A stretch of 64,000 nt of DNA from Pontibacter sp. G13. Its GTDB lineage: Bacteria > Bacteroidota > Bacteroidia > J057. The stretch spans positions 5,084,001-5,148,000 of the forward strand of contig NZ_CP134696.1 in the NCBI RefSeq assembly GCF_031851795.1, given 5' to 3'. Within the stretch, counting starts at the first letter, position 1; each line of letters begins with the position of its first letter. The translations under genes were made by a program, and so were the position numbers. Below the pieces are notes generated by a model. It made no database searches. It was not told the DNA's origin and worked only from the letters and a program-made list of their open reading frames with translations. Shown one piece after another: positions 1-64,000 of the stretch.

Positions 1-1
1 A

Positions 2-1093
2 AATAGCCACAAAGCTGGTAATTATCCCCAATTTCTCCTGCTTTTCCTTTGGCTTGTGATGTGCCAAACCGGCTGCTCACCTAGGCAGCAAGCGGACGCT
101 GACCCAAACGATAACATGAAAACCGTCACCGAATCAGGACTGCCTATTCTTCATCAGGCGATCATGGACCGTGATCTGGATCGAGTTCAGGAGCTTATCG
201 AGGAAGGCGCTGACGTCAATCAGCTCGACCCCAAGATGGGCAATGCGCCTTTGCATATCGCCGCCCAATGTGACGATGCCAGATTCATCGAGCTTCTGCT
301 GAAAGCGGGTGCTTTCGTCAATTTGCAAACCCCTCGTGCTGGCCATACACCGCTCATGGTTGCGACTTGGTACAGCAAACCCGACAATATTCAAGCGTTG
401 CTCAAAGCAGCCGACATCAATCTCTATGCTCGAACTCCCTATGGGGGAGCGATGGCCCGAGATATGATCGGAGGCTGGGACAAGCATCCTGATGAAAATG
501 ATCTGCGCAGAAATCAGGAGATGGAGGAGATTTTGGATGCGTATGAAGAGAATCTCCATGCCCGGATTGAAACCCAGAAAATCTATCAAACGGTCATCGA
601 TACGGCTTTATCCCTCTCCGAAAAAGAAACGCAGGTTGCCAAACTGATCCAAGCGGGAGAACCCGTAAATACTGAATCATTTGTTATTGGCACGGGAAAT
701 GATCGTCATTCCCCATTGCTGGTGGCTGCTCGGGAGAATTATCCCAACATGGTCCAAATGCTCTTGGATGCTGGTGCCGACATTGGCCAAAGAGGCTACA
801 TGATGAATGCCATTCCGTTTCACAAGGCGGGATACATGGGCAATCCAGAGGTCATGGAGCTTCTGGTCAACCATCCCGATGCGCAGAACTTCATCAACGA
901 CCCCGGTCCCAACAATGGATACACACCGCTTCACGATGCGATCTGGCACGGCAATGCTGCTGCTGCGAAAATCCTCATCGATGCAGGAGCAGATTTATCT
1001 GCCAAGAACTATGAAGGGGACACCCCGTTGGATTTGGCTCGGCGCTACCAGTATCAGGATATCGTGGAGATGATTTTGGGGAAAGGAGCGTAG
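2..1093 (+). CDS. Ankyrin-repeat lipoprotein, 5' end outside window
   Basis: The frame is open from the first bases of the window, so the true start probably lies upstream. Ahead of the GTG/ATG at 56-61 it encodes a hydrophobic run (FLLLFLWLV), then QTGC with the Cys codon at 74-76. This looks like the end of a lipoprotein signal peptide, although Gln at -3 is not ideal. The mature part holds about four or five ankyrin repeats, recognisable by APLHIAAQ, TPLMVAT, SPLLVAA and YTPLHDAI, each followed by a helix ending in AGAD or similar. Ankyrin arrays bind proteins, and the target here is unknown. A helical insert without repeats (about residues 140-200) separates the N- and C-terminal blocks. 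A GTG or ATG start at 56 or 59 would remove the signal peptide and is less likely. Confidence 0.8.
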   Translation, partial: NSHKAGNYPQFLLLFLWLVMCQTGCSPRQQADADPNDNMKTVTESGLPILHQAIMDRDLDRVQELIEEGADVNQLDPKMGNAPLHIAAQCDDARFIELLLKAGAFVNLQTPRAGHTPLMVATWYSKPDNIQALLKAADINLYARTPYGGAMARDMIGGWDKHPDENDLRRNQEMEEILDAYEENLHARIETQKIYQTVIDTALSLSEKETQVAKLIQAGEPVNTESFVIGTGNDRHSPLLVAARENYPNMVQMLLDAGADIGQRGYMMNAIPFHKAGYMGNPEVMELLVNHPDAQNFINDPGPNNGYTPLHDAIWHGNAAAAKILIDAGADLSAKNYEGDTPLDLARRYQYQDIVEMILGKGA

Positions 1094-1195
1094 GTTTTTT
1101 TTATGAAAAATCTATGTTTTAGTATTGTTCTGGAAGTTGATGTGATTCAACTTGCATCTTAGCAAAGATCAGGTCAAATATATTCAACCAACCAA

Positions 1196-1684
1196 ATGGC
1201 CATGAACACAATTCCCCTAACCCTAAATCTCACCCAATTTCTCCAAACCGGCAAATTCGGTTTCATCCCCCTCGGAATCTCAAAGTCAGAACTTGAAACC
1301 CAAGGATTTCCTCCAGAAGATTGGGGAGGGGCCAAATCCAAAGCGAAGGCCGGCGTTTGGCGGTATGGCAATTTCGAGCTTCACTTCGACAGAGAAGATC
1401 GGCTTAAAATGATTTTCAATGATTATTTGGACGAACTTGATGGAGGACAAAGCATCAAGATTGAAGATTACTGGATACTGGAACATGGCACTCCTACCAT
1501 TCTTGAGGTGATGGCAAGTTTGAATAATCTGGATATCAATTTCTCCCGAAAGTCCAATGAGTTCGACCAGATTCTGCTGACTACCGAGCATGGGATTACG
1601 ATGTCTTTTGAGGATGAAGATGGCGCTTGTCTTATTTTTGCAATTAGTCAAGAAAGCCACCCCGCACCAGTAGGAGGAGAATAA
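1196..1684 (+). CDS. Hypothetical protein, 162 aa
   Basis: I do not recognise this family. The protein is soluble, acidic and lacks a signal peptide or membrane segment. It alternates short beta-like stretches (VWRYGNFELHF, ITMSFEDEDGACLIFAI) with polar loops, as in a small alpha/beta fold. Two ATG codons (1196 and 1202) are two codons apart and either could start translation. Its size, acidity and solitary position resemble immunity-like or housekeeping accessory proteins, but nothing in the sequence proves that. It lies 102 nt after the ankyrin gene and 236 nt before acnB, both on the same strand. No promoter or terminator was identified around it. Confidence 0.6.
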   Translation: MAMNTIPLTLNLTQFLQTGKFGFIPLGISKSELETQGFPPEDWGGAKSKAKAGVWRYGNFELHFDREDRLKMIFNDYLDELDGGQSIKIEDYWILEHGTPTILEVMASLNNLDINFSRKSNEFDQILLTTEHGITMSFEDEDGACLIFAISQESHPAPVGGE

Positions 1685-1920
1685 TCTTTCAAGCTTATCG
1701 GGGGCTACAAATTTCCATTTTTCTGGAATAGAAATCTTTTCTGGGGGATGATTTTGTATACCCATTCTTTCCTTAGTGACCCTCAAAAACATCTTTGCCA
1801 GTGAGAATTCGTATAAGGGGTTCTTCCAGATAAAATTAGGAAGTTAGAAAACTGCTTTTTTGCTGTCTATTTTTTAATTTCGCGCACTCAAGAGAGCTTG
1901 ATTGTCTCATTTCCAATCGA

Positions 1921-4734
1921 ATGACACCCTTTATGAGTAGATATAGTGAATACCTCAACGAAATTGAAGTAAGGAAAGGTGAATCCCTTCATCCGAAGCC
2001 GATCGATAGTGCTGATTTGCTGTCCGAAATTATCGAGCAGATCAAAGATCCCAACCACGAGCACAGGTCGGATTCACTCAACTTCTTTATCTACAATGTT
2101 TTGCCGGGCACCACAAGTGCAGCCAAGGTCAAAGCGGCGTTTTTGAAAGAAATCATTCTCGGAGAAACAACTGTGGCTGAAATCTCCACTGAGTTTGCCT
2201 TCGAGCAATTGTCTCACATGAAGGGTGGGCCCTCCATCGAGGTGCTGTTGGATTTGGCTCTGGGACAGGACGAGGCTGTCGCAACAGCTGCCGCTGAAGT
2301 TCTCAAAACGCAAGTGTTCCTTTACGAGGCCGACATGGAGCGTTTGGAGAAGGCTTTCAACGATGGTAGCGCAATCGCCAAAGACATCATCGAAAGCTAC
2401 GCCCAAGCTGAATTCTTCACCAAGCTTCCTGAGCTGCCAGAGACCATCGAATTGGTCACCTTCGTAGCTGGGGTAGGGGATATCTCCACCGACTTGCTCT
2501 CTCCCGGTAGTGATGCTCACTCCCGCTCCGACCGTGAGTTGCATGGCCAGTCCATGTTCGAGCACAACAAGGAAAAGCAGCAAGCATTGCTAGACCTGCA
2601 AGCTCAGCACCCTGACAAACGCGTCATGCTGGTCGCCGAAAAAGGCACCATGGGCGTAGGTTCTTCCCGTATGTCCGGCGTCAACAACGTGGCGCTCTGG
2701 ATCGGAAAGCAAGCCAGCGAATACGTTCCATTTATCAATATCGCTCCCGTAGTTGCAGGTACCAATGGTATCTCCCCGATCTTCCTCACAACTGTAGGCG
2801 TAACGGGTGGTATCGGATTGGACCTGAAAAACTGGGTGAAAAAATATGACGACGCCGGAAACTTGGTCGTCGACGAGGAAGGCGAACCTGTATTGGAGCA
2901 GTCTTACTCTGTGGATACAGGCACTGTCCTGACCATCAACACCAAGACCAAGAAGCTCTACGAAGGCGACAAAGAGCTGATGGACATTTCTTCCGCATTT
3001 ACTCCTCAAAAGATGGAGTTCATGAAGGCAGGAGGTTCCTACGCGATTGTCTTCGGTAAAAAATTGCAGGCCTTCGCGGCAAAAACACTGGGTAAGGACG
3101 TCATTCCAGTCTTTGCTCCTTCCAAAGAAATTTCCCACGAAGGTCAAGGCCTGACCGCTGTTGAGAAGATCTTCAACAAAAACGCAGTCGGTACTTCCGG
3201 TGCTACTTTGCACGCTGGATCTTATGTCCGTGTGGAGGTAAACATCGTCGGTTCTCAGGACACCACGGGTCTGATGACTTCCCAAGAATTGGAGATGATG
3301 GCTGCTACCGTGATCTCTCCGATCGTAGATGGCGGTTACCAGTCTGGTTGCCACACGGCATCTGTTTGGGATAAAAAATCTCAAGAGAATATTCCACGGT
3401 TGATGAAGTTCATGAACGACTTCGGTCTGATCACGGCTCGTCACCCAGAACACAAATACCACCCGTTGACGGACGTTATTCACAAGGTCCTCAACGATAT
3501 CACCATCGATGACTGGGCGATCATCATCGGCGGTGACTCCCACACCCGTATGTCCAAAGGGGTTGCATTTGGTGCTGACTCCGGTACTGTGGCACTTGCA
3601 TTGGCTACTGGTGAGGCTTCCATGCCGATTCCTGAGTCTGTCAAGGTGACTTTCAAAGGTGAAATGAAAGACCACATGGACTTCCGGGATGTTGTGCATG
3701 CCACCCAGTCTCAGATGTTGAAGCAATTCAAAGGTGAAAACGTCTTCCAAGGACGGATCATCGAGGTTCACATCGGTACCCTTCCTTCGGATCAGGCATT
3801 TACCTTCACCGACTGGACGGCAGAGATGAAGGCCAAGGCTTCTATCTGTATCTCTCAGGACGACACCTTGATCGAATCTCTGGAAATCGCCAAAGGGCGT
3901 ATCCAGATCATGATCGACAAGGGCATGGACAACGAGCAGCAAGTACTTCAAGGCCTTATCGACAAGGCAAACAAGCGTATCGAGGAGATTCGTTCCGGCG
4001 AAAAACCACCGCTTACGCCAGATGAAAACGCCAAGTACTACGCGGAATTTGTCGTGGATCTGGACATCATCGATGAGCCGATGATCGCCGACCCAGACGT
4101 AAACAACGAAGATGTGTCCAAGCGCTACACGCACGACACCATTCGTGAGCTGTCCTTCTATGGAGGAGATAAGCACGTAGATCTTGGGTTCGTAGGATCT
4201 TGCATGGTCCACAAAGGCGATATCAAGATCGTATCCAAAATGCTCAAGAATCTCGAAGAGCAGTACGGAAAGGTTGAGTTCAAAGCGCCATTGGTAGTAA
4301 CTGCACCGACCTACAACATCATCGACGAACTCAAAGAAGAGGGTGACTGGGAAATTCTCCAGAAATACTCTGGCTTCGAATTCGACGATTCTGCTCCGAA
4401 GAGCGTTGCGCGTACCGAATACGACAACATCTTGTACCTTGAGCGTCCCGGCTGTAACCTCTGTATGGGTAACCAAGAGAAAGCCGCGAAAGGGGATACC
4501 GTCATGGCGACTTCCACGCGTCTGTTCCAAGGCCGTGTCGTGAAGGATTCCGATCGCAAGAAAGGGGAATCTCTGCTGGCATCTACGCCTGTAGTTGTTC
4601 TCTCCGCGATCTTGGGTAGAACTCCGACTATGGAAGAATACCGAGTGGCGGTCAACGGAATCAAGTTGACACAGTTTGCGCCTCCATTGAAGCAAATGAC
4701 TTCTAAGCCGGGCGGACACCTGTTGTCTTACTAA
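1921..4734 (+). CDS. acnB: Bifunctional aconitate hydratase 2 / 2-methylisocitrate dehydratase
   Basis: AcnB interconverts citrate and isocitrate in the TCA cycle and can also act on 2-methylisocitrate. At 937 aa it is slightly longer than the enterobacterial enzyme (about 865 aa). The N-terminal 160 residues form the HEAT-like helical domain typical of the B type. The three [4Fe-4S] ligands are visible: Cys761 in GSCMVHKG, and Cys845 and Cys848 in PGCNLCMGNQ. Active-site segments GGDSHTRM and MGVGSSRMSG are intact. The ATG at 1921 gives a normal N terminus. A second in-frame ATG four codons on (1933) is an alternative. The gene is monocistronic, with a strong terminator 28 nt after the stop. 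The long frame on the opposite strand is a coding shadow. Confidence 0.97.
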   Translation: MTPFMSRYSEYLNEIEVRKGESLHPKPIDSADLLSEIIEQIKDPNHEHRSDSLNFFIYNVLPGTTSAAKVKAAFLKEIILGETTVAEISTEFAFEQLSHMKGGPSIEVLLDLALGQDEAVATAAAEVLKTQVFLYEADMERLEKAFNDGSAIAKDIIESYAQAEFFTKLPELPETIELVTFVAGVGDISTDLLSPGSDAHSRSDRELHGQSMFEHNKEKQQALLDLQAQHPDKRVMLVAEKGTMGVGSSRMSGVNNVALWIGKQASEYVPFINIAPVVAGTNGISPIFLTTVGVTGGIGLDLKNWVKKYDDAGNLVVDEEGEPVLEQSYSVDTGTVLTINTKTKKLYEGDKELMDISSAFTPQKMEFMKAGGSYAIVFGKKLQAFAAKTLGKDVIPVFAPSKEISHEGQGLTAVEKIFNKNAVGTSGATLHAGSYVRVEVNIVGSQDTTGLMTSQELEMMAATVISPIVDGGYQSGCHTASVWDKKSQENIPRLMKFMNDFGLITARHPEHKYHPLTDVIHKVLNDITIDDWAIIIGGDSHTRMSKGVAFGADSGTVALALATGEASMPIPESVKVTFKGEMKDHMDFRDVVHATQSQMLKQFKGENVFQGRIIEVHIGTLPSDQAFTFTDWTAEMKAKASICISQDDTLIESLEIAKGRIQIMIDKGMDNEQQVLQGLIDKANKRIEEIRSGEKPPLTPDENAKYYAEFVVDLDIIDEPMIADPDVNNEDVSKRYTHDTIRELSFYGGDKHVDLGFVGSCMVHKGDIKIVSKMLKNLEEQYGKVEFKAPLVVTAPTYNIIDELKEEGDWEILQKYSGFEFDDSAPKSVARTEYDNILYLERPGCNLCMGNQEKAAKGDTVMATSTRLFQGRVVKDSDRKKGESLLASTPVVVLSAILGRTPTMEEYRVAVNGIKLTQFAPPLKQMTSKPGGHLLSY

Positions 4735-4761
4735 TCTGAGCCTAAAGGCCCATTGAAATAT

Positions 4762-4806
4762 GTGCCGCTTACCGATGCTTTGCATGGGTAAGCGGCACTT
4801 CTTTTT
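4762..4806 (+). terminator. Rho-independent terminator of acnB
   Basis: A perfect 12-bp stem (GTGCCGCTTACC at 4762-4773 with its complement at 4787-4798) closes a 13-nt loop and is followed by TTCTTTTTG. It lies just after the acnB stop. Confidence 0.92.
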
Positions 4807-4924
4807 GATAGAGGTCGGTCTACTTGTCCTCGTTTTTTGGTAGAAAATAATGAGGAATGAATGCTGACTTTGGGAAGAACTTGATTGGTCCTAGGGTGAG
4901 TAAAAAGTGATTGGGAATACCGAA

Positions 4925-5650
4925 TCAGGATTGGCCAAATCGATACTCAATATTCATCCCGATGTGTGCGGTGTTTCGAGAAACTTCCACGCTGCTGCGT
5001 ACATTACTTTGCCGCCTCGCATAGAGGTACTGATCAAATTGGGCACTTAAAACCAACGCCAACCGTCGTATCGGCAGCCATCTGAAAAATATCTGGCCAC
5101 TCAATCCCCAGTCAAAGGCATACCTTCTTTCTAACACTAGATCGTAGGTGCCAAACTCCCATTCAAAATGGTCAAATCCCAACCGAAGGATGGGGCCTGC
5201 GTTCCATCCGAATTGTTGGTTTTGTTGTGGATAAAGTGGAGTATGCTTCCCAATCAGGTAGGCTAATTGATGATTAACGGAGTACTTTGGATAAACCCCC
5301 CTTTCAATCAAACCGATCTGCGGAGCTTCAGGAGGGATTCCCCCCTCCCTAAGCCTTCCGATTTCATTAAATCCACTAAGGGTATATTGAGCTTCCATCT
5401 GCCATTGGTTCTTTTTCAGCAAGCGCTGGTATTTGAGATGTATGCTCTTGTGCGAAAGGTACAATTGACTAAATCCCGCCATCGGTCTGATAGGGCCCCA
5501 TTTAGGTTGATGGGAGTAGCTCATGCCGATGGAGAATGACTGGAAGTAGACCGGATTTTCCTGCCCTAATGCTTCTCCCGAGCTCAGGCAGCATGTAAAG
5601 GTGAAGAGGAGTGAGGATATAAAGGCCGAAATGGGGAATTTTACTTCCAT
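4925..5650 (-). CDS. Secreted/outer-membrane beta-barrel-like protein
   Basis: The first ~29 residues form a signal peptide (a basic start, then ISSLLFTFTCCLSSG, with likely cleavage after EALGQ). The 241-aa product shows alternating aromatic and polar strands (for example HFEWEFGTYDLVLERRYAF and GMNIEYRFGQS) and ends close to a terminal Phe, as outer-membrane barrels do. The length fits an 8-10 strand barrel. No specific family is recognised. A transport, adhesion or structural role cannot be chosen from sequence. It converges with acnB across a 190-nt gap that contains the acnB terminator. Confidence 0.75.
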   Translation of the reverse strand: MEVKFPISAFISSLLFTFTCCLSSGEALGQENPVYFQSFSIGMSYSHQPKWGPIRPMAGFSQLYLSHKSIHLKYQRLLKKNQWQMEAQYTLSGFNEIGRLREGGIPPEAPQIGLIERGVYPKYSVNHQLAYLIGKHTPLYPQQNQQFGWNAGPILRLGFDHFEWEFGTYDLVLERRYAFDWGLSGQIFFRWLPIRRLALVLSAQFDQYLYARRQSNVRSSVEVSRNTAHIGMNIEYRFGQS

Positions 5651-5832
5651 GATGTGATTGGTTTGTATTTCTGTTTGGTTTAGTACTGTAAATTAAAGTA
5701 ATGCTTTTTCACTTTTTGCTGATATGAAAGCTTGATTCTTTGACACGAATCTGGATTACATGTTCAAAAGTGATTTCAAGGATCCTGAGCGGCACTCCTG
5801 TTTTGAGAAATCTCTAAATCCAAGTTCATGTC

Positions 5833-5991
5833 TTGTTGCTGGGGACGCTAATCTTCTGGGGATTTACGGTAGATAGAATGGTCAGCCGTCGTGCTGATGG
5901 AAAGCCCAATAAGCAGCTCGTGATCGGATTGGGGACGGAGTTGGTCTTGGGAGGATTGAATGCCTTGGGACTCGTCAGTATGTTGGGATAG
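5833..5991 (+). CDS. Candidate small membrane protein (about 52 aa), possibly a gene remnant
   Basis: This frame is too short for routine gene calling. After an in-frame stop at 5815-5817 it runs to TAG at 5989-5991 and encodes two hydrophobic segments (LLLGTLIFWGF and LVLGGLNALGLVSML). A basic loop (MVSRRADGKPNKQ) separates them, giving a plausible two-helix hairpin. There is no ATG at the front: a TTG at 5833 or an internal ATG at 5878 would have to serve. A different frame upstream (ATG 5760) could be the original N terminus if a frameshift occurred. A strong terminator starts 30 nt after the stop, which supports transcription of this strand. It may therefore be a real small protein or the 3' end of a decayed gene. 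Confidence 0.4.
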   Translation: MLLGTLIFWGFTVDRMVSRRADGKPNKQLVIGLGTELVLGGLNALGLVSMLG

Positions 5992-6021
5992 TGCCCCTCG
6001 ATCCCATCCGGATGCATGCGG

Positions 6022-6057
6022 GGTGGTTTCGAATAAGGTATTCGGGACCACCTTTTC
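6022..6057 (+). terminator. Rho-independent terminator after the small ORF
   Basis: The arms at 6022-6035 and 6039-6052 pair over 14 bp (two G-U pairs) around a 3-nt loop and are followed by TTTT. No other + strand gene lies upstream, so it most likely ends the small-ORF transcript. Confidence 0.75.
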
Positions 6058-6197
6058 TAATCTCGCTTTTGGGAGTGCATTCAGAATGATTCGCTATGTT
6101 TAAGTAGTTCATCCAAATTAATCGTGATTCTTGTGTTGCTCGAACCTCAGGTAAATCCTCGATAAAACATGAGGAATCACTTGATCAAACCGTGAAT

Positions 6198-6434
6198 ATG
6201 GGATCGACGAACGAAATTATAAAGATGATAAACGAGCTCAGTTTCGGAGAAAGACTGAAAATTGTTGAAGAGATTCTTCGGGGGATACGTGAAAACAATG
6301 CATTTCCCCCAAAGGAGCCCTTTTCGAAGGAACCAGCCATTTTAAAGCTTGCTGGTATTTTTTCGGTTAAGGAAGCCGCGGAATTTAGGCAAGCGATCCC
6401 TGAAACTCGAAAAATAGACCCCAATGAATGGTGA
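6198..6434 (+). CDS. Orphan VapB-like antitoxin
   Basis: The 78-aa protein begins with a helical segment (EIIKMINELSFGERLKIVEE) and ends in AGIFSVKEAAEFRQAIPE...RKIDPNEW. This closing pattern is one I associate with Bacteroidota antitoxins that precede PIN-domain toxins. Such antitoxins bind DNA and neutralise the RNase. The TGA stop overlaps the start of a 19-codon frame encoding the first residues of a PIN domain, so the original pair was translationally coupled. The toxin itself is gone. The gene may start at GTG 6192 or ATG 6198; ATG is preferred. An orphan antitoxin may persist neutrally or protect against a homologous toxin elsewhere. Confidence 0.7.
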   Translation: MGSTNEIIKMINELSFGERLKIVEEILRGIRENNAFPPKEPFSKEPAILKLAGIFSVKEAAEFRQAIPETRKIDPNEW

Positions 6435-6483
6435 TTATATTCTGGATGCTAATGTGATCATCAATCTTTGTCCAACCTCATGA
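6424..6483 (+). pseudogene. VapC (PIN-domain toxin) remnant, first ~15 codons only
   Basis: An ATG at 6424, inside the end of the antitoxin gene, opens a 19-residue frame reading MNGDYILDANVIINL and then CPTS and a stop. YILDANVIINL matches the first strand and the first catalytic Asp of PIN-domain RNases. The rest of the expected ~130 residues is missing. The frame closes over the start codon of the acetyltransferase gene (ATG 6480). The break most simply marks a deletion that fused the toxin start to the DNA ahead of the acetyltransferase. The remaining peptide cannot be an active RNase. Confidence 0.72.
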
Positions 6484-6860
6484 ATATCCGAATCTCCCCA
6501 TACCATCCCGAGCAAGATTATTCCCAATTACTGGAGGTCATCCGAGGGGAAGGGGAGGAGTGGCGGGATTATCTGACTGCAGCATATCGGCTCAGACTTG
6601 CTGAATCGATCACCTACGTGGCATTTGCGGATGGGGAATTGTGTGGCTATGTGCGATCGATGAATGATGCGGGATTCTTTGTCTGGGTCATCGATCTTTT
6701 GGTGGATCGGCGATTTCGGGGGCATTCGATTGGGCGGCTGCTGATGGAGCGTGTGCGGCAAGATTATCCCGAGCAGGAAATTTTCGTCATGTCCGATGTG
6801 GATGCATACTACACCAAGCTCGGTTATCGGAAGGAAGGCTCTATTTTCAAGGTCCAATAG
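6480..6860 (+). CDS. GNAT-family N-acetyltransferase
   Basis: The 126-aa protein has the GNAT order of elements: an N-terminal strand and helix, a central segment YVAFADGELCGYVR, then motif A (VIDLLVDRRFRGHSIGRLL) with the R-G-H-S-I-G pyrophosphate loop for acetyl-CoA. It ends with DAYYTKLGYRKEG, the usual beta6-beta7 region. The acetyl acceptor is unknown. ATG 6480 gives a compact N terminus. An upstream TTG (6468) lies within the toxin remnant and is less likely. With the toxin deleted, the gene sits directly behind the antitoxin and may now be transcribed from the antitoxin promoter. Confidence 0.85.
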   Translation: MNIRISPYHPEQDYSQLLEVIRGEGEEWRDYLTAAYRLRLAESITYVAFADGELCGYVRSMNDAGFFVWVIDLLVDRRFRGHSIGRLLMERVRQDYPEQEIFVMSDVDAYYTKLGYRKEGSIFKVQ

Positions 6861-6877
6861 CGTCCATGGACCCACTC

Positions 6878-7108
6878 AGGTGCGGCTGGCTGGTGCGGCG
6901 TGAAGGGGCTGAAGGGGTAGTCGGAGCGACTCGCCTACTTATCTGGAGCATTCATTGGATTTCGGATCGCAGCCTGAGTGGCAGAACCCTCTTCCTCCGA
7001 CCGAAGCGATCGCGTAGCCCGTAAGCACCTGACCCGGCGACGATCCTGCCAAGAGGTGCCCAAAAACTCAAGCACGCCGGGGCACGCCCAAATCTCCTCA
7101 TATATTCC
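6878..7108 (-). repeat. Dispersed repeat family, copy A
   Basis: Read on the minus strand, this 231-bp element contains the blocks TTTGGGCGTGCCCCGGCGTG, TCGCCGGGTC, GATCGCTTCGGTCGG and CAGCCGCACCT in that order. The same blocks recur in three other places in the window (16.7, 19.8 and 47.2 kb). It fills the gap between the convergent acetyltransferase and TPR lipoprotein genes and abuts the terminator of the latter. No conserved reading frame links the copies, so it is better seen as a non-coding repeat. Confidence 0.8.
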
Positions 7109-7110
7109 GC

Positions 7111-7151
7111 CAAAAAAATAAAGCGGCTGCCTCGTGATGAAGCAGCCGCTT
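7111..7151 (-). terminator. Rho-independent terminator of the TPR lipoprotein gene
   Basis: On the minus strand a 10-bp GC-rich stem (7121-7130 with 7142-7151) is followed by a run of T residues (A-run at 7112-7118 on the plus strand). Confidence 0.9.
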
Positions 7152-7171
7152 TTGTATTTGATCAGGTTCGA

Positions 7172-9142
7172 TTACCGGTAGCGATCGAATCTGCTGTCTT
7201 CAGACATGACGGAGAATGCAGGGTTGTCGAAGATTTGAGCTTTCAACTTCGGCTCAAGCTCGACAGCCTTGTCCAGATTTTCCATCGTCTTCTGGGTGAA
7301 TCCACGGTATGCGTAGATCACAGCCAGGTTGTAGTAAGCATGAGCCATGTTGTTGTCCAACTCGGCAGCAGCGAGGAAGTCGGCTTCGGCAGCAGAAATC
7401 ATGCTGGCCTTCAAGCGAGCCACCCCACGGTTGTTGTAGTTGGCAGCAGTCAACTCGCGTCCTTGGAGCAAGTTGTCATACTCGGTCAAGGCACCGCTCA
7501 GGTAACCGATCTTGTCCATGAGGATCGCACGGTTGAAGAACAATGGCAAGTTGGTAGGATCTTGGGTGATCTCCTTGCTGAACTCCTTGAAGAGGTTCTT
7601 CTTGGTGTCGAAGTCATAGGCATCGGCAAACATGACCTTGTAGCCTTTCACAGCGAGGGAGTAGTTGCTGGAGTTTTCTCCGCGGAATCTTCCTGCTTGT
7701 TCGAGGTCAGTGATCGCACGCTCGTAGTCTTCATTGGCCAACCAGTAGGTAGCACGCATAGCGTACAGGTTTGGATTGGCTTTTTCGGTGAGGACCTTTT
7801 GAAGGGTTTCGAGAGACTCTTCGTTTTCTTGTCCTTCGGTATATGCTTTGGCCTCGATCACGTCAGTGGCAATTTGTTCCAATTCGGTGGAGGCAACAGG
7901 CAACTCTTTGGAGAATTTCTTCAAGCTTGGCAATTCACCTTCGTAGGCGAAATCCATCACTGCGTAAGTATGGCGAGCCTTGATCAGGACATCATCCACC
8001 AAAGTTTCCCAGAACTTCAGTTTGCGCAGTTTTGCTTCTTTTTGGTCTACAGAGAGAGTCTCGTCATCGATGATGGCCAACGCTTCCGCTTTCTGCTCGT
8101 CGGTCAGTTCGAGAGACACGGTAGTCAATTGCTTGACACGATCCCAGTCCTCACCAGCGCCGGTAGCGGAGATTTCGATTCCTTCCAGATCGCCATTCAA
8201 TACTTCCAATCCTTCTTTCAGGCTTTGGGCACGCTGAAGGGAAAGCTTCTGGTTCAACTTTTGGCGACCACCTGGAGATGCATATCCAGTCAAGCCCAAT
8301 CCGTCGATCTTGTAATCAACGCCTTTGTACTTGTTGACATAGGTCTGGATGGCCATGGTTGAGAACGCAGAGTCATCGGACAGTTTGTAGGAACCTTCGT
8401 TGAAGAGTACGTCGATGAATCCGGTGAAGGAGCCGTACTTGAATTCCTCAGTCTCGATGTTGATGGCGGGGTTTTCTACGACGGATTGGAGGGTAGCAGC
8501 TTCCCAAGGCTGAGCGGTACAGCACGCAGGCGTAGCGGTTCCGATAGGAGTTGCTTCCGTTTCGCAGAAGTATTTCTTGATGTTGCCTTTCTTGTCGTAC
8601 TTGACCACTTGGAAGGTCAGGGAGACTTGCTTTCCGGCAATGTCCTGTCCATTCAAGGGGAATTTGTAGAGGAAGAATGGCTTGAAGTTGGCAGCGTAGT
8701 ATGCACGGTCAACGACCAAAGTCCCGAGGTCGCCTTCAGGTGCTTTTTCCAAGTCTTGAATATTGGAGGCTGCAGCGTAAGTCGCATTGACATGGACTGC
8801 CACGCCTTTGTCCAACAGACTTGGGTATTTCAAGTCGCGGGATAGACGGAAAAACAGGGTGTCGTTCTTTAGATCGAACTGCCCGGGCTCCATGTAGTAG
8901 TAGGCGAAATCGCTGTTGTCATATTCACTGACGTCCAACTTCTGGGGATTGCTATTGCTGGCAATCAGCTTGTCAACCTCAGTCTTAAGGGTTTCGCAGG
9001 TGTTGACGTATTTCTCCCCTTTGTACTTGACCTGATTGATGAACCCGTCAGGCTTGCACGCTGAAAGAACGGACGCAATGGCGCATACAACCATTGCGCG
9101 GATGACTGAGCGCTGACAGTGGTAGCTGTTGATCGAGCTCAT
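7172..9142 (-). CDS. Lipoprotein with an OmpA-like region and C-terminal TPR repeats
   Basis: The N terminus is a lipoprotein signal (hydrophobic run ending SVLSAC, Cys29). Residues ~40-200 form a beta-rich domain of unknown type. Around residues 230-320, the segment with VLFNEGSYKLSDDS, LTGYASPGG and LSLQRAQSLKEGL resembles an OmpA/peptidoglycan-binding fold, in which arrays of this kind recognise diaminopimelate. The C-terminal ~200 residues carry TPR units (NYNNRGVARLKA..AAEADFLAAAELD and AHAYYNLAVIYAYRG). The 656-aa protein is probably an envelope-anchored scaffold on the periplasmic face. It is transcribed alone and ends at a strong terminator. The exact function is not known. Confidence 0.8.
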   Translation of the reverse strand: MSSINSYHCQRSVIRAMVVCAIASVLSACKPDGFINQVKYKGEKYVNTCETLKTEVDKLIASNSNPQKLDVSEYDNSDFAYYYMEPGQFDLKNDTLFFRLSRDLKYPSLLDKGVAVHVNATYAAASNIQDLEKAPEGDLGTLVVDRAYYAANFKPFFLYKFPLNGQDIAGKQVSLTFQVVKYDKKGNIKKYFCETEATPIGTATPACCTAQPWEAATLQSVVENPAINIETEEFKYGSFTGFIDVLFNEGSYKLSDDSAFSTMAIQTYVNKYKGVDYKIDGLGLTGYASPGGRQKLNQKLSLQRAQSLKEGLEVLNGDLEGIEISATGAGEDWDRVKQLTTVSLELTDEQKAEALAIIDDETLSVDQKEAKLRKLKFWETLVDDVLIKARHTYAVMDFAYEGELPSLKKFSKELPVASTELEQIATDVIEAKAYTEGQENEESLETLQKVLTEKANPNLYAMRATYWLANEDYERAITDLEQAGRFRGENSSNYSLAVKGYKVMFADAYDFDTKKNLFKEFSKEITQDPTNLPLFFNRAILMDKIGYLSGALTEYDNLLQGRELTAANYNNRGVARLKASMISAAEADFLAAAELDNNMAHAYYNLAVIYAYRGFTQKTMENLDKAVELEPKLKAQIFDNPAFSVMSEDSRFDRYR

Positions 9143-9225
9143 GCTGTTAATTAATTAGGGTTTTGTATGACAGTAAAAATGGTCCGATAGACAGAAAGGT
9201 TGGTTATGACGGTTTTCTGCTGAAA

Positions 9226-9457
9226 ACAAATTCTGAACAATATACGAATTTGTTCGGGGTCGACAATGTGGCGGATTTGGCCAATTGCGAAACCTTGGAC
9301 TTTTCACCAATGATACGGCTAAAAAACCCGTTTCCCAAAGGCCAACAACCGTTCATGTCAAATTTTCCAGCCGGAAAATCAAGTGTTTGCAACAGAACGT
9401 AATTCATATTACAACCAATTTCGTATTGTCCCTAATTGCGTAAGGGACTTTTGTTTT
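9226..9457 (+). ncRNA. Candidate structured small RNA ahead of the aminotransferase
   Basis: This gene-free stretch holds three stem-forming inverted repeats in a row. The first has 9-bp arms AACAAATTC and GAATTTGTT (9225-9254). The second has 7-bp arms ATTTTCC and GGAAAAT (9362-9379). The third is an intrinsic terminator (9428-9457). No gene on the + strand is served by that terminator. A 79-codon frame with a TTG start crosses the region but has no gene-like features. I therefore infer an untranslated RNA, though its 5' end and promoter are not resolved. The first inverted repeat could instead be an operator for the divergent lipoprotein gene. Confidence 0.35.
9428..9457 (+). terminator. 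Orphan Rho-independent terminator
   Basis: The stem GTCCCT (9428-9433) pairs with AGGGAC (9443-9448) and is followed by TTTTGTTTT. It lies ~100 nt upstream of the aminotransferase start with no + strand gene before it. It may end a small RNA, or act as an attenuator in the aminotransferase leader. Confidence 0.7.
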
Positions 9458-9553
9458 CCAAGGCGCATTTGACTGGAAATTCCTGCTTTTGGTCAAAAAA
9501 GGGTAACTTCGGATTTGCGCCAACCTCGGTGCAGACTGAATGGACTCGATTGA

Positions 9554-10708
9554 ATGATTACTCCTACCTATTCTTCCAAACTTCCCCATGTCGGGACCAC
9601 CATCTTCACGGTCATGTCCCAACTAGCCGCTGAGCATCAGGCGATCAATCTGTCTCAGGGATTTCCGGACTATGAACCGGATTCGCGTCTTTTGGAATAT
9701 GCGCAACAGGCGATGGCTGATGGATTCAATCAATACGCCTACATGCCTGGCATACCAGCCTTGCGGGAGCAGATTTCTTATTGGTTTGGAGACAAATATG
9801 GGAGGACGCCCGAGGTGGGTTCTGAGATCACGATTACGACAGGTGCGACCGAAGCCCTGTACTGCGCGATTGCAGCGACGATCCAGCCCGGAGATGAGGT
9901 GGTGGTCTTTACGCCTGCCTACGATTCGTACCTGCCTGCTATCCAGCTCAATGGAGGAGTGCCCATTTGTATTCCGCTGACCTTTCCTGATTACCGGATC
10001 GATTGGCAGCAAGTTCGCGACCGTATCTCCAGTCGCACCAGACTCATCATGGTCAACTTTCCGCACAACCCCACCGGGGCGATCCTGACCGATGAAGATC
10101 TGGCAGAACTTAAAGCATTGGCTTTGGAGACGGGAATTCGGATCATTTCGGACGAGGTGTATGAGCAGTTGGTCTTCGACGGGATTCCGCATCGCAGCTT
10201 GGCAGGGATTCCTGAATTGCAGGATCAGGTGATGGCAATCGGGTCATTTGGTAAATCTCTACACGCTACGGGCTGGAAAGTGGGATATGCCATCGCTCCG
10301 GCAGATTGGACGACCGAGCTCAGGAAGGTGCACCAATTCGTGACCTTTTCCACGAGTCATCCCTTTCAAGTGGCCATCGCCAAGTTTTTGGAATTACATC
10401 GGTCCGAGGTAGATGGACTGGGGGATTTCTTCCAAGCCAAAAGGGATCATTTCCTTCGTGAGATGGAGGGCTCCCGATTTGAGCCACTCACCTGTCAGGG
10501 GACCTATTTTCAGTTGATGTCCTATCGGCAGATTTCGGAATTGCCCGAGGCTGATTTTTCCCAGTGGCTCACCAAGGAGCATGGGGTGGCTTGTATTCCT
10601 GTGTCGGTTTTCTACGACCAGCCAGAAGAGCATCAAGTGGTGAGATTCTGTTTTGCCAAGCAGCATGAAACGCTTTCGGCAGCTGCCCAAAGACTCAAGC
10701 AGATTTAG
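9554..10708 (+). CDS. PLP-dependent aminotransferase, methionine aminotransferase type
   Basis: This is a class I/II fold-type I aminotransferase of 384 aa, the usual length. The catalytic lysine is K234 in SFGKSLHATGWK. Asp200 and Tyr203 (ISDEVYEQLVF) contact the cofactor pyridine ring, and NPTG (172-175) contacts substrate and cofactor. The N-terminal INLSQGFPDYEPD and the closing HQVVRFCFAK match the YbdL/methionine-aminotransferase branch, which transfers the amino group of methionine or aromatic amino acids to 2-oxo acids. Substrate choice cannot be proved from sequence. The gene ends only 4 nt before the convergent BatC-like gene, with no room for a terminator between them. Confidence 0.88.
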   Translation: MITPTYSSKLPHVGTTIFTVMSQLAAEHQAINLSQGFPDYEPDSRLLEYAQQAMADGFNQYAYMPGIPALREQISYWFGDKYGRTPEVGSEITITTGATEALYCAIAATIQPGDEVVVFTPAYDSYLPAIQLNGGVPICIPLTFPDYRIDWQQVRDRISSRTRLIMVNFPHNPTGAILTDEDLAELKALALETGIRIISDEVYEQLVFDGIPHRSLAGIPELQDQVMAIGSFGKSLHATGWKVGYAIAPADWTTELRKVHQFVTFSTSHPFQVAIAKFLELHRSEVDGLGDFFQAKRDHFLREMEGSRFEPLTCQGTYFQLMSYRQISELPEADFSQWLTKEHGVACIPVSVFYDQPEEHQVVRFCFAKQHETLSAAAQRLKQI

Positions 10709-10712
10709 GCCA

Positions 10713-11459
10713 TTACCATTGCGGGCGATCTTCCTTCTGGGGAATGGACGCTTTTTTGCGCAATTGCTGAAGGAATTGGATGTCGTGGTTTCGCATGGCA
10801 TCCAATAGACTTCGTGCTTGCTCAATGGAAAGGGAGTCGGAAATCGGTTTCCCCTTGTCTCCTTTCTGACTGCTTTTGGCGTACCGCTCCCGCAACTTCT
10901 CGATGAGTTTGAGGTAGGAGGCGCCCAGCACTGGCAATTCATCCGAAGGTGGTTCTTCCCAATTTTCTTCAGGCTGAGGCGGTGTTTGCTCTGGCTGATT
11001 GTCCGACTCTGAAGGATCGGGAGTAGGGGGTGCTTGCTTGGGGGCAGGATCACCTAGTCGCTTTTTCAGCAATTCGTAGTTGTACCGCGCGTCTTCCAAG
11101 GTAGGATCGAGGACCAATGCTTGGCGAAAGGATTCGAGCGCTTGGCGGAGTTGGTTTTTCTTGATTTTGAGAACGCCGATATGGTTGAGGGAATGGGCGG
11201 ATAGTCTGGGCCTATCTACATGGATTGCCAGATGGAAATAGGAGAGTGCCTGATCGACACTGTCCATGCGGTAGAAGCATTGGGCCATATTGTACCGGAT
11301 CTCATGGGATCGGTCTGGGTATTGACCTAGTGCTTTGCGGAAGGAATTAAGGCTCTCGCTGTAGCGCTCCACTTGATAGTATTGCGCTGCCTCCTGCAAA
11401 ATGGTCACCCCACTTCCCACGCCCAGAAACATCAGTATGCCCAAAAACCAACTTTTCAT
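10713..11459 (-). CDS. TPR protein of the Bat operon (BatC-like)
   Basis: The protein begins with a signal or anchor segment (MKSWFLGILMFLGVGSGV). It then has about three TPR units between residues 25 and 135 (YSESLNSFRKALGQYP, VDQALSYFHLAIHVD, LRQALESFRQALVLDP). A Pro/Glu-rich linker (~140-175) and a charged helical tail follow. In Bacteroidota, Bat (Bacteroides aerotolerance) operons encode VWA membrane proteins (BatA, BatB) plus TPR partners (BatC, BatE). The start codon overlaps the stop of the VWA gene by 4 nt, so the two are translationally coupled. The product probably sits at the periplasmic side of the inner membrane and scaffolds the VWA partner. Confidence 0.8.
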   Translation of the reverse strand: MKSWFLGILMFLGVGSGVTILQEAAQYYQVERYSESLNSFRKALGQYPDRSHEIRYNMAQCFYRMDSVDQALSYFHLAIHVDRPRLSAHSLNHIGVLKIKKNQLRQALESFRQALVLDPTLEDARYNYELLKKRLGDPAPKQAPPTPDPSESDNQPEQTPPQPEENWEEPPSDELPVLGASYLKLIEKLRERYAKSSQKGDKGKPISDSLSIEQARSLLDAMRNHDIQFLQQLRKKASIPQKEDRPQW

Positions 11460-12448
11460 AATTTCCTTGTAGGCATTAGCGTCATGCTCGCAAACAACAG
11501 CAAGATGGCCATGAGGAGGACTCCTTGGTACAGATTGTTGTTGACTTGGAGAATTCGGGTCTCGACAGGTGAGGCTGTAAGCGCATACAATCGCTCCTCC
11601 AATTCACCCAAGGTTTGATCTGAGCGATCCAGCTTATAATAAGGGGTATTGAATGCCACCGCCAAATTCTTCAAGTCTTCGTCCTTCAACACCGACCGGG
11701 CAACACTGCCATCTTCACGGCGCATGAATCCTTGCTGTTTCCCTTGCTCATACCGAGGGACTCGTGCACCTTCGGCAGTTCCCACGCCGACCGGAAAGAC
11801 CTTGATCCGGGCTTGGTTGAGACGCCCGATCAAGCTCGCATAGGTATCTCCAAAATCCTCTCCGTCACTCACCAAAATGATGGCTCGGCTATCTGGCAAG
11901 GTCTGGTCGGTCTCCGAATGGCGGAAGCGATCCATCGCCATGACCATGGCTGAGCGAAATTGCGTTCCGGTCTGGGCGAATTGGTAGGTTCCCGCCATCT
12001 CCAGAAATAAGCTCAGTGCCTCGTAATCCTGGGTGAGCGGACACTGGAGGTACGCATGTTCCGTGAAGAGAATCAGCCCGATCTTGTCGCCCTTGAGGTG
12101 ATTGATGAGATGCCCGAGTTCTTCCTTGGCTTTTTCGAGGCGACTGGGCCTCACATCTTGGGCATTCATACTGGCGGATACATCCAGCAAAATGAAGATT
12201 TCACGACCGACCAAGGATACCGACTCTTGCTTGCGATTGAGGTATGGACCTAGCAGGGCGATGAAGAGTAGGCTGAATCCGGCGGTACGCATACCGAATT
12301 TGAGGAAGGGATGGCTCCGTGAATATTGGTCGGGAGAAAACCAGCTTTCCGTGATATAGGTCACCCGGCGGAAAACCAGGTAAAGAATGGCGATGGTAAC
12401 GGGAATACCCAACAGCCAGGTCCAATATTCGGGAAAGGCAAACTGCAC
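11456..12448 (-). CDS. batB: VWA-domain membrane protein, BatB-like
   Basis: Topology is typical of BatA/BatB. There are two N-terminal membrane segments (about residues 8-26 and 54-72), a von Willebrand factor A domain, and a C-terminal membrane helix (about 305-325). The MIDAS metal site is intact: D89-x-S91-x-S93 in LLDVSASMN, a Thr in QTGTQFRSAM, and Asp in LVSDGEDF. The domain coordinates a divalent metal and mediates protein contacts. The Bat system is linked to envelope stress and oxygen tolerance. The gene is upstream of and coupled to the TPR gene. BatA, BatD and the MoxR ATPase often found with it are absent here. BatB versus BatA is assigned from length and the TPR neighbour. Confidence 0.82.
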   Translation of the reverse strand: MQFAFPEYWTWLLGIPVTIAILYLVFRRVTYITESWFSPDQYSRSHPFLKFGMRTAGFSLLFIALLGPYLNRKQESVSLVGREIFILLDVSASMNAQDVRPSRLEKAKEELGHLINHLKGDKIGLILFTEHAYLQCPLTQDYEALSLFLEMAGTYQFAQTGTQFRSAMVMAMDRFRHSETDQTLPDSRAIILVSDGEDFGDTYASLIGRLNQARIKVFPVGVGTAEGARVPRYEQGKQQGFMRREDGSVARSVLKDEDLKNLAVAFNTPYYKLDRSDQTLGELEERLYALTASPVETRILQVNNNLYQGVLLMAILLLFASMTLMPTRKL

Positions 12449-12604
12449 AGTGCGGCGTAATCTGGGGTGTTTGGTTTAGGTAGGGAGGCAAAAATAAGGA
12501 AACTGTACTGCCTCGCTACTCATATGCTGTCTTGCAAGATCAACATTTTCCTGAAAAGATCTGTAGGATGGGCTGACCAAGTACCACATTGTGTGTGCGA
12601 AAGG

Positions 12605-13852
12605 TCACATTCCTGATCTTAGTTTGGGATTCAATCTGATCCGAATCGCCTCTCCTGAAAGATGGAAGCATAAAACCGTCACCGTAATGGCCATACCCGG
12701 AAATGCCACCAGCCACCACGGGGTATGCAGATTCCGCGCACTTCCGATGAGTCCGCCCCAGCTCAGCGTTTCGCCCACCAGTCCCAAAAACGAAAGCGCT
12801 GATTCGGCGAATACCACTCCGCTCGCCAGAAACGAGAGGGTGACCAGAAGAGGCGCAGCCATGTTTGGGAGTAAATGGAGCAACAGGATTCGCCAAGGAG
12901 GCAATCCCAAGGACTTGGCAGCATCTAGGTAAAGCGAATGGCGGAATTTGAGGACTTCTCCTCGTGTAATTCGGGCGATGGTTCCCCAGCCAAGCAATGC
13001 CACAAGGCTCAGGAAAAATAGCATACTAGGGGCCTTGATCATGCCTCCAAAGGAAAGCAGCAGCAAGAGGATGGGGACAGCGCGAAGAATCTCGATGAGT
13101 CGCATGATCCAGAAATCTAGATCTAGGCTCAAGGTTCTTCGGATTCCCATCAGTCTGAATGTCCATTTTCCGATGATTCCGAAAGTTGCAAGACAACTCA
13201 ACCCGATTAGTAGGCAGGCTCCCAATACCGTCAGCCCACGCATCAGGGTGATATCGAACGCTTCAACCAACAAGAATTGCTGGAGAAAGCCGCCATAGAA
13301 GAGTGCCGGAATGATCCCCAAAATCCATCCTGAGACTTGACCCAAGGGAATGTTGATGGGTTTGCCGGCGGAATATCCTGCGATCAATCCCATGAAAATA
13401 CCCAGTATGCCTGCGATAAGGGTGGCGATACAGGTGTTGCGCAAGGTGGCTCGGGCCCCGATCATGATCAAGGTCAGGACATCTCGCCCTCGTCTGTCGG
13501 TTCCCATCCAGTGGATTTTTCCGCGATTGGAGGTAGTCAGGGGCGAAAGGTAGCTTTTGGACTGGAAGGGTTCTAAGCCAAAAGGGAATGGCGCCCAGAT
13601 CAGGTGTTTGGCCTCGAATTGTGTCCAGTCTAGCTCTTTGAGCTTTTTTCCGTCGGGTAAATCGTAATCGACAGGTTGGTCTGGATACAGCGCTGGAAAT
13701 CGGATGTCGCCTTCAATCCGAGCCGAAAGGGGAAGTGAGGCAGTCAGGAGTGGCCCAAATACCGCCATGAGGATGATGACACTCAATCCCACCAGTCCGA
13801 TGATGCCGCTCCATATCCCAAGCCGCTCCTTGATATGTTGGATCGATTTCAT
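12605..13852 (-). CDS. ABC transporter permease, OppC/DppC type
   Basis: The C-terminal half carries five or so membrane helices and the EAA loop typical of binding-protein-dependent peptide/nickel permeases (DAAKSLGLPPWRILLLHLLPN). It ends with GGLIGSARNL..WWLVAFPGMAI, as in DppC. At 415 aa it exceeds the usual ~300. The surplus is an extracytoplasmic insert after the first helix (about residues 30-100) and a longer loop near residue 150. ATG 13852 overlaps the TGA of the upstream permease (ATGA), so it is preferred over the upstream in-frame ATG at 13900. It forms a heterodimer with its neighbour. No ATPase or binding protein is nearby. Confidence 0.86.
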   Translation of the reverse strand: MKSIQHIKERLGIWSGIIGLVGLSVIILMAVFGPLLTASLPLSARIEGDIRFPALYPDQPVDYDLPDGKKLKELDWTQFEAKHLIWAPFPFGLEPFQSKSYLSPLTTSNRGKIHWMGTDRRGRDVLTLIMIGARATLRNTCIATLIAGILGIFMGLIAGYSAGKPINIPLGQVSGWILGIIPALFYGGFLQQFLLVEAFDITLMRGLTVLGACLLIGLSCLATFGIIGKWTFRLMGIRRTLSLDLDFWIMRLIEILRAVPILLLLLSFGGMIKAPSMLFFLSLVALLGWGTIARITRGEVLKFRHSLYLDAAKSLGLPPWRILLLHLLPNMAAPLLVTLSFLASGVVFAESALSFLGLVGETLSWGGLIGSARNLHTPWWLVAFPGMAITVTVLCFHLSGEAIRIRLNPKLRSGM

Positions 13853-15252
13853 CGGGAAGTCTTTTGTGTGTGGGACAATCGGATACGCGGGTCTACCCAT
13901 TGATATAGCAAATCCGCCACGAGATATGAGATCAGCGTCAAAAAGACCAGCAACGTCATGAAGGTCATGAGGGTGGGCAGGTCATTCAAGGTGGAAGCTT
14001 GGACCATCATGGCACCCGCACCGGGAATGGAGTAGGTGTGTTCGATGATGACCGATCCTGCGATCAGCGATCCGATCGATGTGGTAGCCAAGGTGATGAT
14101 CGGAATCCAGCCGTGAGGAAGGATGTGCCGATATAGAATTTGGGCGTCGCTCAGGCCTTTGGCTTTGGCAGTCAGTGTGAAGTCTTGCTCCATTGCCTCT
14201 AGTAGACTCGCCCTGAATGTCCGGCTGACGATGGCAAACGATCCATAGGAATAGGCGATGATGGGGAGTAGGACACTTGGAAGGTATTCGGTCCAGAAAT
14301 CAGCTCCATACATGACGCTCGTGGGGAGTTTCCCGCGTCCGGTAAATGAGACAAACAAGATCATTGCCACCCAAAACTGCGGGAGGGCTTGCAATAGATA
14401 TTGAAAGGCCGACAGGATCTGGTCGAGGATGGAATGCGGAAACCTTGCGCTGAGATATCCCAAGCACAAGCCGATCCATAAGCTCAACATCCAGGCGATT
14501 GCCGTGATGGCCAGGGATTTGCCGATCGCTGTCCAGAGGTGTCGGGCAATGGGTTGTTGCGTGATGTATGAGATGCCAAAATCTCCTTCAAGCACGAGGC
14601 GACTGATCCATAGGTGATATTGATTTTGGGTGCCGTGCCAATGAATGCTTGGGATGTAGTGGGAGAAGGAAGGCGTTTGTTGAGATAGTTCCATCCAAGT
14701 ATCCATCAAGGATTGAATCGGGCTGACATCCAGTAGGCTATGTTGTTCGGCAATGGTCCGAATTTGAGCAAGATGCTCCGAAATGTTGTCTTCCTGCGTT
14801 TCCGTCCGGAGTGCATATATATGAGCCTGCATCTGTTGAATCAGGAGTTTTTGCGCATAGTTGCTGCCTGTTGGGTCTTGGTTGATTCCTTGGTAGGCGG
14901 ATTGAATTTCGTTTTGCCAGCGTTCAATGAGTGCCCAGTCTCCATATTTGATCCAGAGCGCCTTGTGGGTTAGGCGGAGATTGGGATCTGTAATATGGAA
15001 TAGGTCGTCTGGGGTATGGAGGTTGGTGATGCTTAGGTAAAAGGGCGGCAGATCGAGTCCCAGCGCTTGGTATTGGCGTTCACGGCAGCGAAGGACGGTC
15101 TTCAGGGAAACTTGGCCGGTGGGATTGGGGCAAATGCCAGATAGCTCGACTGGATCAATCGAGGAGCTGGAACTGATCAGGAATACCATACAAGTGGCGA
15201 TCCATCCTGTCAGTATCAGCAGTGCCAATCTTTTAAGAATGTACCTGCCCAA
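13849..15252 (-). CDS. ABC transporter permease, OppB/DppB type with large insertion
   Basis: The first membrane helix (LALLILTGWIATCMVFLI) is followed by ~200 mostly soluble residues, then the standard OppB core. That core has helices, SFAIVSRTFRASLLEAMEQDF, the EAA loop ending AKGLSDAQILYRHILPHG, and closing helices (IEHTYSIPGAGAMM). Normal OppB proteins have ~306 residues. This one has 467, the difference lying in the region between helices 1 and 2, which should face the periplasm and may replace or dock a binding protein. It is the first gene of a two-gene operon. Peptide or nickel import or export is possible, and the substrate is unknown. Confidence 0.86.
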   Translation of the reverse strand: MGRYILKRLALLILTGWIATCMVFLISSSSSIDPVELSGICPNPTGQVSLKTVLRCRERQYQALGLDLPPFYLSITNLHTPDDLFHITDPNLRLTHKALWIKYGDWALIERWQNEIQSAYQGINQDPTGSNYAQKLLIQQMQAHIYALRTETQEDNISEHLAQIRTIAEQHSLLDVSPIQSLMDTWMELSQQTPSFSHYIPSIHWHGTQNQYHLWISRLVLEGDFGISYITQQPIARHLWTAIGKSLAITAIAWMLSLWIGLCLGYLSARFPHSILDQILSAFQYLLQALPQFWVAMILFVSFTGRGKLPTSVMYGADFWTEYLPSVLLPIIAYSYGSFAIVSRTFRASLLEAMEQDFTLTAKAKGLSDAQILYRHILPHGWIPIITLATTSIGSLIAGSVIIEHTYSIPGAGAMMVQASTLNDLPTLMTFMTLLVFLTLISYLVADLLYQWVDPRIRLSHTQKTSR

Positions 15253-15549
15253 AAAAAATTGTGATTACCGTTTTGAAGAATATCGTGGGTGGGTCGGTTC
15301 ATGGCTATTGGAGCCAAGGGCCAAACCTAACACAAGATAACTACCGCTGTGAGGAAACGAATGCCCCAATGGGAGAAAAATGTGAAAAGTGACCTTCCAT
15401 ATCGAATAAAACGAAACTCAAAGGAATTTTTTTGAGGGAGAGAAAGGGTAAGCTTGGGGAAATGCGGCAGAAAGGGGGCTCAGAAGTGCTGGTTGGAGAT
15501 TTTTTTGCTTTTGAAAGTCAGGGACTTCTGGACTTTTTTAAAAAAGGTG
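15253..15549. other. Gene-free stretch between the permease operon and the tRNA cluster
   Basis: It should contain the promoter of the minus-strand permease operon, but no convincing TAnnTTTG element was found. No reading frame, terminator hairpin or repeat was recognised. Confidence 0.5.
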
Positions 15550-15580
15550 TTGGTGTTTTCAAATCTAACCCCCATCTTTG
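15550..15580 (+). promoter_or_regulatory. Probable promoter of the tRNA-Ser/Pro/Arg unit
   Basis: TTG at 15550-15552 and CATCTTTG at 15573-15580 are 20 nt apart. This is one mismatch from the Bacteroidota pattern TTG-N19..21-TAnnTTTG. The tRNA-Ser gene starts 10 nt further on. Confidence 0.6.
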
Positions 15581-15590
15581 CAAGGCTTTT

Positions 15591-15674
15591 GGAGAGGTGC
15601 CAGAGTGGTAATGGAGCAGATTGCTAATCTGTCAACGTGCAAGCGTTGCCCGGGTTCGAATCCCGGTCTCTCCG
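15591..15674 (+). tRNA. tRNA-Ser (GCT)
   Basis: The acceptor arms GGAGAGG and TCTCTCC (one G-U pair) enclose a D-arm, an anticodon arm with GCT at 15623-15625, a long class II variable arm and a T-arm with GGTTCGAATCC. The discriminator is G and CCA is not encoded. It reads AGC/AGU serine codons. Confidence 0.95.
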
Positions 15675-15718
15675 CAAGAGCTTTCAAACTTGCATATTGG
15701 AAGCATTGACATAGTGTC

Positions 15719-15793
15719 CGAGGTGTGGCGCAGTCCGGTTAGCGCACCTGCTTTGGGAGCAGGGGGCCGCAGGTTCGAATCCTGCCACCTCGA
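15719..15793 (+). tRNA. tRNA-Pro (TGG), copy 1
   Basis: The acceptor arms CGAGGTG and CACCTCG pair perfectly. The anticodon TGG is at 15754-15756 and the T-loop is GTTCGAAT. The bases after the discriminator happen to read CCA. An identical gene lies at 16587-16661. Confidence 0.95.
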
Positions 15794-15862
15794 CCAGGTC
15801 TTACAAGCGAATGGCTGTTTTGACAACCCGCTGGCTTGTTTCGACCCATCATTTGGCACAAT

Positions 15863-15936
15863 GCCTCAATAGCTCAACTGGATAGAGCAACTGCCTTCTA
15901 AGCAGTAGGTTTCAGGTTCGAGTCCTGATTGGGGTG
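15863..15936 (+). tRNA. tRNA-Arg (TCT)
   Basis: The anticodon TCT is at 15897-15899 in a seven-base loop on an ACTGC/GCAGT stem. The T-arm is TCAGG-TTCGAGT-CCTGA. The acceptor stem GCCTCAA/TTGGGGT uses two G-U pairs, one of them the first pair, which is slightly weak but close to known Arg-TCT tRNAs. It is the last tRNA before the terminator. Confidence 0.9.
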
Positions 15937-15962
15937 CTAAACGCAAAAAATTGTCTCCTAGA

Positions 15963-15993
15963 GGCCCTCAGACGACAGTCTGAGGGCCTTTTT
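15963..15993 (+). terminator. Terminator of the tRNA-Ser/Pro/Arg unit
   Basis: A perfect 11-bp stem (GGCCCTCAGAC with its complement) has a GACA loop and is followed by TTTTT. Confidence 0.93.
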
Positions 15994-16130
15994 CGTTGTC
16001 TGGCTGTCCTGACTTTTTCCGCTGTAAGAATGCTGGGGCATTGGGAGTGTCCGAGTTATCCGTATATTCGGCCAACTCGTTCGGAATGAGGGAACTGTGG
16101 AGGGTCGACCGATCGGGAAATAAGACGTCC

Positions 16131-16412
16131 ATGAATCAGCAGCCGCTTAGCCTGGAAGATCAGATCCGAAATTGGGTGGAGGATCAGATCATCCCACAGG
16201 TATTTGGACAGATGACGGAGGAGCATCCTGAATGGCTTCTGCAAGGGGAAGTGCAGGTGGCAAGCTTTGAGTTTGGGACCCGGATACGGACTGAAAGCGG
16301 GGTGGAGGTCATTGCCTCTGGAGAGGCCGAGTGCGAACTCGATTTTTCTGATGGTGGGAGTCTGAAGGTCCATGCAGTGAAGCTTTCCTCGATTGAGGGA
16401 AAACCCTGCTAG
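16131..16412 (+). CDS. Hypothetical protein, 93 aa
   Basis: A short soluble acidic protein of unrecognised family. It starts with an amphipathic helix (LEDQIRNWVEDQIIPQVFG) and continues with alternating strands (GEVQVASFEFGTRIRTESGV, ASGEAECELDFSDGG). ATG 16131 is the sensible start, since the longer frame to 15996 runs back to the preceding terminator. It sits alone between the tRNA-Arg terminator and a second tRNA-Pro gene. No promoter or function could be assigned. Between two identical tRNA-Pro genes, it lies in a segment that recombination could delete or duplicate. Confidence 0.6.
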   Translation: MNQQPLSLEDQIRNWVEDQIIPQVFGQMTEEHPEWLLQGEVQVASFEFGTRIRTESGVEVIASGEAECELDFSDGGSLKVHAVKLSSIEGKPC

Positions 16413-16487
16413 CGACGGAAGATTTGAGACCTCAATCATGGAAATCGAAGTTTTTTTCGATTTCTGTAAATGATTTTGTCTAAAATG

Positions 16488-16517
16488 TTGGAAGTATCAA
16501 TAAAAAAGCTACCTTTG
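16488..16517 (+). promoter_or_regulatory. Promoter of tRNA-Pro copy 2
   Basis: TTG at 16488-16490 and TACCTTTG at 16510-16517 are exactly 19 nt apart, matching the Bacteroidota housekeeping sigma consensus. The tRNA starts ~70 nt downstream. Confidence 0.85.
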
Positions 16518-16586
16518 CCACGCGATTGAAAATTAGGCCAGCATAAACGGAGCATATCCAGCATGTGAAGCCATCAATCAAAAGTC

Positions 16587-16661
16587 CGAGGTGTGGCGCA
16601 GTCCGGTTAGCGCACCTGCTTTGGGAGCAGGGGGCCGCAGGTTCGAATCCTGCCACCTCGA
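16587..16661 (+). tRNA. tRNA-Pro (TGG), copy 2
   Basis: All 75 bases are identical to copy 1 at 15719. The anticodon TGG is at 16622-16624. Unlike copy 1, the following bases are CAC, so CCA is not encoded. It has its own promoter and terminator. Confidence 0.95.
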
Positions 16662-16673
16662 CACCTTATTTAT

Positions 16674-16709
16674 AGGAGGCTATCCACTGGGTAGCCTCCT
16701 TTTTGTTTT
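16674..16709 (+). terminator. Terminator of tRNA-Pro copy 2
   Basis: A 9-bp stem (AGGAGGCTA at 16674-16682 with TAGCCTCCT at 16692-16700) is followed by TTTTTGTTTT. Confidence 0.92.
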
Positions 16710-16938
16710 GTGCGGCTGGTCTGTGTGGCGTGAGGCACCTGGAGGATTCAGTCGGTGGAGCTAGTTCCTCTCTAAGAATGGGCACTCAGCCAAAGGCTCG
16801 CCATCGATCTCCCGCAAAAACCGCCTTCCCACCGACCGAGCGACCAGCGAGTCCGGAAGACGCCGACGTGGCGACCTCCCAGCCCAGCGGATGATTTTCT
16901 CCCAAGCCCGCCACGGCACGCCCAACCCCCATCCCAAG
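16710..16938 (-). repeat. Dispersed repeat family, copy B
   Basis: On the minus strand it reads through GGGCGTGCCGTGGCGGGCTT, GGTCGCCACGTC, GGACTCGCTGGTCGCTCGGT, TCACGCCACACAGACCAGCC. The order and spacing match copies A and C, with more substitutions in the first block. It starts right at the end of the tRNA-Pro terminator. Short frames inside it are not conserved between copies. Confidence 0.78.
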
Positions 16939-17114
16939 GTTCATTCTGTCTCAAGCTGTTTCACCTATAGTTGCAGCACCTTGGCCATGCAGGAATCGCA
17001 TGTGACCTTGTATCTCGATACGAAGCGCACGGTCCGCCATTTCCTCCATCCATACCATCGGCAATGGTCTGCGACCCTGAATGTTCCTTTCTGATTTCAA
17101 CTTACTTACAAGAC

Positions 17115-19745
17115 ATGCTGCAGTCATCTGCCAAGGTCAGGGGAGTCGCCCTGCTCTTGCTACTCGCTTTGATGGGAAATTGCCACGCGCAATCTCCTGC
17201 CCGATCCCATGTTGCCATCGATACCCGAGCAGGCCATCCGCTCACTCCCGGAGCCAGTGGATACAATGTCCGGATCGCCGATAAGGTCTGGAGCTATACC
17301 CATCCGGACTTCCTGCAAGCGGTGGATACGCTTCGTCCCGGTTGGCTCCGATATTTCAGCGGCACCATGGGAGATGCTTTCAGTGCCGCGACAGGGATGT
17401 ACGATTACGACTACCTCAAACAGATGAGCAAGCAGGGACAGTACCTGCGGGGCCACGCGTTTACCCAGATGAAAGGCCCGCACCGGGTGTATGATCTGTA
17501 TCAGGTGCTTGGGCGCGTGCGGGGCAAGCTGGTGGTCACGATCAATGGATTCACCGAGACGCCGGATATCGCGGGAGAATTGGCCCGATTTTGCCGCAAC
17601 CACCATATCGAAGTCGAAGGGTGGCAATTTTGCAATGAGCCTTATTTCTATGTGCCGCATCGGGAACGATACTGGTGGAATGACGGCTACGATTATGCCC
17701 GGAAGATGAAGCCCTATGCGGATTCGATTCGATCGGTGATCCCGGATGCCAAGTTGGCCCTGAACTACACTTGGGATGGAATTTGGGGATTTGGTAAGGA
17801 GATTTATCGGTATCAGCAAGACCACGGAAGATATTGGGATGTGTTTTCCAAGCATTCCTACGCGCCGCATATCGGCAATCCCGAAACTTGGGAGACGGCC
17901 TTTCCGCGGGGCAATACCAAGCTCCTACAGGTGACTGCTCCTGCAGCTATGCAGCAAATCGAAGATTATACCTGGAAAGGTGCTCCATTGCTGATTACAG
18001 AGTTTGGGGTATGGAATCGGGCACTCTCAGGGCTTTATGGCAGTATTTATCTCGTCGAGTACACCCTCAGACAATTGGCTCACCCCAATGCGTGGCTGGT
18101 GGGGAGCCATGAGATCAGCAGCAACGCCCGTCCTGCCCAACCCCGAACGGAGGAACTGATGGAGGCTTTTCGGGCTGATAGGCCCTTGGATACGGATACC
18201 TTGCTGACCGGAGTGAAGCTGAGTCCCAATGGGCTCGGCAATCGACTCCTCAATGCCATGTTGGCCGAGACGGATTATACTTGGGCTGCGCAAATCGATC
18301 ATCCGGCCATGGTGCCGGGGATGAAGGGCGATACCGTCGAGGGGATGTACGCACGGGCATTTCGGGGAACCGCCGGGAAGGATTATCTGGCTATCACCAA
18401 TCGGTCGGCTTCAGCACAGACTTTGTCGATTTCGATAGATGGACAGGAACTTGCGGGCGATATTTGGGCTACTCAAATCGCCGACGAAGATCCTCTGAAC
18501 CGCAACCCTCAGGCTGTGGACATGAGATTTGGCGATGGCGAGGTGCTCGTGCCCGGGCATTGTATCATGATATTGAGCTGGGCCAGTGGAAGGGCTATTC
18601 AGCCGCTTGCTACTCGGATCTTTCGTGCCCAGATTCTCGATGCTCAATCCGTAGCTCTGGAATGGTGGGAATCTGAAGTGGGTAGTGGCTATCTGGTTCG
18701 CTATGGAGAACACCCCAATGATCTGCGCCATGAAGTGCGAATCTCCGACCTTCGTCAGCATGCCGCTGTTCTGGAAGGACTCAAGGCCGGAGCGACCTAT
18801 ACGTTTCAAGTGACGGTGCTGGGGGATCAGCTCCATAGTCAGCCTTCTCGGCCGTTGAGCCTCAAGTTGGCAGTACCGGAGGTGCCTTCGATCTTCAAAA
18901 CGGCTCGTCGCGATCGGACTGCGACCATTTGGTGGCGGAGCGTTCCAGATGCTACAGGATATCGCGTCTATCTCCAACATCCGACCACCGGAGACATTCA
19001 GCAATATGATGCGCAGGCGACCTTTGGCTATCGTATCGAGGATCTGGAGTTTGATGTGCCTTATGCGATTTGGGTGACCGCTTACAATGGAGTAGGGGAG
19101 AGTGTCGCTTCGGAGAAAGTCAGGATCGTTACCAAGGAGCATTTGCCGATTCCGCCTCGGAATATTTCAGCGGTGGAAACCGAGGAAGGGTTTGTGCAAT
19201 TGCGCTGGGTCAATCAGGATTCGATTCACAGCGACGTGAAGTTTCGTCTGCTGCGTGGGACAGTCCTGCATGAATTTGAGATGCTGGCAGAAGATATCCA
19301 GACTGATCACTTTCTGGACAAAACTGTCAATCCCGACCTTCAGCCCTATTTCTACACGGTCATGGCCTACAATGAGGCGGGCGAGACCAATTTTCACCCC
19401 AATATCGCCACGGTGATTCCGCAGGATGAAGGCCTGAAATTGGCGGTCAAGTCCATTCAGGCGACTGAAACGGGCTATTCGGTTGTCGTGGAATTCGACA
19501 ATATCCGGATGGATGGAGATGTCGATTACGGGATTGCCTTGAGCGATATTTCCTACCTGACAGTAGAGGAAACCCTCATTTCGGGACAGGGGCTACCCCA
19601 TGGGTCCAAGTCTGGGACGTTTAGGGTGGAGATTCCCCAGTCACAATTGCGATCCGGTCACCAATATGCCATCAAGGGCTACATCCAGACCAATGGGAAG
19701 TATCTGTATTCCAGTGCTCCCCATCGTCAAATTCAGGCCGAATAA
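17115..19745 (+). CDS. Secreted glycoside hydrolase-like protein (clan GH-A type) with fibronectin III domains
   Basis: ATG 17115 opens a signal peptide (basic start, LLLLLALMGNCHA, cleavage before QSPARS). The in-frame ATG at 16971 would place ~48 unrelated residues ahead of it. The catalytic part (residues ~30-480) has the clan GH-A hallmarks: E175 in FCNEPYFYV as acid/base candidate and E296 in LLITEFGVWNR as nucleophile candidate. About three fibronectin type III domains follow (~495-575, 590-670, 675-760), then a C-terminal beta domain (~770-876). The 876-aa protein is probably secreted and acts on a polysaccharide, perhaps arabinan-like. There is no clear T9SS tail. The substrate is unproven. 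Confidence 0.78.
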   Translation: MLQSSAKVRGVALLLLLALMGNCHAQSPARSHVAIDTRAGHPLTPGASGYNVRIADKVWSYTHPDFLQAVDTLRPGWLRYFSGTMGDAFSAATGMYDYDYLKQMSKQGQYLRGHAFTQMKGPHRVYDLYQVLGRVRGKLVVTINGFTETPDIAGELARFCRNHHIEVEGWQFCNEPYFYVPHRERYWWNDGYDYARKMKPYADSIRSVIPDAKLALNYTWDGIWGFGKEIYRYQQDHGRYWDVFSKHSYAPHIGNPETWETAFPRGNTKLLQVTAPAAMQQIEDYTWKGAPLLITEFGVWNRALSGLYGSIYLVEYTLRQLAHPNAWLVGSHEISSNARPAQPRTEELMEAFRADRPLDTDTLLTGVKLSPNGLGNRLLNAMLAETDYTWAAQIDHPAMVPGMKGDTVEGMYARAFRGTAGKDYLAITNRSASAQTLSISIDGQELAGDIWATQIADEDPLNRNPQAVDMRFGDGEVLVPGHCIMILSWASGRAIQPLATRIFRAQILDAQSVALEWWESEVGSGYLVRYGEHPNDLRHEVRISDLRQHAAVLEGLKAGATYTFQVTVLGDQLHSQPSRPLSLKLAVPEVPSIFKTARRDRTATIWWRSVPDATGYRVYLQHPTTGDIQQYDAQATFGYRIEDLEFDVPYAIWVTAYNGVGESVASEKVRIVTKEHLPIPPRNISAVETEEGFVQLRWVNQDSIHSDVKFRLLRGTVLHEFEMLAEDIQTDHFLDKTVNPDLQPYFYTVMAYNEAGETNFHPNIATVIPQDEGLKLAVKSIQATETGYSVVVEFDNIRMDGDVDYGIALSDISYLTVEETLISGQGLPHGSKSGTFRVEIPQSQLRSGHQYAIKGYIQTNGKYLYSSAPHRQIQAE

Positions 19746-19763
19746 TCGGTAGAGGCTGATCAT

Positions 19764-19986
19764 GAGGAATATTTGGGCGTGCCCCGGCGTGCTGGACAAG
19801 AAGGGCTTTGCTTGGCAGATATGTCGCCGGGTCGTTCCCCGCCGGACTCGCTGATCGCTCGGTCGGTGGATGGGGATTCTTCGGGATATGTAGGAGACCA
19901 TCGATAGGGATGAATGCCTCGGATTTTGGGTGGGGGCACCGACTGAATCCTTTGGGCAACTCACGCCACACCTGCCAGCCGCACCT
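19764..19986 (+). repeat. Dispersed repeat family, copy C
   Basis: The plus strand carries TTTGGGCGTGCCCCGGCGTG, TCGCCGGGTCGTTCCCCGCC, ACTCGCTGATCGCTCGGTCG and CTCACGCCACACCTGCCAGC in order. It matches the reverse complement of copy A almost block for block. It occupies the gap between convergent genes and ends just before the terminator of the minus-strand lipoprotein. Confidence 0.82.
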
Positions 19987-20001
19987 ATTCAGTCATGATG
20001 C

Positions 20002-20036
20002 AAAAAGCGGGAATGGATCGAAATCCATTCCCGCTT
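20002..20036 (-). terminator. Terminator of the 20.1-kb lipoprotein gene
   Basis: A perfect 14-bp stem (20005-20018 with 20023-20036) has a CGAA loop. On the minus strand it runs into a short T-tract (A-run at 20002-20006 on the plus strand). It could also stop transcription from the glycoside hydrolase side. Confidence 0.88.
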
Positions 20037-20053
20037 CTGTGTTTTTCGGAGCA

Positions 20054-20764
20054 TTAGTCCAAATCCACGACCAGTGGCTCCGCCTGATAATGCAGCAAAA
20101 TCGCGCCTCCTGCAGCCGGTGTTTCTGTAGGAGTGGGCCGTGCCCATCTGTCCAAGCTCATGGTATAGGTGTCCGGATCAAGGGACAGGAGATCGGAGGA
20201 GGAAATGGTGATCGAGGTGGCCCCGATCTCGTCGGTCACGAAGGTCGGATTGTTGGATACTGAGCTTCCTGCCAAGAGGAAATCCACGGTCATTTCTTCG
20301 GAAGCTCCTAGTTCGCCGCCGGTCCATTCGATGGTCAGATCTTCAGAGCGGTTGATGTTGGAGGGAGTCTGGATGAAATCTACGGATTTCATGGATACCG
20401 TATTCGAGTATTGATTGCCCTCGGTATCCTGAAACAGAAAGGTTCCCCCTGAGATCAATCCATCGAAGGTCGTTTCGTAAATCGGTTCGGAGGTGATGGG
20501 GTCAGTGCCCAAGGTCAGTAGGCTGCCATTGAAAGTAATCTCGCTATTTCCTCCGAGTTCGAGTCCATCTCCACTGGCAGATCCGATGGAGAATTTGGCC
20601 ACGGCAGTCGTTTGATCGAGTCCCGGATCAAAAGACAGTTCGTACTGCGTAAATATTCGGTCCTGTAGAACAAGGTCGGAGGTTTGGCGGTCTTCACAGC
20701 TACTGAGGATCGCCACCATCATGCAGGCAAAGAGGGTGCGGGCGGTAAGGGTAAAAGGTCGCAT
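20054..20764 (-). CDS. Hypothetical lipoprotein, 236 aa
   Basis: ATG 20764 gives a clean lipoprotein signal: MRPFTLTARTLFACMMVAIL followed by SSC. The in-frame ATG at 20881 would put 39 unrelated residues in front. The mature protein is acidic and beta-rich, with repeated phrases such as SGDGLELGGNSEITFNG and EDLTIEWTGGELGASEEMTV, which resemble immunoglobulin-like folds of surface-exposed Bacteroidota lipoproteins. No catalytic motif is visible. It converges with the glycoside hydrolase gene, and the two could be functionally linked, but no SusCD pair is nearby. Confidence 0.72.
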   Translation of the reverse strand: MRPFTLTARTLFACMMVAILSSCEDRQTSDLVLQDRIFTQYELSFDPGLDQTTAVAKFSIGSASGDGLELGGNSEITFNGSLLTLGTDPITSEPIYETTFDGLISGGTFLFQDTEGNQYSNTVSMKSVDFIQTPSNINRSEDLTIEWTGGELGASEEMTVDFLLAGSSVSNNPTFVTDEIGATSITISSSDLLSLDPDTYTMSLDRWARPTPTETPAAGGAILLHYQAEPLVVDLD

Positions 20765-21132
20765 GTGTTGATAGATTGACGGAATGATTGGAAAAAGAGC
20801 GATCGTGGATCTGTATGGCATTTTCGGGGAAAATGATGAGAACCTACCCACGATGATGAGGAATATGCAAATCCTGTGCAAGAGTCAAGTTGGATCTCCG
20901 TTTGATTCGGGTGAAAATACGCGGAGTGGCTAGGTCGGGGTTTCGCATTCCGCCAAGGAAAATGTTACGGCTTGACCAAATACGTTTGGGAAATGGGATT
21001 TACACGCGTTAATTTTTACGATTGCTCGGAGGATGGTTTTTCTTTCTGGGGATTTCATGTATTTTCGTACAAGGGGTTTTTTGCCTTTCATCCCATTTCC
21101 GTTTCCAAAATTACCAGTCTTCGAATATTGCT
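20765..21132. other. Divergent intergenic region with a possible -7 element
   Basis: The gap separates the minus-strand lipoprotein and plus-strand GH3 genes, so it should hold both promoters. TACGTTTG at 20981-20988 fits a plus-strand -7 element, but no TTG lies at the right distance upstream. Nothing else was recognised. Confidence 0.4.
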
Positions 21133-24093
21133 ATGCGCGTTTTCTATCGCCTGCTAGGTGGGGTTTTGCTGGCCTTGATCTCCTGCTCTGCCGTTTCTGC
21201 CCAATCTCCCGCTCGTTCCGAACGGGTGCCCGTCTGGGTGGATAGCCTCCTGAATCGCATGACCCTTGAAGAAAAGGTCGGCCAACTGTTTATGGTCGCT
21301 ACCTTCTCCAATCTTCAAGAAGCAGAATATGCCCAGATCGATCGACTCATTCGAGACCAGCATATCGGAGGATTGATCTTCATGCAGGGAACTCCCGAAG
21401 CTCAGTTGAAACTCAACAATCGGTATCAGCGCGAGGCCACGGTTCCGTTGCTGATTGCGCAAGACGCCGAGTGGGGATTGAGTATGCGATTGAAGAATTC
21501 GCCCAAATACCCCAAGAACATGACGCTGGGAGCCATCAAGAATGACTCCTTGATTTATCAGATGGGATCTGAAATGGGCAAGGATCTCAAGCGGGTCGGA
21601 GTGACACTCAACTTCGCCCCGGTCGTGGATATCAACAACAACCCCCTCAATCCCGTCATCAATTACCGTTCATTCGGAGAGAACAAATACAATGTAGCGC
21701 GCAAGGGGATCATGCTCATGAAGGGCATGCAGGATGAGGGCGTGATTGCCTGTGCCAAGCACTTCCCTGGACATGGAGATACGGATGTGGATTCTCATTA
21801 CGATCTTCCGGTCATCAATCACGATCAGAAACGCCTCGATACGCTAGAACTTTACCCGTTCATGCGATTGGTCCAATCCGGTATCCAATCTGTCATGGTT
21901 GGACATCTACACGTTCCCGCTTTGGACGATACCCCCAATCAGCCTACAACCCTTTCTCCCAAGGTGGTCAATGGACTGCTCCGGGATTCCATGAATTTTC
22001 AGGGATTGACCATCACGGACGCTTTGAATATGCATGGAGTCGCGAAGTTTTACGGACCCGGTGAGGTTTCCTTGAAAGCGTTCAAGGCAGGGAATGATAT
22101 TTTGCTGTTTCCGTCCAGTATTCCGCGTTCCGCTCGATTGATTCGCGAGGCAATTCTGTCTGGGGAGATTTCCGAGGCGGACTTGAATACCCGAGTACGC
22201 CGCATTTTGACTGCGAAATATCGCGTAGGGTTGGACCACTATGTGGACCTTCCTGCGAATGGCCTTCAAGAAGATCTATTCCGCCAGTCAGGCAAGGAGC
22301 TTCGGGAGAATTTGTATCAAGCCGCCATTACCCTTCCCAAAAATGAGCACAATCTGGTGCCTTTCCGGAATCTCGATGTCAAGCGCATTGCTTACCTCCA
22401 AATTGGCGGGACGCAAGGTGGGACATTCGACCGGACCATCCGAAAATATGCCGAGGTAGAGCGTCTTTACCTGCCCGCCAAATTTACCGAAGCTCAGAAG
22501 CAGCAAGTCCTCAAGAAAATCGGAGACGCGAATACGGTAATTGTCGGTCTATTCGGAATGAAGTCCCGAGCTAGTCAGAACTATGGGATCTCTCCCCAAA
22601 CTGTGAAATTGATGGAAGAATTAGCGGAGACGGATGTCAAGATGGTATTGTCGGTGTTCGGATCTCCGTACGCCCTCAAGTATTTTGGCAAAGTTCCTTC
22701 TGTCTTGGTTGCCTATGAATCAGTTCCCGATGCACAGAAAGCTGCGGCAACCGCTTTGTTTGGGGGAGCGGCCATTTCGGGGAGATTGCCGGTGACTGCT
22801 TCCACCGTTTTCCGTGAAGGTATGGGAATTCAAGTGGCAGATGCCCAGCGATTCCAGATTTCCGACCCTGAAGATATGGGGATGGATAGCCGGATGTTGA
22901 ATCGGATTGATTCAATCGCCAATCACTATATCGACAAGCGTGCGATGCCGGGATGTGAGATCCTGGTCATGCGCAAGAATCACATCGTCTACGCCAAGGG
23001 CTTTGGGAAAACGACCTTTACCGGAGGCGGGGAGCCCATTGATCCCGAATATCATACCTATGATTTGGCCTCGATCACCAAAGTGGCTGCTACCACGCTG
23101 TCCACGATGTATTTGGTCGAGCAGGGAATGTTGGATCTGGACAAGCCCATCTCCCGATATTTGCCTGACCTCAAGCGCACCAACAAAGCCAACCTTACGG
23201 TTCGTAGATTGCTCCAGCACAATGCGGGACTTCCTGGGTGGATTCCTTTCCATATGGATACCTATGAGGATGATCGTAAGAAGCGCTTGAATCCAGAGTA
23301 CTACGCCTACTCAGCTTCCCGCTCAAATGAATATTCCATTGCGCCCGGATTGTTTGGGACAGCATCCTTACAGGATTTTGTTTGGCAAAAGGTCAAAGAC
23401 GCCGATGTGCGGAAGACCAAATCAGTTCGATACAGCGATGTGGGGATGGTACTGCTCGGAAAGGTGATCGAAGCCATCGTGCACAAGCCCTTGGACGAGT
23501 TCGCCAGTGAGACTTTTTATCAGCCATTGGGGATGGATCATACTTGCTTCAATCCTGCCTTGAAGGGGCGTGCGGCTGCTTGTCCGCCCACCGAGGCAGA
23601 TACGATCTGGAGAAATACGATTGTAAAGGGATATGTCCATGATCCCGCCTCGGCCATTATGGGAGGAGTTGCCGGACATGCGGGATTGTTTGCCAATATT
23701 TACGATATGGCCAAGTTGTCGTGTATGCTTCAGCAGGGAGGGACCTATGGTGGACAGCATTACCTAAATGCGGAGACAATCCGGTATTTCACCCGCAAAC
23801 AGCTTTCGTATTCCCGCAAGGGACTTGGATGGGATAAGCCGGAGACGCGCTCCAATCGCACATCTCCGGTTTCGCAGTATGCATCGCCGTTGACATTCGG
23901 TCACACGGGATTCACGGGTACTTGCTGGTGGATGGATCCGACCAACGAGGTCACCTTTATCTTTTTGTCCAACCGAACCTTCCCATACGCCAGCAATCGG
24001 AAGCTTCTGCGGGAGAATGTTCGGACCAAAATGATGGATGTCGTATATGAATCCATCTTCCAGTATCAAAAGCGTCAAGGACTCCAGCCTTGA
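21133..24093 (+). CDS. GH3 beta-N-acetylhexosaminidase fused to a serine hydrolase (class C beta-lactamase-like)
   Basis: ATG 21133 opens a signal peptide (LLGGVLLALISCSAVSA); Cys18 could also be lipidated. Residues ~35-400 are a NagZ-type GH3 domain with KHFPGHGDTDVDSH (the His222/Asp pair used for acid-base catalysis) and the nucleophile D296 in TITDALNM. A GH3 C-terminal alpha/beta domain follows (~405-580). Residues ~590-986 are a penicillin-binding/beta-lactamase fold with S647-x-x-K650 (ASITK) and Tyr767 in YSDVG. The 986-aa fusion should release N-acetylglucosamine from envelope glycans and hydrolyse a linked peptide or ester, so peptidoglycan turnover is the likely role. Such fusions are known in Bacteroidota. 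Confidence 0.9.
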   Translation: MRVFYRLLGGVLLALISCSAVSAQSPARSERVPVWVDSLLNRMTLEEKVGQLFMVATFSNLQEAEYAQIDRLIRDQHIGGLIFMQGTPEAQLKLNNRYQREATVPLLIAQDAEWGLSMRLKNSPKYPKNMTLGAIKNDSLIYQMGSEMGKDLKRVGVTLNFAPVVDINNNPLNPVINYRSFGENKYNVARKGIMLMKGMQDEGVIACAKHFPGHGDTDVDSHYDLPVINHDQKRLDTLELYPFMRLVQSGIQSVMVGHLHVPALDDTPNQPTTLSPKVVNGLLRDSMNFQGLTITDALNMHGVAKFYGPGEVSLKAFKAGNDILLFPSSIPRSARLIREAILSGEISEADLNTRVRRILTAKYRVGLDHYVDLPANGLQEDLFRQSGKELRENLYQAAITLPKNEHNLVPFRNLDVKRIAYLQIGGTQGGTFDRTIRKYAEVERLYLPAKFTEAQKQQVLKKIGDANTVIVGLFGMKSRASQNYGISPQTVKLMEELAETDVKMVLSVFGSPYALKYFGKVPSVLVAYESVPDAQKAAATALFGGAAISGRLPVTASTVFREGMGIQVADAQRFQISDPEDMGMDSRMLNRIDSIANHYIDKRAMPGCEILVMRKNHIVYAKGFGKTTFTGGGEPIDPEYHTYDLASITKVAATTLSTMYLVEQGMLDLDKPISRYLPDLKRTNKANLTVRRLLQHNAGLPGWIPFHMDTYEDDRKKRLNPEYYAYSASRSNEYSIAPGLFGTASLQDFVWQKVKDADVRKTKSVRYSDVGMVLLGKVIEAIVHKPLDEFASETFYQPLGMDHTCFNPALKGRAAACPPTEADTIWRNTIVKGYVHDPASAIMGGVAGHAGLFANIYDMAKLSCMLQQGGTYGGQHYLNAETIRYFTRKQLSYSRKGLGWDKPETRSNRTSPVSQYASPLTFGHTGFTGTCWWMDPTNEVTFIFLSNRTFPYASNRKLLRENVRTKMMDVVYESIFQYQKRQGLQP

Positions 24094-24097
24094 TACG

Positions 24098-24772
24098 CTA
24101 GTTTCTTCGGCTATTGAAGATAGACAGATAGTACAAGAGGGTTCCCAGTGAGCTGACTGCCGCTACTACATAGGTCCTCGCTGCCCATTTCAGGCCTTTC
24201 TCTGCTTCTTCATGCTCAGCACCACGAGCAATTCCTGTCTGGTCGATCCATTCCAAGGCGCGCTTACTCGCATCATATTCCACCGGGAGAGTGATGAAGG
24301 AGAAAAGCGTAGAACCAGCCAGTGTCAAAATTCCCAACAACAACAATTGAGGAAATGATTCTAGCAGTGCAATTCCACCAAGTAGGAGGAATGGGCTGAA
24401 TTTGGAGCCTATGCTAACGATTGGCACCAAGGCAGAACGCATTTTCAAAAATGAATAGGAGGTCGCGTGTTGGACTGCATGCCCGCATTCGTGTGCTGCA
24501 ATTGCCATAGCTGCGATGGATCGCTGGTCATATACCACCTGGCTGAGATTCACGGTCTTGTTGCCGGGGTTGTAGTGGTCGGTAAGTCTCCCTTTGGTGG
24601 AAATGACCTGCACATCGTGGATGCCATTGTCGGCGAGCATTTTTTCAGCGATTTGCTTGCCGGTCATGCCGCTGCTATTGGGCATCTGGCCGAGGCGCTT
24701 CATCGTACTGGAGAATCTGTTCTGGACGATCCAGCTGAATACGGTGGCCGCAATGAATATTAAATATACCAT
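24098..24772 (-). CDS. Neutral zinc metallopeptidase, YugP family
   Basis: The 224-aa protein starts with a membrane helix (YLIFIAATVFSWIVQ) and carries the zinc-binding motif H94-E-C-G-H98 in AIAAHECGHAVQHA. Two or three hydrophobic segments follow (FLLLGGIALL, LLLLGILTLAGSTLFSF, VVAAVSSLGTLLYYL). This is the layout of the YugP/DUF2268-type membrane zinc peptidases. ATG 24772 matches family N termini. The longer frame to 24907 adds 45 residues without homology features. The protease probably acts at the inner membrane and its substrate is unknown. It converges with the GH3 gene, their stops 4 nt apart. Confidence 0.88.
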   Translation of the reverse strand: MVYLIFIAATVFSWIVQNRFSSTMKRLGQMPNSSGMTGKQIAEKMLADNGIHDVQVISTKGRLTDHYNPGNKTVNLSQVVYDQRSIAAMAIAAHECGHAVQHATSYSFLKMRSALVPIVSIGSKFSPFLLLGGIALLESFPQLLLLGILTLAGSTLFSFITLPVEYDASKRALEWIDQTGIARGAEHEEAEKGLKWAARTYVVAAVSSLGTLLYYLSIFNSRRN

Positions 24773-25048
24773 AAATGTTGAGCGGTTTCCCCAATAACCG
24801 ATTTGGGTAGGGGGTGTTTTTGGAAAGGAAAAATGAATGAGCAGAAAGACCCTTTCTGATTGCAATATTGCTAATGGTTCGTGGAAGGTAAAATCTGATT
24901 TTTTCATTCAAATATGAAGACTTGGCGGCAATGGCTTGTTGGTCAGTTGCTTGGTGTTTTATTGTGCAATTAGGGATTTTGCAATAATTCCTGCATTCAT
25001 GGAAAAAAATCATAAATTGCTTGGTAAAGATTTTTACAACTAAAAATC

Positions 25049-26146
25049 ATGGCCACAAAACCCCTCTCTTCCTCTCGCAATGCACTCCATGGAAATCTGT
25101 ATGGATATTTCCTCCCCAAGGGGTTGGTTTCCTTCCAGATTGTTCAACATGGACCCCCCGAGCGTCCCATATTTGAAATTGTGAATATGGAGACCCACGT
25201 CGTTCCCGATGCCAAGAATCAATACTTTTTCCAATACAAACCCGGTGCCTTCACAAGCGAAGAAATCCAGGTGAGTTTTTCGGAAGGAGGATTCTTGCGC
25301 CGCATCAGCTCCAAGGTGGAGGATCACACTGGAGATATTCTGATGGGTGCTGGCGATTTGGGCCTTAAGACGATTGAGACCGTTTCCGGATTGGGCATGA
25401 AGACCCGGTCTGCTGGCCAGGGAAAGCTGGTTTGGAGTGGGACGATAGACCCTTTCGATGAAGAGGATCTTCGGAACCTGGATCGAGTCTTGAATGCGCT
25501 CTCTCCGACGTTGATGCTAGAGGTCCGTGTGCCCGATGATATGGCTCATGTGGAGACTGCTCCAGCTAGGCAGCATGTGAATGGGGTGTTCTGTAAACCC
25601 ATCGCGCTCGTTGAGTTGATTTTGCGCCAAGAATTTGGACACAGTATGGACCGGGTGCAGTTGCCTCATCCACACGCAGTTCATTTGATCGAGATTCCAC
25701 AGGGGAAATGGGTGAAGACGGAGTTCGTGCTTGAATGTAATGAGTTTGGGTATCCTGCCAAGGTGAGGATCGTCAAGCCCTCTACGGCAAAAGCGATTTC
25801 CGACCGAGTATTTGGTTTCCTTGGGAATGTGTTGGAATTGCCCTCCAAGCTCATTCAGCTGAGGATCACGATGGGCAATGCCTATACGGAAGAGTTGCGG
25901 CGGATGAATCAGCAACAGGCTCAATTGATCGAGTTGCAGAAGCATCAGCAAGCTTCGGGGGAAAGAGGGTTCATGGATTGGATTTCTGGTGTCTCCAGTG
26001 GACAAGAAGCACCAGAAAGGAATCAGCCCAAACCATCGATGCCTGAGGGGACGAATTTGGATGAGTTGATGCACAAGGTGAATGTGCTGGATGAACATTA
26101 TCGTGTGCTGCGTCATCGTGTCAACGAGCAGCGCGATCAAGGATAA
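25049..26146 (+). CDS. Hypothetical protein, 365 aa
   Basis: No family is recognised. There is no signal peptide or membrane span. Residues 1-110 are beta-rich, the middle contains a conserved-looking segment (LPHPHAVHLIEIPQGKWVKT), and the C terminus is a charged helical region (EELRRMNQQQAQLIELQKHQ, then a second helix near residues 335-360) that could form coiled coil. The gene stands alone on the plus strand. Its TAA stop lies inside the T-tract of the oppositely oriented tRNA-like operon terminator, so the two units are tightly packed. No promoter was identified. Confidence 0.65.
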   Translation: MATKPLSSSRNALHGNLYGYFLPKGLVSFQIVQHGPPERPIFEIVNMETHVVPDAKNQYFFQYKPGAFTSEEIQVSFSEGGFLRRISSKVEDHTGDILMGAGDLGLKTIETVSGLGMKTRSAGQGKLVWSGTIDPFDEEDLRNLDRVLNALSPTLMLEVRVPDDMAHVETAPARQHVNGVFCKPIALVELILRQEFGHSMDRVQLPHPHAVHLIEIPQGKWVKTEFVLECNEFGYPAKVRIVKPSTAKAISDRVFGFLGNVLELPSKLIQLRITMGNAYTEELRRMNQQQAQLIELQKHQQASGERGFMDWISGVSSGQEAPERNQPKPSMPEGTNLDELMHKVNVLDEHYRVLRHRVNEQRDQG

Positions 26147-26179
26147 AAAAACGGCAAGCATTCAATAGAGTGCTTGCCG
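26144..26179 (-). terminator. Terminator of the tRNA-like operon
   Basis: On the minus strand a perfect 9-bp stem (TGCTTGCCG/CGGCAAGCA arms at 26171-26179 and 26152-26160) is followed by a T-run (A-run 26144-26150 on plus). On the plus strand there is no T-tract, so it serves the minus-strand unit. Confidence 0.9.
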
Positions 26180-26192
26180 ATCAGATAGGATG

Positions 26193-26301
26193 CTGTAGGG
26201 GAAGGATTCGAACCTTCACGAGGGAGTTAGCTCTGGGAGTTTGTCCTCGGGTCCTCACCCGCGAGACCAGCGGGCATGGCTGCCAATTTCATCACCCTAC
26301 A
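26193..26301 (-). tRNA. tRNA-like gene with 40-nt variable region, copy 1
   Basis: Read on the minus strand it has acceptor arms TGTAGGG and CCCTACA (extendable to 8 bp by a C-G pair) and D-arm ATG..CAT around AAATTGGCAGC, which resembles tRNA-Leu. The anticodon stem CCCGC/GCGGG has loop TGGTCTC, and the T-arm is GAAGG-TTCGAAT-CCTTC. The triplet at the anticodon position is GTC (26265-26267, complement), but position 33 is G instead of the near-universal U. The variable region is 40 nt (26218-26257) instead of the usual 12-20 of class II tRNAs. The total is 109 nt with no encoded CCA. Isotype and function are open. Confidence 0.72.
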
Positions 26302-26322
26302 GGGTAATTAAGAAAAGATCTG

Positions 26323-26431
26323 CTGTAGGGGAAGGATTCGAACCTTCACGAGGGAGTTAGCTCTGGGAGTTTGTCCTCGGGTCCTCACCCGCGAGACCAG
26401 CGGGCATGGCTGCCAATTTCATCACCCTACA
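26323..26431 (-). tRNA. tRNA-like gene with 40-nt variable region, copy 2
   Basis: This copy, including its 21-nt spacer, is identical to copy 1 over a 130-bp period, so it arose by a recent tandem duplication or is kept identical by conversion. The anticodon-position GTC is at 26395-26397 (complement). It lies in the middle of the three-gene transcript. Confidence 0.72.
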
Positions 26432-26452
26432 GGGTAATTAAGAAAAGATCTG

Positions 26453-26561
26453 CTGTAGGGGAAGGATTCGAACCTTCACGAGGGAGTTAGCTCTAGGAGT
26501 TTATCCTCAGGCCCTCACCCGCGAGACCAGCGGGCATGGCTGCCAATTTCATCACCCTACA
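26453..26561 (-). tRNA. tRNA-like gene with 40-nt variable region, copy 3 (promoter-proximal)
   Basis: It is identical to copies 1 and 2 except for four transitions (26495, 26503, 26509, 26512), all inside the 40-nt variable region. The acceptor, D, anticodon and T arms are unchanged. Two of the four changes fall in a potential variable-region hairpin (CGGGT with ACCCG in copies 1 and 2, GCCTG here) and keep it paired through G-U wobbles. This pattern suggests that the folded RNA is under selection. It is the first gene after the minus-strand promoter. Confidence 0.72.
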
Positions 26562-26624
26562 GGGTTTTTCAGTATTCGGGGGATCGATTGTGAGATTGTT
26601 AATGTTTCCCCTGATCTGTTAATA

Positions 26625-26654
26625 CAAATGTATAGGATGCGGTTATTTTTTCAA
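26625..26654 (-). promoter_or_regulatory. Promoter of the tRNA-like operon
   Basis: On the minus strand TTG (26652-26654) and TACATTTG (26625-26632) are separated by 19 nt, a full match to the Bacteroidota consensus. Copy 3 begins ~64 nt downstream. Confidence 0.88.
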
Positions 26655-26741
26655 AGATTTATAAAAATTATCTCCATGCTTTGGGGTAATTGTAATTTTT
26701 GGCCGCTTTTCTTGATAGATTTTCAATTTTGAGTCAAAAAC

Positions 26742-27224
26742 ATGGCTGCGAATTCAGAGATTGATAAACTCGACCTTCAGATTCTCTCTATTTTGATGAG
26801 CGATGCTCAGATCCCCTACACGGAAATTGCCAAGCGATTGGAAGTTTCGGGAGGTACGGTTCACGTCCGGATGAAAAAGCTGATAGCAATGGGCGTAGTC
26901 AAAGGATCTCATTTAGAGATAGACCCCAGTCAGCTGGGTTATGATATTTGTGCGTTTGTGGGAATGTTCCTTGAGAAGGGGTCGCTCTACAATCGAATCG
27001 TTAAACAGCTGGAGGAAATTCCTGAAATTACTGAGATCCACTATACGACTGGGCGATATGGAATTTTCCTTAAGATCGTCAGTACCAATACTCGCGAGCT
27101 GAGGAGTATCTTGAATGACAAGGTACAGCCTATCGAAGGGATACAGCGTACCGAAACCTTCATCTCGCTTGAGGAGAGTATGAAAAGGCCTATTCAGATT
27201 CTGGGTGCTGCCCATAAGCGCTAA
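26742..27224 (+). CDS. Lrp/AsnC-family transcriptional regulator
   Basis: The 160-aa protein has the N-terminal winged helix-turn-helix (IDKLDLQILSILMSDAQIPY, TEIAKRLEVSGGTVHVRMKK) and a C-terminal RAM/AsnC ligand-binding domain (~70-150, with ITEIHYTTGRYGIFLKIVS). Lrp-type proteins form octamers or dimers that bind amino acids and regulate metabolism. The regulated genes are not evident. It is divergent from the tRNA-like operon and shares a ~180-nt control region with it, so autoregulation or control of that operon is possible. No plus-strand promoter was confidently found. Confidence 0.92.
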   Translation: MAANSEIDKLDLQILSILMSDAQIPYTEIAKRLEVSGGTVHVRMKKLIAMGVVKGSHLEIDPSQLGYDICAFVGMFLEKGSLYNRIVKQLEEIPEITEIHYTTGRYGIFLKIVSTNTRELRSILNDKVQPIEGIQRTETFISLEESMKRPIQILGAAHKR

Positions 27225-27253
27225 AGAAAATTGAATAAAATTGACGCGAGGAT

Positions 27254-27284
27254 TTGGAACTGTCCGAATTTGTCCACACTTTTG
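27254..27284 (+). promoter_or_regulatory. Probable promoter of trmD
   Basis: TTG at 27254-27256 and CACTTTTG at 27277-27284 have 20 nt between them, one mismatch from the TAnnTTTG consensus. The trmD start is ~28 nt downstream. Confidence 0.6.
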
Positions 27285-27312
27285 CGGCCGCGTTGAGAAA
27301 ACGTCAAGCGTT

Positions 27313-28002
27313 ATGAGGATCGACATTGTTTCGTGTGTACCTGCTTTGTTAGAGAGTCCACTCTCCCATAGCATCCTCAAGCGAGCCCAAGATAAGGGGT
27401 TGTTGGAGGTGCATGTACACGATCTGCGAGACTATGCCGAAGGCAAACAGCGCCAGGTTGATGACTATCCCTTTGGGGGTGGTGCTGGAATGGTGTTGAA
27501 GGTTGAGCCTGTTGCCAGATGTATTCGTGCCCTCGAGCAGGAGCGAGAATATGATGAGGTGATTTATTTGACGCCTGACGGAAAGACTCTTGATCAGTCC
27601 ATGGCAAATTCGCTTTCGATGAAAAAGAATTTGTTGTTGCTGGCAGGTCATTATAAGGGGTTGGATCAGCGTGCTCGTGACCTTTTCGTCACACAAGAGA
27701 TCTCAATAGGAGATTTTGTTCTTTCTGGTGGGGAACTTCCTGCATTAGTGTTGACAGATGCGATAGGCAGATTGTTGCCTGGTGTCCTGTCTGATGAGAG
27801 TTCTGCATTGTTTGATTCCTTCCAGGATAATTTGTTGGATCCGCCGATCTATACTCGTCCTGCTGAATTTGAGGGGCATGAAGTCCCTGAGGTTCTTCGC
27901 AGTGGCAATGGGAGTAAGATTGAGGCATGGAGAGAGCAAGCGGCACTGGATAAGACGCGTAAGCGTCGGCCGGATTTATTGCAGCGAGACGGAAACGTCT
28001 AG
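27313..28002 (+). CDS. trmD: tRNA (guanine-37-N1)-methyltransferase
   Basis: TrmD methylates G37 of tRNAs with G36 from S-adenosylmethionine, preventing frameshifts. The deep trefoil-knot (SPOUT) cofactor site is visible in [17 protein letters not shown] and [31 protein letters not shown] is another family signature. ATG 27313 ([10 protein letters not shown]) is the family start and gives 229 aa. The upstream in-frame region from 27241 is leader. It precedes rplS, as in many bacteria, but rplS has its own promoter here. The rimM and rpsP genes often linked to trmD are absent. Confidence 0.96.
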
Positions 28003-28070
28003 GCTTTTGGCTGGATTTCGAAGCTTGATTCGGAAAAAGGTAAAAAAGTTGAAAAAAGTTGCTGAGTTGT

Positions 28071-28101
28071 TTGGTCTTGAAAGTTGGATCGTATAATTTT
28101 G
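28071..28101 (+). promoter_or_regulatory. Promoter of rplS
   Basis: TTG at 28071-28073 (as TTTG) and TAATTTTG at 28094-28101 are spaced by 20 nt, a full consensus match. The rplS start is 25 nt downstream. Confidence 0.85.
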
Positions 28102-28125
28102 CAGTCCGTCAAACGAAAGGATATC

Positions 28126-28476
28126 ATGCAAGAGTTAATAAAGCTTATTGAAGCACCGCACATCCGGGAAGATATTCCGGAGTTTAAGGCGGGTGATACT
28201 GTCAACATCCACGTGCGGATTGTGGAGGGAGATAAGGAGCGTGTACAGCAATACAAAGGTGTTTGCTTGCAGCGTCGCAATTCTGGGGCATCTGAGACCT
28301 TTACGGTTCGTAAGATCTCTTCCGGAATCGGAGTTGAGCGTATCTTTCAATTGAACTCTCCGAATATTGCCAAGATTGATGTGTTGCGTCGCGGTAAAGT
28401 GCGCCGTGCTCGTCTCTTCTACTTGCGCGATAAGATTGGTAAGCAAGCTCGTATTAAGGAGCTCGTGAAGAAGTAA
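28126..28476 (+). CDS. rplS: 50S ribosomal protein L19
   Basis: L19 lies at the 30S/50S interface. The 116-aa protein has the family landmarks [50 protein letters not shown] and [23 protein letters not shown] 28126 (MQELIKLIE) is the normal start. The frame from 28084 overlaps the promoter. It follows trmD by 123 nt and ends at a double hairpin. Confidence 0.97.
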
Positions 28477-28479
28477 TCC

Positions 28480-28527
28480 CTACAGATCTAGCGAGATTTG
28501 TAGTTTCCAGTCAACTGGAAATTCTTT
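28480..28527 (+). terminator. Double hairpin terminator after rplS
   Basis: A 10-bp stem (28480-28489 with 28494-28503, one G-U) is followed directly by an 8-bp stem TTTCCAGT/ACTGGAAA (28504-28521) and TTCTTT. The T-tract is modest, so termination may be partial. Confidence 0.7.
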
Positions 28528-28559
28528 GAAATAAAAATTTAAAAAATCTCTCTAAAGTT

Positions 28560-28590
28560 TTGCTTTTTTGATTTCGATCAACTACCTTTG
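28560..28590 (+). promoter_or_regulatory. Promoter of the tRNA-Thr/Tyr/Gly (tuf) cluster
   Basis: TTG at 28560-28562 and TACCTTTG at 28583-28590 are 20 nt apart. The -7 element equals that of tRNA-Pro copy 2. The first tRNA starts ~48 nt downstream. Confidence 0.87.
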
Positions 28591-28637
28591 CAGAGCTTTT
28601 GAATGAGGGGAACGAAAGAGAGGCCGAGAGATTGTTT

Positions 28638-28711
28638 GCCGGTGTAGCTCAGTTGGCCAGAGCAGCTGATTTGTAATCAGCGGGTCGGGGGTTCGAATCC
28701 CTCCACCGGCT
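28638..28711 (+). tRNA. tRNA-Thr (TGT)
   Basis: Acceptor GCCGGTG/CACCGGC, anticodon TGT at 28672-28674, T-arm GGGGGTTCGAATCCCTC, discriminator T. It is the first gene of the tRNA-tuf cluster, whose order matches the E. coli thrU-tyrU-glyT-thrT-tufB locus. Confidence 0.96.
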
Positions 28712-28747
28712 CTCTTAGAAGAGATTTTTAAGATTTTTGAAATAGTT

Positions 28748-28829
28748 GGGGAGATACCAAAGCGGTCAAATGGGGCAGACTGTAAATCTGTTGGCTACGC
28801 CTTCGTAGGTTCGAATCCTGCTCTCCCCA
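28748..28829 (+). tRNA. tRNA-Tyr (GTA)
   Basis: Acceptor GGGGAGA/TCTCCCC, anticodon GTA at 28782-28784, a class II variable arm (GTTGGCTACGCCTTCGTA region), T-loop GTTCGAAT, discriminator A. Confidence 0.96.
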
Positions 28830-28879
28830 CAAAAATTTTCCAAAGTGGAAAGTTCTTTAGGTATTGTAAAAATTTAGAA

Positions 28880-28952
28880 GCGGGAGTAGCTCAGTTGGTA
28901 GAGCATCAGCCTTCCAAGCTGAGGGTCGCGGGTTCGAATCTCGTCTCCCGCT
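28880..28952 (+). tRNA. tRNA-Gly (TCC)
   Basis: Acceptor GCGGGAG/CTCCCGC, anticodon TCC at 28913-28915 on a TCAGC/GCTGA stem, T-loop GTTCGAAT, discriminator T. Confidence 0.96.
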
Positions 28953-28966
28953 CTAATTTTTCGTTA

Positions 28967-28996
28967 CCAACGTCTCTTTGGGGCGTTGGTTTTTTT
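28967..28996 (+). terminator. Terminator between tRNA-Gly and tRNA-Thr(GGT)
   Basis: ACCAACG (28967-28973) pairs with CGTTGGT (28984-28990) and is followed by seven T residues. The next tRNA begins 2 nt later. No promoter was found between it and tuf, so downstream genes may depend on read-through. Confidence 0.82.
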
Positions 28997-28997
28997 A

Positions 28998-29070
<73 letters not shown>

Positions 29071-29127
29071 CTTTTTGTTTATCTGCGTTATTCCAATCTG
29101 CAAAATTCCTGAAACAAGTATTTCGAG

Positions 29128-30315
<1,188 letters not shown>

Positions 30316-30327
30316 TTTCGATATATT

Positions 30328-30357
30328 TGAACCGGGATCGGTTTAGGTCCCGGTTCA
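30328..30357 (+). terminator. Hairpin between tuf and tRNA-Trp (attenuator or processing site)
   Basis: A 10-bp stem TGAACCGGGA/TCCCGGTTCA has a 10-nt loop and is followed only by CTTTACA. The poor T-tract suggests partial termination or an RNase target that separates tuf mRNA from the tRNA-secE-nusG transcript. Confidence 0.55.
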
Positions 30358-30365
30358 CTTTACAA

Positions 30366-30438
30366 ACGGGCGTAGCTCAACTGGTAGAGCGACGGTCTCC
30401 AAAACCGTAGGCTGAGGGTTCGAGTCCTTCCGCCCGTG
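30366..30438 (+). tRNA. tRNA-Trp (CCA)
   Basis: Acceptor ACGGGCG/CGCCCGT, anticodon CCA at 30399-30401 on ACGGT/ACCGT, T-arm GAGGGTTCGAGTCCTTC, discriminator G. It sits between tuf and secE, 15 nt before the secE start, so it is probably excised from a longer transcript. Confidence 0.96.
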
Positions 30439-30453
30439 CAAAAGACAAGAGGT

Positions 30454-30636
30454 ATGGAAAAGTTGAAGGCTACATTTCAAGAGTATTCCGACGAGCTATT
30501 GCATAAAGTACAATGGCCTACCTTGGAAGAACTGCAGTCTAGTACTGTAACTGTGTTGATCGCTTCCTTTATGATCGCACTTACCATCTTCGTGATGGAT
30601 TTTGTCTTCGACACCTTGATGGGTATCGTAATTTAA
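30454..30636 (+). CDS. secE: Preprotein translocase subunit SecE
   Basis: SecE is the essential clamp of the SecYEG translocon. The 60-aa single-span form is visible: an amphipathic helix with the signature YSDELLHKVQWPTLEELQSS, then one membrane helix (VTVLIASFMIALTIFVMDFV). ATG 30454 is the normal start, and the six upstream in-frame residues overlap tRNA-Trp. It is followed by nusG after 22 nt, the standard arrangement. Confidence 0.96.
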   Translation: MEKLKATFQEYSDELLHKVQWPTLEELQSSTVTVLIASFMIALTIFVMDFVFDTLMGIVI

Positions 30637-30658
30637 CACCTAATCAGCACTGTTCAAG

Positions 30659-31201
30659 ATGGCTAAGGAGTGGTACGTCATTCGGGCGATTAGTGGGAAA
30701 GAGAAAAAAGCCAAGCAGTATCTGGAGAGTGAGATCGAACGGTTGAATCTGCATGAACAGATCAGTCAAGTGATCATCCCTACAGAGAAGGTTTTTGAGA
30801 TGCGCAACGGCAAGAAGAAGTTGCGTGAGCGTACCTTTTTGCCTGGTTACATCTTGGTAGAATGTGAGCTGGTTGGTGAAATCATTCCTGTTGTCAAAGA
30901 AATTCCAAATGTTATTGGTTTCCTCGGCGAGACGAAAGGCGGCGATCCTGTCCCTTTGCGTCAGGCAGAGGTAAACCAAATTTTGGGTAAAGTAGATGAG
31001 ATGAACGAAATGGGCGAAATGCCTGAAGAGCCGTTCATCCAAGGTGAGCCTGTCAAAGTTATGGCCGGCCCATTTAATGGTTTTAGTGGGGTAGTTGATG
31101 AGGTTTATGAGGACCGCAAGAAATTGAAGGTCGTCGTTAAGATCTTCGGACGAAACACCCCCATCGAGTTGGGCTATTTCCAAGTCGAAAAAGAGTATTG
31201 A
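30659..31201 (+). CDS. nusG: Transcription termination/antitermination protein NusG
   Basis: NusG binds RNA polymerase and links it to Rho and ribosomes. The 180-aa protein has the NGN domain (EWYVIRAISGKEKKAKQYLE, RTFLPGYILVE, GFLGETKGGDPVPL) and a C-terminal KOW domain (GEPVKVMAGPFNGFSGVVDE). The length and domain order are normal. It lies between secE and rplK in the conserved operon. Confidence 0.98.
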   Translation: MAKEWYVIRAISGKEKKAKQYLESEIERLNLHEQISQVIIPTEKVFEMRNGKKKLRERTFLPGYILVECELVGEIIPVVKEIPNVIGFLGETKGGDPVPLRQAEVNQILGKVDEMNEMGEMPEEPFIQGEPVKVMAGPFNGFSGVVDEVYEDRKKLKVVVKIFGRNTPIELGYFQVEKEY

Positions 31202-31309
31202 CCTATTGGGTTGTCAGTTGATTGTTGGTTTCTCCTCCTTCATATTTAGCCAACACCGCTTCCACGACTTTCAATCCAATTCTTCAGGTTATTCAACAGA
31301 GGATTTAAG

Positions 31310-31756
31310 ATGGCTAAGCAAATAGAAACCTACGTTAAGCTTCAGGTTAAAGGTGGCCAAGCCAACCCCTCTCCTCCAATTGGACCGGCACTTGGTGCAA
31401 AAGGTCTGAACATCATGGAGTTCTGTAAGCGCTTCAACGCGCAAACTCAGGACAAGCAGGGTCAAGTTCTGCCTGTGGTGATCACGGTCTATGTTGACAA
31501 GTCTTTTGACTTTGTTATCAAGACTCCACCTGCAGCGGTACTTTTGATGGAGGCAGCTAAGCTGAAAAAGGGTTCTTCGGAATCCAACCGTAACAAAGTT
31601 GGCACGGTAACTTGGGATCAAGTACAAGCAATTGCAGAAACCAAGATGCCTGACTTGAATGCCTTTACGATTGCTTCTGCATCTAAAATGATTGCAGGAA
31701 CAGCGCGAAGCATGGGAATTGTTGTTGAAGGAACTCCTTCGTGGGAGCAAAACTAA
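31310..31756 (+). CDS. rplK: 50S ribosomal protein L11
   Basis: L11 forms the base of the GTPase-associated stalk. The 148-aa protein carries [20 protein letters not shown], the Pro-rich loop that contacts elongation factors and thiostrepton. Further landmarks are [23 protein letters not shown] and AGTARSMGI. An AGAGG sequence ~10 nt ahead of the ATG is a modest ribosome-binding site. It is 11 nt from rplA. Confidence 0.98.
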
Positions 31757-31767
31757 GCAAACGCTAA

Positions 31768-32505
31768 ATGGAAACTACCAGTAAACGTAGACCCAAACGC
31801 AACCATACTCGGAAGCCAGGGAAACAATTCCAGGCAGCAGCTGCGAAAGTAGATGCTTCTACCCTGTACGATATCGCTGAGGCTTGCAAGCTCGTGAAAG
31901 AAAATGCTTTCGCGAAGTTCGATGAGTCTGTAGAGATGCACGTACGCCTGGGGGTTGACCCAAGACAAGCAAACCAAATGGTTCGCGGCGTCGCCACCCT
32001 GCCTCACGGTACGGGTAAAGAGGTGCGCGTTTTGGTCCTTACTACACCAGATAAAGAACAAGCTGCCAAAGACGCAGGTGCAGATCACGTTGGATTGGAT
32101 GAATACATCCAAAAGATCCAAGGTGGATGGACTGACGTTGATGTGATCATTTGTTCTCCAGACGTAATGCCTAAAGTAGGACGTTTGGGTCGAGTACTTG
32201 GACCACGTGGATTGATGCCTAACCCCAAGAGCGGTACTGTAACGCCTGACGTTGCAAAAGCTGTTACTGAGGTGAAGGCTGGTAAAATCGACTTCCGTGT
32301 TGATAAAACCGGTATCATCCACGTATCAATTGGCAAGGTGTCTTTCGGAGCAGAGCAAATCACTGAAAACGCAATTGAGCTGATTCAGGTATTGTTCCGA
32401 ATGAAACCAAGTGCCGCTAAAGGGACTTATTTCAAGTCCATCACGATGGCTTCCACTATGGGGCCTGGTGTAAAAGTTGACAAGTCTTCAGTACCTGGAA
32501 TCTAA
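31768..32505 (+). CDS. rplA: 50S ribosomal protein L1
   Basis: L1 forms the mobile stalk at the E site and in many bacteria represses its own operon. The 245-aa protein has the usual landmarks: [54 protein letters not shown] and [15 protein letters not shown]. The basic N-terminal extension ([15 protein letters not shown]) is common in Bacteroidota. The stop is only 7 nt before rplJ. Confidence 0.98.
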
Positions 32506-32512
32506 CGTAACT

Positions 32513-33040
32513 ATGACCAAGCAAGAAAAAATTGCACTAGTCCAAGAGTTGACGGAAAAATTCCAAGAATTCCCCAACTTTTACATCGCAGATGCGGGTG
32601 GACTGACTGTGGCCGAGATGAACGAATTGCGCCAACTTTGCTTCGAAAGCAATGTGAAGCTGCAAGTGGTGAAAAACACCCTCATCAAAAAGGCACTAGA
32701 TAACCTTGAAGGCGATTATAGCGAAGTCTATGACGTGCTGAATTTGCCTTCCTCCGTATTCTTTGTAGACGCGGAGAACCCGAGTGTTCCTGCAAAACTT
32801 CTCAAGAAGTTTCGGGAGTCGAAAGATAAACCTGTTCTCAAGGCAGCTGTAATCGAAACCTCTGTATTCAAAGGGGACGATCAGTTGAAAGCCTTGGCAG
32901 ATCTCAAGTCCAAAGACGAGCTTATTGGCGAAATCGTTGGATTGTTGCAAAGCCCGGCCAAGAACGTTATTTCTGCCCTTACATCAGGCGGAGGCAAGTT
33001 GGCTGGCATTCTCAAAACTCTTTCCGAGCGGGAAGAGTAG
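32513..33040 (+). CDS. rplJ: 50S ribosomal protein L10
   Basis: L10 anchors the L7/L12 dimers to the stalk. The 175-aa protein begins MTKQEKIALVQELTEKF at ATG 32513; the upstream in-frame start (32477) overlaps rplA. Landmarks are ADAGGLTVAEMNELRQLC and VKLQVVKNTLIKKAL, and a C-terminal helix binds L12. With only 7 nt between rplA and rplJ there is no room for the structured L10 leader that controls this operon in many bacteria. Confidence 0.97.
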   Translation: MTKQEKIALVQELTEKFQEFPNFYIADAGGLTVAEMNELRQLCFESNVKLQVVKNTLIKKALDNLEGDYSEVYDVLNLPSSVFFVDAENPSVPAKLLKKFRESKDKPVLKAAVIETSVFKGDDQLKALADLKSKDELIGEIVGLLQSPAKNVISALTSGGGKLAGILKTLSEREE

Positions 33041-33155
33041 TTGGAAGGGCTTGCTTCCTTCGAACAGGTATAAGAGATTTCTAACACATGTTCGAAAGCC
33101 CTGATACTTTCACTCGAAGTTTCATTACAAAGATTTTTCTTAAAAGAACCTTAAA

Positions 33156-33533
33156 ATGGCAGATCTTAAAGCTTTTGCAGAACAATTGGTCAACCTGACA
33201 GTGAAAGAGGTGAACGAGTTGGCTGATATTCTCAAAGATGAATATGGTATCGAGCCTGCTGCTGCTGCTGCAGTTGCTGTTGCTGCTGCCCCTGGTGAAG
33301 GAGGCGACGCTGCCGATGCTCAAACTGAATTCGATGTCATCTTGGTTTCTCCAGGTGGAGCAAAATTGAACGTTGTTAAAGCTGTTAAAGCTATCACTGG
33401 TGCCGGTCTGAAAGACGCTAAAGGCATGGTAGACGCAGCTCCTACTCCGATCAAAGAGAAAGTTTCCAAAGAGGAAGCTGAAGCAATCAAAGCTCAACTT
33501 GAAGAAGCTGGTGCTGAGGTAGAGCTCAAGTAA
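33156..33533 (+). CDS. rplL: 50S ribosomal protein L7/L12
   Basis: L12 is the multicopy acidic stalk protein that recruits translational GTPases. The 125-aa protein has the N-terminal dimerisation helices ([20 protein letters not shown]), an Ala-rich hinge (~45-55, [17 protein letters not shown]) and the globular C-terminal domain ([32 protein letters not shown]). The 115-nt gap from rplJ and the hairpin after it are usual for this pair. Codon use is strongly biased. Confidence 0.98.
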
Positions 33534-33572
33534 TATCGACCTTTTTGGTTAGATTTGGTTCTACCAATGATA

Positions 33573-33604
33573 ATAGACCTGATTTTTGCGATCAGGTCTA
33601 TTTC
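33573..33604 (+). terminator. Hairpin between rplL and rpoB (probable attenuator)
   Basis: An 11-bp perfect stem (33573-33583 with 33591-33601) is followed by TTCTCC only. Such weak terminators in the rplL-rpoB gap lower polymerase gene expression relative to ribosomal proteins in other bacteria. Confidence 0.6.
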
Positions 33605-33691
33605 TCCATATTTTGGAGTGTCATATCCAACCAACATTGCGTAAGTTCTTAGGGCTCTATTCTTTGAATCTCACCTTTAACTCATACAGGA

Positions 33692-36600
33692 TTGACTAGT
33701 ACAAGCGGATCCAACCGAATTTCCTTCTCCAGGATCAAGAAAGTGATCGACTACCCGGATTTCCTGGAAGTGCAACTTCGTTCTTTTAGAGAATTCCTCC
33801 AGGTAGACACGCCACCGGACAAGCGAAAGGAGGAGGGACTGTACAAGGTTTACAAGGAGAATTTCCCCATCACCGATGCGCGTGAAAACTTTGTACTGGA
33901 GTTTCTGGACTACTATATTGACCCACCCCGTTACTCTATTGAAGAGTGTAAAGGGCGTGGTCTTACCTATTCTGTAGCCCTTAAAGCCAAACTTTTCCTC
34001 TATTGTACCGACCCCGAAAACGAAGATTTCGAGCCGGTTACTCAAGAGGTATACCTCGGCAACATCCCCTACATGACCAATGATGGTACTTTTATCATCA
34101 ACGGAGCTGAGCGGGTTGTGGTGAGTCAGTTGCACAGATCACCTGGGGTATTCTTTGGTCAATCTTTCCATGCGAATGGTACACGTCTGTACTCCGCTAG
34201 GATTATCCCTTTCAAAGGTTCGTGGATTGAATTCTCTACGGATGTAAATAACGTGATGTATGCCTACATCGACCGGAAGAAGAAATTCCCGGTGACAACT
34301 TTGATGCGGGCAATTGGCTACAGCACGGATAAAGATATCTTGGAAATCTTCGGCCTTGCCGAGGAAATGAAAATCAATAAGTCCAACCTAAAACGGGCTG
34401 TCAACCGCAAGTTGGCCGCGCGGATTTTGCGTACATGGACGGAAGATTTCGTAGATGAGGACACGGGAGAAGTAGTTTCCATTACCCGTAACGAGGTTTT
34501 GTTTGAGCGGGATCACATCATTCAGCAAGAAGACACAGACCAAATTCTGGAATCTGGAGTAGAATCCATGATCTTGGTGTCTGATGCGGATAATGCTGGT
34601 GAGTATTCCATCATCTACAATACCCTTCAAAAAGATAATTCTAACTCTATGTCTGAGGCTGTAGATATGATCTACCGCCAACTTCGTAATGCAGAGCCGC
34701 CGGACGAAGAAACAGCACGTGGAGTAATCGATAAATTGTTCTTCTCAGACAAGCGTTATGACTTGGGTGAGGTCGGTCGTTACCGATTGAACAAGAAACT
34801 TCATGGCGAATATGATGAAACCAGCCAGGTCTTGACCAAGGAGGACATCATCAAAATCGTCGAATATCTCGTGGAGCTGCAAAATAGCAAGACCCACGTG
34901 GATGATATTGACCACTTGTCCAACCGTCGTGTAAGAACGGTGGGTGAACAGCTTTACGCTCAGTTCTCCGTAGGTCTTGCACGTATGGCTCGTACGATTC
35001 GCGAGCGGATGAATATCCGGGACAACGAGGTCTTTACTCCTGCGGATTTGATCAATGCAAGAACCCTTTCTTCTGTGATCAACTCCTTCTTCGGAACCAA
35101 CCAGTTGAGCCAATTCTTGGATCAAACTAACCCTCTTGCTGAATTGACCCACAAACGTCGGGTTTCTGCATTGGGTCCAGGTGGTCTTTCTCGTGAACGT
35201 GCGGGCTTTGAGGTTCGAGACGTTCACTATACCCACTATGGCCGTCTTTGTCCGATTGAGACTCCGGAAGGTCCGAACATTGGTTTGATTTCTTCTCTTT
35301 GTACTTATGCGAAAATCAACGAGATGGGCTTTATTGAAACCCCATATCGTCAAGTTCGCGAAGGTGTGGTTGATCCGCATGCTCAATACCTGAGTGCAGA
35401 GGAAGAGGATAATTCCATCATTGCGCAGTCCAATGCGCCTTTGACGGATGGGAATACATTCCAGAATCCCAAGGTAAAGGCAAGACGACAAGGCGATTTC
35501 CCAGTTGTCGGTCCTGAAGCTGTTGCTTATATGGACGTTGCTCCAAACCAAATTGTATCTGTTGCTGCATCATTGATTCCTTTCTTGGAAAATGATGATG
35601 CCAACCGTGCATTGATGGGATCTAACATGCAACGGCAGGCCGTACCACTTTTGAAGCCTCAAGCTCCAATCGTCGGTACCGGTATTGAAGGAAAAGTAGC
35701 GATTGATTCCCGTTCGATGATGACTGCGGAGGGAGATGGTGTAGTTGAGTATGTAGATGGTTCGAAAGTGATCATCCGCTACGACCGTTCACCAACCCAA
35801 GACATTATCAATTTCGATACGGCTGATACAACCTACGAAGTCCCTAAATTCATCCGTACCAACCAAAATACCTGTGTCAACCTTCGCCCTGTGGTGAAAG
35901 TAGGAGAACGGGTATCCTATGGAACTGTCATTGCTGACGGTTACTCTACGGAGGATGGCGAATTGGCACTCGGAAAAAACCTGCTTGTAGCATTTATGCC
36001 TTGGCAAGGTTATAACTTTGAGGATGCCATCGTAATCTCCGAAAGAGTTGTGATGGAGGATGTCTTCACTTCTCTACATATTGAAGAATTCGAACTTCAG
36101 GTTCGAGATACAAAGCGTGGAGAGGAAGAGCTGACTCGTGAAATTCCAAACGTATCTGAGGATGCTATCAAGCACTTGGATGACAATGGACTGATCCGTG
36201 TCGGTGCCGAAGTAAATCCTGGTGATATCTTGATTGGTAAGATTACACCAAAAGGAGAATCAGATCCGACGCCTGAAGAAAAGCTGCTTCGTGCAATTTT
36301 TGGTGATAAGGCTGGGGATGTGAAGGATGCTTCCTTGAGAGTTCCGCCTTCTATTGCAGGGGTGGTAATCGACAAAATGCTTTTCTCCAAAGAAAAGCGT
36401 GAAGGAAAGTCCAAAGCGCGCGACAAGAAATTGCTCGCTACACTTGAAGAAAAATACGAAGCCAACCTTCAGGGACTTCACGGAACGATGGTTTCCAAAC
36501 TCTTGGCATTGCTGGCGGATTACAAATCCAAAGGTGTCAAGAATAAGTTCAATGAGGAGGTTATTCCTGCAGGACGTAAGTTCACGGAGAAGACGCTTGC

Positions 36601-37495
36601 TGCACTTTCATTCCTCGATATCATCCCTAGTGGATGGACCGATGATGAGGAAATGAACCGCAACGTTGAGATTATCTTCCGTAACTACAAGCGTAAACAT
36701 GACCTGATTGAAGGTCGCTTCCGTCGTGAGGAATATCAGATTCGTGTAGGAGACGAACTTCCTTCTGGAATCTTGAAGTTGGCCAAGGTATACGTTGCCA
36801 AGAAGCGTAAGCTGAAGGTAGGGGATAAAATGGCAGGTCGTCACGGTAACAAGGGGGTTGTTTCCCGCATTGTGCCAGTCGAGGATATGCCATTCCTTGA
36901 TGACGGAACGCCAGTTGATATCGTTTTGAACCCACTTGGGGTACCTTCCCGGATGAACTTGGGACAGGTATACGAAACCATTTTGGGTTGGGCCGGAAAA
37001 AGATTGGGAGTCAAGTTTGCGACGCCGATCTTCGATGGTGCAACAGTAAGCGATGTAAACGAGCAGTTGAAGAAAGCCAAGTTGCCAGAGTACGGTGTTA
37101 CACGCCTGATCAATGGTCAATCCGGAGAACATTTCAGCGAGGAAACCACAGTTGGGGTTATCTATATGCTGAAACTGATCCACTTGGTTGACGACAAAAT
37201 GCACGCCCGTTCAATCGGACCATACTCCTTGATTACCCAGCAGCCGCTTGGTGGTAAGGCACAGTTTGGTGGACAGCGTTTTGGTGAGATGGAGGTATGG
37301 GCGCTTGAGGCGTTCGGAGCTGCCAACATTCTTCGCGAGATGCTGACTGTCAAGTCTGATGATGTGGTTGGACGTGCCAAGGTTTATGAAGCGATTGTCA
37401 AAGGTGACGTCGTTCCTACTCCTGGTGTGCCTGAGTCCTTCAACGTATTGATTCATGAGCTTCGTGGCCTCGCACTTGAGGTAACCCTAGAATAA
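33692..37495 (+). CDS. rpoB: RNA polymerase beta subunit
   Basis: The 1267-aa beta subunit starts at TTG 33692. No ATG or GTG lies between it and the upstream in-frame stop (33665-33667), and the encoded N terminus ([20 protein letters not shown]) fits the family. The rifampicin pocket (residues ~467-500) is wild type, with [20 protein letters not shown] and [25 protein letters not shown], the catalytic-region segment [10 protein letters not shown] and the C-terminal [20 protein letters not shown]-like end (here [20 protein letters not shown]) are intact. It follows rplL and precedes rpoC by 83 nt. Confidence 0.98.
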
Positions 37496-37500
37496 TCCAT

Positions 37501-37532
37501 CATCCCCTTTCCGTTTGATCGGAGAGGGGATG
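37501..37532 (+). promoter_or_regulatory. Hairpin in the rpoB-rpoC gap
   Basis: A 13-bp stem (37501-37513 with 37520-37532, one G-U pair) has a 6-nt loop. The T-run comes 7 nt after the stem, too far for an efficient terminator. RNase processing or mRNA stabilisation is more likely. Confidence 0.5.
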
Positions 37533-37567
37533 AACGCCTTTTTGCTGAAATTCGGGCATCTAATATC

Positions 37568-37573
37568 GGAGGT
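37568..37573 (+). promoter_or_regulatory. Strong Shine-Dalgarno site of rpoC
   Basis: GGAGGT lies 5-6 nt ahead of the ATG at 37579. This is unusual in a window where most genes have no such site. Confidence 0.7.
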
Positions 37574-37578
37574 AAAAT

Positions 37579-40500
37579 ATGCCTATTGCCAAAAACACCA
37601 AGATCAACAGTGATTTCAAACGAATCACCGTGAGCCTTGCTTCTCCTGAGGCAATCCTGAACCGGTCAAACGGGGAGGTGTTGAAACCTGAGACTATCAA
37701 CTACCGAACCTACAAACCAGAAAAAGATGGGCTCTTTTGTGAGCGTATCTTTGGACCTGTTAAGGATTACGAATGCCATTGCGGGAAATACAAGCGGATT
37801 CGGTACAAGGGAATCATCTGTGACCGTTGTGGCGTTGAAGTCACGGAAAAGAAGGTTCGTAGGGAAAGAATGGGGCATATCCAACTGGTTGTTCCAGTTG
37901 CCCACATTTGGTATTTCCGTACTCTTCCTTCAAAAATTGGTTACCTGCTTGGCCTTACCACCAAAAAGCTGGACCAAATCATCTACTACGAACGATATGT
38001 AGTGATCCAGCCGGGGATTATGGATAAGGAGGGAATCCAGAAAATGGACTTCCTGACTGAGGAGGAATATCTCAACATCTTGGAGACACTCCCCAAGGAG
38101 AACCAGATGTTGCCTAACGAAGATCCCAATAAATTTACCGCGAAGATGGGAGCAGATGCTCTTGAAGATCTTCTGCGCGGTATTGATTTGGACTCTTTGT
38201 CCTACAATCTTCGCCAAAGCGCTGCTACCGAGACATCTCAACAGCGTAAAAACGATGCATTGAAGCGCCTGAAGGTCGTTGAGGCTTTCCGGTCTGCGAA
38301 TAGAAGAATTGAAAACCGTCCCGAGTGGATGGTTGTCCGGATTGTACCCGTAATTCCACCTGAATTGCGCCCATTGGTGCCTTTGGAAGGTGGACGCTTC
38401 GCTACATCCGATTTGAACGATCTTTACCGTCGAGTTATCATCCGTAACAATCGTCTTAAGCGATTGATCGAGATCAAGGCACCAGAGGTGATCTTGAGAA
38501 ACGAAAAGCGGATGTTGCAAGAGGCTGTTGACTCCTTGTTTGACAACACTCGTAAGGTGAACGCGGTTCGTTCTGATTCAAATAGAGCCTTGAAGTCTTT
38601 GAGTGATATGCTCAAAGGTAAGCAAGGTCGTTTCCGGCAAAACTTGTTGGGTAAGCGGGTTGACTACTCAGGCCGTTCTGTAATCGTTGTAGGACCTCGT
38701 TTGAGACTCTACGAATGCGGTTTGCCCAAGAGTATGGCAGCTGAGCTTTTCAAGCCTTTTGTCATCCGGAAACTGATTGAGCGCGGTATTGTCAAGACCG
38801 TTAAGTCTGCCAAGAAATTGGTGGATAGACGTGATCCAGTGATCTGGGATATCCTTGAGAATGTACTCAAAGGTCACCCGGTCATGCTTAACCGTGCTCC
38901 AACCCTTCACCGTTTGGGTATTCAGGCCTTTATGCCAAAACTGGTTGAAGGTAAAGCTATTCGCTTGCACCCATTGGTTTGTACGGGTTTCAACGCCGAC
39001 TTTGACGGTGACCAGATGGCGGTTCACGTTCCTTTGAGTAACGAAGCCTGTCTGGAAGCTATCGCATTGATGTTGGCGAGCCACAACATTCTTCACCCTG
39101 CCAACGGTGCTCCTATTACCCTTCCAACTCAGGATATGGTATTGGGGGTATACTACTTGACAAAAGGTCGTCCCGGTCAAAAGGGAGAAGGCTTGATGTT
39201 TGGTAGTGTTGAGGAAGTTGAAATTGCCTACAATGAAGGGGTAGTTGCCAAGCATGCTATCATCAAGGTACGCCACTTCAAATTCGACCCAGTAACTGGT
39301 AACAAGATCCTGGACGAAGAAGGTAATCCAATCAAGGAAGTAATCGAGACCACTGTAGGACGTGTCTTGTTTAACAAGATTGTTCCTGAAGGCGCTGGAT
39401 ATGTCAATATCCTGCTTTCCAAGAAGACCATGAGAAAGGTTATCATGGAGATCTTCTTGAAGGTTGGTTTGGTTGACACTGTAAACTTCCTCGATGACTT
39501 GAAAACCCTTGGTTTCCGTGAGGCATTCGAAGGTGGTCTTTCCTTCTCTTTGGGTGAGGTAATTATCCCTAAGGAAAAAGAGGAATTGATCGTTGTTGCC
39601 AATGGCAAAATTGAAGAGGTATCCATGAACTACAACATGGGTCTCATCACGGAAAACGAACGCTATAACCAGGTAATCGATATCTGGACCCATACCAACT
39701 CACAGTTGACCGAAACCTTGATGTCCCAGCTTGCCAAGGACAAAGATGGTTTCAACAACATCTACATGATGTTCCACTCTGGAGCTCGTGGTTCCAAAGA
39801 GCAGATTCGTCAGCTCGGTGGTATGCGGGGATTGATGGCCAAGCCTCAGAAAACCTTGAAAGGTTCTGCTGGTGAGATTATCGAGAACCCGATCCTTGCG
39901 AACTTCAAAGAGGGACTTTCTGTATTGGAGTACTTCATCTCCACACACGGTGCACGTAAAGGTCTTGCGGATACGGCTTTGAAAACAGCTGATGCAGGTT
40001 ACCTGACTCGTCGTCTGGTAGATGTTGCCCAAGATGTGATCATTTCTGAGGATGATTGTGGTACACTTCGCGGTATTACGGTCTCTGCTTTGAAAGAGAA
40101 TGAGGACATCATCCAACCATTGGGTGAGCGTATCTTGGGACGTGCTTCTCTCAACGAGGTTGTACACCCGATCACAGGAGAAATCATGGTAGAAGCTGGT
40201 GGAGAGATTACTGAGGCAATTGCCAAGGAAATTGAAAACTCCCCAGTGGAAGAGGTGGAAATTCGCTCGGTACTTACTTGTGAGTCCAAGCAAGGAGTTT
40301 GCTCCAAATGCTACGGTCGTAACTTGGCTACTGGCTTTATGGTAGGCGAAGGTGAAGCCGTGGGGGTTGTTGCAGCCCAGTCCATTGGTGAACCTGGTAC
40401 TCAGCTTACACTCCGTACCTTCCACGTTGGTGGTATTGCCCAGCGTATGGCAAACGCCTCTCAGTTGGTCGCGAAATTCAACGGTAAAGTCGAACTCGAA

Positions 40501-41889
40501 AATGTTCGTTTCGTTGAGCGTGAAGAAGGAGATGAGACTGTAAAAGTAGTTGTGAGCCGGACCGGTAAATTGAAGATCGTAGATGAGGAATCCCGCATCT
40601 TGTTCTCCAACAAAGTTCCTTACGGTTCACACCTGTATACTGTCGATGGCGCTAATGTTGAAAAAGGAACCCTGTTGTGTAACTGGGACCCATACAACTC
40701 CGTGATCATCTCCGAGTTTGAAGGACAGGTATTGTTCCAAGATGTATCTGAGGGACTTACCTATCTGGAAGACATTGACGACCAAACTGGTCACAAAGAG
40801 AAAGTCATCATTGACTCTCGAGATAAATCCATCAACCCATCTATCACGGTACTGGACAAAGATGGAAATGAACTGAGATCCTATAACTTGCCTGTTGGCT
40901 CCCACTTGGTTGTGAGTAATGAGGATAAGTTGACTGCTGGTCAGATCATGGTGAAAATTCCTCGTTCAGGTGGTGGTACTGCGGATATTACAGGTGGTCT
41001 TCCACGTGTAACCGAGCTCTTCGAAGCAAGGAACCCATCCAACCCTGCAGTTGTATCTGCGATTGAAGGGGTTGTTCGTTTGGGAGGTATCAAGCGTGGT
41101 AACCGAGAAGTATTCATTACTTCACCTGATGGATCTGATGAGCGCCGTTACTTGGTTTCCTTGAACAAACACATTCTTGTGCATGATGGAGACTATGTAA
41201 TGTCAGGGGAGATGCTATCGGATGGAGCTATTGCCCCAAAAGACATCCTCTCTATCAAAGGACCAAGCGCAGTTCAGTCCTACATCGTGAATGAGATTCA
41301 GGAAGTATACCGGATGCAGGGTGTACCGATCAACGATAAGCATATCGAGGTGATCGTACGTCAGATGATGCAGAAGGTAGAAATCATCGATGCAGGTGAT
41401 ACTATTTTCTTGGAGAAAGAGGTCGTAAATAAGATCGATTTCCAAGAAGAGAATGACTGGATCTTTGACAAGATGGTCGTTGTAGAACAAGGTGGTTCCG
41501 AGAAGCTCAAGCCTGGACAAATTGTCTCCAAGCGTAAATTGCGGGATGAAAACTCCAACCTACGTCGTAATGACAAAGAGTTGGTAGAAGCTCGTGATGC
41601 ACGTCCAGCAGTTTGTTCTCCGGTCTTGATGGGTATTACCCGTGCATCTTTGGGTACGAAGTCCTGGCTGTCAGCGGCATCGTTCCAGGAAACTACCAAA
41701 GTTTTGAGCGAAGCTTCTATCACTGCCAAGGTCGACAACTTGGTAGGATTGAAAGAAAACGTAATCGTAGGGCACTTGATCCCTGCCGGTACAGGTCTTC
41801 GGAAATACCAAGACATCATTGTCGGAAGTATGGAAGAATACAAGGACCGCGCAGAGAAAAAATCTGGTGCGCATACCTATGCAGAATAA
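37579..41889 (+). CDS. rpoC: RNA polymerase beta' subunit
   Basis: The 1436-aa beta' subunit holds the catalytic [14 protein letters not shown] motif with Asp474, Asp476 and Asp478. The N-terminal zinc site is Cys66, Cys68, Cys81 and Cys84 ([12 protein letters not shown]). The second zinc site is [16 protein letters not shown], near residue 900, with its first Cys in VLTC. The bridge-helix and trigger-loop region ([16 protein letters not shown]) is present. The strong Shine-Dalgarno site and the hairpin upstream suggest extra translational control relative to rpoB. It ends the operon at a strong terminator. Confidence 0.99.
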
Positions 41890-41910
41890 CCCGCGAAAGA
41901 TCGGGATGGG

Positions 41911-41939
41911 AAAAGGGGCGTTTGCCCCTTTTCCTTTTT
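41911..41939 (+). terminator. Terminator of the rplKAJL-rpoBC operon
   Basis: AAAAGGGGC (41911-41919) pairs with GCCCCTTTT (41924-41932) around a GTTT loop, followed by CCTTTTT. Confidence 0.93.
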
Positions 41940-42000
41940 ATATTTTGTCCAAATTGATCCTGCTCCGGTAGGAATTGACTCTCTCACAACTAGCAACCAC

Positions 42001-42516
42001 ATGGCGGTCAATAAGGTACGAATCCTCGATTCACAAGGGATTCGGGCTAGGCTCAAACGAATGGCTTTCGAAATCTACGAAGCCAACTACCTCGAAAAAG
42101 AATTGGTCGTGGTGGGAATCGATGAACGCGGTGGCTACCTAGCTGAGCAATTAGTCGAAGCCCTCAGGGAAATCTCCCCGCTTGAAGTTCACTATGCCCC
42201 TGTTCAGATGGATAGAGGTACTGAAGATTCAGACATTGGAATTGAACTGGAATTCGACTTCGAAGAATTCGCAGGGAAACCAATCGTTGTGGTAGATGAT
42301 GTGCTGTATACTGGTACCACCTTGCTCAATGTTGTAGCCATTCTCTTACAGGCTGGACCGAGTACGATTCAAACTGCGGTATTGATTGATCGAGGTCATA
42401 GAAAATTTCCAGTATCTTCAGACTTCGTGGGAATTGAATTGGCTACCACCATTCAACAACACGTATCAGTCGTCATTGCTCCCGAGGAAAATCATTTCGA
42501 GGCATTCCTCAGTTAA
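42001..42516 (+). CDS. pyrR: Phosphoribosyltransferase, PyrR-like
   Basis: The 171-aa type I phosphoribosyltransferase has the PRPP-binding loop IVVVDDVLYTGTTL (residues 95-108) and the PyrR-type segment LIDRGHRKFPVSSDFVG, in which PyrR has DRGHRELPIR. PyrR is a uracil phosphoribosyltransferase and, in Firmicutes, an mRNA-binding attenuator of pyrimidine genes. No pyr gene or anti-terminator structure is next to it here. In Bacteroidota it may act only as an enzyme or regulate in trans. It stands alone between the rpoC terminator and glyA. Confidence 0.82.
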   Translation: MAVNKVRILDSQGIRARLKRMAFEIYEANYLEKELVVVGIDERGGYLAEQLVEALREISPLEVHYAPVQMDRGTEDSDIGIELEFDFEEFAGKPIVVVDDVLYTGTTLLNVVAILLQAGPSTIQTAVLIDRGHRKFPVSSDFVGIELATTIQQHVSVVIAPEENHFEAFLS

Positions 42517-42684
42517 TGTTTCGAAAGCACGTCCCAGCCCCCCTTCGAAATTTTGCTCTCAGGCTATCTTCAACGCATGTATTTGATTGAAAACAGCCTG
42601 AAGGCTGCGAATTCCTATGTGGGATTTCCAGAGATTTCCTAACTTTCAGGTTCTCTGATTTCATTATCAAACCATTCGACCAAC

Positions 42685-43998
42685 ATGTCAGAACAACTTG
42701 GATACTCCACAGATACCCTGCAAGGACAGGATTCTATGTTCCAAATCATTCAAAAGGAAGCCAAACGCCAACACGAAGGCATCGAATTGATCGCTTCTGA
42801 AAACTTCGTTTCCAACGAAGTAATGATGGCCGCAGGAAGCTGTCTGACAAATAAATATGCTGAAGGCCTGCCAGGTAAACGCTACTACGGTGGTTGCCAG
42901 CACGTGGACGAGGCCGAGAATTTGACTCGTGATCGTGCCAAGGAGTTGTTTGGCGCTGATTGGGTAAATGTTCAGCCTCACTCTGGTGCACAGGCGAACG
43001 CGGCTGTGATGCTTGCTCTCCTCAACGCAGGAGATACCATTCTTGGATTTGACCTTTCTCATGGTGGGCACCTCACACATGGCTCTCCTGTCAATTTCTC
43101 CGGAAAGCTATACCGTCCGACTTTCTATGGAGTTTCTCAGGAAACTGGATTGGTCGATATGGACATGGTCCGTGATGTTGCTCGTAAAGAGAAACCAAAA
43201 CTGATCATTGCGGGTGCTTCCAGCTATTCTCGTGACTGGGATTATGCAGGTTTCCGTGAAATTGCTGATGAGGTAGGCGCTATTTTGCTTTGCGATATGT
43301 CTCACCCTGCAGGATTGATCGCTAAAGGCCTCCTAAAAAACCCATTGGAATATTGCGATGTAGTCACCACAACTACTCACAAAACTCTTCGTGGAACTCG
43401 TGGCGGTATGATCTTGGTCGGTAAGAATGGTCCAAACCCATTGGGAATCAAGACCAAGAAAGGCACCGTTCGTTCTATTGGAGGAATTCTTGATAGTGCG
43501 GTATTCCCAGGAACTCAGGGAGGTCCATTGATGCACATCATCGCCGCAAAGGGAATCGCTTTTGGGGAAGCGCTCAGACCTGAGTTTGAAACCTACACCA
43601 AGCAGGTAGTAGCCAACGCTCACGCACTCGCCGAAGCTATGGTTGGTCGCGGTTATAAAGTCATCTCCGGAGGTACTGACAACCATTTGTTGTTGATCGA
43701 CTTGCGGACCAAAGACGAAAACCTGAGTGGTAAATTGGCTGAACAATCTTTGGTGAAAGCTGATATTACCATTAACAAAAACATGGTTCCTTTTGACTCG
43801 AGAAGCCCAATGGTCACTTCTGGTATCCGTCTCGGAACTCCAGCATTGACGACTCGTGGTCTCAAGGAAGCCGACATGGCTACTGTAGCAGCCCTGATTG
43901 ATCGCGTTCTCGAAAACCCTGAGGATGAAGGAACGCTCTCAGCTGTCAAACAGGATGTGAATGATTTTATGAAGGTATTCCCCATGTTCCAGTGGTAA
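42685..43998 (+). CDS. glyA: Serine hydroxymethyltransferase
   Basis: GlyA converts serine and tetrahydrofolate to glycine and 5,10-methylene-THF, the main one-carbon source. The 437-aa protein has the PLP lysine K233 in [29 protein letters not shown] near the N terminus, [16 protein letters not shown] and GVPFDS-type segment [20 protein letters not shown]. The N terminus carries ~15 extra residues compared with E. coli. The gene has its own terminator and no close operon partner. Confidence 0.98.
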
Positions 43999-44056
43999 AT
44001 GACGAGATGGTCTATTGCGTCTGACGCTTGAAGACCCACACATATCATACAAGTAT

Positions 44057-44095
44057 AGGGAAAGGAGATTCATTGCGATCTTCTTTCCCTTTTTT
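44057..44095 (+). terminator. Terminator of glyA
   Basis: A 13-bp stem (44057-44069 with 44078-44090, one G-U pair) is followed by TTTTTT. Confidence 0.9.
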
Positions 44096-44159
44096 CTTCG
44101 ATACGCCCAAATTCGTTAGTTTGGGTTTTTCTTATTTTTCACCCTATCTGACCGTTGGA

Positions 44160-45638
44160 ATGATCCTTAGATTTCTACTTTTCTGGAGCATAACCTGCTG
44201 TGTAACTTTCTCCCTAGAAGCTCAAGTCATCAAGTCCGAAGAGCGATTTCCTGTCAAAGGCTACAGCGTTTTTGAAAATGGCTATCCGATTCAGGTTGTC
44301 CCAGGACCCCCCGACCAGTTTTGTTTCCTGGAGTTTTGGAACTCCGGTGCCCAAGGCCGAACTAGAGAAGGACATTACATTCAGTGCTATGGGACTCGGA
44401 ATTATGTGGAATTCTGGTATCAACCAGCCCAACACAGAGGCTTTCATGACTTCGAAGTGAAAGGACTGGAAAAGGTAGGAAACAACTTTTGGGTGTTTGG
44501 ATACAAGGTCCCTGAAGATGGAAAGCACTTGCAGACTTTCGCTCGAATCTTTGACCCGGAGGGGAATCCCGCGCATGAAGACCCGATCTCCATCTCCAAT
44601 GATGAACGGAAACGGAGTAACAGCTTTGAAGATCGATGGATTGTCGCCCCCAAGGGCAAGTTTGTGGGTTGGATGGGAGAAAGCGGTCGCAAGACTTATC
44701 TGAGCTTGATTCATGGAAATGGAACCCCACTCTGGGACACAGTCATGACGTTGCCACATATCGAGGAGGATTACCGATTGAAAAGGGCATTGCTGAAGGA
44801 AAATGGAACTTGGGTGTTCTTGATGCTTCCCAAAAATCCCCTGCCGGGCAAGCCTGCACTGATCACATCTTACAACGGATTTAAGGAATCGTGGTCCGAG
44901 CTTTGGGTCAATGCCCACCCAACCGGTGAAATTCATTCAGCGGATATGCTTTTCACTAGTGAGGGGGAATTGATTATCTCTGGACTACTAACGAATACCG
45001 GAGAATCGAGTCTGATGAATGGGGAGAACCTTTCCGGAAGCAGAAGAATGAAATCTCTCTCTGGGATGTTTTTCCACCGATATACCACCAATCCACGAGA
45101 CGATATGGCTTGGGTGGATGGGGTTCAGGAATTGACCCCGGTTCCCGCAAGGTGGATTCATACCTATGGTAAAGAGGAGCGAATCCCCAACTTCTCGGAG
45201 ATGCAACTGATTGCTGATAGGAATCATGTGGTGATGCTATTGGAGGAGCGGTTCAAAAATCGGAAAAGGCAGTGCGCCTATGACATCGGAGCTGTTTGTT
45301 TTCAGATAGAAAGTGGAAAATCTCTGTGGGGGAGAAGAATCAAAAAGCGCCAAAGAACCTCCTCCTCTCCCGCATATCTTTCCTTTGTGCCGGGAATTTC
45401 AGGCAAGAAACTACGATTGGTGTACCTTTCGGAAATCAATACGCGTGGCAACCTCGTATGTACGTCCATTGAGTTGGATTCAGGGAAGCGGAAGGACAAG
45501 GCCATGGCCTCCAATGATCGTGCAGATTATCAGTTTTTTCCTGATCAATCTGGTATGGTCAGTACCCAAAATATGGTCCTGATCGGTAGGGGAGGCCCCT
45601 TGCAAAATGACTTCAAACTCATGACCGTTTCATTCTGA
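44160..45638 (+). CDS. Hypothetical secreted protein, 492 aa
   Basis: ATG 44160 opens a signal peptide (MILRFLLFWSITCCVTFSLEAQ), so the product is exported. The upstream in-frame ATG at 44028 runs through the glyA terminator and is rejected. The mature protein is beta-rich, with repeated blocks of Trp/Phe-rich strands separated by charged loops (NFWVFGYKVPEDGK, FVGWMGESGRKTYLSLIHG, HVVMLLEERFKNRKRQCAYD). This suggests a beta-propeller-like fold, though no family is recognised. No lipobox or T9SS tail was seen, so it is probably periplasmic. It ends 49 nt before tatC on the same strand, so co-transcription is possible. Confidence 0.7.
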   Translation: MILRFLLFWSITCCVTFSLEAQVIKSEERFPVKGYSVFENGYPIQVVPGPPDQFCFLEFWNSGAQGRTREGHYIQCYGTRNYVEFWYQPAQHRGFHDFEVKGLEKVGNNFWVFGYKVPEDGKHLQTFARIFDPEGNPAHEDPISISNDERKRSNSFEDRWIVAPKGKFVGWMGESGRKTYLSLIHGNGTPLWDTVMTLPHIEEDYRLKRALLKENGTWVFLMLPKNPLPGKPALITSYNGFKESWSELWVNAHPTGEIHSADMLFTSEGELIISGLLTNTGESSLMNGENLSGSRRMKSLSGMFFHRYTTNPRDDMAWVDGVQELTPVPARWIHTYGKEERIPNFSEMQLIADRNHVVMLLEERFKNRKRQCAYDIGAVCFQIESGKSLWGRRIKKRQRTSSSPAYLSFVPGISGKKLRLVYLSEINTRGNLVCTSIELDSGKRKDKAMASNDRADYQFFPDQSGMVSTQNMVLIGRGGPLQNDFKLMTVSF

Positions 45639-45687
45639 TCAGGGAAAGCATTATCTTTCGGATCACAACATTCAAGCAACAGACGAA

Positions 45688-46593
45688 GTGGGAATCATTT
45701 CGAAGCTAGGCAACGCAGCCAAAAACCGGAAGCAGAAAAAAACCAAGGACGTCAACAAGGACATGTCGTTCTTGGATCACTTGGAGGAACTGAGATGGCA
45801 CTTGATGAGAAGTTTTGCTGCCATCGTGATCATTGCGATTGCCATATTCGTGAATGTCCAAGCCTTTTTGGACAAGATCGTATTGGCACCGACGCAAGCC
45901 AGTTTTCCCACCAATAGACTGCTTTGTGCCATTAGAGAATCTTTGTGTTTCGACACACTCAATGTCGAATACATTGCATTTACTCCCTATGAGCAGTTTC
46001 TCAAATCCATTACCATTTCACTGGTAGCGGGCCTGATTTTCGCCTTTCCCTATTTCTTGTGGGAAATCTGGCGATTTGTCAAACCCGGACTCCATAATCA
46101 TGAAAAGAAAGGCCTTAAGGGCAATGTCTTCATCATGAGTTTACTGTTCTTCACAGGAGTCGCATTTGCCTACTACGTGATCCTTCCCTTCTCATTTCAG
46201 TTTTTCTCCAGTTACCAGATTTCCGAGGCAATTGAGAACAAGTGGAAGATCGGAAGTGTCATTTCCCTCGTCACACAGGTGGCGTTCGGTGGTGGACTCC
46301 TCTTTGAAATGCCAATCTTGGTATACTACCTCTCAAAAATGGGGATTATCACTCCCCAAGGAATGCGCCAGTATCGAAGACATGCCATTGTTGTCATGCT
46401 GATTTTGGCTGCGATTATCACCCCTCCTGACTGGGTTACACAGGTTCTGATCTTCATCCCATTGGCAGGACTTTATCAATTGTCCATTTTCATCTCTGCA
46501 TCTGTCCATCGGCGAATGGCCAAGGAAGAAGCCGAAGAGAGAAAGCAAGAGGTGGCCAAAGCTGCTTCCGAACCTACCGAGCCTGCATCCTGA
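45688..46593 (+). CDS. tatC: Sec-independent protein translocase TatC
   Basis: TatC is the twin-arginine signal receptor and the core of the Tat translocase. The 301-aa protein has FLDHLEELRWHLMRS at the N terminus (the conserved cytoplasmic helix), six membrane helices, the periplasmic EYIAFTPYEQFLKS segment, and FPYFLWEIWRFVKPGL, a family signature. A long polar C-terminal tail (EEAEERKQEVAKAASE) follows. It starts at GTG 45688. An internal ATG (MSFLDHLEE) is an alternative. tatA/B are not adjacent. The stop overlaps the start of the next gene (TGATG). Confidence 0.95.
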   Translation: MGIISKLGNAAKNRKQKKTKDVNKDMSFLDHLEELRWHLMRSFAAIVIIAIAIFVNVQAFLDKIVLAPTQASFPTNRLLCAIRESLCFDTLNVEYIAFTPYEQFLKSITISLVAGLIFAFPYFLWEIWRFVKPGLHNHEKKGLKGNVFIMSLLFFTGVAFAYYVILPFSFQFFSSYQISEAIENKWKIGSVISLVTQVAFGGGLLFEMPILVYYLSKMGIITPQGMRQYRRHAIVVMLILAAIITPPDWVTQVLIFIPLAGLYQLSIFISASVHRRMAKEEAEERKQEVAKAASEPTEPAS

Positions 46594-47189
46594 TGCAAGC
46601 GCTTGAACATCTTCTGAACGAAATTCGTGGTTGCCGCCATTGCGAGGCTCATCTCCCTTTGGGACCAAGGCCCGTACTGGCGGCTTCCCATTTATCCAAA
46701 ATCCTCATCGTAGGACAAGCTCCCGGTACCAAGGTTCATGCCTCAGGAGTCCCCTGGAATGATCCGAGCGGTGTTAGACTGCGAAACTGGCTGGATGTAT
46801 CAGACGAGCAGTTTTATGACCACGACCTGTTTGCCATCGTCCCAATGGGATTTTGCTATCCCGGAAAGGGGACGCGAGGGGATTTGCCCCCACGGCCAGA
46901 ATGCGCGGAATTGTGGCAAGACAAACTCATGGGCCATCTAGGAGATGTGAAGTTGACCCTAGCCATTGGACAGTATGCGATCAAATGGCACCTAGGTAAA
47001 CGTCGCAAGAAAACCCTCGCAGAGACGGTCAAGCATTGGGAGGAATACATGGATCTGAACATTTTCCCGCTTCCGCATCCAAGCCCCAGAAACATCATGT
47101 GGCGCCGAAAAAATCCTTGGTTCGAAGAGGAAGTGGTCCCCGCACTTAGCCGCAAAGTCTGGGAGGTCATCGGGCAATCAGATCTATAA
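46593..47189 (+). CDS. Uracil-DNA glycosylase family protein, Fe-S type
   Basis: The 198-aa protein has the uracil-glycosylase motif GQAPGTKVHASGVPWND (residues 41-57) and the C-terminal motif LPHPSPRNIMW. Four cysteines (Cys14, Cys17, Cys88, Cys104) are spaced C-x2-C...C-x15-C, matching the [4Fe-4S] ligands of family 4/5 enzymes. It should remove uracil from DNA, although members of this branch differ in substrate. It overlaps tatC by one base (TGATG), so translation is coupled even though the functions look unrelated. Confidence 0.85.
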   Translation: MQALEHLLNEIRGCRHCEAHLPLGPRPVLAASHLSKILIVGQAPGTKVHASGVPWNDPSGVRLRNWLDVSDEQFYDHDLFAIVPMGFCYPGKGTRGDLPPRPECAELWQDKLMGHLGDVKLTLAIGQYAIKWHLGKRRKKTLAETVKHWEEYMDLNIFPLPHPSPRNIMWRRKNPWFEEEVVPALSRKVWEVIGQSDL

Positions 47190-47214
47190 TGAGGCATTCT
47201 TGGGAGACACGTGA

Positions 47215-47380
47215 TCTCGGGTTTTTGGGCGTATCCCGGCGTGCTTGGCAATTGCGGTACTGCCTGTTCATGCTTGTCGCCGGGTCAGTCCCTTCCATGC
47301 TCGCTAATCGCTCGGTCCCTCCGTCAAACTCCGGGACGCTCCCGATGGTCGCCATTCCAGGCACTTTACGCCCGCACAGG
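47215..47380 (+). repeat. Dispersed repeat family, copy D (shorter)
   Basis: It carries TTTTTGGGCGTATCCCGGCG, GTCGCCGGGTCAGTCCCTTC, GCTCGCTAATCGCTCGGTCC and a degenerate end TTTACGCCCGCACAGG. At ~166 bp it lacks part of the middle seen in copies A-C. It lies between the convergent glycosylase and HAD genes and is followed by the terminator of the latter. Confidence 0.75.
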
Positions 47381-47404
47381 TCCATCCCTGCCCCCAATCA
47401 CCAT

Positions 47405-47445
47405 TCCCCCAAAAACCTAAAAGGCAGCCTCATGAGAAGCTGCCT
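47405..47445 (-). terminator. Terminator of the HAD hydrolase gene
   Basis: On the minus strand AGGCAGC (47439-47445, complement) pairs with GCTGCCT (47422-47428, complement) and is followed by TTTAGGTTTTTGG. Confidence 0.82.
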
Positions 47446-47484
47446 GATCATTTCTTGGGCCAATGCTAGGAAGGAAAATTCTCC

Positions 47485-48117
47485 CTAGGCAGGCGCTTGC
47501 TCTAGCAATGCCGCTACTGCATGGTGGAATTCATCGTGATCCTTCATCCACCAAGTCTGGATTCCGAGTGCTGCAGCTGCTTCGATATTTTCCCTGGAGT
47601 CATCCCAGAACATGGTCTCTTCGGCTTTCCAGCCCATCTTGTCCAATGCCTGCTGATAGATCTCTGGGTTGGGTTTCCGGACGCCCATCTTGAAGGAAAG
47701 GAACAAGTGATCCATCTGGTCAAACAGGTCCTTGCATTCAGATTTATAATGGTCGTAGTGATACTCGCTGGTGTTGCTCAGAAGTACGAGATCGTATTGC
47801 TGAGTCAGGGCTTTCAGCGCTTTTTTGCGGCCGGGGAGTACCCCGATCAGTAAGGATTTCCAGATTTCCTTGATTTGCTCGAGATCAGCATCTAGCCGAT
47901 AGGCATCCTTGAGACCTTGCGCAAAATCGTCAATGCTGATCTTACCGGCATCGAGTTGTGAAAACAGTTCGAGCTGACTGGCGGAATGGCCGTAATCTAC
48001 GATCGGCGTTCCCGGTTCGCGGAGGTGATTGTAGGCGGCAAGGGTGCGGGCTACATTGATCTCATAGAGAACGCCTCCCAAGTCGATGAGCAGGTGTTTG
48101 ACTGATGCTGGATTCAT
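47485..48117 (-). CDS. HAD-superfamily hydrolase (subfamily IA, YihX-like)
   Basis: The 210-aa protein has HAD motif I as LLIDLGGVLYEI (nucleophile D12; the second Asp is Gly, normal for this subfamily). Motif II is LVLLSNTSEYHYD, motif III Lys lies in GVRKPNPEIYQQAL, and motif IV is ETMFWDDSRENIEAA. A helical cap sits between motifs I and II. It is probably a phosphatase of small phosphorylated metabolites such as sugar phosphates. It is transcribed alone. Confidence 0.88.
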   Translation of the reverse strand: MNPASVKHLLIDLGGVLYEINVARTLAAYNHLREPGTPIVDYGHSASQLELFSQLDAGKISIDDFAQGLKDAYRLDADLEQIKEIWKSLLIGVLPGRKKALKALTQQYDLVLLSNTSEYHYDHYKSECKDLFDQMDHLFLSFKMGVRKPNPEIYQQALDKMGWKAEETMFWDDSRENIEAAAALGIQTWWMKDHDEFHHAVAALLEQAPA

Positions 48118-48189
48118 GCGGGTGAATGGATTGTTGTCGGCAAAATTAGCAGAAACCCTCCAAGTAAAAAGCCATTTGGCCCCCGAAAA

Positions 48190-48858
48190 TCACCGAATCC
48201 ACACCTTTTCCAAACCACTAAGTCGCTCAGTACCTTCTGGAGAAAATGAGCGGTACCGAATGACGTGAAGCCCCGATCCCAAGCCCGAGGTGGGTATCCG
48301 GATGTCTGTGAGTCGGTCCGATAAATTGTCGCGATTCAGCGATTGCACCCCGCTGATAGATCTACCCTGCAAATCTAGCACTTCATATTCCAACAAATTT
48401 GAAGTCGGATCGACCCCCCAGTCTACATGGAGGGATAGGACTTGCTCTGACGTGGGATTCGGGTAAATCCGTAAGAGCTCGGTGAAATCAGGGGTGATTG
48501 CTTCAAATGATGAAATGAGCGACCAGCTTCCCGTGCTATCTGGATAATGGACGCGCGTGATCCAGTAGTAAGTGATTCCCTCAGTGAGTTCGAATTCCAA
48601 GGCTACTGTATCCGGGACCCGCGCTTGTCTGGTATCTCCAGCACATCCTGCAAAGCAAAATCGGTTATCGCTCAAGACATATTCATACCCAATGGCTGCT
48701 GGAACATATTCCCACTTGATCAGGAAGGATTGGTCAAATGGGCCCGGTACGCCATTGGCTCCATGGGCAGGAGCTACATGTGCTTGACCCATTGCATAGA
48801 ATGGAACAAAGGCTAGCACGAGGAGGGTGAAGAATCTGAAACTGGACGAAATGTACAT
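48190..48858 (-). CDS. Secreted protein with T9SS type A sorting domain
   Basis: A signal peptide (residues ~1-25, FFTLLVLAFVPFYAMGQ) is followed by a ~110-residue fibronectin-like domain with a Cys pair (FCFAGCAG). The C-terminal ~90 residues match the type IX secretion sorting domain: LLRIYPNPTSEQVLSLHVD, YEVLDLQGRSISG and SGLHVIRYRS. The protein should cross the outer membrane by the T9SS and be anchored at the cell surface. At 222 aa it is a small cargo with no catalytic motif. It is a separate minus-strand unit between the HAD and glycosyltransferase genes. Confidence 0.85.
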   Translation of the reverse strand: MYISSSFRFFTLLVLAFVPFYAMGQAHVAPAHGANGVPGPFDQSFLIKWEYVPAAIGYEYVLSDNRFCFAGCAGDTRQARVPDTVALEFELTEGITYYWITRVHYPDSTGSWSLISSFEAITPDFTELLRIYPNPTSEQVLSLHVDWGVDPTSNLLEYEVLDLQGRSISGVQSLNRDNLSDRLTDIRIPTSGLGSGLHVIRYRSFSPEGTERLSGLEKVWIR

Positions 48859-48977
48859 GGCAGTCTATGGATGCAGATGTATTCCAATAAAGGCCTTGCG
48901 GGAGATATTTGGTAGGATAAAAATAGGGGATGTCATGCATCCAAGATGTCTTCTGAGCTACAACTCCCCAAATTGGT

Positions 48978-50093
48978 TTAGGAACTGATCAATTCCTTGA
49001 TCCGGAGGGCGTTTCGGGCGTTGTCGAAATGATTGAGTAGAACGCCTTTTCGCTCAGCGATATCCATAGCGGTAAATTCCTGATGGAAAAATCCCCGGAT
49101 CATTCGGATGAACTCTTCTGGCGAGGTGGCCACTTCCGTGATGGACTCTAGCCCAGTCTGGTGAACCATGGCAGGATTGGTCAGTACAAACCGTCCCGAA
49201 AAAAGACTGGTGATGAGTTTGACATGATTGGCGGTTGCCTGAAAAGTCGGGAGCACATGGATGTGAGCATCCCGCTGTAGATCCAGCAATTCTTGCTGCC
49301 CCGGATTTGGATAAAGCCGCACGTTTTGATATGCACTCGCAGCTGTAATCAGATCCGGATGAGGGTCGGCCCCGGCGATGTAAAGCCGTTGTTCAGGTAA
49401 ATGACTGAAGACCTCCTCGATCAGAAATAGACATGACTGCACATTGTCAGGCACGCTGAGATTGCCGTGGTACAGACTGAAGGCTCCGCTACCTATTTGG
49501 GAGGTAACTTGGTTTTGTGCATGGAAAATTGGGAGGTATTCCACGTCTTCAAATTTCTCGCTGTAATAATCGGTGGCTTTAGGAGAAGCAGTCAACAACG
49601 TATCTGCATAGGGGAGGGTGCCTTCAAAATGTTGAAGCTGTCTAGACTCAGCCAATAGAAATTTTTTCTGTAGATAAGAAGGCTCATGCTGAGCGAGTTG
49701 ATAGCAGAACTCCCAATCGATGAATGGCAACCTGACGATTTTTTTACGGTTGGTAAAACCCGGATGACTCAGAAAATAGGTAGACGATAGTCCTTCAAAT
49801 AAAATCGGAGAATCATCCATGAGCAACTGTTCGAGCATGCGCTGATCAGCCCGGGCTTTGACCGAGTGAGGGTACTGGACCGGCAATGTCCGCAGAAGGG
49901 ATTTGATCGGATAGCAGGTAATCGACTGGGTGAGATCCTCCAGTTCGTACATGCGGTATGGTTCAGTGTCGAAATAGTGGAGATGAATCCTGACACCGGT
50001 AGCAGCTAAGTGCTTGATTTTGTAGAACATGTCGATCCGACTTCCAAATATGGCAGGAAGTGGCGGTTCATGAGCAATCACATGAAGGTGCAT
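48978..50093 (-). CDS. Glycosyltransferase, GT-B fold
   Basis: The 371-aa protein follows the GT4-like layout: an N-terminal Rossmann domain (HVIAHEPPLPAIFGSRIDMF, where the GSRID loop resembles sugar-acceptor loops) and a C-terminal domain with FSLYHGNLSVPDNVQSCLFL, YIAGADPHPDL and HIHVLPTFQATANHVKLITS. The E-x7-E donor-binding motif of canonical GT4 enzymes is replaced by ANHVKLITSLFSGRFVLTN. The donor and acceptor are unknown. Cell-surface glycan synthesis is a reasonable guess, but no other polysaccharide gene is nearby. Confidence 0.78.
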   Translation of the reverse strand: MHLHVIAHEPPLPAIFGSRIDMFYKIKHLAATGVRIHLHYFDTEPYRMYELEDLTQSITCYPIKSLLRTLPVQYPHSVKARADQRMLEQLLMDDSPILFEGLSSTYFLSHPGFTNRKKIVRLPFIDWEFCYQLAQHEPSYLQKKFLLAESRQLQHFEGTLPYADTLLTASPKATDYYSEKFEDVEYLPIFHAQNQVTSQIGSGAFSLYHGNLSVPDNVQSCLFLIEEVFSHLPEQRLYIAGADPHPDLITAASAYQNVRLYPNPGQQELLDLQRDAHIHVLPTFQATANHVKLITSLFSGRFVLTNPAMVHQTGLESITEVATSPEEFIRMIRGFFHQEFTAMDIAERKGVLLNHFDNARNALRIKELISS

Positions 50094-50283
50094 ACGGCAA
50101 ATTTCCTTACCTTTGGCACGTGTTTGGAAGGGCTGGCCAGTCGTTTTCGATTGTGAAATTTCGACGCTTTGCGATAACTGACCCTCCCGACCTTTCCCGA
50201 TGTCAATTTGGGAAAAAAAAGAAAAAACTATCTATATTGAATCCTGATCTGTAGGATAGGAATTTTTAAACGAAAAAGCGAAC

Positions 50284-51996
50284 ATGCCCACAGTAACCAT
50301 AGATGGCAAGGCGATAGAGTTTGAGGGCAGGCCCAAATCCCTGTTGCAATTCGCGCTCGATCACGATATCGAGATCCCTTATTTTTGCTACCACCCTGCG
50401 ATGAGTTCTCCTACGAACTGTCGCATGTGCTTGGTGGAAGTAGGATTCCATGCCAGAGACCGTGCTACTGGGGAATTCCAGAACGATGAAGAAGGGAATC
50501 CCATTATCCAATGGGGAAGAAAACCCTCGACAGCCTGCAATACGCCTGTGGGCGATCGGATGTTTGTCAAAACCCATCGTACCTCTCCCACGATCAAGAC
50601 CGCTCAGGAAGGGGTACTGGAATATATGTTGATCAACCACCCGCTCGATTGCCCCATTTGCGATCAGGCCGGTGAATGTCCGCTTCAGATCTGGACATAC
50701 AAATACGGACGTGAAGGCTCTCGCTTCGAAAACCTCAAGGTCCACAAGAAAAAGCATGTCGAGCTTGGACCTCGGGTGATTCTGGATGAAGAGCGATGCA
50801 TCAACTGTACGCGCTGCGTGCGATTCACCGAAGAGATTTCCAAATCCAATCAATTGACCATGATTGGGCGTGGAGACAGAAACCGTCCAGCGACTGCTCC
50901 GGGAATGTCCTTTGACGAGCCTTATTCCATGAATACCATCGACCTGTGTCCCGTCGGTGCTTTGACCTCCAAAGCCCACCGATTCAAGGCACGTGTCTGG
51001 GAAATGGCTTATTCTCCAGCGATCGACATGAACGACGCTACCGGTAGTAACATCTATGTCTGGGTGCGTGACAATAAAGTGATGCGTATTACCGCCCGGA
51101 AAAACTCCGAGGTGAATGAATACTGGATCCCTGACGCTTATCGACTCAATGTAGATTTCTACAATGAGAACCGTACCTCTGGGGTTACTGTCAAGGGGAT
51201 GCCTGTTCCATTTGAAGATGGATTGAAGAAGGCTGCTCAAATCCTTCAAGGGGCCGGAAAAGATACGATGTTGTTGGGATCTGCCTACGCATCCTTGGAG
51301 AGCAACTTCGCGCTTAAGCAATTTGCTGAGCAGGTCGGTATTTCCAAGATTTACTACATTCCACATGTTGAGCAAGGTGCAGGTGATGGCTGGTTGATGA
51401 ATGATGACCGCACGCCAAACGCTGCCGCTTGTGAGATGCTCGGATTTGAGGCTTTGACCATAGAGGAATTCAAATCCAAAGCTTCCAAGGCCAACGCGCT
51501 CTATGCCTTGGAAAATGATCGTGCATTGGCAGAATTGGGAGACGCTTTGGATCGAATGCCTGTCATCGCCCATAGTACCCACAATTCCGAGTTGTACACC
51601 AAGGTGGATGTGCTGCTTCCTGCTGCTTTGAGTATTGAAGGTGAAGGTACCTTTATCAATGCCAAAGGTGCTGCCCAAGTGTCCAAGATGGCTCGTCAGA
51701 TCCGTCAGATGACTCCTGAGCAATGGATGAGTATCCCAAAGAGCCGCTTGGATAAAGCTGCCGTGGCAGTGGATAACTGGAGAAACCTGGAGAACATTTT
51801 CGATGTCCTGCCGAGCTGGGATCTGACTAGCCGAGTAGGCCGATACATGGGATTCGATCTTTCATACAAAGAACATCGTGATATCTTTGCAGCAGCAAAG
51901 CGCGAGTTCGAAGTGCTGAAGGATATCAAGGTATCTTACAAGCCTTCCAAAGAAGCCTTTAAGTTCACCCAGCTGGAATACGCTCCGCGTTGGTAA
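50284..51996 (+). CDS. nuoG: NADH-quinone oxidoreductase subunit G-like iron-sulfur protein
   Basis: The N terminus has a [2Fe-2S] ferredoxin site (Cys35, Cys46, Cys49, Cys85). Next is the His-ligated [4Fe-4S] site (His119, Cys123, Cys126, Cys132, in HPLDCPICDQAGECPLQ). A second [4Fe-4S] site follows (Cys172, Cys175, Cys178, Cys222, in CINCTRCVRF and CPVGAL). Residues ~240-500 are a shortened molybdopterin-oxidoreductase-like domain. At 570 aa it is much shorter than E. coli NuoG (908) but has all N1b, N3 and N4 cluster ligands. It should pass electrons within complex I. No other nuo gene is adjacent. It has its own terminator. Confidence 0.9.
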   Translation: MPTVTIDGKAIEFEGRPKSLLQFALDHDIEIPYFCYHPAMSSPTNCRMCLVEVGFHARDRATGEFQNDEEGNPIIQWGRKPSTACNTPVGDRMFVKTHRTSPTIKTAQEGVLEYMLINHPLDCPICDQAGECPLQIWTYKYGREGSRFENLKVHKKKHVELGPRVILDEERCINCTRCVRFTEEISKSNQLTMIGRGDRNRPATAPGMSFDEPYSMNTIDLCPVGALTSKAHRFKARVWEMAYSPAIDMNDATGSNIYVWVRDNKVMRITARKNSEVNEYWIPDAYRLNVDFYNENRTSGVTVKGMPVPFEDGLKKAAQILQGAGKDTMLLGSAYASLESNFALKQFAEQVGISKIYYIPHVEQGAGDGWLMNDDRTPNAAACEMLGFEALTIEEFKSKASKANALYALENDRALAELGDALDRMPVIAHSTHNSELYTKVDVLLPAALSIEGEGTFINAKGAAQVSKMARQIRQMTPEQWMSIPKSRLDKAAVAVDNWRNLENIFDVLPSWDLTSRVGRYMGFDLSYKEHRDIFAAAKREFEVLKDIKVSYKPSKEAFKFTQLEYAPRW

Positions 51997-52025
51997 GCTG
52001 TGTGTCAAGACATAAATTATTAGTC

Positions 52026-52051
52026 AAAAAGGCGTCAGAAGACGCCTTTTT
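52026..52051 (+). terminator. Terminator of the nuoG-like gene
   Basis: AAAAAGGCGTC (52026-52036) pairs perfectly with GACGCCTTTTT (52041-52051) around an AGAA loop. It is symmetrical and could work in both directions. Confidence 0.93.
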
Positions 52052-52109
52052 CTTTGAACTGAACTTCCATCGAAAAGCGGCCCGTTTGGAGCCATAATGC
52101 GAGCAAGCT

Positions 52110-52763
52110 ATGGATTTTGATCTGTCTGATATCCGAAGATTGTATGGAGACCGATTGTATATCGTGCCTGCCCAGAACATTTCTGAGGATCAGGCAGAGG
52201 CTTCTCCCGTCCCTGAGGATTCCTCCTTGCCAGGTCAAGAGCCCAGCACAGCTCCCGTTGCCCCTCCGAAGCCTGAAGAGCAATCTCCTGAAGTTCAACA
52301 ATCTGAACAGGTAGAGTCACAAGCTCCTGTCATCCCACAAGAGGTCGTGCCTCCCAAGCCCGTCACGTCCCCCCCTTTCGAGGCGGGACGATTAACTGCG
52401 GGGAAACCAGTTCAGTGGAAATTGAGACCAACTGCCAAGATGGTATTGGTACTTTCTGAGGAGGAATTCCGCAATCGGCAGCTGACCGGACAATTGAAAG
52501 TGTGGGTAGAGCAAGCGGGTATTCCCATTCAGGAGGTGGGATTCGGCGTGTTCGATGGTCAAGATTCTTCTTGGGATTTTTCCCAATCTCCCTTATTGAC
52601 TGTATTGTGTTTTCATTCCATGGCTTCGACTGTGGAACCATATTATCAGGTTGGTCCCACCCGCATCTGGATGTGTCCTTCATTGGCACACGGACAGCAG
52701 GACGCCAACGCATCTTTGTCTATTCTCAATCAACTGAAGCAAGCCTACCAAACGATCTCATGA
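52110..52763 (+). CDS. Hypothetical protein with Pro-rich linker, 217 aa
   Basis: No family is recognised. A short N-terminal segment (DLSDIRRLYGDRLYIV) is followed by a Pro/Glu/Gln-rich linker (~27-95) and a folded C-terminal domain (~97-217) with KMVLVLSEEEFRNRQLTGQL and LLTVLCFHSM. The layout, a tethering N-terminal peptide with a flexible linker, suggests a protein that binds a partner through its C-terminal domain. It is the first gene of a tight three-gene operon: its TGA overlaps the ATG of rdgB, and rdgB in turn overlaps udk. Confidence 0.65.
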   Translation: MDFDLSDIRRLYGDRLYIVPAQNISEDQAEASPVPEDSSLPGQEPSTAPVAPPKPEEQSPEVQQSEQVESQAPVIPQEVVPPKPVTSPPFEAGRLTAGKPVQWKLRPTAKMVLVLSEEEFRNRQLTGQLKVWVEQAGIPIQEVGFGVFDGQDSSWDFSQSPLLTVLCFHSMASTVEPYYQVGPTRIWMCPSLAHGQQDANASLSILNQLKQAYQTIS

Positions 52764-53353
52764 GCATGAGACAACAATTGCTATTTGGAACGAACAACGC
52801 GCACAAGCTGGAGGAGATTCGAGCTATCGTGGGCGATAAATACGAGGTCGTCGGACTCGCAGATCTGGGGATTTCCCTAGATGTGGAAGAGACGGAACCC
52901 ACGTTGGAAGGAAATGCAGAGCTTAAGGCTCGCGCGTATTTCGAGGCCAGTGGGGTGCCCTGTTTCTCCGATGACACCGGATTGGAGGTGGAGGCCCTTG
53001 GAGGCGCTCCTGGGGTGTATTCTGCCCGCTACGCGGGTCCTGACTGCTTATATCAGGATAATGTCGACAAACTCCTTCGGGAAATGGGAGGCAAGTCCAA
53101 CCGCTCGGCAAAATTTCGGACATCGATTGCCTTTTATGACGGGCAAGTTCTTCGAATTTTTGAGGGAGAAGTACTCGGAAAAATCACTGAGACAGAAGCT
53201 GGAAAAGGGGGATTTGGATATGATCCTGTATTCTTGCCAGATGGTGAATCTCTGACTTTTGCGGAAATGGAACCAGCTGCCAAGCATGCCATTTCTCATC
53301 GGGGACGAGCAGTGCGTAAATTTGCAGACTTTTTGATGCAAGAGTCCCTATGA
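52760..53353 (+). CDS. rdgB: dITP/XTP pyrophosphatase (RdgB/HAM1)
   Basis: RdgB hydrolyses non-canonical purine nucleoside triphosphates (ITP, dITP, XTP) to keep them out of nucleic acids. The 197-aa protein has the family motifs FGTNNAHKLEEIRAIVG, ETEPTLEGNAELKARAY, CFSDDTGLEVEALGGAPGVY, SARYAG and GGFGYDPVFLP. ATG 52760 overlaps the preceding stop (ATGA), and a second ATG is two codons on (52766). Upstream in-frame sequence belongs to the previous gene. It overlaps udk by 4 nt. Confidence 0.96.
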   Translation: MSMRQQLLFGTNNAHKLEEIRAIVGDKYEVVGLADLGISLDVEETEPTLEGNAELKARAYFEASGVPCFSDDTGLEVEALGGAPGVYSARYAGPDCLYQDNVDKLLREMGGKSNRSAKFRTSIAFYDGQVLRIFEGEVLGKITETEAGKGGFGYDPVFLPDGESLTFAEMEPAAKHAISHRGRAVRKFADFLMQESL

Positions 53354-53997
53354 GCCAGCCCGTTCCCAAGCCCTATCTAGTGGGTATCTGTGGGGGCAGC
53401 GCTTCAGGGAAAACATATTTGCTCAATCAGCTGCTCCAAGCGTTGCCTGCTTCACAGGTAACCCTGATCTCTCAAGACAATTACTACTTTGATCTGGATC
53501 ATCAGATTCGGGATGAGGAAGGGTTGGTGAATTTCGATCACCCACAATCCGTCGATCTGGTCAAACTCTATGAGGATGTCCAGAAATTGATGCAGGGTGA
53601 ATCCGTAGAAATCGCGGAATATACATTCAACAACCCCGGCAAAGAGTCTTGTACCATTGTGATGGAACCTCGACCCATTATTTTGCTAGAGGGAATCTTC
53701 GTCTTCTATCTCGCAGAAATGCGGGAACTGTATGACCTGAAGGTCTTCGTGGAAGCCAAGGAACATGTCAAGCTCTCCCGTCGACTAAATCGGGACATTG
53801 CAGAGCGTGGGTTGAATATGGAATCCATCTTGAGAGACTACGGCAAGTTCGTGGCACCCATGTACAATCGCTATGTAGTTCCTACCAAGGATCTTGCTGA
53901 TATCATTGTGCCCAACAACGACAACAAACGGATGGATGCTGCGATATCTGTCCTCGTCAACCATATGAATACCGTTTTGGAGAAAGATCTGGGATAA
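53350..53997 (+). CDS. udk: Uridine kinase
   Basis: Udk phosphorylates uridine and cytidine in pyrimidine salvage. The 215-aa protein has the P-loop GICGGSASGKTYLLNQ near residue 12, SQDNYYFDLD (substrate Asp/Tyr region), VNFDHPQSVD, and the LEGIFVFYLAEMRELYDLKV and RRLNRDIAERG segments typical of the family. The operon with rdgB suggests a nucleotide-pool theme. A terminator follows. Confidence 0.95.
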   Translation: MSQPVPKPYLVGICGGSASGKTYLLNQLLQALPASQVTLISQDNYYFDLDHQIRDEEGLVNFDHPQSVDLVKLYEDVQKLMQGESVEIAEYTFNNPGKESCTIVMEPRPIILLEGIFVFYLAEMRELYDLKVFVEAKEHVKLSRRLNRDIAERGLNMESILRDYGKFVAPMYNRYVVPTKDLADIIVPNNDNKRMDAAISVLVNHMNTVLEKDLG

Positions 53998-54025
53998 CCA
54001 TCTTCCTGTCGGTAAAATTCTTAAG

Positions 54026-54055
54026 CGACCATCTTCGAAAGGGGATGGTCGTTTT
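54026..54055 (+). terminator. Terminator of the rdgB-udk operon
   Basis: CGACCATC (54026-54033) pairs with GATGGTCG (54044-54051), followed by TTTTG. Confidence 0.82.
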
Positions 54056-54116
54056 GCTTGTTGGGATGGGATTGAAGCCACTCCAATAGCCTTCCAATGA
54101 TGGAATGAAGTGGATA

Positions 54117-54151
54117 CAAAAAAAGAGGCTGTCTCAAAAGAGACAGCCTCT
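54117..54151 (-). terminator. Terminator of rpsA
   Basis: A perfect 12-bp stem (54124-54135 with 54140-54151) lies 22 nt beyond the rpsA stop and is followed on the minus strand by a T-run (A-run 54118-54123 and on). Confidence 0.93.
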
Positions 54152-54172
54152 GGCTTATCTAATCAGCAGCAA

Positions 54173-56062
54173 TTACTCTGCAGACTCGTCTTTGGTATCA
54201 GACTCATTGGCTTCCATTTGCTTTTTCAGCTGGGCCAATACGTCAGCTTGTTCTCCCAAGGTAGTGGAAGCAGCTTTACCGGATGGAGCAGAAGCTTTGC
54301 TTCCTCCGCTCTTTTTGGCAGGCTTCTTCTTCTCTACAGGAGCATCCTCAGACCAAGACTTGGTGTGAGAGAGTACGAGGCGTTTCGCGTCCTTGTTGAA
54401 CTCGATTACCACGAACTCAGCCACTTGGTCGGCTTTCAGTTCCTCTTGACCTTCAGCTACCTTCAGGTGCTTAGCAGGAACAGTTCCGTCAACCCCGTAG
54501 TCCAACTCGACGATAGCGCCTTTGCCGTCGATCTTCTTGATGGTACCATTGTGCTTGGAACCAACGGTGAAGATAGATGCGAAGGTATCCCATACGTCCT
54601 CGGTGAGCTGCTTGTGGCCCAGGCTCAGACGGCGGTTTTCTTCGTCGATATCCAATACGACAACCTCGAGATCTTCTCCAGTTTGTACGTACTCGGATGG
54701 GTGGTTGAACTTCTTAGTCCAGGAAAGGTCGGAGATGTGTACGAGACCATCGACACCCTCTTCCAGCTCAACGAACAGACCGTAGTTGGTCATGTTGCGA
54801 ACGATACCTTTGTGAGCGGAACTAACTGGGTACTTGGTAGTAATGTTAGTCCAAGGATCATCCTTGAGTTGCTTGAGGCCGAGAGACATTTTCTTGTCTT
54901 CGCGGTCGATGTTCAAGACTACTGCTTCCAGCTCATCACCCACTTTGAAATCTTCAGTTGGGTTTTTGATGTGCTGAGACCAGGACATCTCACTGGTGTG
55001 GATCAAACCTTCCACACCTGGGATGATTTCGAGGAATACCCCGTAATCAGCGACAGTCACAACGCGACCCTTGACTTTAGATCCTTCGGAGATCTCGTCA
55101 GACAAGGACTCCCACGGGTGAGGAGTGAGTTGCTTCATGCCCAAGCTGATACGCTTCTTGGCATCGTCGAAGTCGAGTACTACAACGTTGACTTTTTCGT
55201 CGAGGTTGAGTACCTCTTGAGGATGGTTGATACGTCCCCAAGAAATATCGGTGATGTGCAAGAGGCCATCTACGCCACCCAGATCGATGAAGACACCGAA
55301 GTTGGTCATGTTCTTGACCATACCCTCGAGTACCTGTCCTTTCTCCAAGTTTTGCAGAATCTCTTTGCGTTGTTCTTCGAGTTTGGCTTCGATAAGCACT
55401 TTGTGGGAAACGACCACGTTTTCGTAAGCGTGATTGATTTTCACCACCTTGAACTCCATGGTACGACCTACATATACATCGAAGTCACGGACTGGCTTCA
55501 CGTCGATCTGAGAACCAGGCAAGAACGCCTCGATACCGTCGATGTCGACTACGAAACCACCCTTGGTACGACGCATAACGTATCCCATAAGGATAACATC
55601 GCTCTCCATGGACTGGTTGATTTTCTCCCAAGAACGCATGCTCTTAGCACGGCGGCGGGAAAGAATCAATTGACCGTTTTGGTCTTCGACTTTTTCGACG
55701 AATACCTCAACGGAATCTCCGGGCTTGAGATCTGGTGTGTCCCGGAATTCGTTGGAAGGAACGATCCCTTCAGATTTGAATCCAATGTTCAAGACAATTT
55801 CCTTGTCTCCCATGGATACGACGGTACCTTCGATGATCTCATTCTCGTTGAATTCACGCAAAGTGCCGGAGTACATGTCCTCCATCTTCTTGCGCTCTTC
55901 CTCGGAATAGTCATCCTCGGTTTTCCACCAGTCGTCATCGTCCTCCTCTTCGAGTACTGAGGCTAGGAATTGCTCACGCTCAGTTGCGGGGTTGGTCTCC
56001 AGATGTTGATCCTCCGGAGTGTTTTGTTGTTGTTCTAATTGCTTGTCAGTTTCTTCTGCCAT
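54173..56062 (-). CDS. rpsA: 30S ribosomal protein S1
   Basis: S1 binds mRNA and helps load it on the 30S subunit. The 629-aa protein contains six S1 (OB-fold) domains, recognisable by repeated units such as GSKVKGRVVTVADYGVFLEI, KGIVRNMTNYGLFVELEEGV and LEGMVKNMTNFGVFIDLGGV. An acidic N-terminal extension (~50 residues, EDDDDWWKTEDDYSEEE) and a Lys/Ser/Ala-rich tail lie outside the S1 repeats. It is preceded by a full-consensus promoter and a strong Shine-Dalgarno sequence, the latter rare in this window. The long frame on the opposite strand is a shadow. Confidence 0.97.
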   Translation of the reverse strand: MAEETDKQLEQQQNTPEDQHLETNPATEREQFLASVLEEEDDDDWWKTEDDYSEEERKKMEDMYSGTLREFNENEIIEGTVVSMGDKEIVLNIGFKSEGIVPSNEFRDTPDLKPGDSVEVFVEKVEDQNGQLILSRRRAKSMRSWEKINQSMESDVILMGYVMRRTKGGFVVDIDGIEAFLPGSQIDVKPVRDFDVYVGRTMEFKVVKINHAYENVVVSHKVLIEAKLEEQRKEILQNLEKGQVLEGMVKNMTNFGVFIDLGGVDGLLHITDISWGRINHPQEVLNLDEKVNVVVLDFDDAKKRISLGMKQLTPHPWESLSDEISEGSKVKGRVVTVADYGVFLEIIPGVEGLIHTSEMSWSQHIKNPTEDFKVGDELEAVVLNIDREDKKMSLGLKQLKDDPWTNITTKYPVSSAHKGIVRNMTNYGLFVELEEGVDGLVHISDLSWTKKFNHPSEYVQTGEDLEVVVLDIDEENRRLSLGHKQLTEDVWDTFASIFTVGSKHNGTIKKIDGKGAIVELDYGVDGTVPAKHLKVAEGQEELKADQVAEFVVIEFNKDAKRLVLSHTKSWSEDAPVEKKKPAKKSGGSKASAPSGKAASTTLGEQADVLAQLKKQMEANESDTKDESAE

Positions 56063-56070
56063 TTAATTGG

Positions 56071-56078
56071 TCTCCTTT
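56071..56078 (-). promoter_or_regulatory. Strong Shine-Dalgarno site of rpsA
   Basis: On the minus strand AAAGGAGA lies 8 nt ahead of the rpsA ATG. Most genes in the window lack any comparable site. Confidence 0.75.
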
Positions 56079-56102
56079 CTGCTCAGGTTCACTGAGCGGA
56101 CG

Positions 56103-56134
56103 CAAAGTTAAGGCTAAAATTTTTGAAATGCCAA
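56103..56134 (-). promoter_or_regulatory. Promoter of rpsA
   Basis: On the minus strand TTG (56132-56134) and TAACTTTG (56103-56110) are 21 nt apart, at the upper end of the Bacteroidota spacing. It leaves a short leader of ~35 nt before the Shine-Dalgarno site and start. Confidence 0.82.
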
Positions 56135-56453
56135 GAACCGCAAGGGTTTAGCCAAGTTTTCTAAGAGAATGCGCCCAAATCCCGAAAATTTATCGGGTTC
56201 TTCAGGAAAATGATGGCAGGATATAGTCCCCAGAAGCTAAGGGATAGGATCTGCAAATTAACCAAAATGAGCCTAGTAGCTTCATGAGTGGGGTTTTGTA
56301 TCCCGATGTGAATGGATTTTTTCGCAAATAGTCAGACATCTTGCGATCTATATGGAGGAATCCATTCTTTCGGAGCATTTCATCTGGAATTCGGATTCCC
56401 GAATGTGGTAATGATCGCATAACATGGAATGCGTAACATCGCAAAATCCTTAG
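56135..56453. other. Gene-free stretch upstream of rpsA and of the phosphatase-like gene
   Basis: This divergent gap should hold the phosphatase-like gene's promoter, but no consensus element was found. Frames inside it are short and have no gene-like traits. A small inverted repeat (CCCGA/TCGGG near 56177-56195) is the only structure seen. Confidence 0.5.
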
Positions 56454-57095
56454 ATGATGTATTCACAGATCTCCACATATATCGAATCGTGTCAAGCAGA
56501 AATAGACACGATCGATGCAGGTCGAAAAGCAGACCTCGATCGACTCGCGCAGAAAATCGCTGATCGTATCCAAGACGGCAGCCCGCTCAACCTCCTTTAT
56601 ATATGTACCCACAACTCTCGTCGGAGCCACTTCGGGCAAGTCTGGGGAAAGGTAATGGCAGCGTATATGGGAATCTCTGGTATTTCCTCATTCTCTGGAG
56701 GAACTGAAACGACCGCTTGCCATCCCAATTCCGTAGCCGCCATCAAACGAGTAGGTTTTCAGGTCGATGCCATTACCGAGGGCGACAACCCCCATTATGA
56801 GATTCGTTACGATGATGCCACTGAGCCGATGTTGGCCTACTCCAAAGTCTTCCATGACCCGGCCAATCCCCAGAAAGATTTCTTTGCCATCATGACTTGC
56901 AGTAGTGCCGATGCAGCCTGCCCATTTGTCCCTGGGGCAGATTTCCGTATTCCGTTGCCATACGATGATCCCAAAGCCTTTGATGGAACGGATCTTCAAG
57001 ATGCCAAATACGATGAGCGTTGCCGCCAAATCGCCACTGAGCACGCATACATGTATGAACAGGTATCGGCAAAGCTGAAAGAAACACAAGCTTAA
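56454..57095 (+). CDS. Low-molecular-weight phosphatase / ArsC-like protein
   Basis: The 213-aa protein contains the phosphate-binding loop C51-THNSR-R57 (CX5R) in LLYICTHNSRRSHFGQVW, followed by GTETTACHPNSVAAIKRVGF. This matches the LMW protein-tyrosine-phosphatase / thioredoxin-type arsenate reductase fold. An N-terminal helical extension (~45 residues) precedes the loop. ITCSSADAACPFVPGADFRI-like sequence (here IMTCSSADAACPFVPGA) contains two Cys that could serve in a disulfide cascade, as in ArsC. Which activity it has, tyrosine phosphatase or arsenate reduction, cannot be decided. No ars genes are adjacent. It has its own terminator. Confidence 0.8.
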   Translation: MMYSQISTYIESCQAEIDTIDAGRKADLDRLAQKIADRIQDGSPLNLLYICTHNSRRSHFGQVWGKVMAAYMGISGISSFSGGTETTACHPNSVAAIKRVGFQVDAITEGDNPHYEIRYDDATEPMLAYSKVFHDPANPQKDFFAIMTCSSADAACPFVPGADFRIPLPYDDPKAFDGTDLQDAKYDERCRQIATEHAYMYEQVSAKLKETQA

Positions 57096-57131
57096 ATAGC
57101 GCCATTTCAGCGTTTGGTATCATCAAGCTTT

Positions 57132-57174
57132 ACCCATCTGTGATTCTTCCTATAGAATCGCGGATGGGTATTTT
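57132..57174 (+). terminator. Terminator of the phosphatase-like gene
   Basis: A 16-bp stem (57132-57147 with 57154-57169, two wobble pairs) encloses a 6-nt loop and is followed by ATTTT. Confidence 0.9.
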
Positions 57175-57601
57175 GGTAAATGGACTTTTCCCCTAAAAAG
57201 GTAGGGGTTCGCAAGTTGTTGATTTTCAGTATTGTGTGAATCGGCTTGAAAATCTTACATGGGGATAAGTCGGTATTCGACCATTGATAGTCTTGAATTC
57301 AAACATTTCCATACCAATAGAAGGCATTTTGGGTAAAATTCTTATCGCGAAATGACATGTTTATGTTGCTGTCTATTTTATTTCGTTAATTCATCCTTAT
57401 TGACAAGGACGCCTATTCCCAATACCAAATATTCCGAATACGTCCATGTTCGATACCTGTCTGCTTCTGTATCTCCCTTTCTAGCCCTACCATCGTGTAT
57501 GAGGCTTTCCTTTCCAGATTTATTGCTCCATCCAGAGATCAGCATACCCCTGATCGGTTTATCGCATTTCTATTCCCACAGAAGCAACAAACCCGGCTAA
57601 C
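57175..57601. other. Gene-free stretch ahead of the LamG/T9SS gene
   Basis: The ~430-nt region must hold the promoter of the LamG protein, but no convincing consensus pair was found. A short frame with an ATG near 57352 has no gene-like features. Nothing else is visible. Confidence 0.5.
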
Positions 57602-59335
57602 ATGAAACGACTTTTTCTCTCAATTTGGATGATCACCATCGGTACGTTGGCGGTATGGGGTCAAGGCTCCGGTAATTCGATTTCATTTGATGGATTCAAT
57701 CAACTGATCACCGTTCCCAAAAGCGGGGTCTCCATCGGAGGTACCTCCATTACGCTCGAAGCTTGGATCAAGCTCGAAGATGCCAGCGAAAATAATCAGA
57801 CCGTGATGCAGCTCGGGCAGAACTACGGATTCTGGTGGCTGCGTGCCGGGTCTGATACAGCTGAGGTCGCATTCTATGATGGAGTTGCATGGAATTATTT
57901 CGCTTTTGGGCAAGACCGAAATTGGTTTGAAAATGAATGGCACCACGTGGCGGCAACTTATGACGGTACCACCGTTACGACCTACATCGATGGACGAATT
58001 GATCGAACCTATGCTTACTCTTCTTCCCTGAGCACTTCGGGGGGCGCCTTAGGGATTGGCGGAAAGATCAATTCCGCCGCAGGAGCGCGCTATTTTGTAG
58101 GCCAAATCGATGAGGTGAGATCTTGGAATGTCGTCAGAACGGTCGATCAGATTCGATCTTCGATGTGCATGAAACTCGATGGATCTGAAACCGGATTGGT
58201 GTTTTATTTCCGATTTGACGAGGCATCTTCTGATCCATTTGGGGTAATTGACCTGACGGGAAATGGCAACAATGGTTCTTTTAACAATATGACTGATGCG
58301 GAGATCCAGACTTCTGGTGCTCCGATCGGAGACGTTAGCAACTATCTGTATTCCACGAATTATTCGGGGTTATCCTTGACGGTTGTTGGACTCAATGGGG
58401 ATGAATTGACGATCAGTGATATCTTGCCTATTTCCGGAGCCAATTCTTTGGATGGAATTCAAATTTTCAGGGTCGATGGAGCGCCCAATGTCACTACGCC
58501 TGCTGCTGGATTGGATTTGGTGTCTGAAGTCAATTATTTCGGAATATTCCCCATTGGAGGAGATGGTTCCAATACCGCTACCTTGGTGTATGATTACGAG
58601 GGACACCCCGGGATTTCGGACGAAACCACCCTCGATTTGGCTACGAGAGATGACAATTCCACCTCTGCTTGGGGTAATGAAACCACCTCGATCAATACCA
58701 ATGAGAACACCGTCACCATAACGAATGCGAATATTGCTCAGCCCCAAGAGCTGATCTTGGCAAGTACCGGCAACAATACCTTCCCAATCGAACTCATCTA
58801 CTTTACTGCCAGATGGGAAGAAGACGATGTGCAGCTAGATTGGGGGACTGCTTCAGAAATCAACAATGATTTCTTCACCCTTGAGAGATCAGAGGATGGG
58901 AGCCTGTTTGATCCCATCGAATGGGTAGAAGCTGTCGGAAATAGTCAGGAAACGGTTCGCTACCAATCCTTTGATCGAAACCCCGCTGGAAAACATCTTT
59001 ATTACCGTCTCAAGCAAACCGATGTCGATGGAGCCTTTAGCTACTCCAACATCGTTGAGGTCTCCAAAGTGGATGTGGGAAGTGCTGGATATGCCTTTTA
59101 TCCCAATCCTGCTTCCAATCAATTGAATGTCGCGCTGGCAGAAACTCCCTTCGACGGAGCCCCTTATCAGATTCGATTCTACGATTCGATGGGCCGTCTT
59201 CATTTGACAAAGGAATTGGAAAGTCAGACTGCGCTGCATCACATTTCTGTGGCGACACTCCCCAATGGTGTGTATGTCATGGAGGTGATTCACAAGGCGC
59301 GCCGGGAATTCCAACGTGTACAGATTCAACATTGA
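57602..59335 (+). CDS. LamG-domain surface protein with T9SS sorting domain
   Basis: The signal peptide is LFLSIWMITIGTLAVWGQ. Residues ~25-205 form a LamG/concanavalin-like lectin domain (SISFDGFNQLITVP, LEAWIKLED, WHHVAATYDGTTVTTYIDGR, FVGQIDEVRSWNVVRT). A beta-rich middle (~245-395) follows, then a fibronectin-like segment beginning FPIELIYFTARWEEDDVQLD, typical just before T9SS tails. The C-terminal ~80 residues (YAFYPNPASNQLNVAL, IRFYDSMGRLHLTKEL, LPNGVYVMEVI) are a type A sorting domain. The 577-aa protein is exported to the surface and probably binds glycans. It is a single-gene unit. Confidence 0.9.
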   Translation: MKRLFLSIWMITIGTLAVWGQGSGNSISFDGFNQLITVPKSGVSIGGTSITLEAWIKLEDASENNQTVMQLGQNYGFWWLRAGSDTAEVAFYDGVAWNYFAFGQDRNWFENEWHHVAATYDGTTVTTYIDGRIDRTYAYSSSLSTSGGALGIGGKINSAAGARYFVGQIDEVRSWNVVRTVDQIRSSMCMKLDGSETGLVFYFRFDEASSDPFGVIDLTGNGNNGSFNNMTDAEIQTSGAPIGDVSNYLYSTNYSGLSLTVVGLNGDELTISDILPISGANSLDGIQIFRVDGAPNVTTPAAGLDLVSEVNYFGIFPIGGDGSNTATLVYDYEGHPGISDETTLDLATRDDNSTSAWGNETTSINTNENTVTITNANIAQPQELILASTGNNTFPIELIYFTARWEEDDVQLDWGTASEINNDFFTLERSEDGSLFDPIEWVEAVGNSQETVRYQSFDRNPAGKHLYYRLKQTDVDGAFSYSNIVEVSKVDVGSAGYAFYPNPASNQLNVALAETPFDGAPYQIRFYDSMGRLHLTKELESQTALHHISVATLPNGVYVMEVIHKARREFQRVQIQH

Positions 59336-59368
59336 TCAGCTCCATCCGGAATTGAGCTGTAGACCTCA

Positions 59369-59406
59369 GCGGCCCCCACCTCGGTGACGAAGTGGGGGCC
59401 GCGATT
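59369..59406 (+). terminator. Hairpin after the LamG gene
   Basis: A perfect 11-bp GC-rich stem (GCGGCCCCCAC at 59369-59379 with 59392-59402) is followed by GATTGATTTT. The weak T-tract makes it a probable, not certain, terminator. The stem could also act on the convergent minus-strand gene. Confidence 0.6.
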
Positions 59407-59425
59407 GATTTTGGGGAAGTTTATG

Positions 59426-59938
59426 CTAGAAGTTGATTCGGATACCGCCTCCGGAATCGAAGCTGGTCCATGCAAAGGCTGGTACCAATTCGAAGTATGG
59501 ACCGATATCGATAAATAGCGAAATGGGGGTGTCAGGGATAAATAGTTCAACACCCAGGACTCCAGTCAAGCCAGCGGCAAATCCGCGATAGGTACGGCCT
59601 TGGTTGTCGTTGTAATAGCTACTGAACCCCATTTGGCCACCTACGCCATAGTAAAGGTCCATGATTCTGATGCTTGGGATGGTGGATTGCCAGAGGTAAT
59701 TGGCAGTGACTCGGGTCGATGACCTGAACTCTCCGCCTCGATATGCCCGGCCATAATTCCAGCCGTATCCCCACCGTCCGATGGTGAGATCTAGCGCATG
59801 GCCTCCGCCAAGATATTTTTTCACATTGAGCCCGCTGGGTTCGCCGCCCCGAGCGCCTACTGCCCAGTCCCGAGATTGACCAAAAGCAGCAGCTGAAATA
59901 GCCAAGCCCAATACCAAGAGGAATAACTGTTTTAGCAT
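59426..59938 (-). CDS. Outer-membrane beta-barrel protein, 170 aa
   Basis: ATG 59938 opens a signal peptide (MLKQLFLLVLGLAISAAAFG). The in-frame ATG at 59956 adds only six residues. The mature protein shows alternating strands (WAVGARGGEPSGLNVKKYL, HALDLTIGRWGYGWNYG, IMDLYYGVGGQMGF) and ends in GGGIRINF with a terminal Phe, the usual barrel-assembly signal. The length fits an 8-strand barrel. The small size and GGEPSG turn are seen in Bacteroidota OmpW-like proteins. A transport role is unproven. It converges with the LamG gene. Confidence 0.75.
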   Translation of the reverse strand: MLKQLFLLVLGLAISAAAFGQSRDWAVGARGGEPSGLNVKKYLGGGHALDLTIGRWGYGWNYGRAYRGGEFRSSTRVTANYLWQSTIPSIRIMDLYYGVGGQMGFSSYYNDNQGRTYRGFAAGLTGVLGVELFIPDTPISLFIDIGPYFELVPAFAWTSFDSGGGIRINF

Positions 59939-60242
59939 AGATTCAGGTTTCCCCAAAATTCCGGCATTTTCTCGAAAATGTGTTGACTAATTGCGAATGG
60001 GTAATATTTCTCTCCAGAAAAGAGAAGAGGGCGTTTTGGCAAATAGGCAGTACTCGGGCATACATCCTTCTCGCTTGGACCAAGGGACCTATTCCCCAGC
60101 TCCTTCCATCAGCTCTTTCGATTGGGAATAACCGTTTCAAATCCCATGAACACAAAAAGGAGCCGCAACATGGCGACTCCTTGTATACCAACTATGGACA
60201 AAAGTAGATTTGCTGATTGTGTTTGATTGTCTTAAGCAAAAA

Positions 60243-60767
60243 CTAGCATGCCTGGTTTCTATGAAATGCCAACGTCACCGCAGAGAGCTTTTCGAGAAAA
60301 TGGGGCACTCGGCGGCGTGAGATGAGCAATTCCTTGCCATTTTCCATGGTGACCGAGCCTCCCTGGCTTCGTGAATAGGAACTGACGTATTTGAGATTGA
60401 CCACATAGGATTTGTGGATACGGACAAACCACTTGGTGTCGAGGAGTTCTTCTACGTGCTTGATCGATTTGCTAACCATCATGGTTTTTCCGCCTACTAG
60501 ATGGATTTTGGAATAGGACCCGTCAGCTTCCACCATCATGATGTCTGTCTGATCTACCAAAACATACCCATGTTCTTGGGGGACGCTCAGTCTACAGGGG
60601 TGTGGGGCAGGTTCTGTGAGCATGCGCTGGAGCACCTCCATCATTCCCGATAGGAGCTCAGGAGTTTGACTGAGTTGTGCATGATGGTGCTGGATAAACT
60701 GGATGAGTGGGACGGTAAGGGGGCTTGGTTGAGGAATATAGGTAGGTTGTGGTCTGGGACTTTGCAT
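60243..60767 (-). CDS. LytTR-domain DNA-binding protein without receiver domain
   Basis: ATG 60767 begins a 174-aa protein. The ~80-residue N terminus is Pro- and Gln-rich without a receiver motif. Residues ~75-170 form a LytTR DNA-binding domain: YVLVDQTDIMMVEADGSYSK, MMVSKSIKHVEELLD, FVRIHKSYVVNLKYVSSYSR, ELLISRRRVPHFLEKL. Most LytTR proteins carry a phosphorylatable receiver. This one must be controlled otherwise, perhaps by the histidine kinase two genes upstream through another regulator. It is the last gene of the minus-strand run HK, 2H phosphodiesterase, LytTR. Confidence 0.85.
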   Translation of the reverse strand: MQSPRPQPTYIPQPSPLTVPLIQFIQHHHAQLSQTPELLSGMMEVLQRMLTEPAPHPCRLSVPQEHGYVLVDQTDIMMVEADGSYSKIHLVGGKTMMVSKSIKHVEELLDTKWFVRIHKSYVVNLKYVSSYSRSQGGSVTMENGKELLISRRRVPHFLEKLSAVTLAFHRNQAC

Positions 60768-60870
60768 GGAAAATTCGATTAGGGTAGTTGAATGGAATCG
60801 GTTCGTGAGCTTGGTACAGACTCCCCTAATTGTGTTAACAGGTTCCTGAAAAAAAAGCAAATTTCCCGAT

Positions 60871-61395
60871 TTAGTTCCCCAGATGACCCGTCCAGAGGGT
60901 TTCCCAACTTTCCACCTGTTGCCAATCGGAGTGGGGGAGTGCTGGCGATACCATGCTGATCCGATCGAAGGTAATGGGCGGCCAGTCGCTCAAAGACGCC
61001 AAGATTTCCTTGCGGTGCTTGTGGGGCAATACATGATACAGGATGCTCACATGAGGGTGGTATGACTCATTGGGCATGGTCGATGAGAGCTGGGAGATTT
61101 CGGATCTCAAGTACTGTAGCGCAGGAGTTGAGACAATTTCCCAAACCAGACTTCTAGACCAAATATCTCCAGCGCTGAATTCCCTACCCGATAAAACCAA
61201 AGGGCTTTGCTGAGCGGACCAATTGTCCCATTCAGTCCAATCGTGGGAAATCGTGAGATGGATCGGGGAAAATAGGGTGAGATGAGGCTCAAACTTGGGA
61301 GCGCCAAAACGTTCGGCCATAATATCAATTTCCCGCTGAATCCATTGGTAATCGGACTCAGCGGGAATTAGCCAACATGAAGATCTACGGTCCAT
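60871..61395 (-). CDS. 2H phosphoesterase superfamily protein
   Basis: The 174-aa protein has the two HxT/S motifs of 2H phosphoesterases: His38-Leu-Thr40 in FEPHLTLFS and His115-Val-Ser117 in YHPHVSILY. This fold includes RNA 2'-3' cyclic phosphodiesterases and 2'-5' RNA ligases. The spacing is close to that of cyclic phosphodiesterases (CPDase-like) of plants and bacteria. It should hydrolyse 2',3'-cyclic phosphates. The start overlaps nothing, and it is 25 nt downstream of the hybrid kinase gene, so co-transcription is likely. Confidence 0.85.
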   Translation of the reverse strand: MDRRSSCWLIPAESDYQWIQREIDIMAERFGAPKFEPHLTLFSPIHLTISHDWTEWDNWSAQQSPLVLSGREFSAGDIWSRSLVWEIVSTPALQYLRSEISQLSSTMPNESYHPHVSILYHVLPHKHRKEILASLSDWPPITFDRISMVSPALPHSDWQQVESWETLWTGHLGN

Positions 61396-61420
61396 GTGAT
61401 TTTTGGGAGAAGATCGCCAA

Positions 61421-63100
61421 TTAGGCCTTCACTACCAATGACGACAAATCGGCTGGATGATTTTTCTTGGGGAGGTGCTTGAGAAGCAGGTTTTTCAATT
61501 GTCGATAATTGATGGGCTTGGTGGCAAAATCCACCATGCCCGATTGAGCCACTTGCTTGCGGATCCTGTCATCCGATTCCGCGGTCAAGGCGATTACTGG
61601 AAGATCTGGGAAGTCAGCCCTGATTGCCCGGTTGGCCCCGAAGCCGTCCATGACAGGCATTTGAAGGTCCATCAACACCAGATCGAATTCTGTGTGATGA
61701 ACGATTTCCGCAGCTTGTTCCCCATTGTCAACAGTGATGCAGGAAAGTCCCATCCTTCCCAATAACTTGCGTATGATAAGCGCATTGATGGGATTGTCCT
61801 CTGCCAACAGGATTTTGGATTGCTTGGACATCGTTCTTCCCTCGATATTGACTTCGTTGGCTGGCGTGACAGAGAGCGGCAGTTCCAAGATGAAGTAGAA
61901 ATCCGATCCTTCCCCTTCTTTGCTTTGTACCAGGAGCTTACTCCCCATGAGATCCAAAAGTTTGCTGGAGATCGTCAATCCCAAGCCTGTTCCCCCATAC
62001 CTGCGCTCCGTTTCCAAACTAGCCTGAGAGAATGCCTCCAGAATTGCAGACTGCTTTTCTTTGGGGATTCCGATGCCTGTATCCTTGATGCCTATTTTGA
62101 GATACGCTTCCCATTTAGTTTTCCTCAAAACATGGGCATACAGTTTCACCGAGCCGTGATGGGTGAATTTGAGCGCGTTCCCCAACAGGTTATGGACGAT
62201 TTGTGAAAGTTTGGTTTCGTCGCCAATGACCCACTCGGGCACGTCGTCGTCAAAGGACCTGACAAGATCCACTCCTTTGGATTGTGCCAAGTTGGAAAAA
62301 ATGGCCATGCTCGTTTGGCTGATTTTCTCGAGACTCATCGGCGCTTGTGCAAGCTGGACTTTTCCCGCCTCCAGCTTCGATTCCATCAAAATGTCATTGA
62401 GCAGTTTCAACAGATGGCTTCCCGCGTGTTGAAGGGCTGCAAGATGTGGATACTGATTATCCAGATGAGGTTCGTTGAGGAGAATGTCGGATAGACCAGC
62501 GATCGCGTGTAGGGGAGTCCTGATCTCATGACTCATGGTGGAAAGGTGTTGCATATGACTATCGCACCGATCCCATGCCAAGGCTTTTTCTTCCTCCAGT
62601 CGTGAGATTTCGTGTTTGTGGGCCGTGATGTCCCGACCGATACCATAACGGACTTTTCCATTGCCGTGAAATTTCCACTCTACGTATACCGAGTGGTCTT
62701 GAGGGGTGTGGTGTTTGGCCCAGAATTGTCCATGTCCATGCTGGAGGACATGGGGAAGCTCGCGTGCTCCTGCAGAGATCGATTCGCTAAAATAACAGGT
62801 GTGAGTGTCGAATGGCAGATTCATCAATCTTTTGGCGCTGTCATTGGCCCACAAGATCTGACCCTGATGATCCATTTGGATAAAGAAGTCCCGTACTTCT
62901 GTAAATTCACTTGGGATCATCGGAGAAGCTGGTTGCCGAAATGCCGTACGCCAACAAATGTATCCCACTATTCCCATGAGGATGCCGCCAGATAGAGATG
63001 CCTGTAGCGGAAAGATCCCCAACAGGCAGGCTATCAGGAATACGCTCAACAAGCCAGCTGCCAGGATTTGGTCAATGTGGGGCTTGGACTGATTCATCAT
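61421..63100 (-). CDS. Hybrid sensor histidine kinase / response regulator
   Basis: The 559-aa protein has a membrane segment or pair (residues ~12-53), then a PAS domain (~65-165, with RDFFIQMDHQGQILWANDSA). Next come the HisKA phosphoacceptor H191 (MSHEIRTPLHAIAGLSD) and an HATPase domain with N box NLLGNALKF, G1 KDTGIGIPKE and G2 RYGGTGLGLTIS. A C-terminal receiver has D478 in LVLMDLQMPVMDG. It should sense an unknown signal at or near the membrane and pass phosphate His191 to Asp478. A divergent single-domain receiver upstream (63557) is a possible partner. Confidence 0.93.
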   Translation of the reverse strand: MMNQSKPHIDQILAAGLLSVFLIACLLGIFPLQASLSGGILMGIVGYICWRTAFRQPASPMIPSEFTEVRDFFIQMDHQGQILWANDSAKRLMNLPFDTHTCYFSESISAGARELPHVLQHGHGQFWAKHHTPQDHSVYVEWKFHGNGKVRYGIGRDITAHKHEISRLEEEKALAWDRCDSHMQHLSTMSHEIRTPLHAIAGLSDILLNEPHLDNQYPHLAALQHAGSHLLKLLNDILMESKLEAGKVQLAQAPMSLEKISQTSMAIFSNLAQSKGVDLVRSFDDDVPEWVIGDETKLSQIVHNLLGNALKFTHHGSVKLYAHVLRKTKWEAYLKIGIKDTGIGIPKEKQSAILEAFSQASLETERRYGGTGLGLTISSKLLDLMGSKLLVQSKEGEGSDFYFILELPLSVTPANEVNIEGRTMSKQSKILLAEDNPINALIIRKLLGRMGLSCITVDNGEQAAEIVHHTEFDLVLMDLQMPVMDGFGANRAIRADFPDLPVIALTAESDDRIRKQVAQSGMVDFATKPINYRQLKNLLLKHLPKKNHPADLSSLVVKA

Positions 63101-63556
63101 CTTCGCGTAGGTAGGATGCTTAAAACCTGAGGTTGGGTTGGTCGGTAGTAGGTATGGTTGAAATTCAGGGATAATTTAACTCTTGCATATTTCAATAATA
63201 TGCAAATTGTGAATCTGTTCTTACTGGCTGGCAAATAGGTGTTTATAAGCCTTTTTTGTACGCTTGTGCAACCATTTATCCAAAAAAACGACAGGCTCAC
63301 ACTTGGCTTGATACCATCTGAGAGCCATTTTTGACGAAGGTTCGTATTAATCTTCATGGACGCGAAACAGGAAGAATCCCTCATCTGGCGCCAAAAAGCT
63401 AACGAAGTCTAAGCGGACATTTCATGACGTGAGACCACGGATTTCTGACGTAACAAAGAAATCGGGCGGTTTGGATTGGTGGAAGGGGCAGAAATTGGAG
63501 AATTTACGTCTATCTCGAATCCCGCATATCGGCATTCACACCCAAACGATCTTCCT
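63101..63556. other. Divergent control region between kinase and response regulator
   Basis: The ~450-nt gap should hold promoters for both genes. No full TAnnTTTG/TTG pair was identified, and frames inside are short and not gene-like. Nothing else was recognised. Confidence 0.5.
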
Positions 63557-63979
63557 ATGAATCGCATCAAGTCTACCCAAGTTGACGCACCTGCTCTCCG
63601 GATTCTAGTGGTGGAGGACAACGACATCAACCAGCTTTTGGCCAAGAAGATCTTGTCGATGCTCGGTCACCAGATCGATTTGGCAGAAAATGGACTGGCT
63701 GCGGTAGACGCTGCAAGGAAAGTGTCATATCACTTGATCCTCATGGATATCAGAATGCCCGAAATGGACGGCCTTGAAGCCACTCAGGTGATCCGACGTG
63801 GATTCGGGGGAGATCACCAACCTATGATCTTTGCGATGACAGCGTTGGATTCGGAGGAAGATGAAGACCAGTGCCTCACGGTAGGGATGGATGGGTTTCT
63901 CACCAAGCCACTTTCTGTTTCGCATCTCCGTGAAAAACTGGCCGAATGCAAGGCGCATTTCAATCTGCCTGCCAAGTGA
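63557..63979 (+). CDS. Single-domain response regulator (CheY-like)
   Basis: The 140-aa protein is a bare receiver: acidic pair E20-D21 (VVEDNDINQ), phosphoacceptor D64 (LILMDIRMPEMDG), T95 and K117 (FLTKP). There is no output domain. It has the VEDNDINQ form found in hybrid-kinase receivers. ATG 63557 is preferred; the longer frame from 63476 adds 27 unrelated residues. Divergent to the hybrid kinase, it may accept phosphate from it or work in a phosphorelay with an Hpt protein encoded elsewhere. It ends 21 nt before the window edge. Confidence 0.9.
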   Translation: MNRIKSTQVDAPALRILVVEDNDINQLLAKKILSMLGHQIDLAENGLAAVDAARKVSYHLILMDIRMPEMDGLEATQVIRRGFGGDHQPMIFAMTALDSEEDEDQCLTVGMDGFLTKPLSVSHLREKLAECKAHFNLPAK

Positions 63980-64000
63980 TATCGCCCCATCATCGATCCA

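Follow-up and report, generated by a model that had tools for sequence, protein, structure and literature searches.

A conserved tRNA-like RNA family of Bacteroidota beside AsnC-like regulators: a candidate carrier for tRNA-dependent asparagine synthesis

The window, a 64-kb stretch of DNA, contains three tRNA-like genes that are real and form part of a conserved family of RNAs for which Rfam gave no match. The RNA combines AspRS determinants with an acceptor end of the kind read by GatCAB, both set on the class II body of a Leu-type tRNA, and its decoding positions are relaxed. It is filed here as a variant of tRNA-dependent amino acid synthesis and is assigned to no tRNA isotype. The role proposed for it, with a probability of roughly 0.55, is that of a dedicated non-decoding tRNA-like carrier, which would be charged by AspRS and amidated by GatCAB for tRNA-dependent asparagine synthesis under AsnC control.

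Organization of the RNA unit

The unit is located on the minus strand, divergent to an AsnC-like regulator gene, and the promoter and terminator expected from the original prediction were both read at its ends (Table 1). Promoters of the TTTG...TANNTTTG type are those of the phylum Bacteroidota. Of 92 distinct regions between asnC and the RNA, 32 contain TTTG-N15-21-TANNTTTG, where dinucleotide shuffles give 1.4.

Table 1. Features of the RNA unit and its divergent regulator gene in the window
Feature	Position	Strand	Basis
Promoter, Bacteroidota-type, TTTG-N19-TACATTTG	26625..26655	-	read in sequence
tRNA-like RNA, copy transcribed first, 109 nt from U1 to G73	26453..26561	-	model match 125.6 bits (model built with this copy)
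tRNA-like RNA, second copy, 109 nt, identical to third	26323..26431	-	model match 124.7 bits
tRNA-like RNA, third copy, 109 nt	26193..26301	-	model match 124.7 bits
Terminator, 9-bp hairpin followed by seven T	26145..26179	-	read in sequence
AsnC-like regulator gene, 160 aa, divergent to RNA unit	26742..27224	+	NCBIfam, Pfam, structure relative, conserved place

In all three copies the acceptor, D, anticodon and T arms are complete, the variable region measures 40 nt and the anticodon loop is TGGTCTC with G33 and the triplet GTC, as described in the original prediction. The two copies at lower coordinates are indeed identical, and the first transcribed copy departs from them at four sites of the variable region, positions 50, 53, 59, and 67. 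The argument that two of these differences keep a hairpin paired by wobble fails, because all four sit at unpaired places, outside the helices of the comparative structure: positions 50 and 53 in the bulge strand, 59 at the variable base of GAYAAA and 67 in the apical triloop. These copies represent the short V-arm form of the RNA, and a fourth, diverged copy (71% identity) is located at another site of the same genome. ARAGORN called nine tRNA genes in the window, none of which corresponds to the three copies, and Rfam at E<=1 gave no match between positions 25000 and 28000.

A conserved RNA family

A DNA search of 60 genomes, comprising the genome of the window and its relatives, revealed clear homologues of the tRNA-like RNA, and these homologues covary. 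In an alignment of 18 sequences the 25 consensus pairs were standard in 99.8% of cells, and 10 pairs had changes on both sides, against a shuffle mean of 3.3; the observed covariation score was reached by 0 of 500 shuffles. Structures slid along as a control paired at 50-60%. Selection on structure, earlier suggested for the copies of the window, is strongly supported by this covariation. Folding of single sequences was no better than shuffles for three members (z from -0.81 to -1.20) and failed to give their full cloverleaf, and for this reason the comparative structure was used.

With a covariance model, 49 of 295 genomes sampled from the class gave a match of at least 77 bits, and no other match exceeded 64 bits; eight of the lower matches were fetched and all proved to be tRNA-Leu genes. 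One further genome (G243) scored low in the class-wide search owing to its long V arm and reached 93 bits when its DNA was searched directly. The count of 49 is thus a lower bound, and at least 50 of the 295 genomes carry the element. A pattern scan of named genomes yielded at least 119 loci; 80 of these rows, judged by title, all belong to Bacteroidota, including Chitinophaga, Dyadobacter, Algoriphagus, Cyclobacterium, Fulvivirga and Saprospiraceae.

At the elements of other loci, Rfam with relaxed thresholds returned no tRNA match and nothing else except a single sub-threshold match of a leader family over a T arm and terminator (E 0.24), and ARAGORN called only one element in 40 further loci, as tRNA-Pro. 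Searches of the open-access literature for an RNA of this kind, for orphan GatCAB in Bacteroidetes and for a GatB-AspRS fusion (described below) yielded the GatCAB question taken up in the last section and, among the papers listed, no such RNA.

Structure of the RNA

The RNA comprises, in order, an acceptor stem of 7 bp, U8 and G9, a 3-bp D stem with a Leu-like D loop, a 5-bp anticodon stem, the V arm, a 5-bp T stem and G73. It thus has the complete cloverleaf of a canonical tRNA, with acceptor, anticodon and T stems of 7, 5, and 5 bp; an eighth acceptor pair (-1/73) is possible in only 49 of 57 elements. The class II body with its Leu-like D arm is that of tRNA-Leu, the isotype of all eight canonical matches fetched. 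Element length ranges from 110 to 178 nt as model matches (57 elements) and reaches 198 nt in G243.

The V arm begins with a covarying basal stem, commonly GRGG/CCYC, followed by a bulge and a 3-bp stem (V2). The latter covaries, with 119 of 159 pairs formed, against 94.5 in shuffles and with none of 2000 shuffles reaching this value, as determined with 53 of 55 distinct sequences (two skipped) and with the motif length chosen as the best of four tried. An internal loop, mostly GAYAAA or GGGAAA opposite CUAA, and an apical stem variable in both length and sequence complete the arm. In many members the V arm is longer and contains a GGGUUGACCAC-type motif; of distinct cellular V arms, 88 of the 116 long ones have its GACCA core, vs 2 of 44 short ones.

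Identity elements and decoding positions

The copies of the window contain all five strong determinants of aspartate identity, G34, U35, C36, C38, and G73 (PMC9976931). Among 57 elements these are conserved in 55, 57, 57, 55, and 56 cases, respectively, and the pairs U1-A72 and G2-C71 are present in all 57. Bacterial tRNA-Asp strictly keeps G1-C72 along with G2-C71, and the former is described as crucial for identity, positioning the 3' end in E. coli AspRS (PMC9976931). Instead of G1-C72, every element carries U1-A72, the pair of tRNA-Asn that bacterial GatCAB reads (PMC4206432). The coexistence of AspRS determinants and U1-A72 in one RNA leads to its reading as an AspRS/GatCAB chimera.

The Asp triplet and the Leu-like D arm, seemingly at odds in the original prediction, are both real and do not conflict, as a Leu-type body carries the AspRS determinants. 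The discriminator of tRNA-Leu is A73; the RNA has G73 and, with GUC, no Leu anticodon.

A canonical decoding tRNA has a purine at position 37. The family departs from this rule, with U in 49, C in five, G in three and A in none of 57 elements. At position 33, 41 elements have U, 15 have G and one has C, leaving 16 of 57 without U33; the loss of U33 noted earlier therefore holds for the lineage of the window (G33), and not for the family as a whole. The structured V arm, a position 37 that is never A, the lineage-specific loss of U33, the link to AsnC and the co-occurrence with GatB all support a non-standard role; that the RNA never decodes is inferred.

tRNA-Asn was readable in 27 of 30 element genomes searched, with U1-A72 in 24 and G1-C72 in three (G013, G159, and G203). 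In these three genomes the element keeps U1-A72 though tRNA-Asn has G1-C72. G203 is also the only element genome with AsnA, and its element has C34 in place of G34. The element of G176 has neither G34 nor C38, and this genome lacks an AsnC-like gene.

Association with an AsnC-like regulator

The regulator encoded divergently to the RNA unit is nearer to AsnC than to other Lrp-type regulators. It scores 168.9 bits with the NCBIfam AsnC model vs 54.3 with Lrp and 73.5 with the next model, below the AsnC cut-off of 227, which is passed in 0 of the 80 genomes compared below. It contains Pfam AsnC_trans_reg and HTH_AsnC-type domains, and among solved structures its closest relative is AsnC of E. 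coli (2cg4, E 6.4e-34).

Among 41 loci (40 fetched and the window), an Lrp/AsnC-type regulator is the sole recurrent neighbour family, present in 28; the next families occur in no more than six. In all 28 the regulator is located upstream of the element, divergent and 91-252 nt away. The remaining 13 loci have no adjacent AsnC, and three of them are second loci of genomes with a linked one. At locus L086 a 76-aa frame lies between regulator and element, and at L108 two copies flank the regulator, the second of them 141 nt away. The named loci agree: of the 119 listed and fetched, 74 have an AsnC-like frame, in every case divergent and no more than 263 nt away. Of the other 45, some have the element too close to the end of the fetched sequence to be judged, and others lack AsnC.

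In 14 asparagine synthetase loci (eight asnA and six asnB) AsnC was not detected beside the gene, and no release enzyme linked to the RNA was found among the neighbours of the 41 loci. A AAATATTT motif, a possible AsnC site, occurs in 49 of 92 upstream regions vs 8.0 in shuffles and is absent from the printed upstream region of the window. In E. coli, AsnC activates the divergent gene asnA, and asparagine lowers this activation (PMC8707732).

Co-occurrence with GatB and asparagine synthetases

The distribution of the relevant enzymes was compared in 80 chosen genomes. Of 55 known carriers (49 and six more), 40 were used and 15 dropped, all of the latter being no more than 95% complete; 40 genomes without the RNA were hand-picked and thus non-random, all being at least 97% complete. 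Their status rests on a fast search that is able to miss long forms, and single stretches were rechecked. G243, borderline before the test and counted at first as lacking the RNA, was moved after its 93-bit match on fetched DNA, giving 41 genomes with and 39 without the RNA.

AsnRS is encoded in all 80 genomes and GlnRS in 27 of 41 with the RNA and 23 of 39 without. GatB, the GatCAB subunit searched, is present in 41/41 genomes with the RNA, that of the window included, vs 17/39 without (40/40 vs 18/40 if G243 is left unmoved). The contrast is sharpest in GlnRS-positive genomes, where GatB occurs in 27/27 with the RNA vs 1/23 without (Fisher 2.6e-13, the genomes being related and kinship not removed; 26/26 vs 2/24 with G243 unmoved). 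The single exception, G031, encodes gatA followed by GatB fused to a bacterial-type AspRS. All 30 genomes without GlnRS have GatB, since it is needed for Gln-tRNA; 14 of these are among the 41 with the RNA and need GatCAB in any case, which weakens the GatB argument. In the three mixed families (f1, f42, and f47) GatB follows the RNA each time (chance 1/840), and their members without the RNA have AsnA (G008), AsnB (G162), both (G060) or neither (G095).

Only 1/41 genomes with the RNA encodes an AsnA or AsnB of the E. coli type, vs 14/39 without (AsnB, NF006949: 0/41 vs 11/39; AsnA: 1/41 vs 7/39). The broad AsnB-family model TIGR01536 does not separate the groups: it matches 75 of 80 genomes, including 38 of the 40 in the original RNA set, and only G002 and G176 among RNA genomes lack such a gene. 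These broad AsnB-family genes could be an alternative source of asparagine in RNA genomes. Neither AsnA nor E. coli-type AsnB was found in 10 of the 23 GlnRS-positive genomes without the RNA, and the RNA is therefore not the sole way of living without them. An AsnC-like gene is present anywhere in the genome (E<=1e-30) in 40/41 genomes with the RNA vs 16/39 without.

Viral copies

The search pattern was also found in 65 viral contigs, of which 64 match the model at 61.6-103.2 bits (one of them lacking its 3' end) and the remaining one breaks off after 48 nt. Many of these copies are located within tRNA arrays, some of them with tmRNA. In 51 distinct viral sequences (49 complete, the two truncated ones counted as misses) U1-A72 was found in 47, A1-U72 in two, and both G2-C71 and G73 in 49, while the acceptor stems vary; the GTC triplet was imposed by the search pattern. 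A tblastn search of the fetched viral pieces found no AsnC, GatA, GatB or AspRS. The carriers are likely phages of Bacteroidota. At two viral loci, frames resemble helicase, primase and nuclease genes by eye.

Proposed role and alternative explanations

The demonstrated family, structure, determinants, AsnC linkage and GatB co-occurrence are the basis of the following scheme. AsnC would control the RNA unit, as AsnC of E. coli does the divergent asnA. AspRS would read GUC, C38, G73, and G2-C71 and load aspartate, and GatCAB, reading the U1-A72 pair that is absent from bacterial tRNA-Asp, would convert it to asparagine on the RNA. Asparagine would then be freed or handed on, to feed AsnRS; release is the weakest step of the scheme. 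Such a chimera would let an AspRS that need not accept tRNA-Asn supply GatCAB with its substrate. Asparagine attached to an RNA with the GUC anticodon would be built into proteins in place of aspartate, and for this reason the decoding features may have been relaxed or lost (position 37, and position 33 in the lineage of the window); the large V arm may also bar the RNA from the ribosome. A more far-reaching formulation, which we hold at about even odds, is that the RNA may be a dedicated recyclable coenzyme, that is, a tRNA that has given up decoding and is used by AspRS and GatCAB as a scaffold for the synthesis of free asparagine, with its own AsnC-like regulator, and carried by large phages as an auxiliary metabolic RNA gene.

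The broad AsnB-family genes, the 13 loci with no AsnC beside the RNA, the asnA and asnB loci where AsnC was not detected and the deviating element of G176 count against the carrier. The presence of U1-A72 instead of G1-C72 could make charging by AspRS weak. Because 24 of 27 readable tRNA-Asn themselves have U1-A72, a non-discriminating AspRS acting on tRNA-Asn could serve the same end.

A regulatory RNA would be expected to show these determinants, the link to AsnC and the co-occurrence with GatB as well. It would be charged by AspRS and perhaps amidated by GatCAB, its charging state or its occupation of the enzymes would report or limit the flux of aspartate and asparagine, and AsnC would set its level. 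Slow unassisted release of asparagine would suit such a sensor better than a bulk carrier, and the V arm, with its conserved internal loop and often an apical motif, resembles a binding site. The depletion of E. coli-type AsnA and AsnB and the near-perfect co-occurrence with GatB are, however, more directly expected of biosynthesis, and three tandem copies with a fourth in the genome suggest that the amount of the RNA matters. We regard regulation as possible but unlikely.

An improbable alternative is a decoy for a tRNA-targeting toxin or nuclease that reads GU in the anticodon loop; by binding this protein or being cut by it, the RNA would shield the real tRNAs, and phages would carry it to the same effect. 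Some toxins do read such anticodons, G34-U35 is almost invariant and phage copies are located inside tRNA arrays, but the invariant U1-A72, G2-C71, and G73, the AsnC linkage and the GatB co-occurrence would be left unexplained. Even less can be said for recognition by SerRS, which uses the long V arm and G73 of tRNA-Ser and tRNA-Sec (PMC7609411): the conserved GUC and C38, GatB and AsnC would have no place in it, and the nearest canonical relatives are tRNA-Leu (8/8 fetched). It is equally implausible that the element is an ordinary or decaying tRNA (a pseudogene) of tRNA-Leu kinship, its cloverleaf complete and its detection by standard models prevented by an inserted V arm, as covariation and class-wide conservation rule out decay, U33 is missing in 16/57, position 37 is never A and the V arm has a conserved structure of its own.

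Comparison with known systems and significance

The cell-wall tRNA-Gly of Staphylococcus is a non-decoding tRNA of class I shape in which altered positions disfavour the ribosome, and it acts as a peptidoglycan donor. It resembles the present RNA in being a tRNA used outside translation and differs in its amino acid, class I shape and donor role. Allo-tRNAs and selC* tRNA-Cys are likewise bacterial tRNA-like genes with a long variable arm that were recognized by sequence search, but they have the longer acceptor and anticodon stems of tRNA-Sec, unlike the 7-bp acceptor, 5-bp T and 5-bp anticodon stems found here (PMC7609411).

Closest in the proposed chemistry is the synthesis of asparagine on tRNA-Asn, known from Bdellovibrio, Deinococcus and Thermus, where AspRS accepts tRNA-Asn and acts with GatCAB (PMC4206432). 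Predicted loading by AspRS, predicted amidation by GatCAB via U1-A72 and the general absence of AsnA and E. coli-type AsnB are common to both. The system described here would differ in using a separate carrier RNA with an Asp anticodon, a huge V arm and its own AsnC-like regulator, apparently non-decoding, and in that AspRS need not be non-discriminating. With the asnC-asnA pair of E. coli it shares an AsnC-type regulator divergent to a predicted asparagine-making gene, whereas the partner here is an RNA gene, not a synthetase gene, and its control by AsnC is presumed (PMC8707732).

Bacteroidetes are among 18 genera that, in a survey, have AsnRS, GlnRS, and GatCAB but no asparagine synthetase, and synthesis on tRNA-Asn was proposed for them (PMC4206432). 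In a table of another paper, GlnRS is present and GatCAB absent in 12 of 14 Bacteroidetes (PMC3927822). The present work adds an RNA family that was missed by the tRNA and Rfam models applied here. If the carrier role is correct, this would be a tRNA-derived RNA devoted to making an amino acid and not to decoding. It may also provide an answer to the question, raised in the survey (PMC4206432), of why bacteria with AsnRS and GlnRS, Bacteroidetes included, keep GatCAB without an asparagine synthetase, a question that becomes testable in cultivated relatives such as Dyadobacter and Chitinophaga with a specific chimeric set of identity elements.

Genes and Sequence Motif Adjacent to the RNA Unit

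The frame that follows the RNA unit, encoding 365 aa (Table), has no match in Pfam or NCBIfam at E ≤ 0.001, and is common to three close relatives, with its position conserved. On the other side, the order asnC-like gene, trmD (coding for tRNA G37 methyltransferase), rplS is also found in several close relatives. At 49 of 92 distinct loci, the intergenic stretch separating the RNA from the asnC-like gene contains the motif AAATATTT, compared with 8.0 in dinucleotide shuffles; this motif is a possible AsnC operator.

Table. Genes flanking the RNA unit in the window
Feature	Window position	Strand	Location
365-aa frame	25049-26146	+	immediately past the RNA unit
trmD and rplS	27241-28473	+	next after the asnC-like gene

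GatB-Aspartyl-tRNA Synthetase Fusion

Genome G031 contains gatA followed by a gene (L276:3407-8124 for both) encoding a 1106-aa fusion protein, comprising N-terminal GatB and a C-terminal aspartyl-tRNA synthetase of the bacterial type. Both AsnRS and GlnRS are present in this genome, and no tRNA-like element was detected in it.

Viral Copies and Palindromes in the V Arm

The tRNA-like RNA is carried by 65 phage-type viral contigs (L299-L363) of up to 326 kb, nearly all copies being of the long form. Their genes are often located within tRNA arrays, in some cases together with tmRNA. Beside the GACCA motif, the V arms of viral copies (for example, in contigs L303, L309, and L310) often contain a perfect palindrome of at least 8 nt: 25 of the 33 distinct sequences do so (8% in shuffles), as do 12 of 90 cellular copies (5% in shuffles). 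The viral palindromes represent several unrelated sequences and could enable pairing between two RNA molecules.
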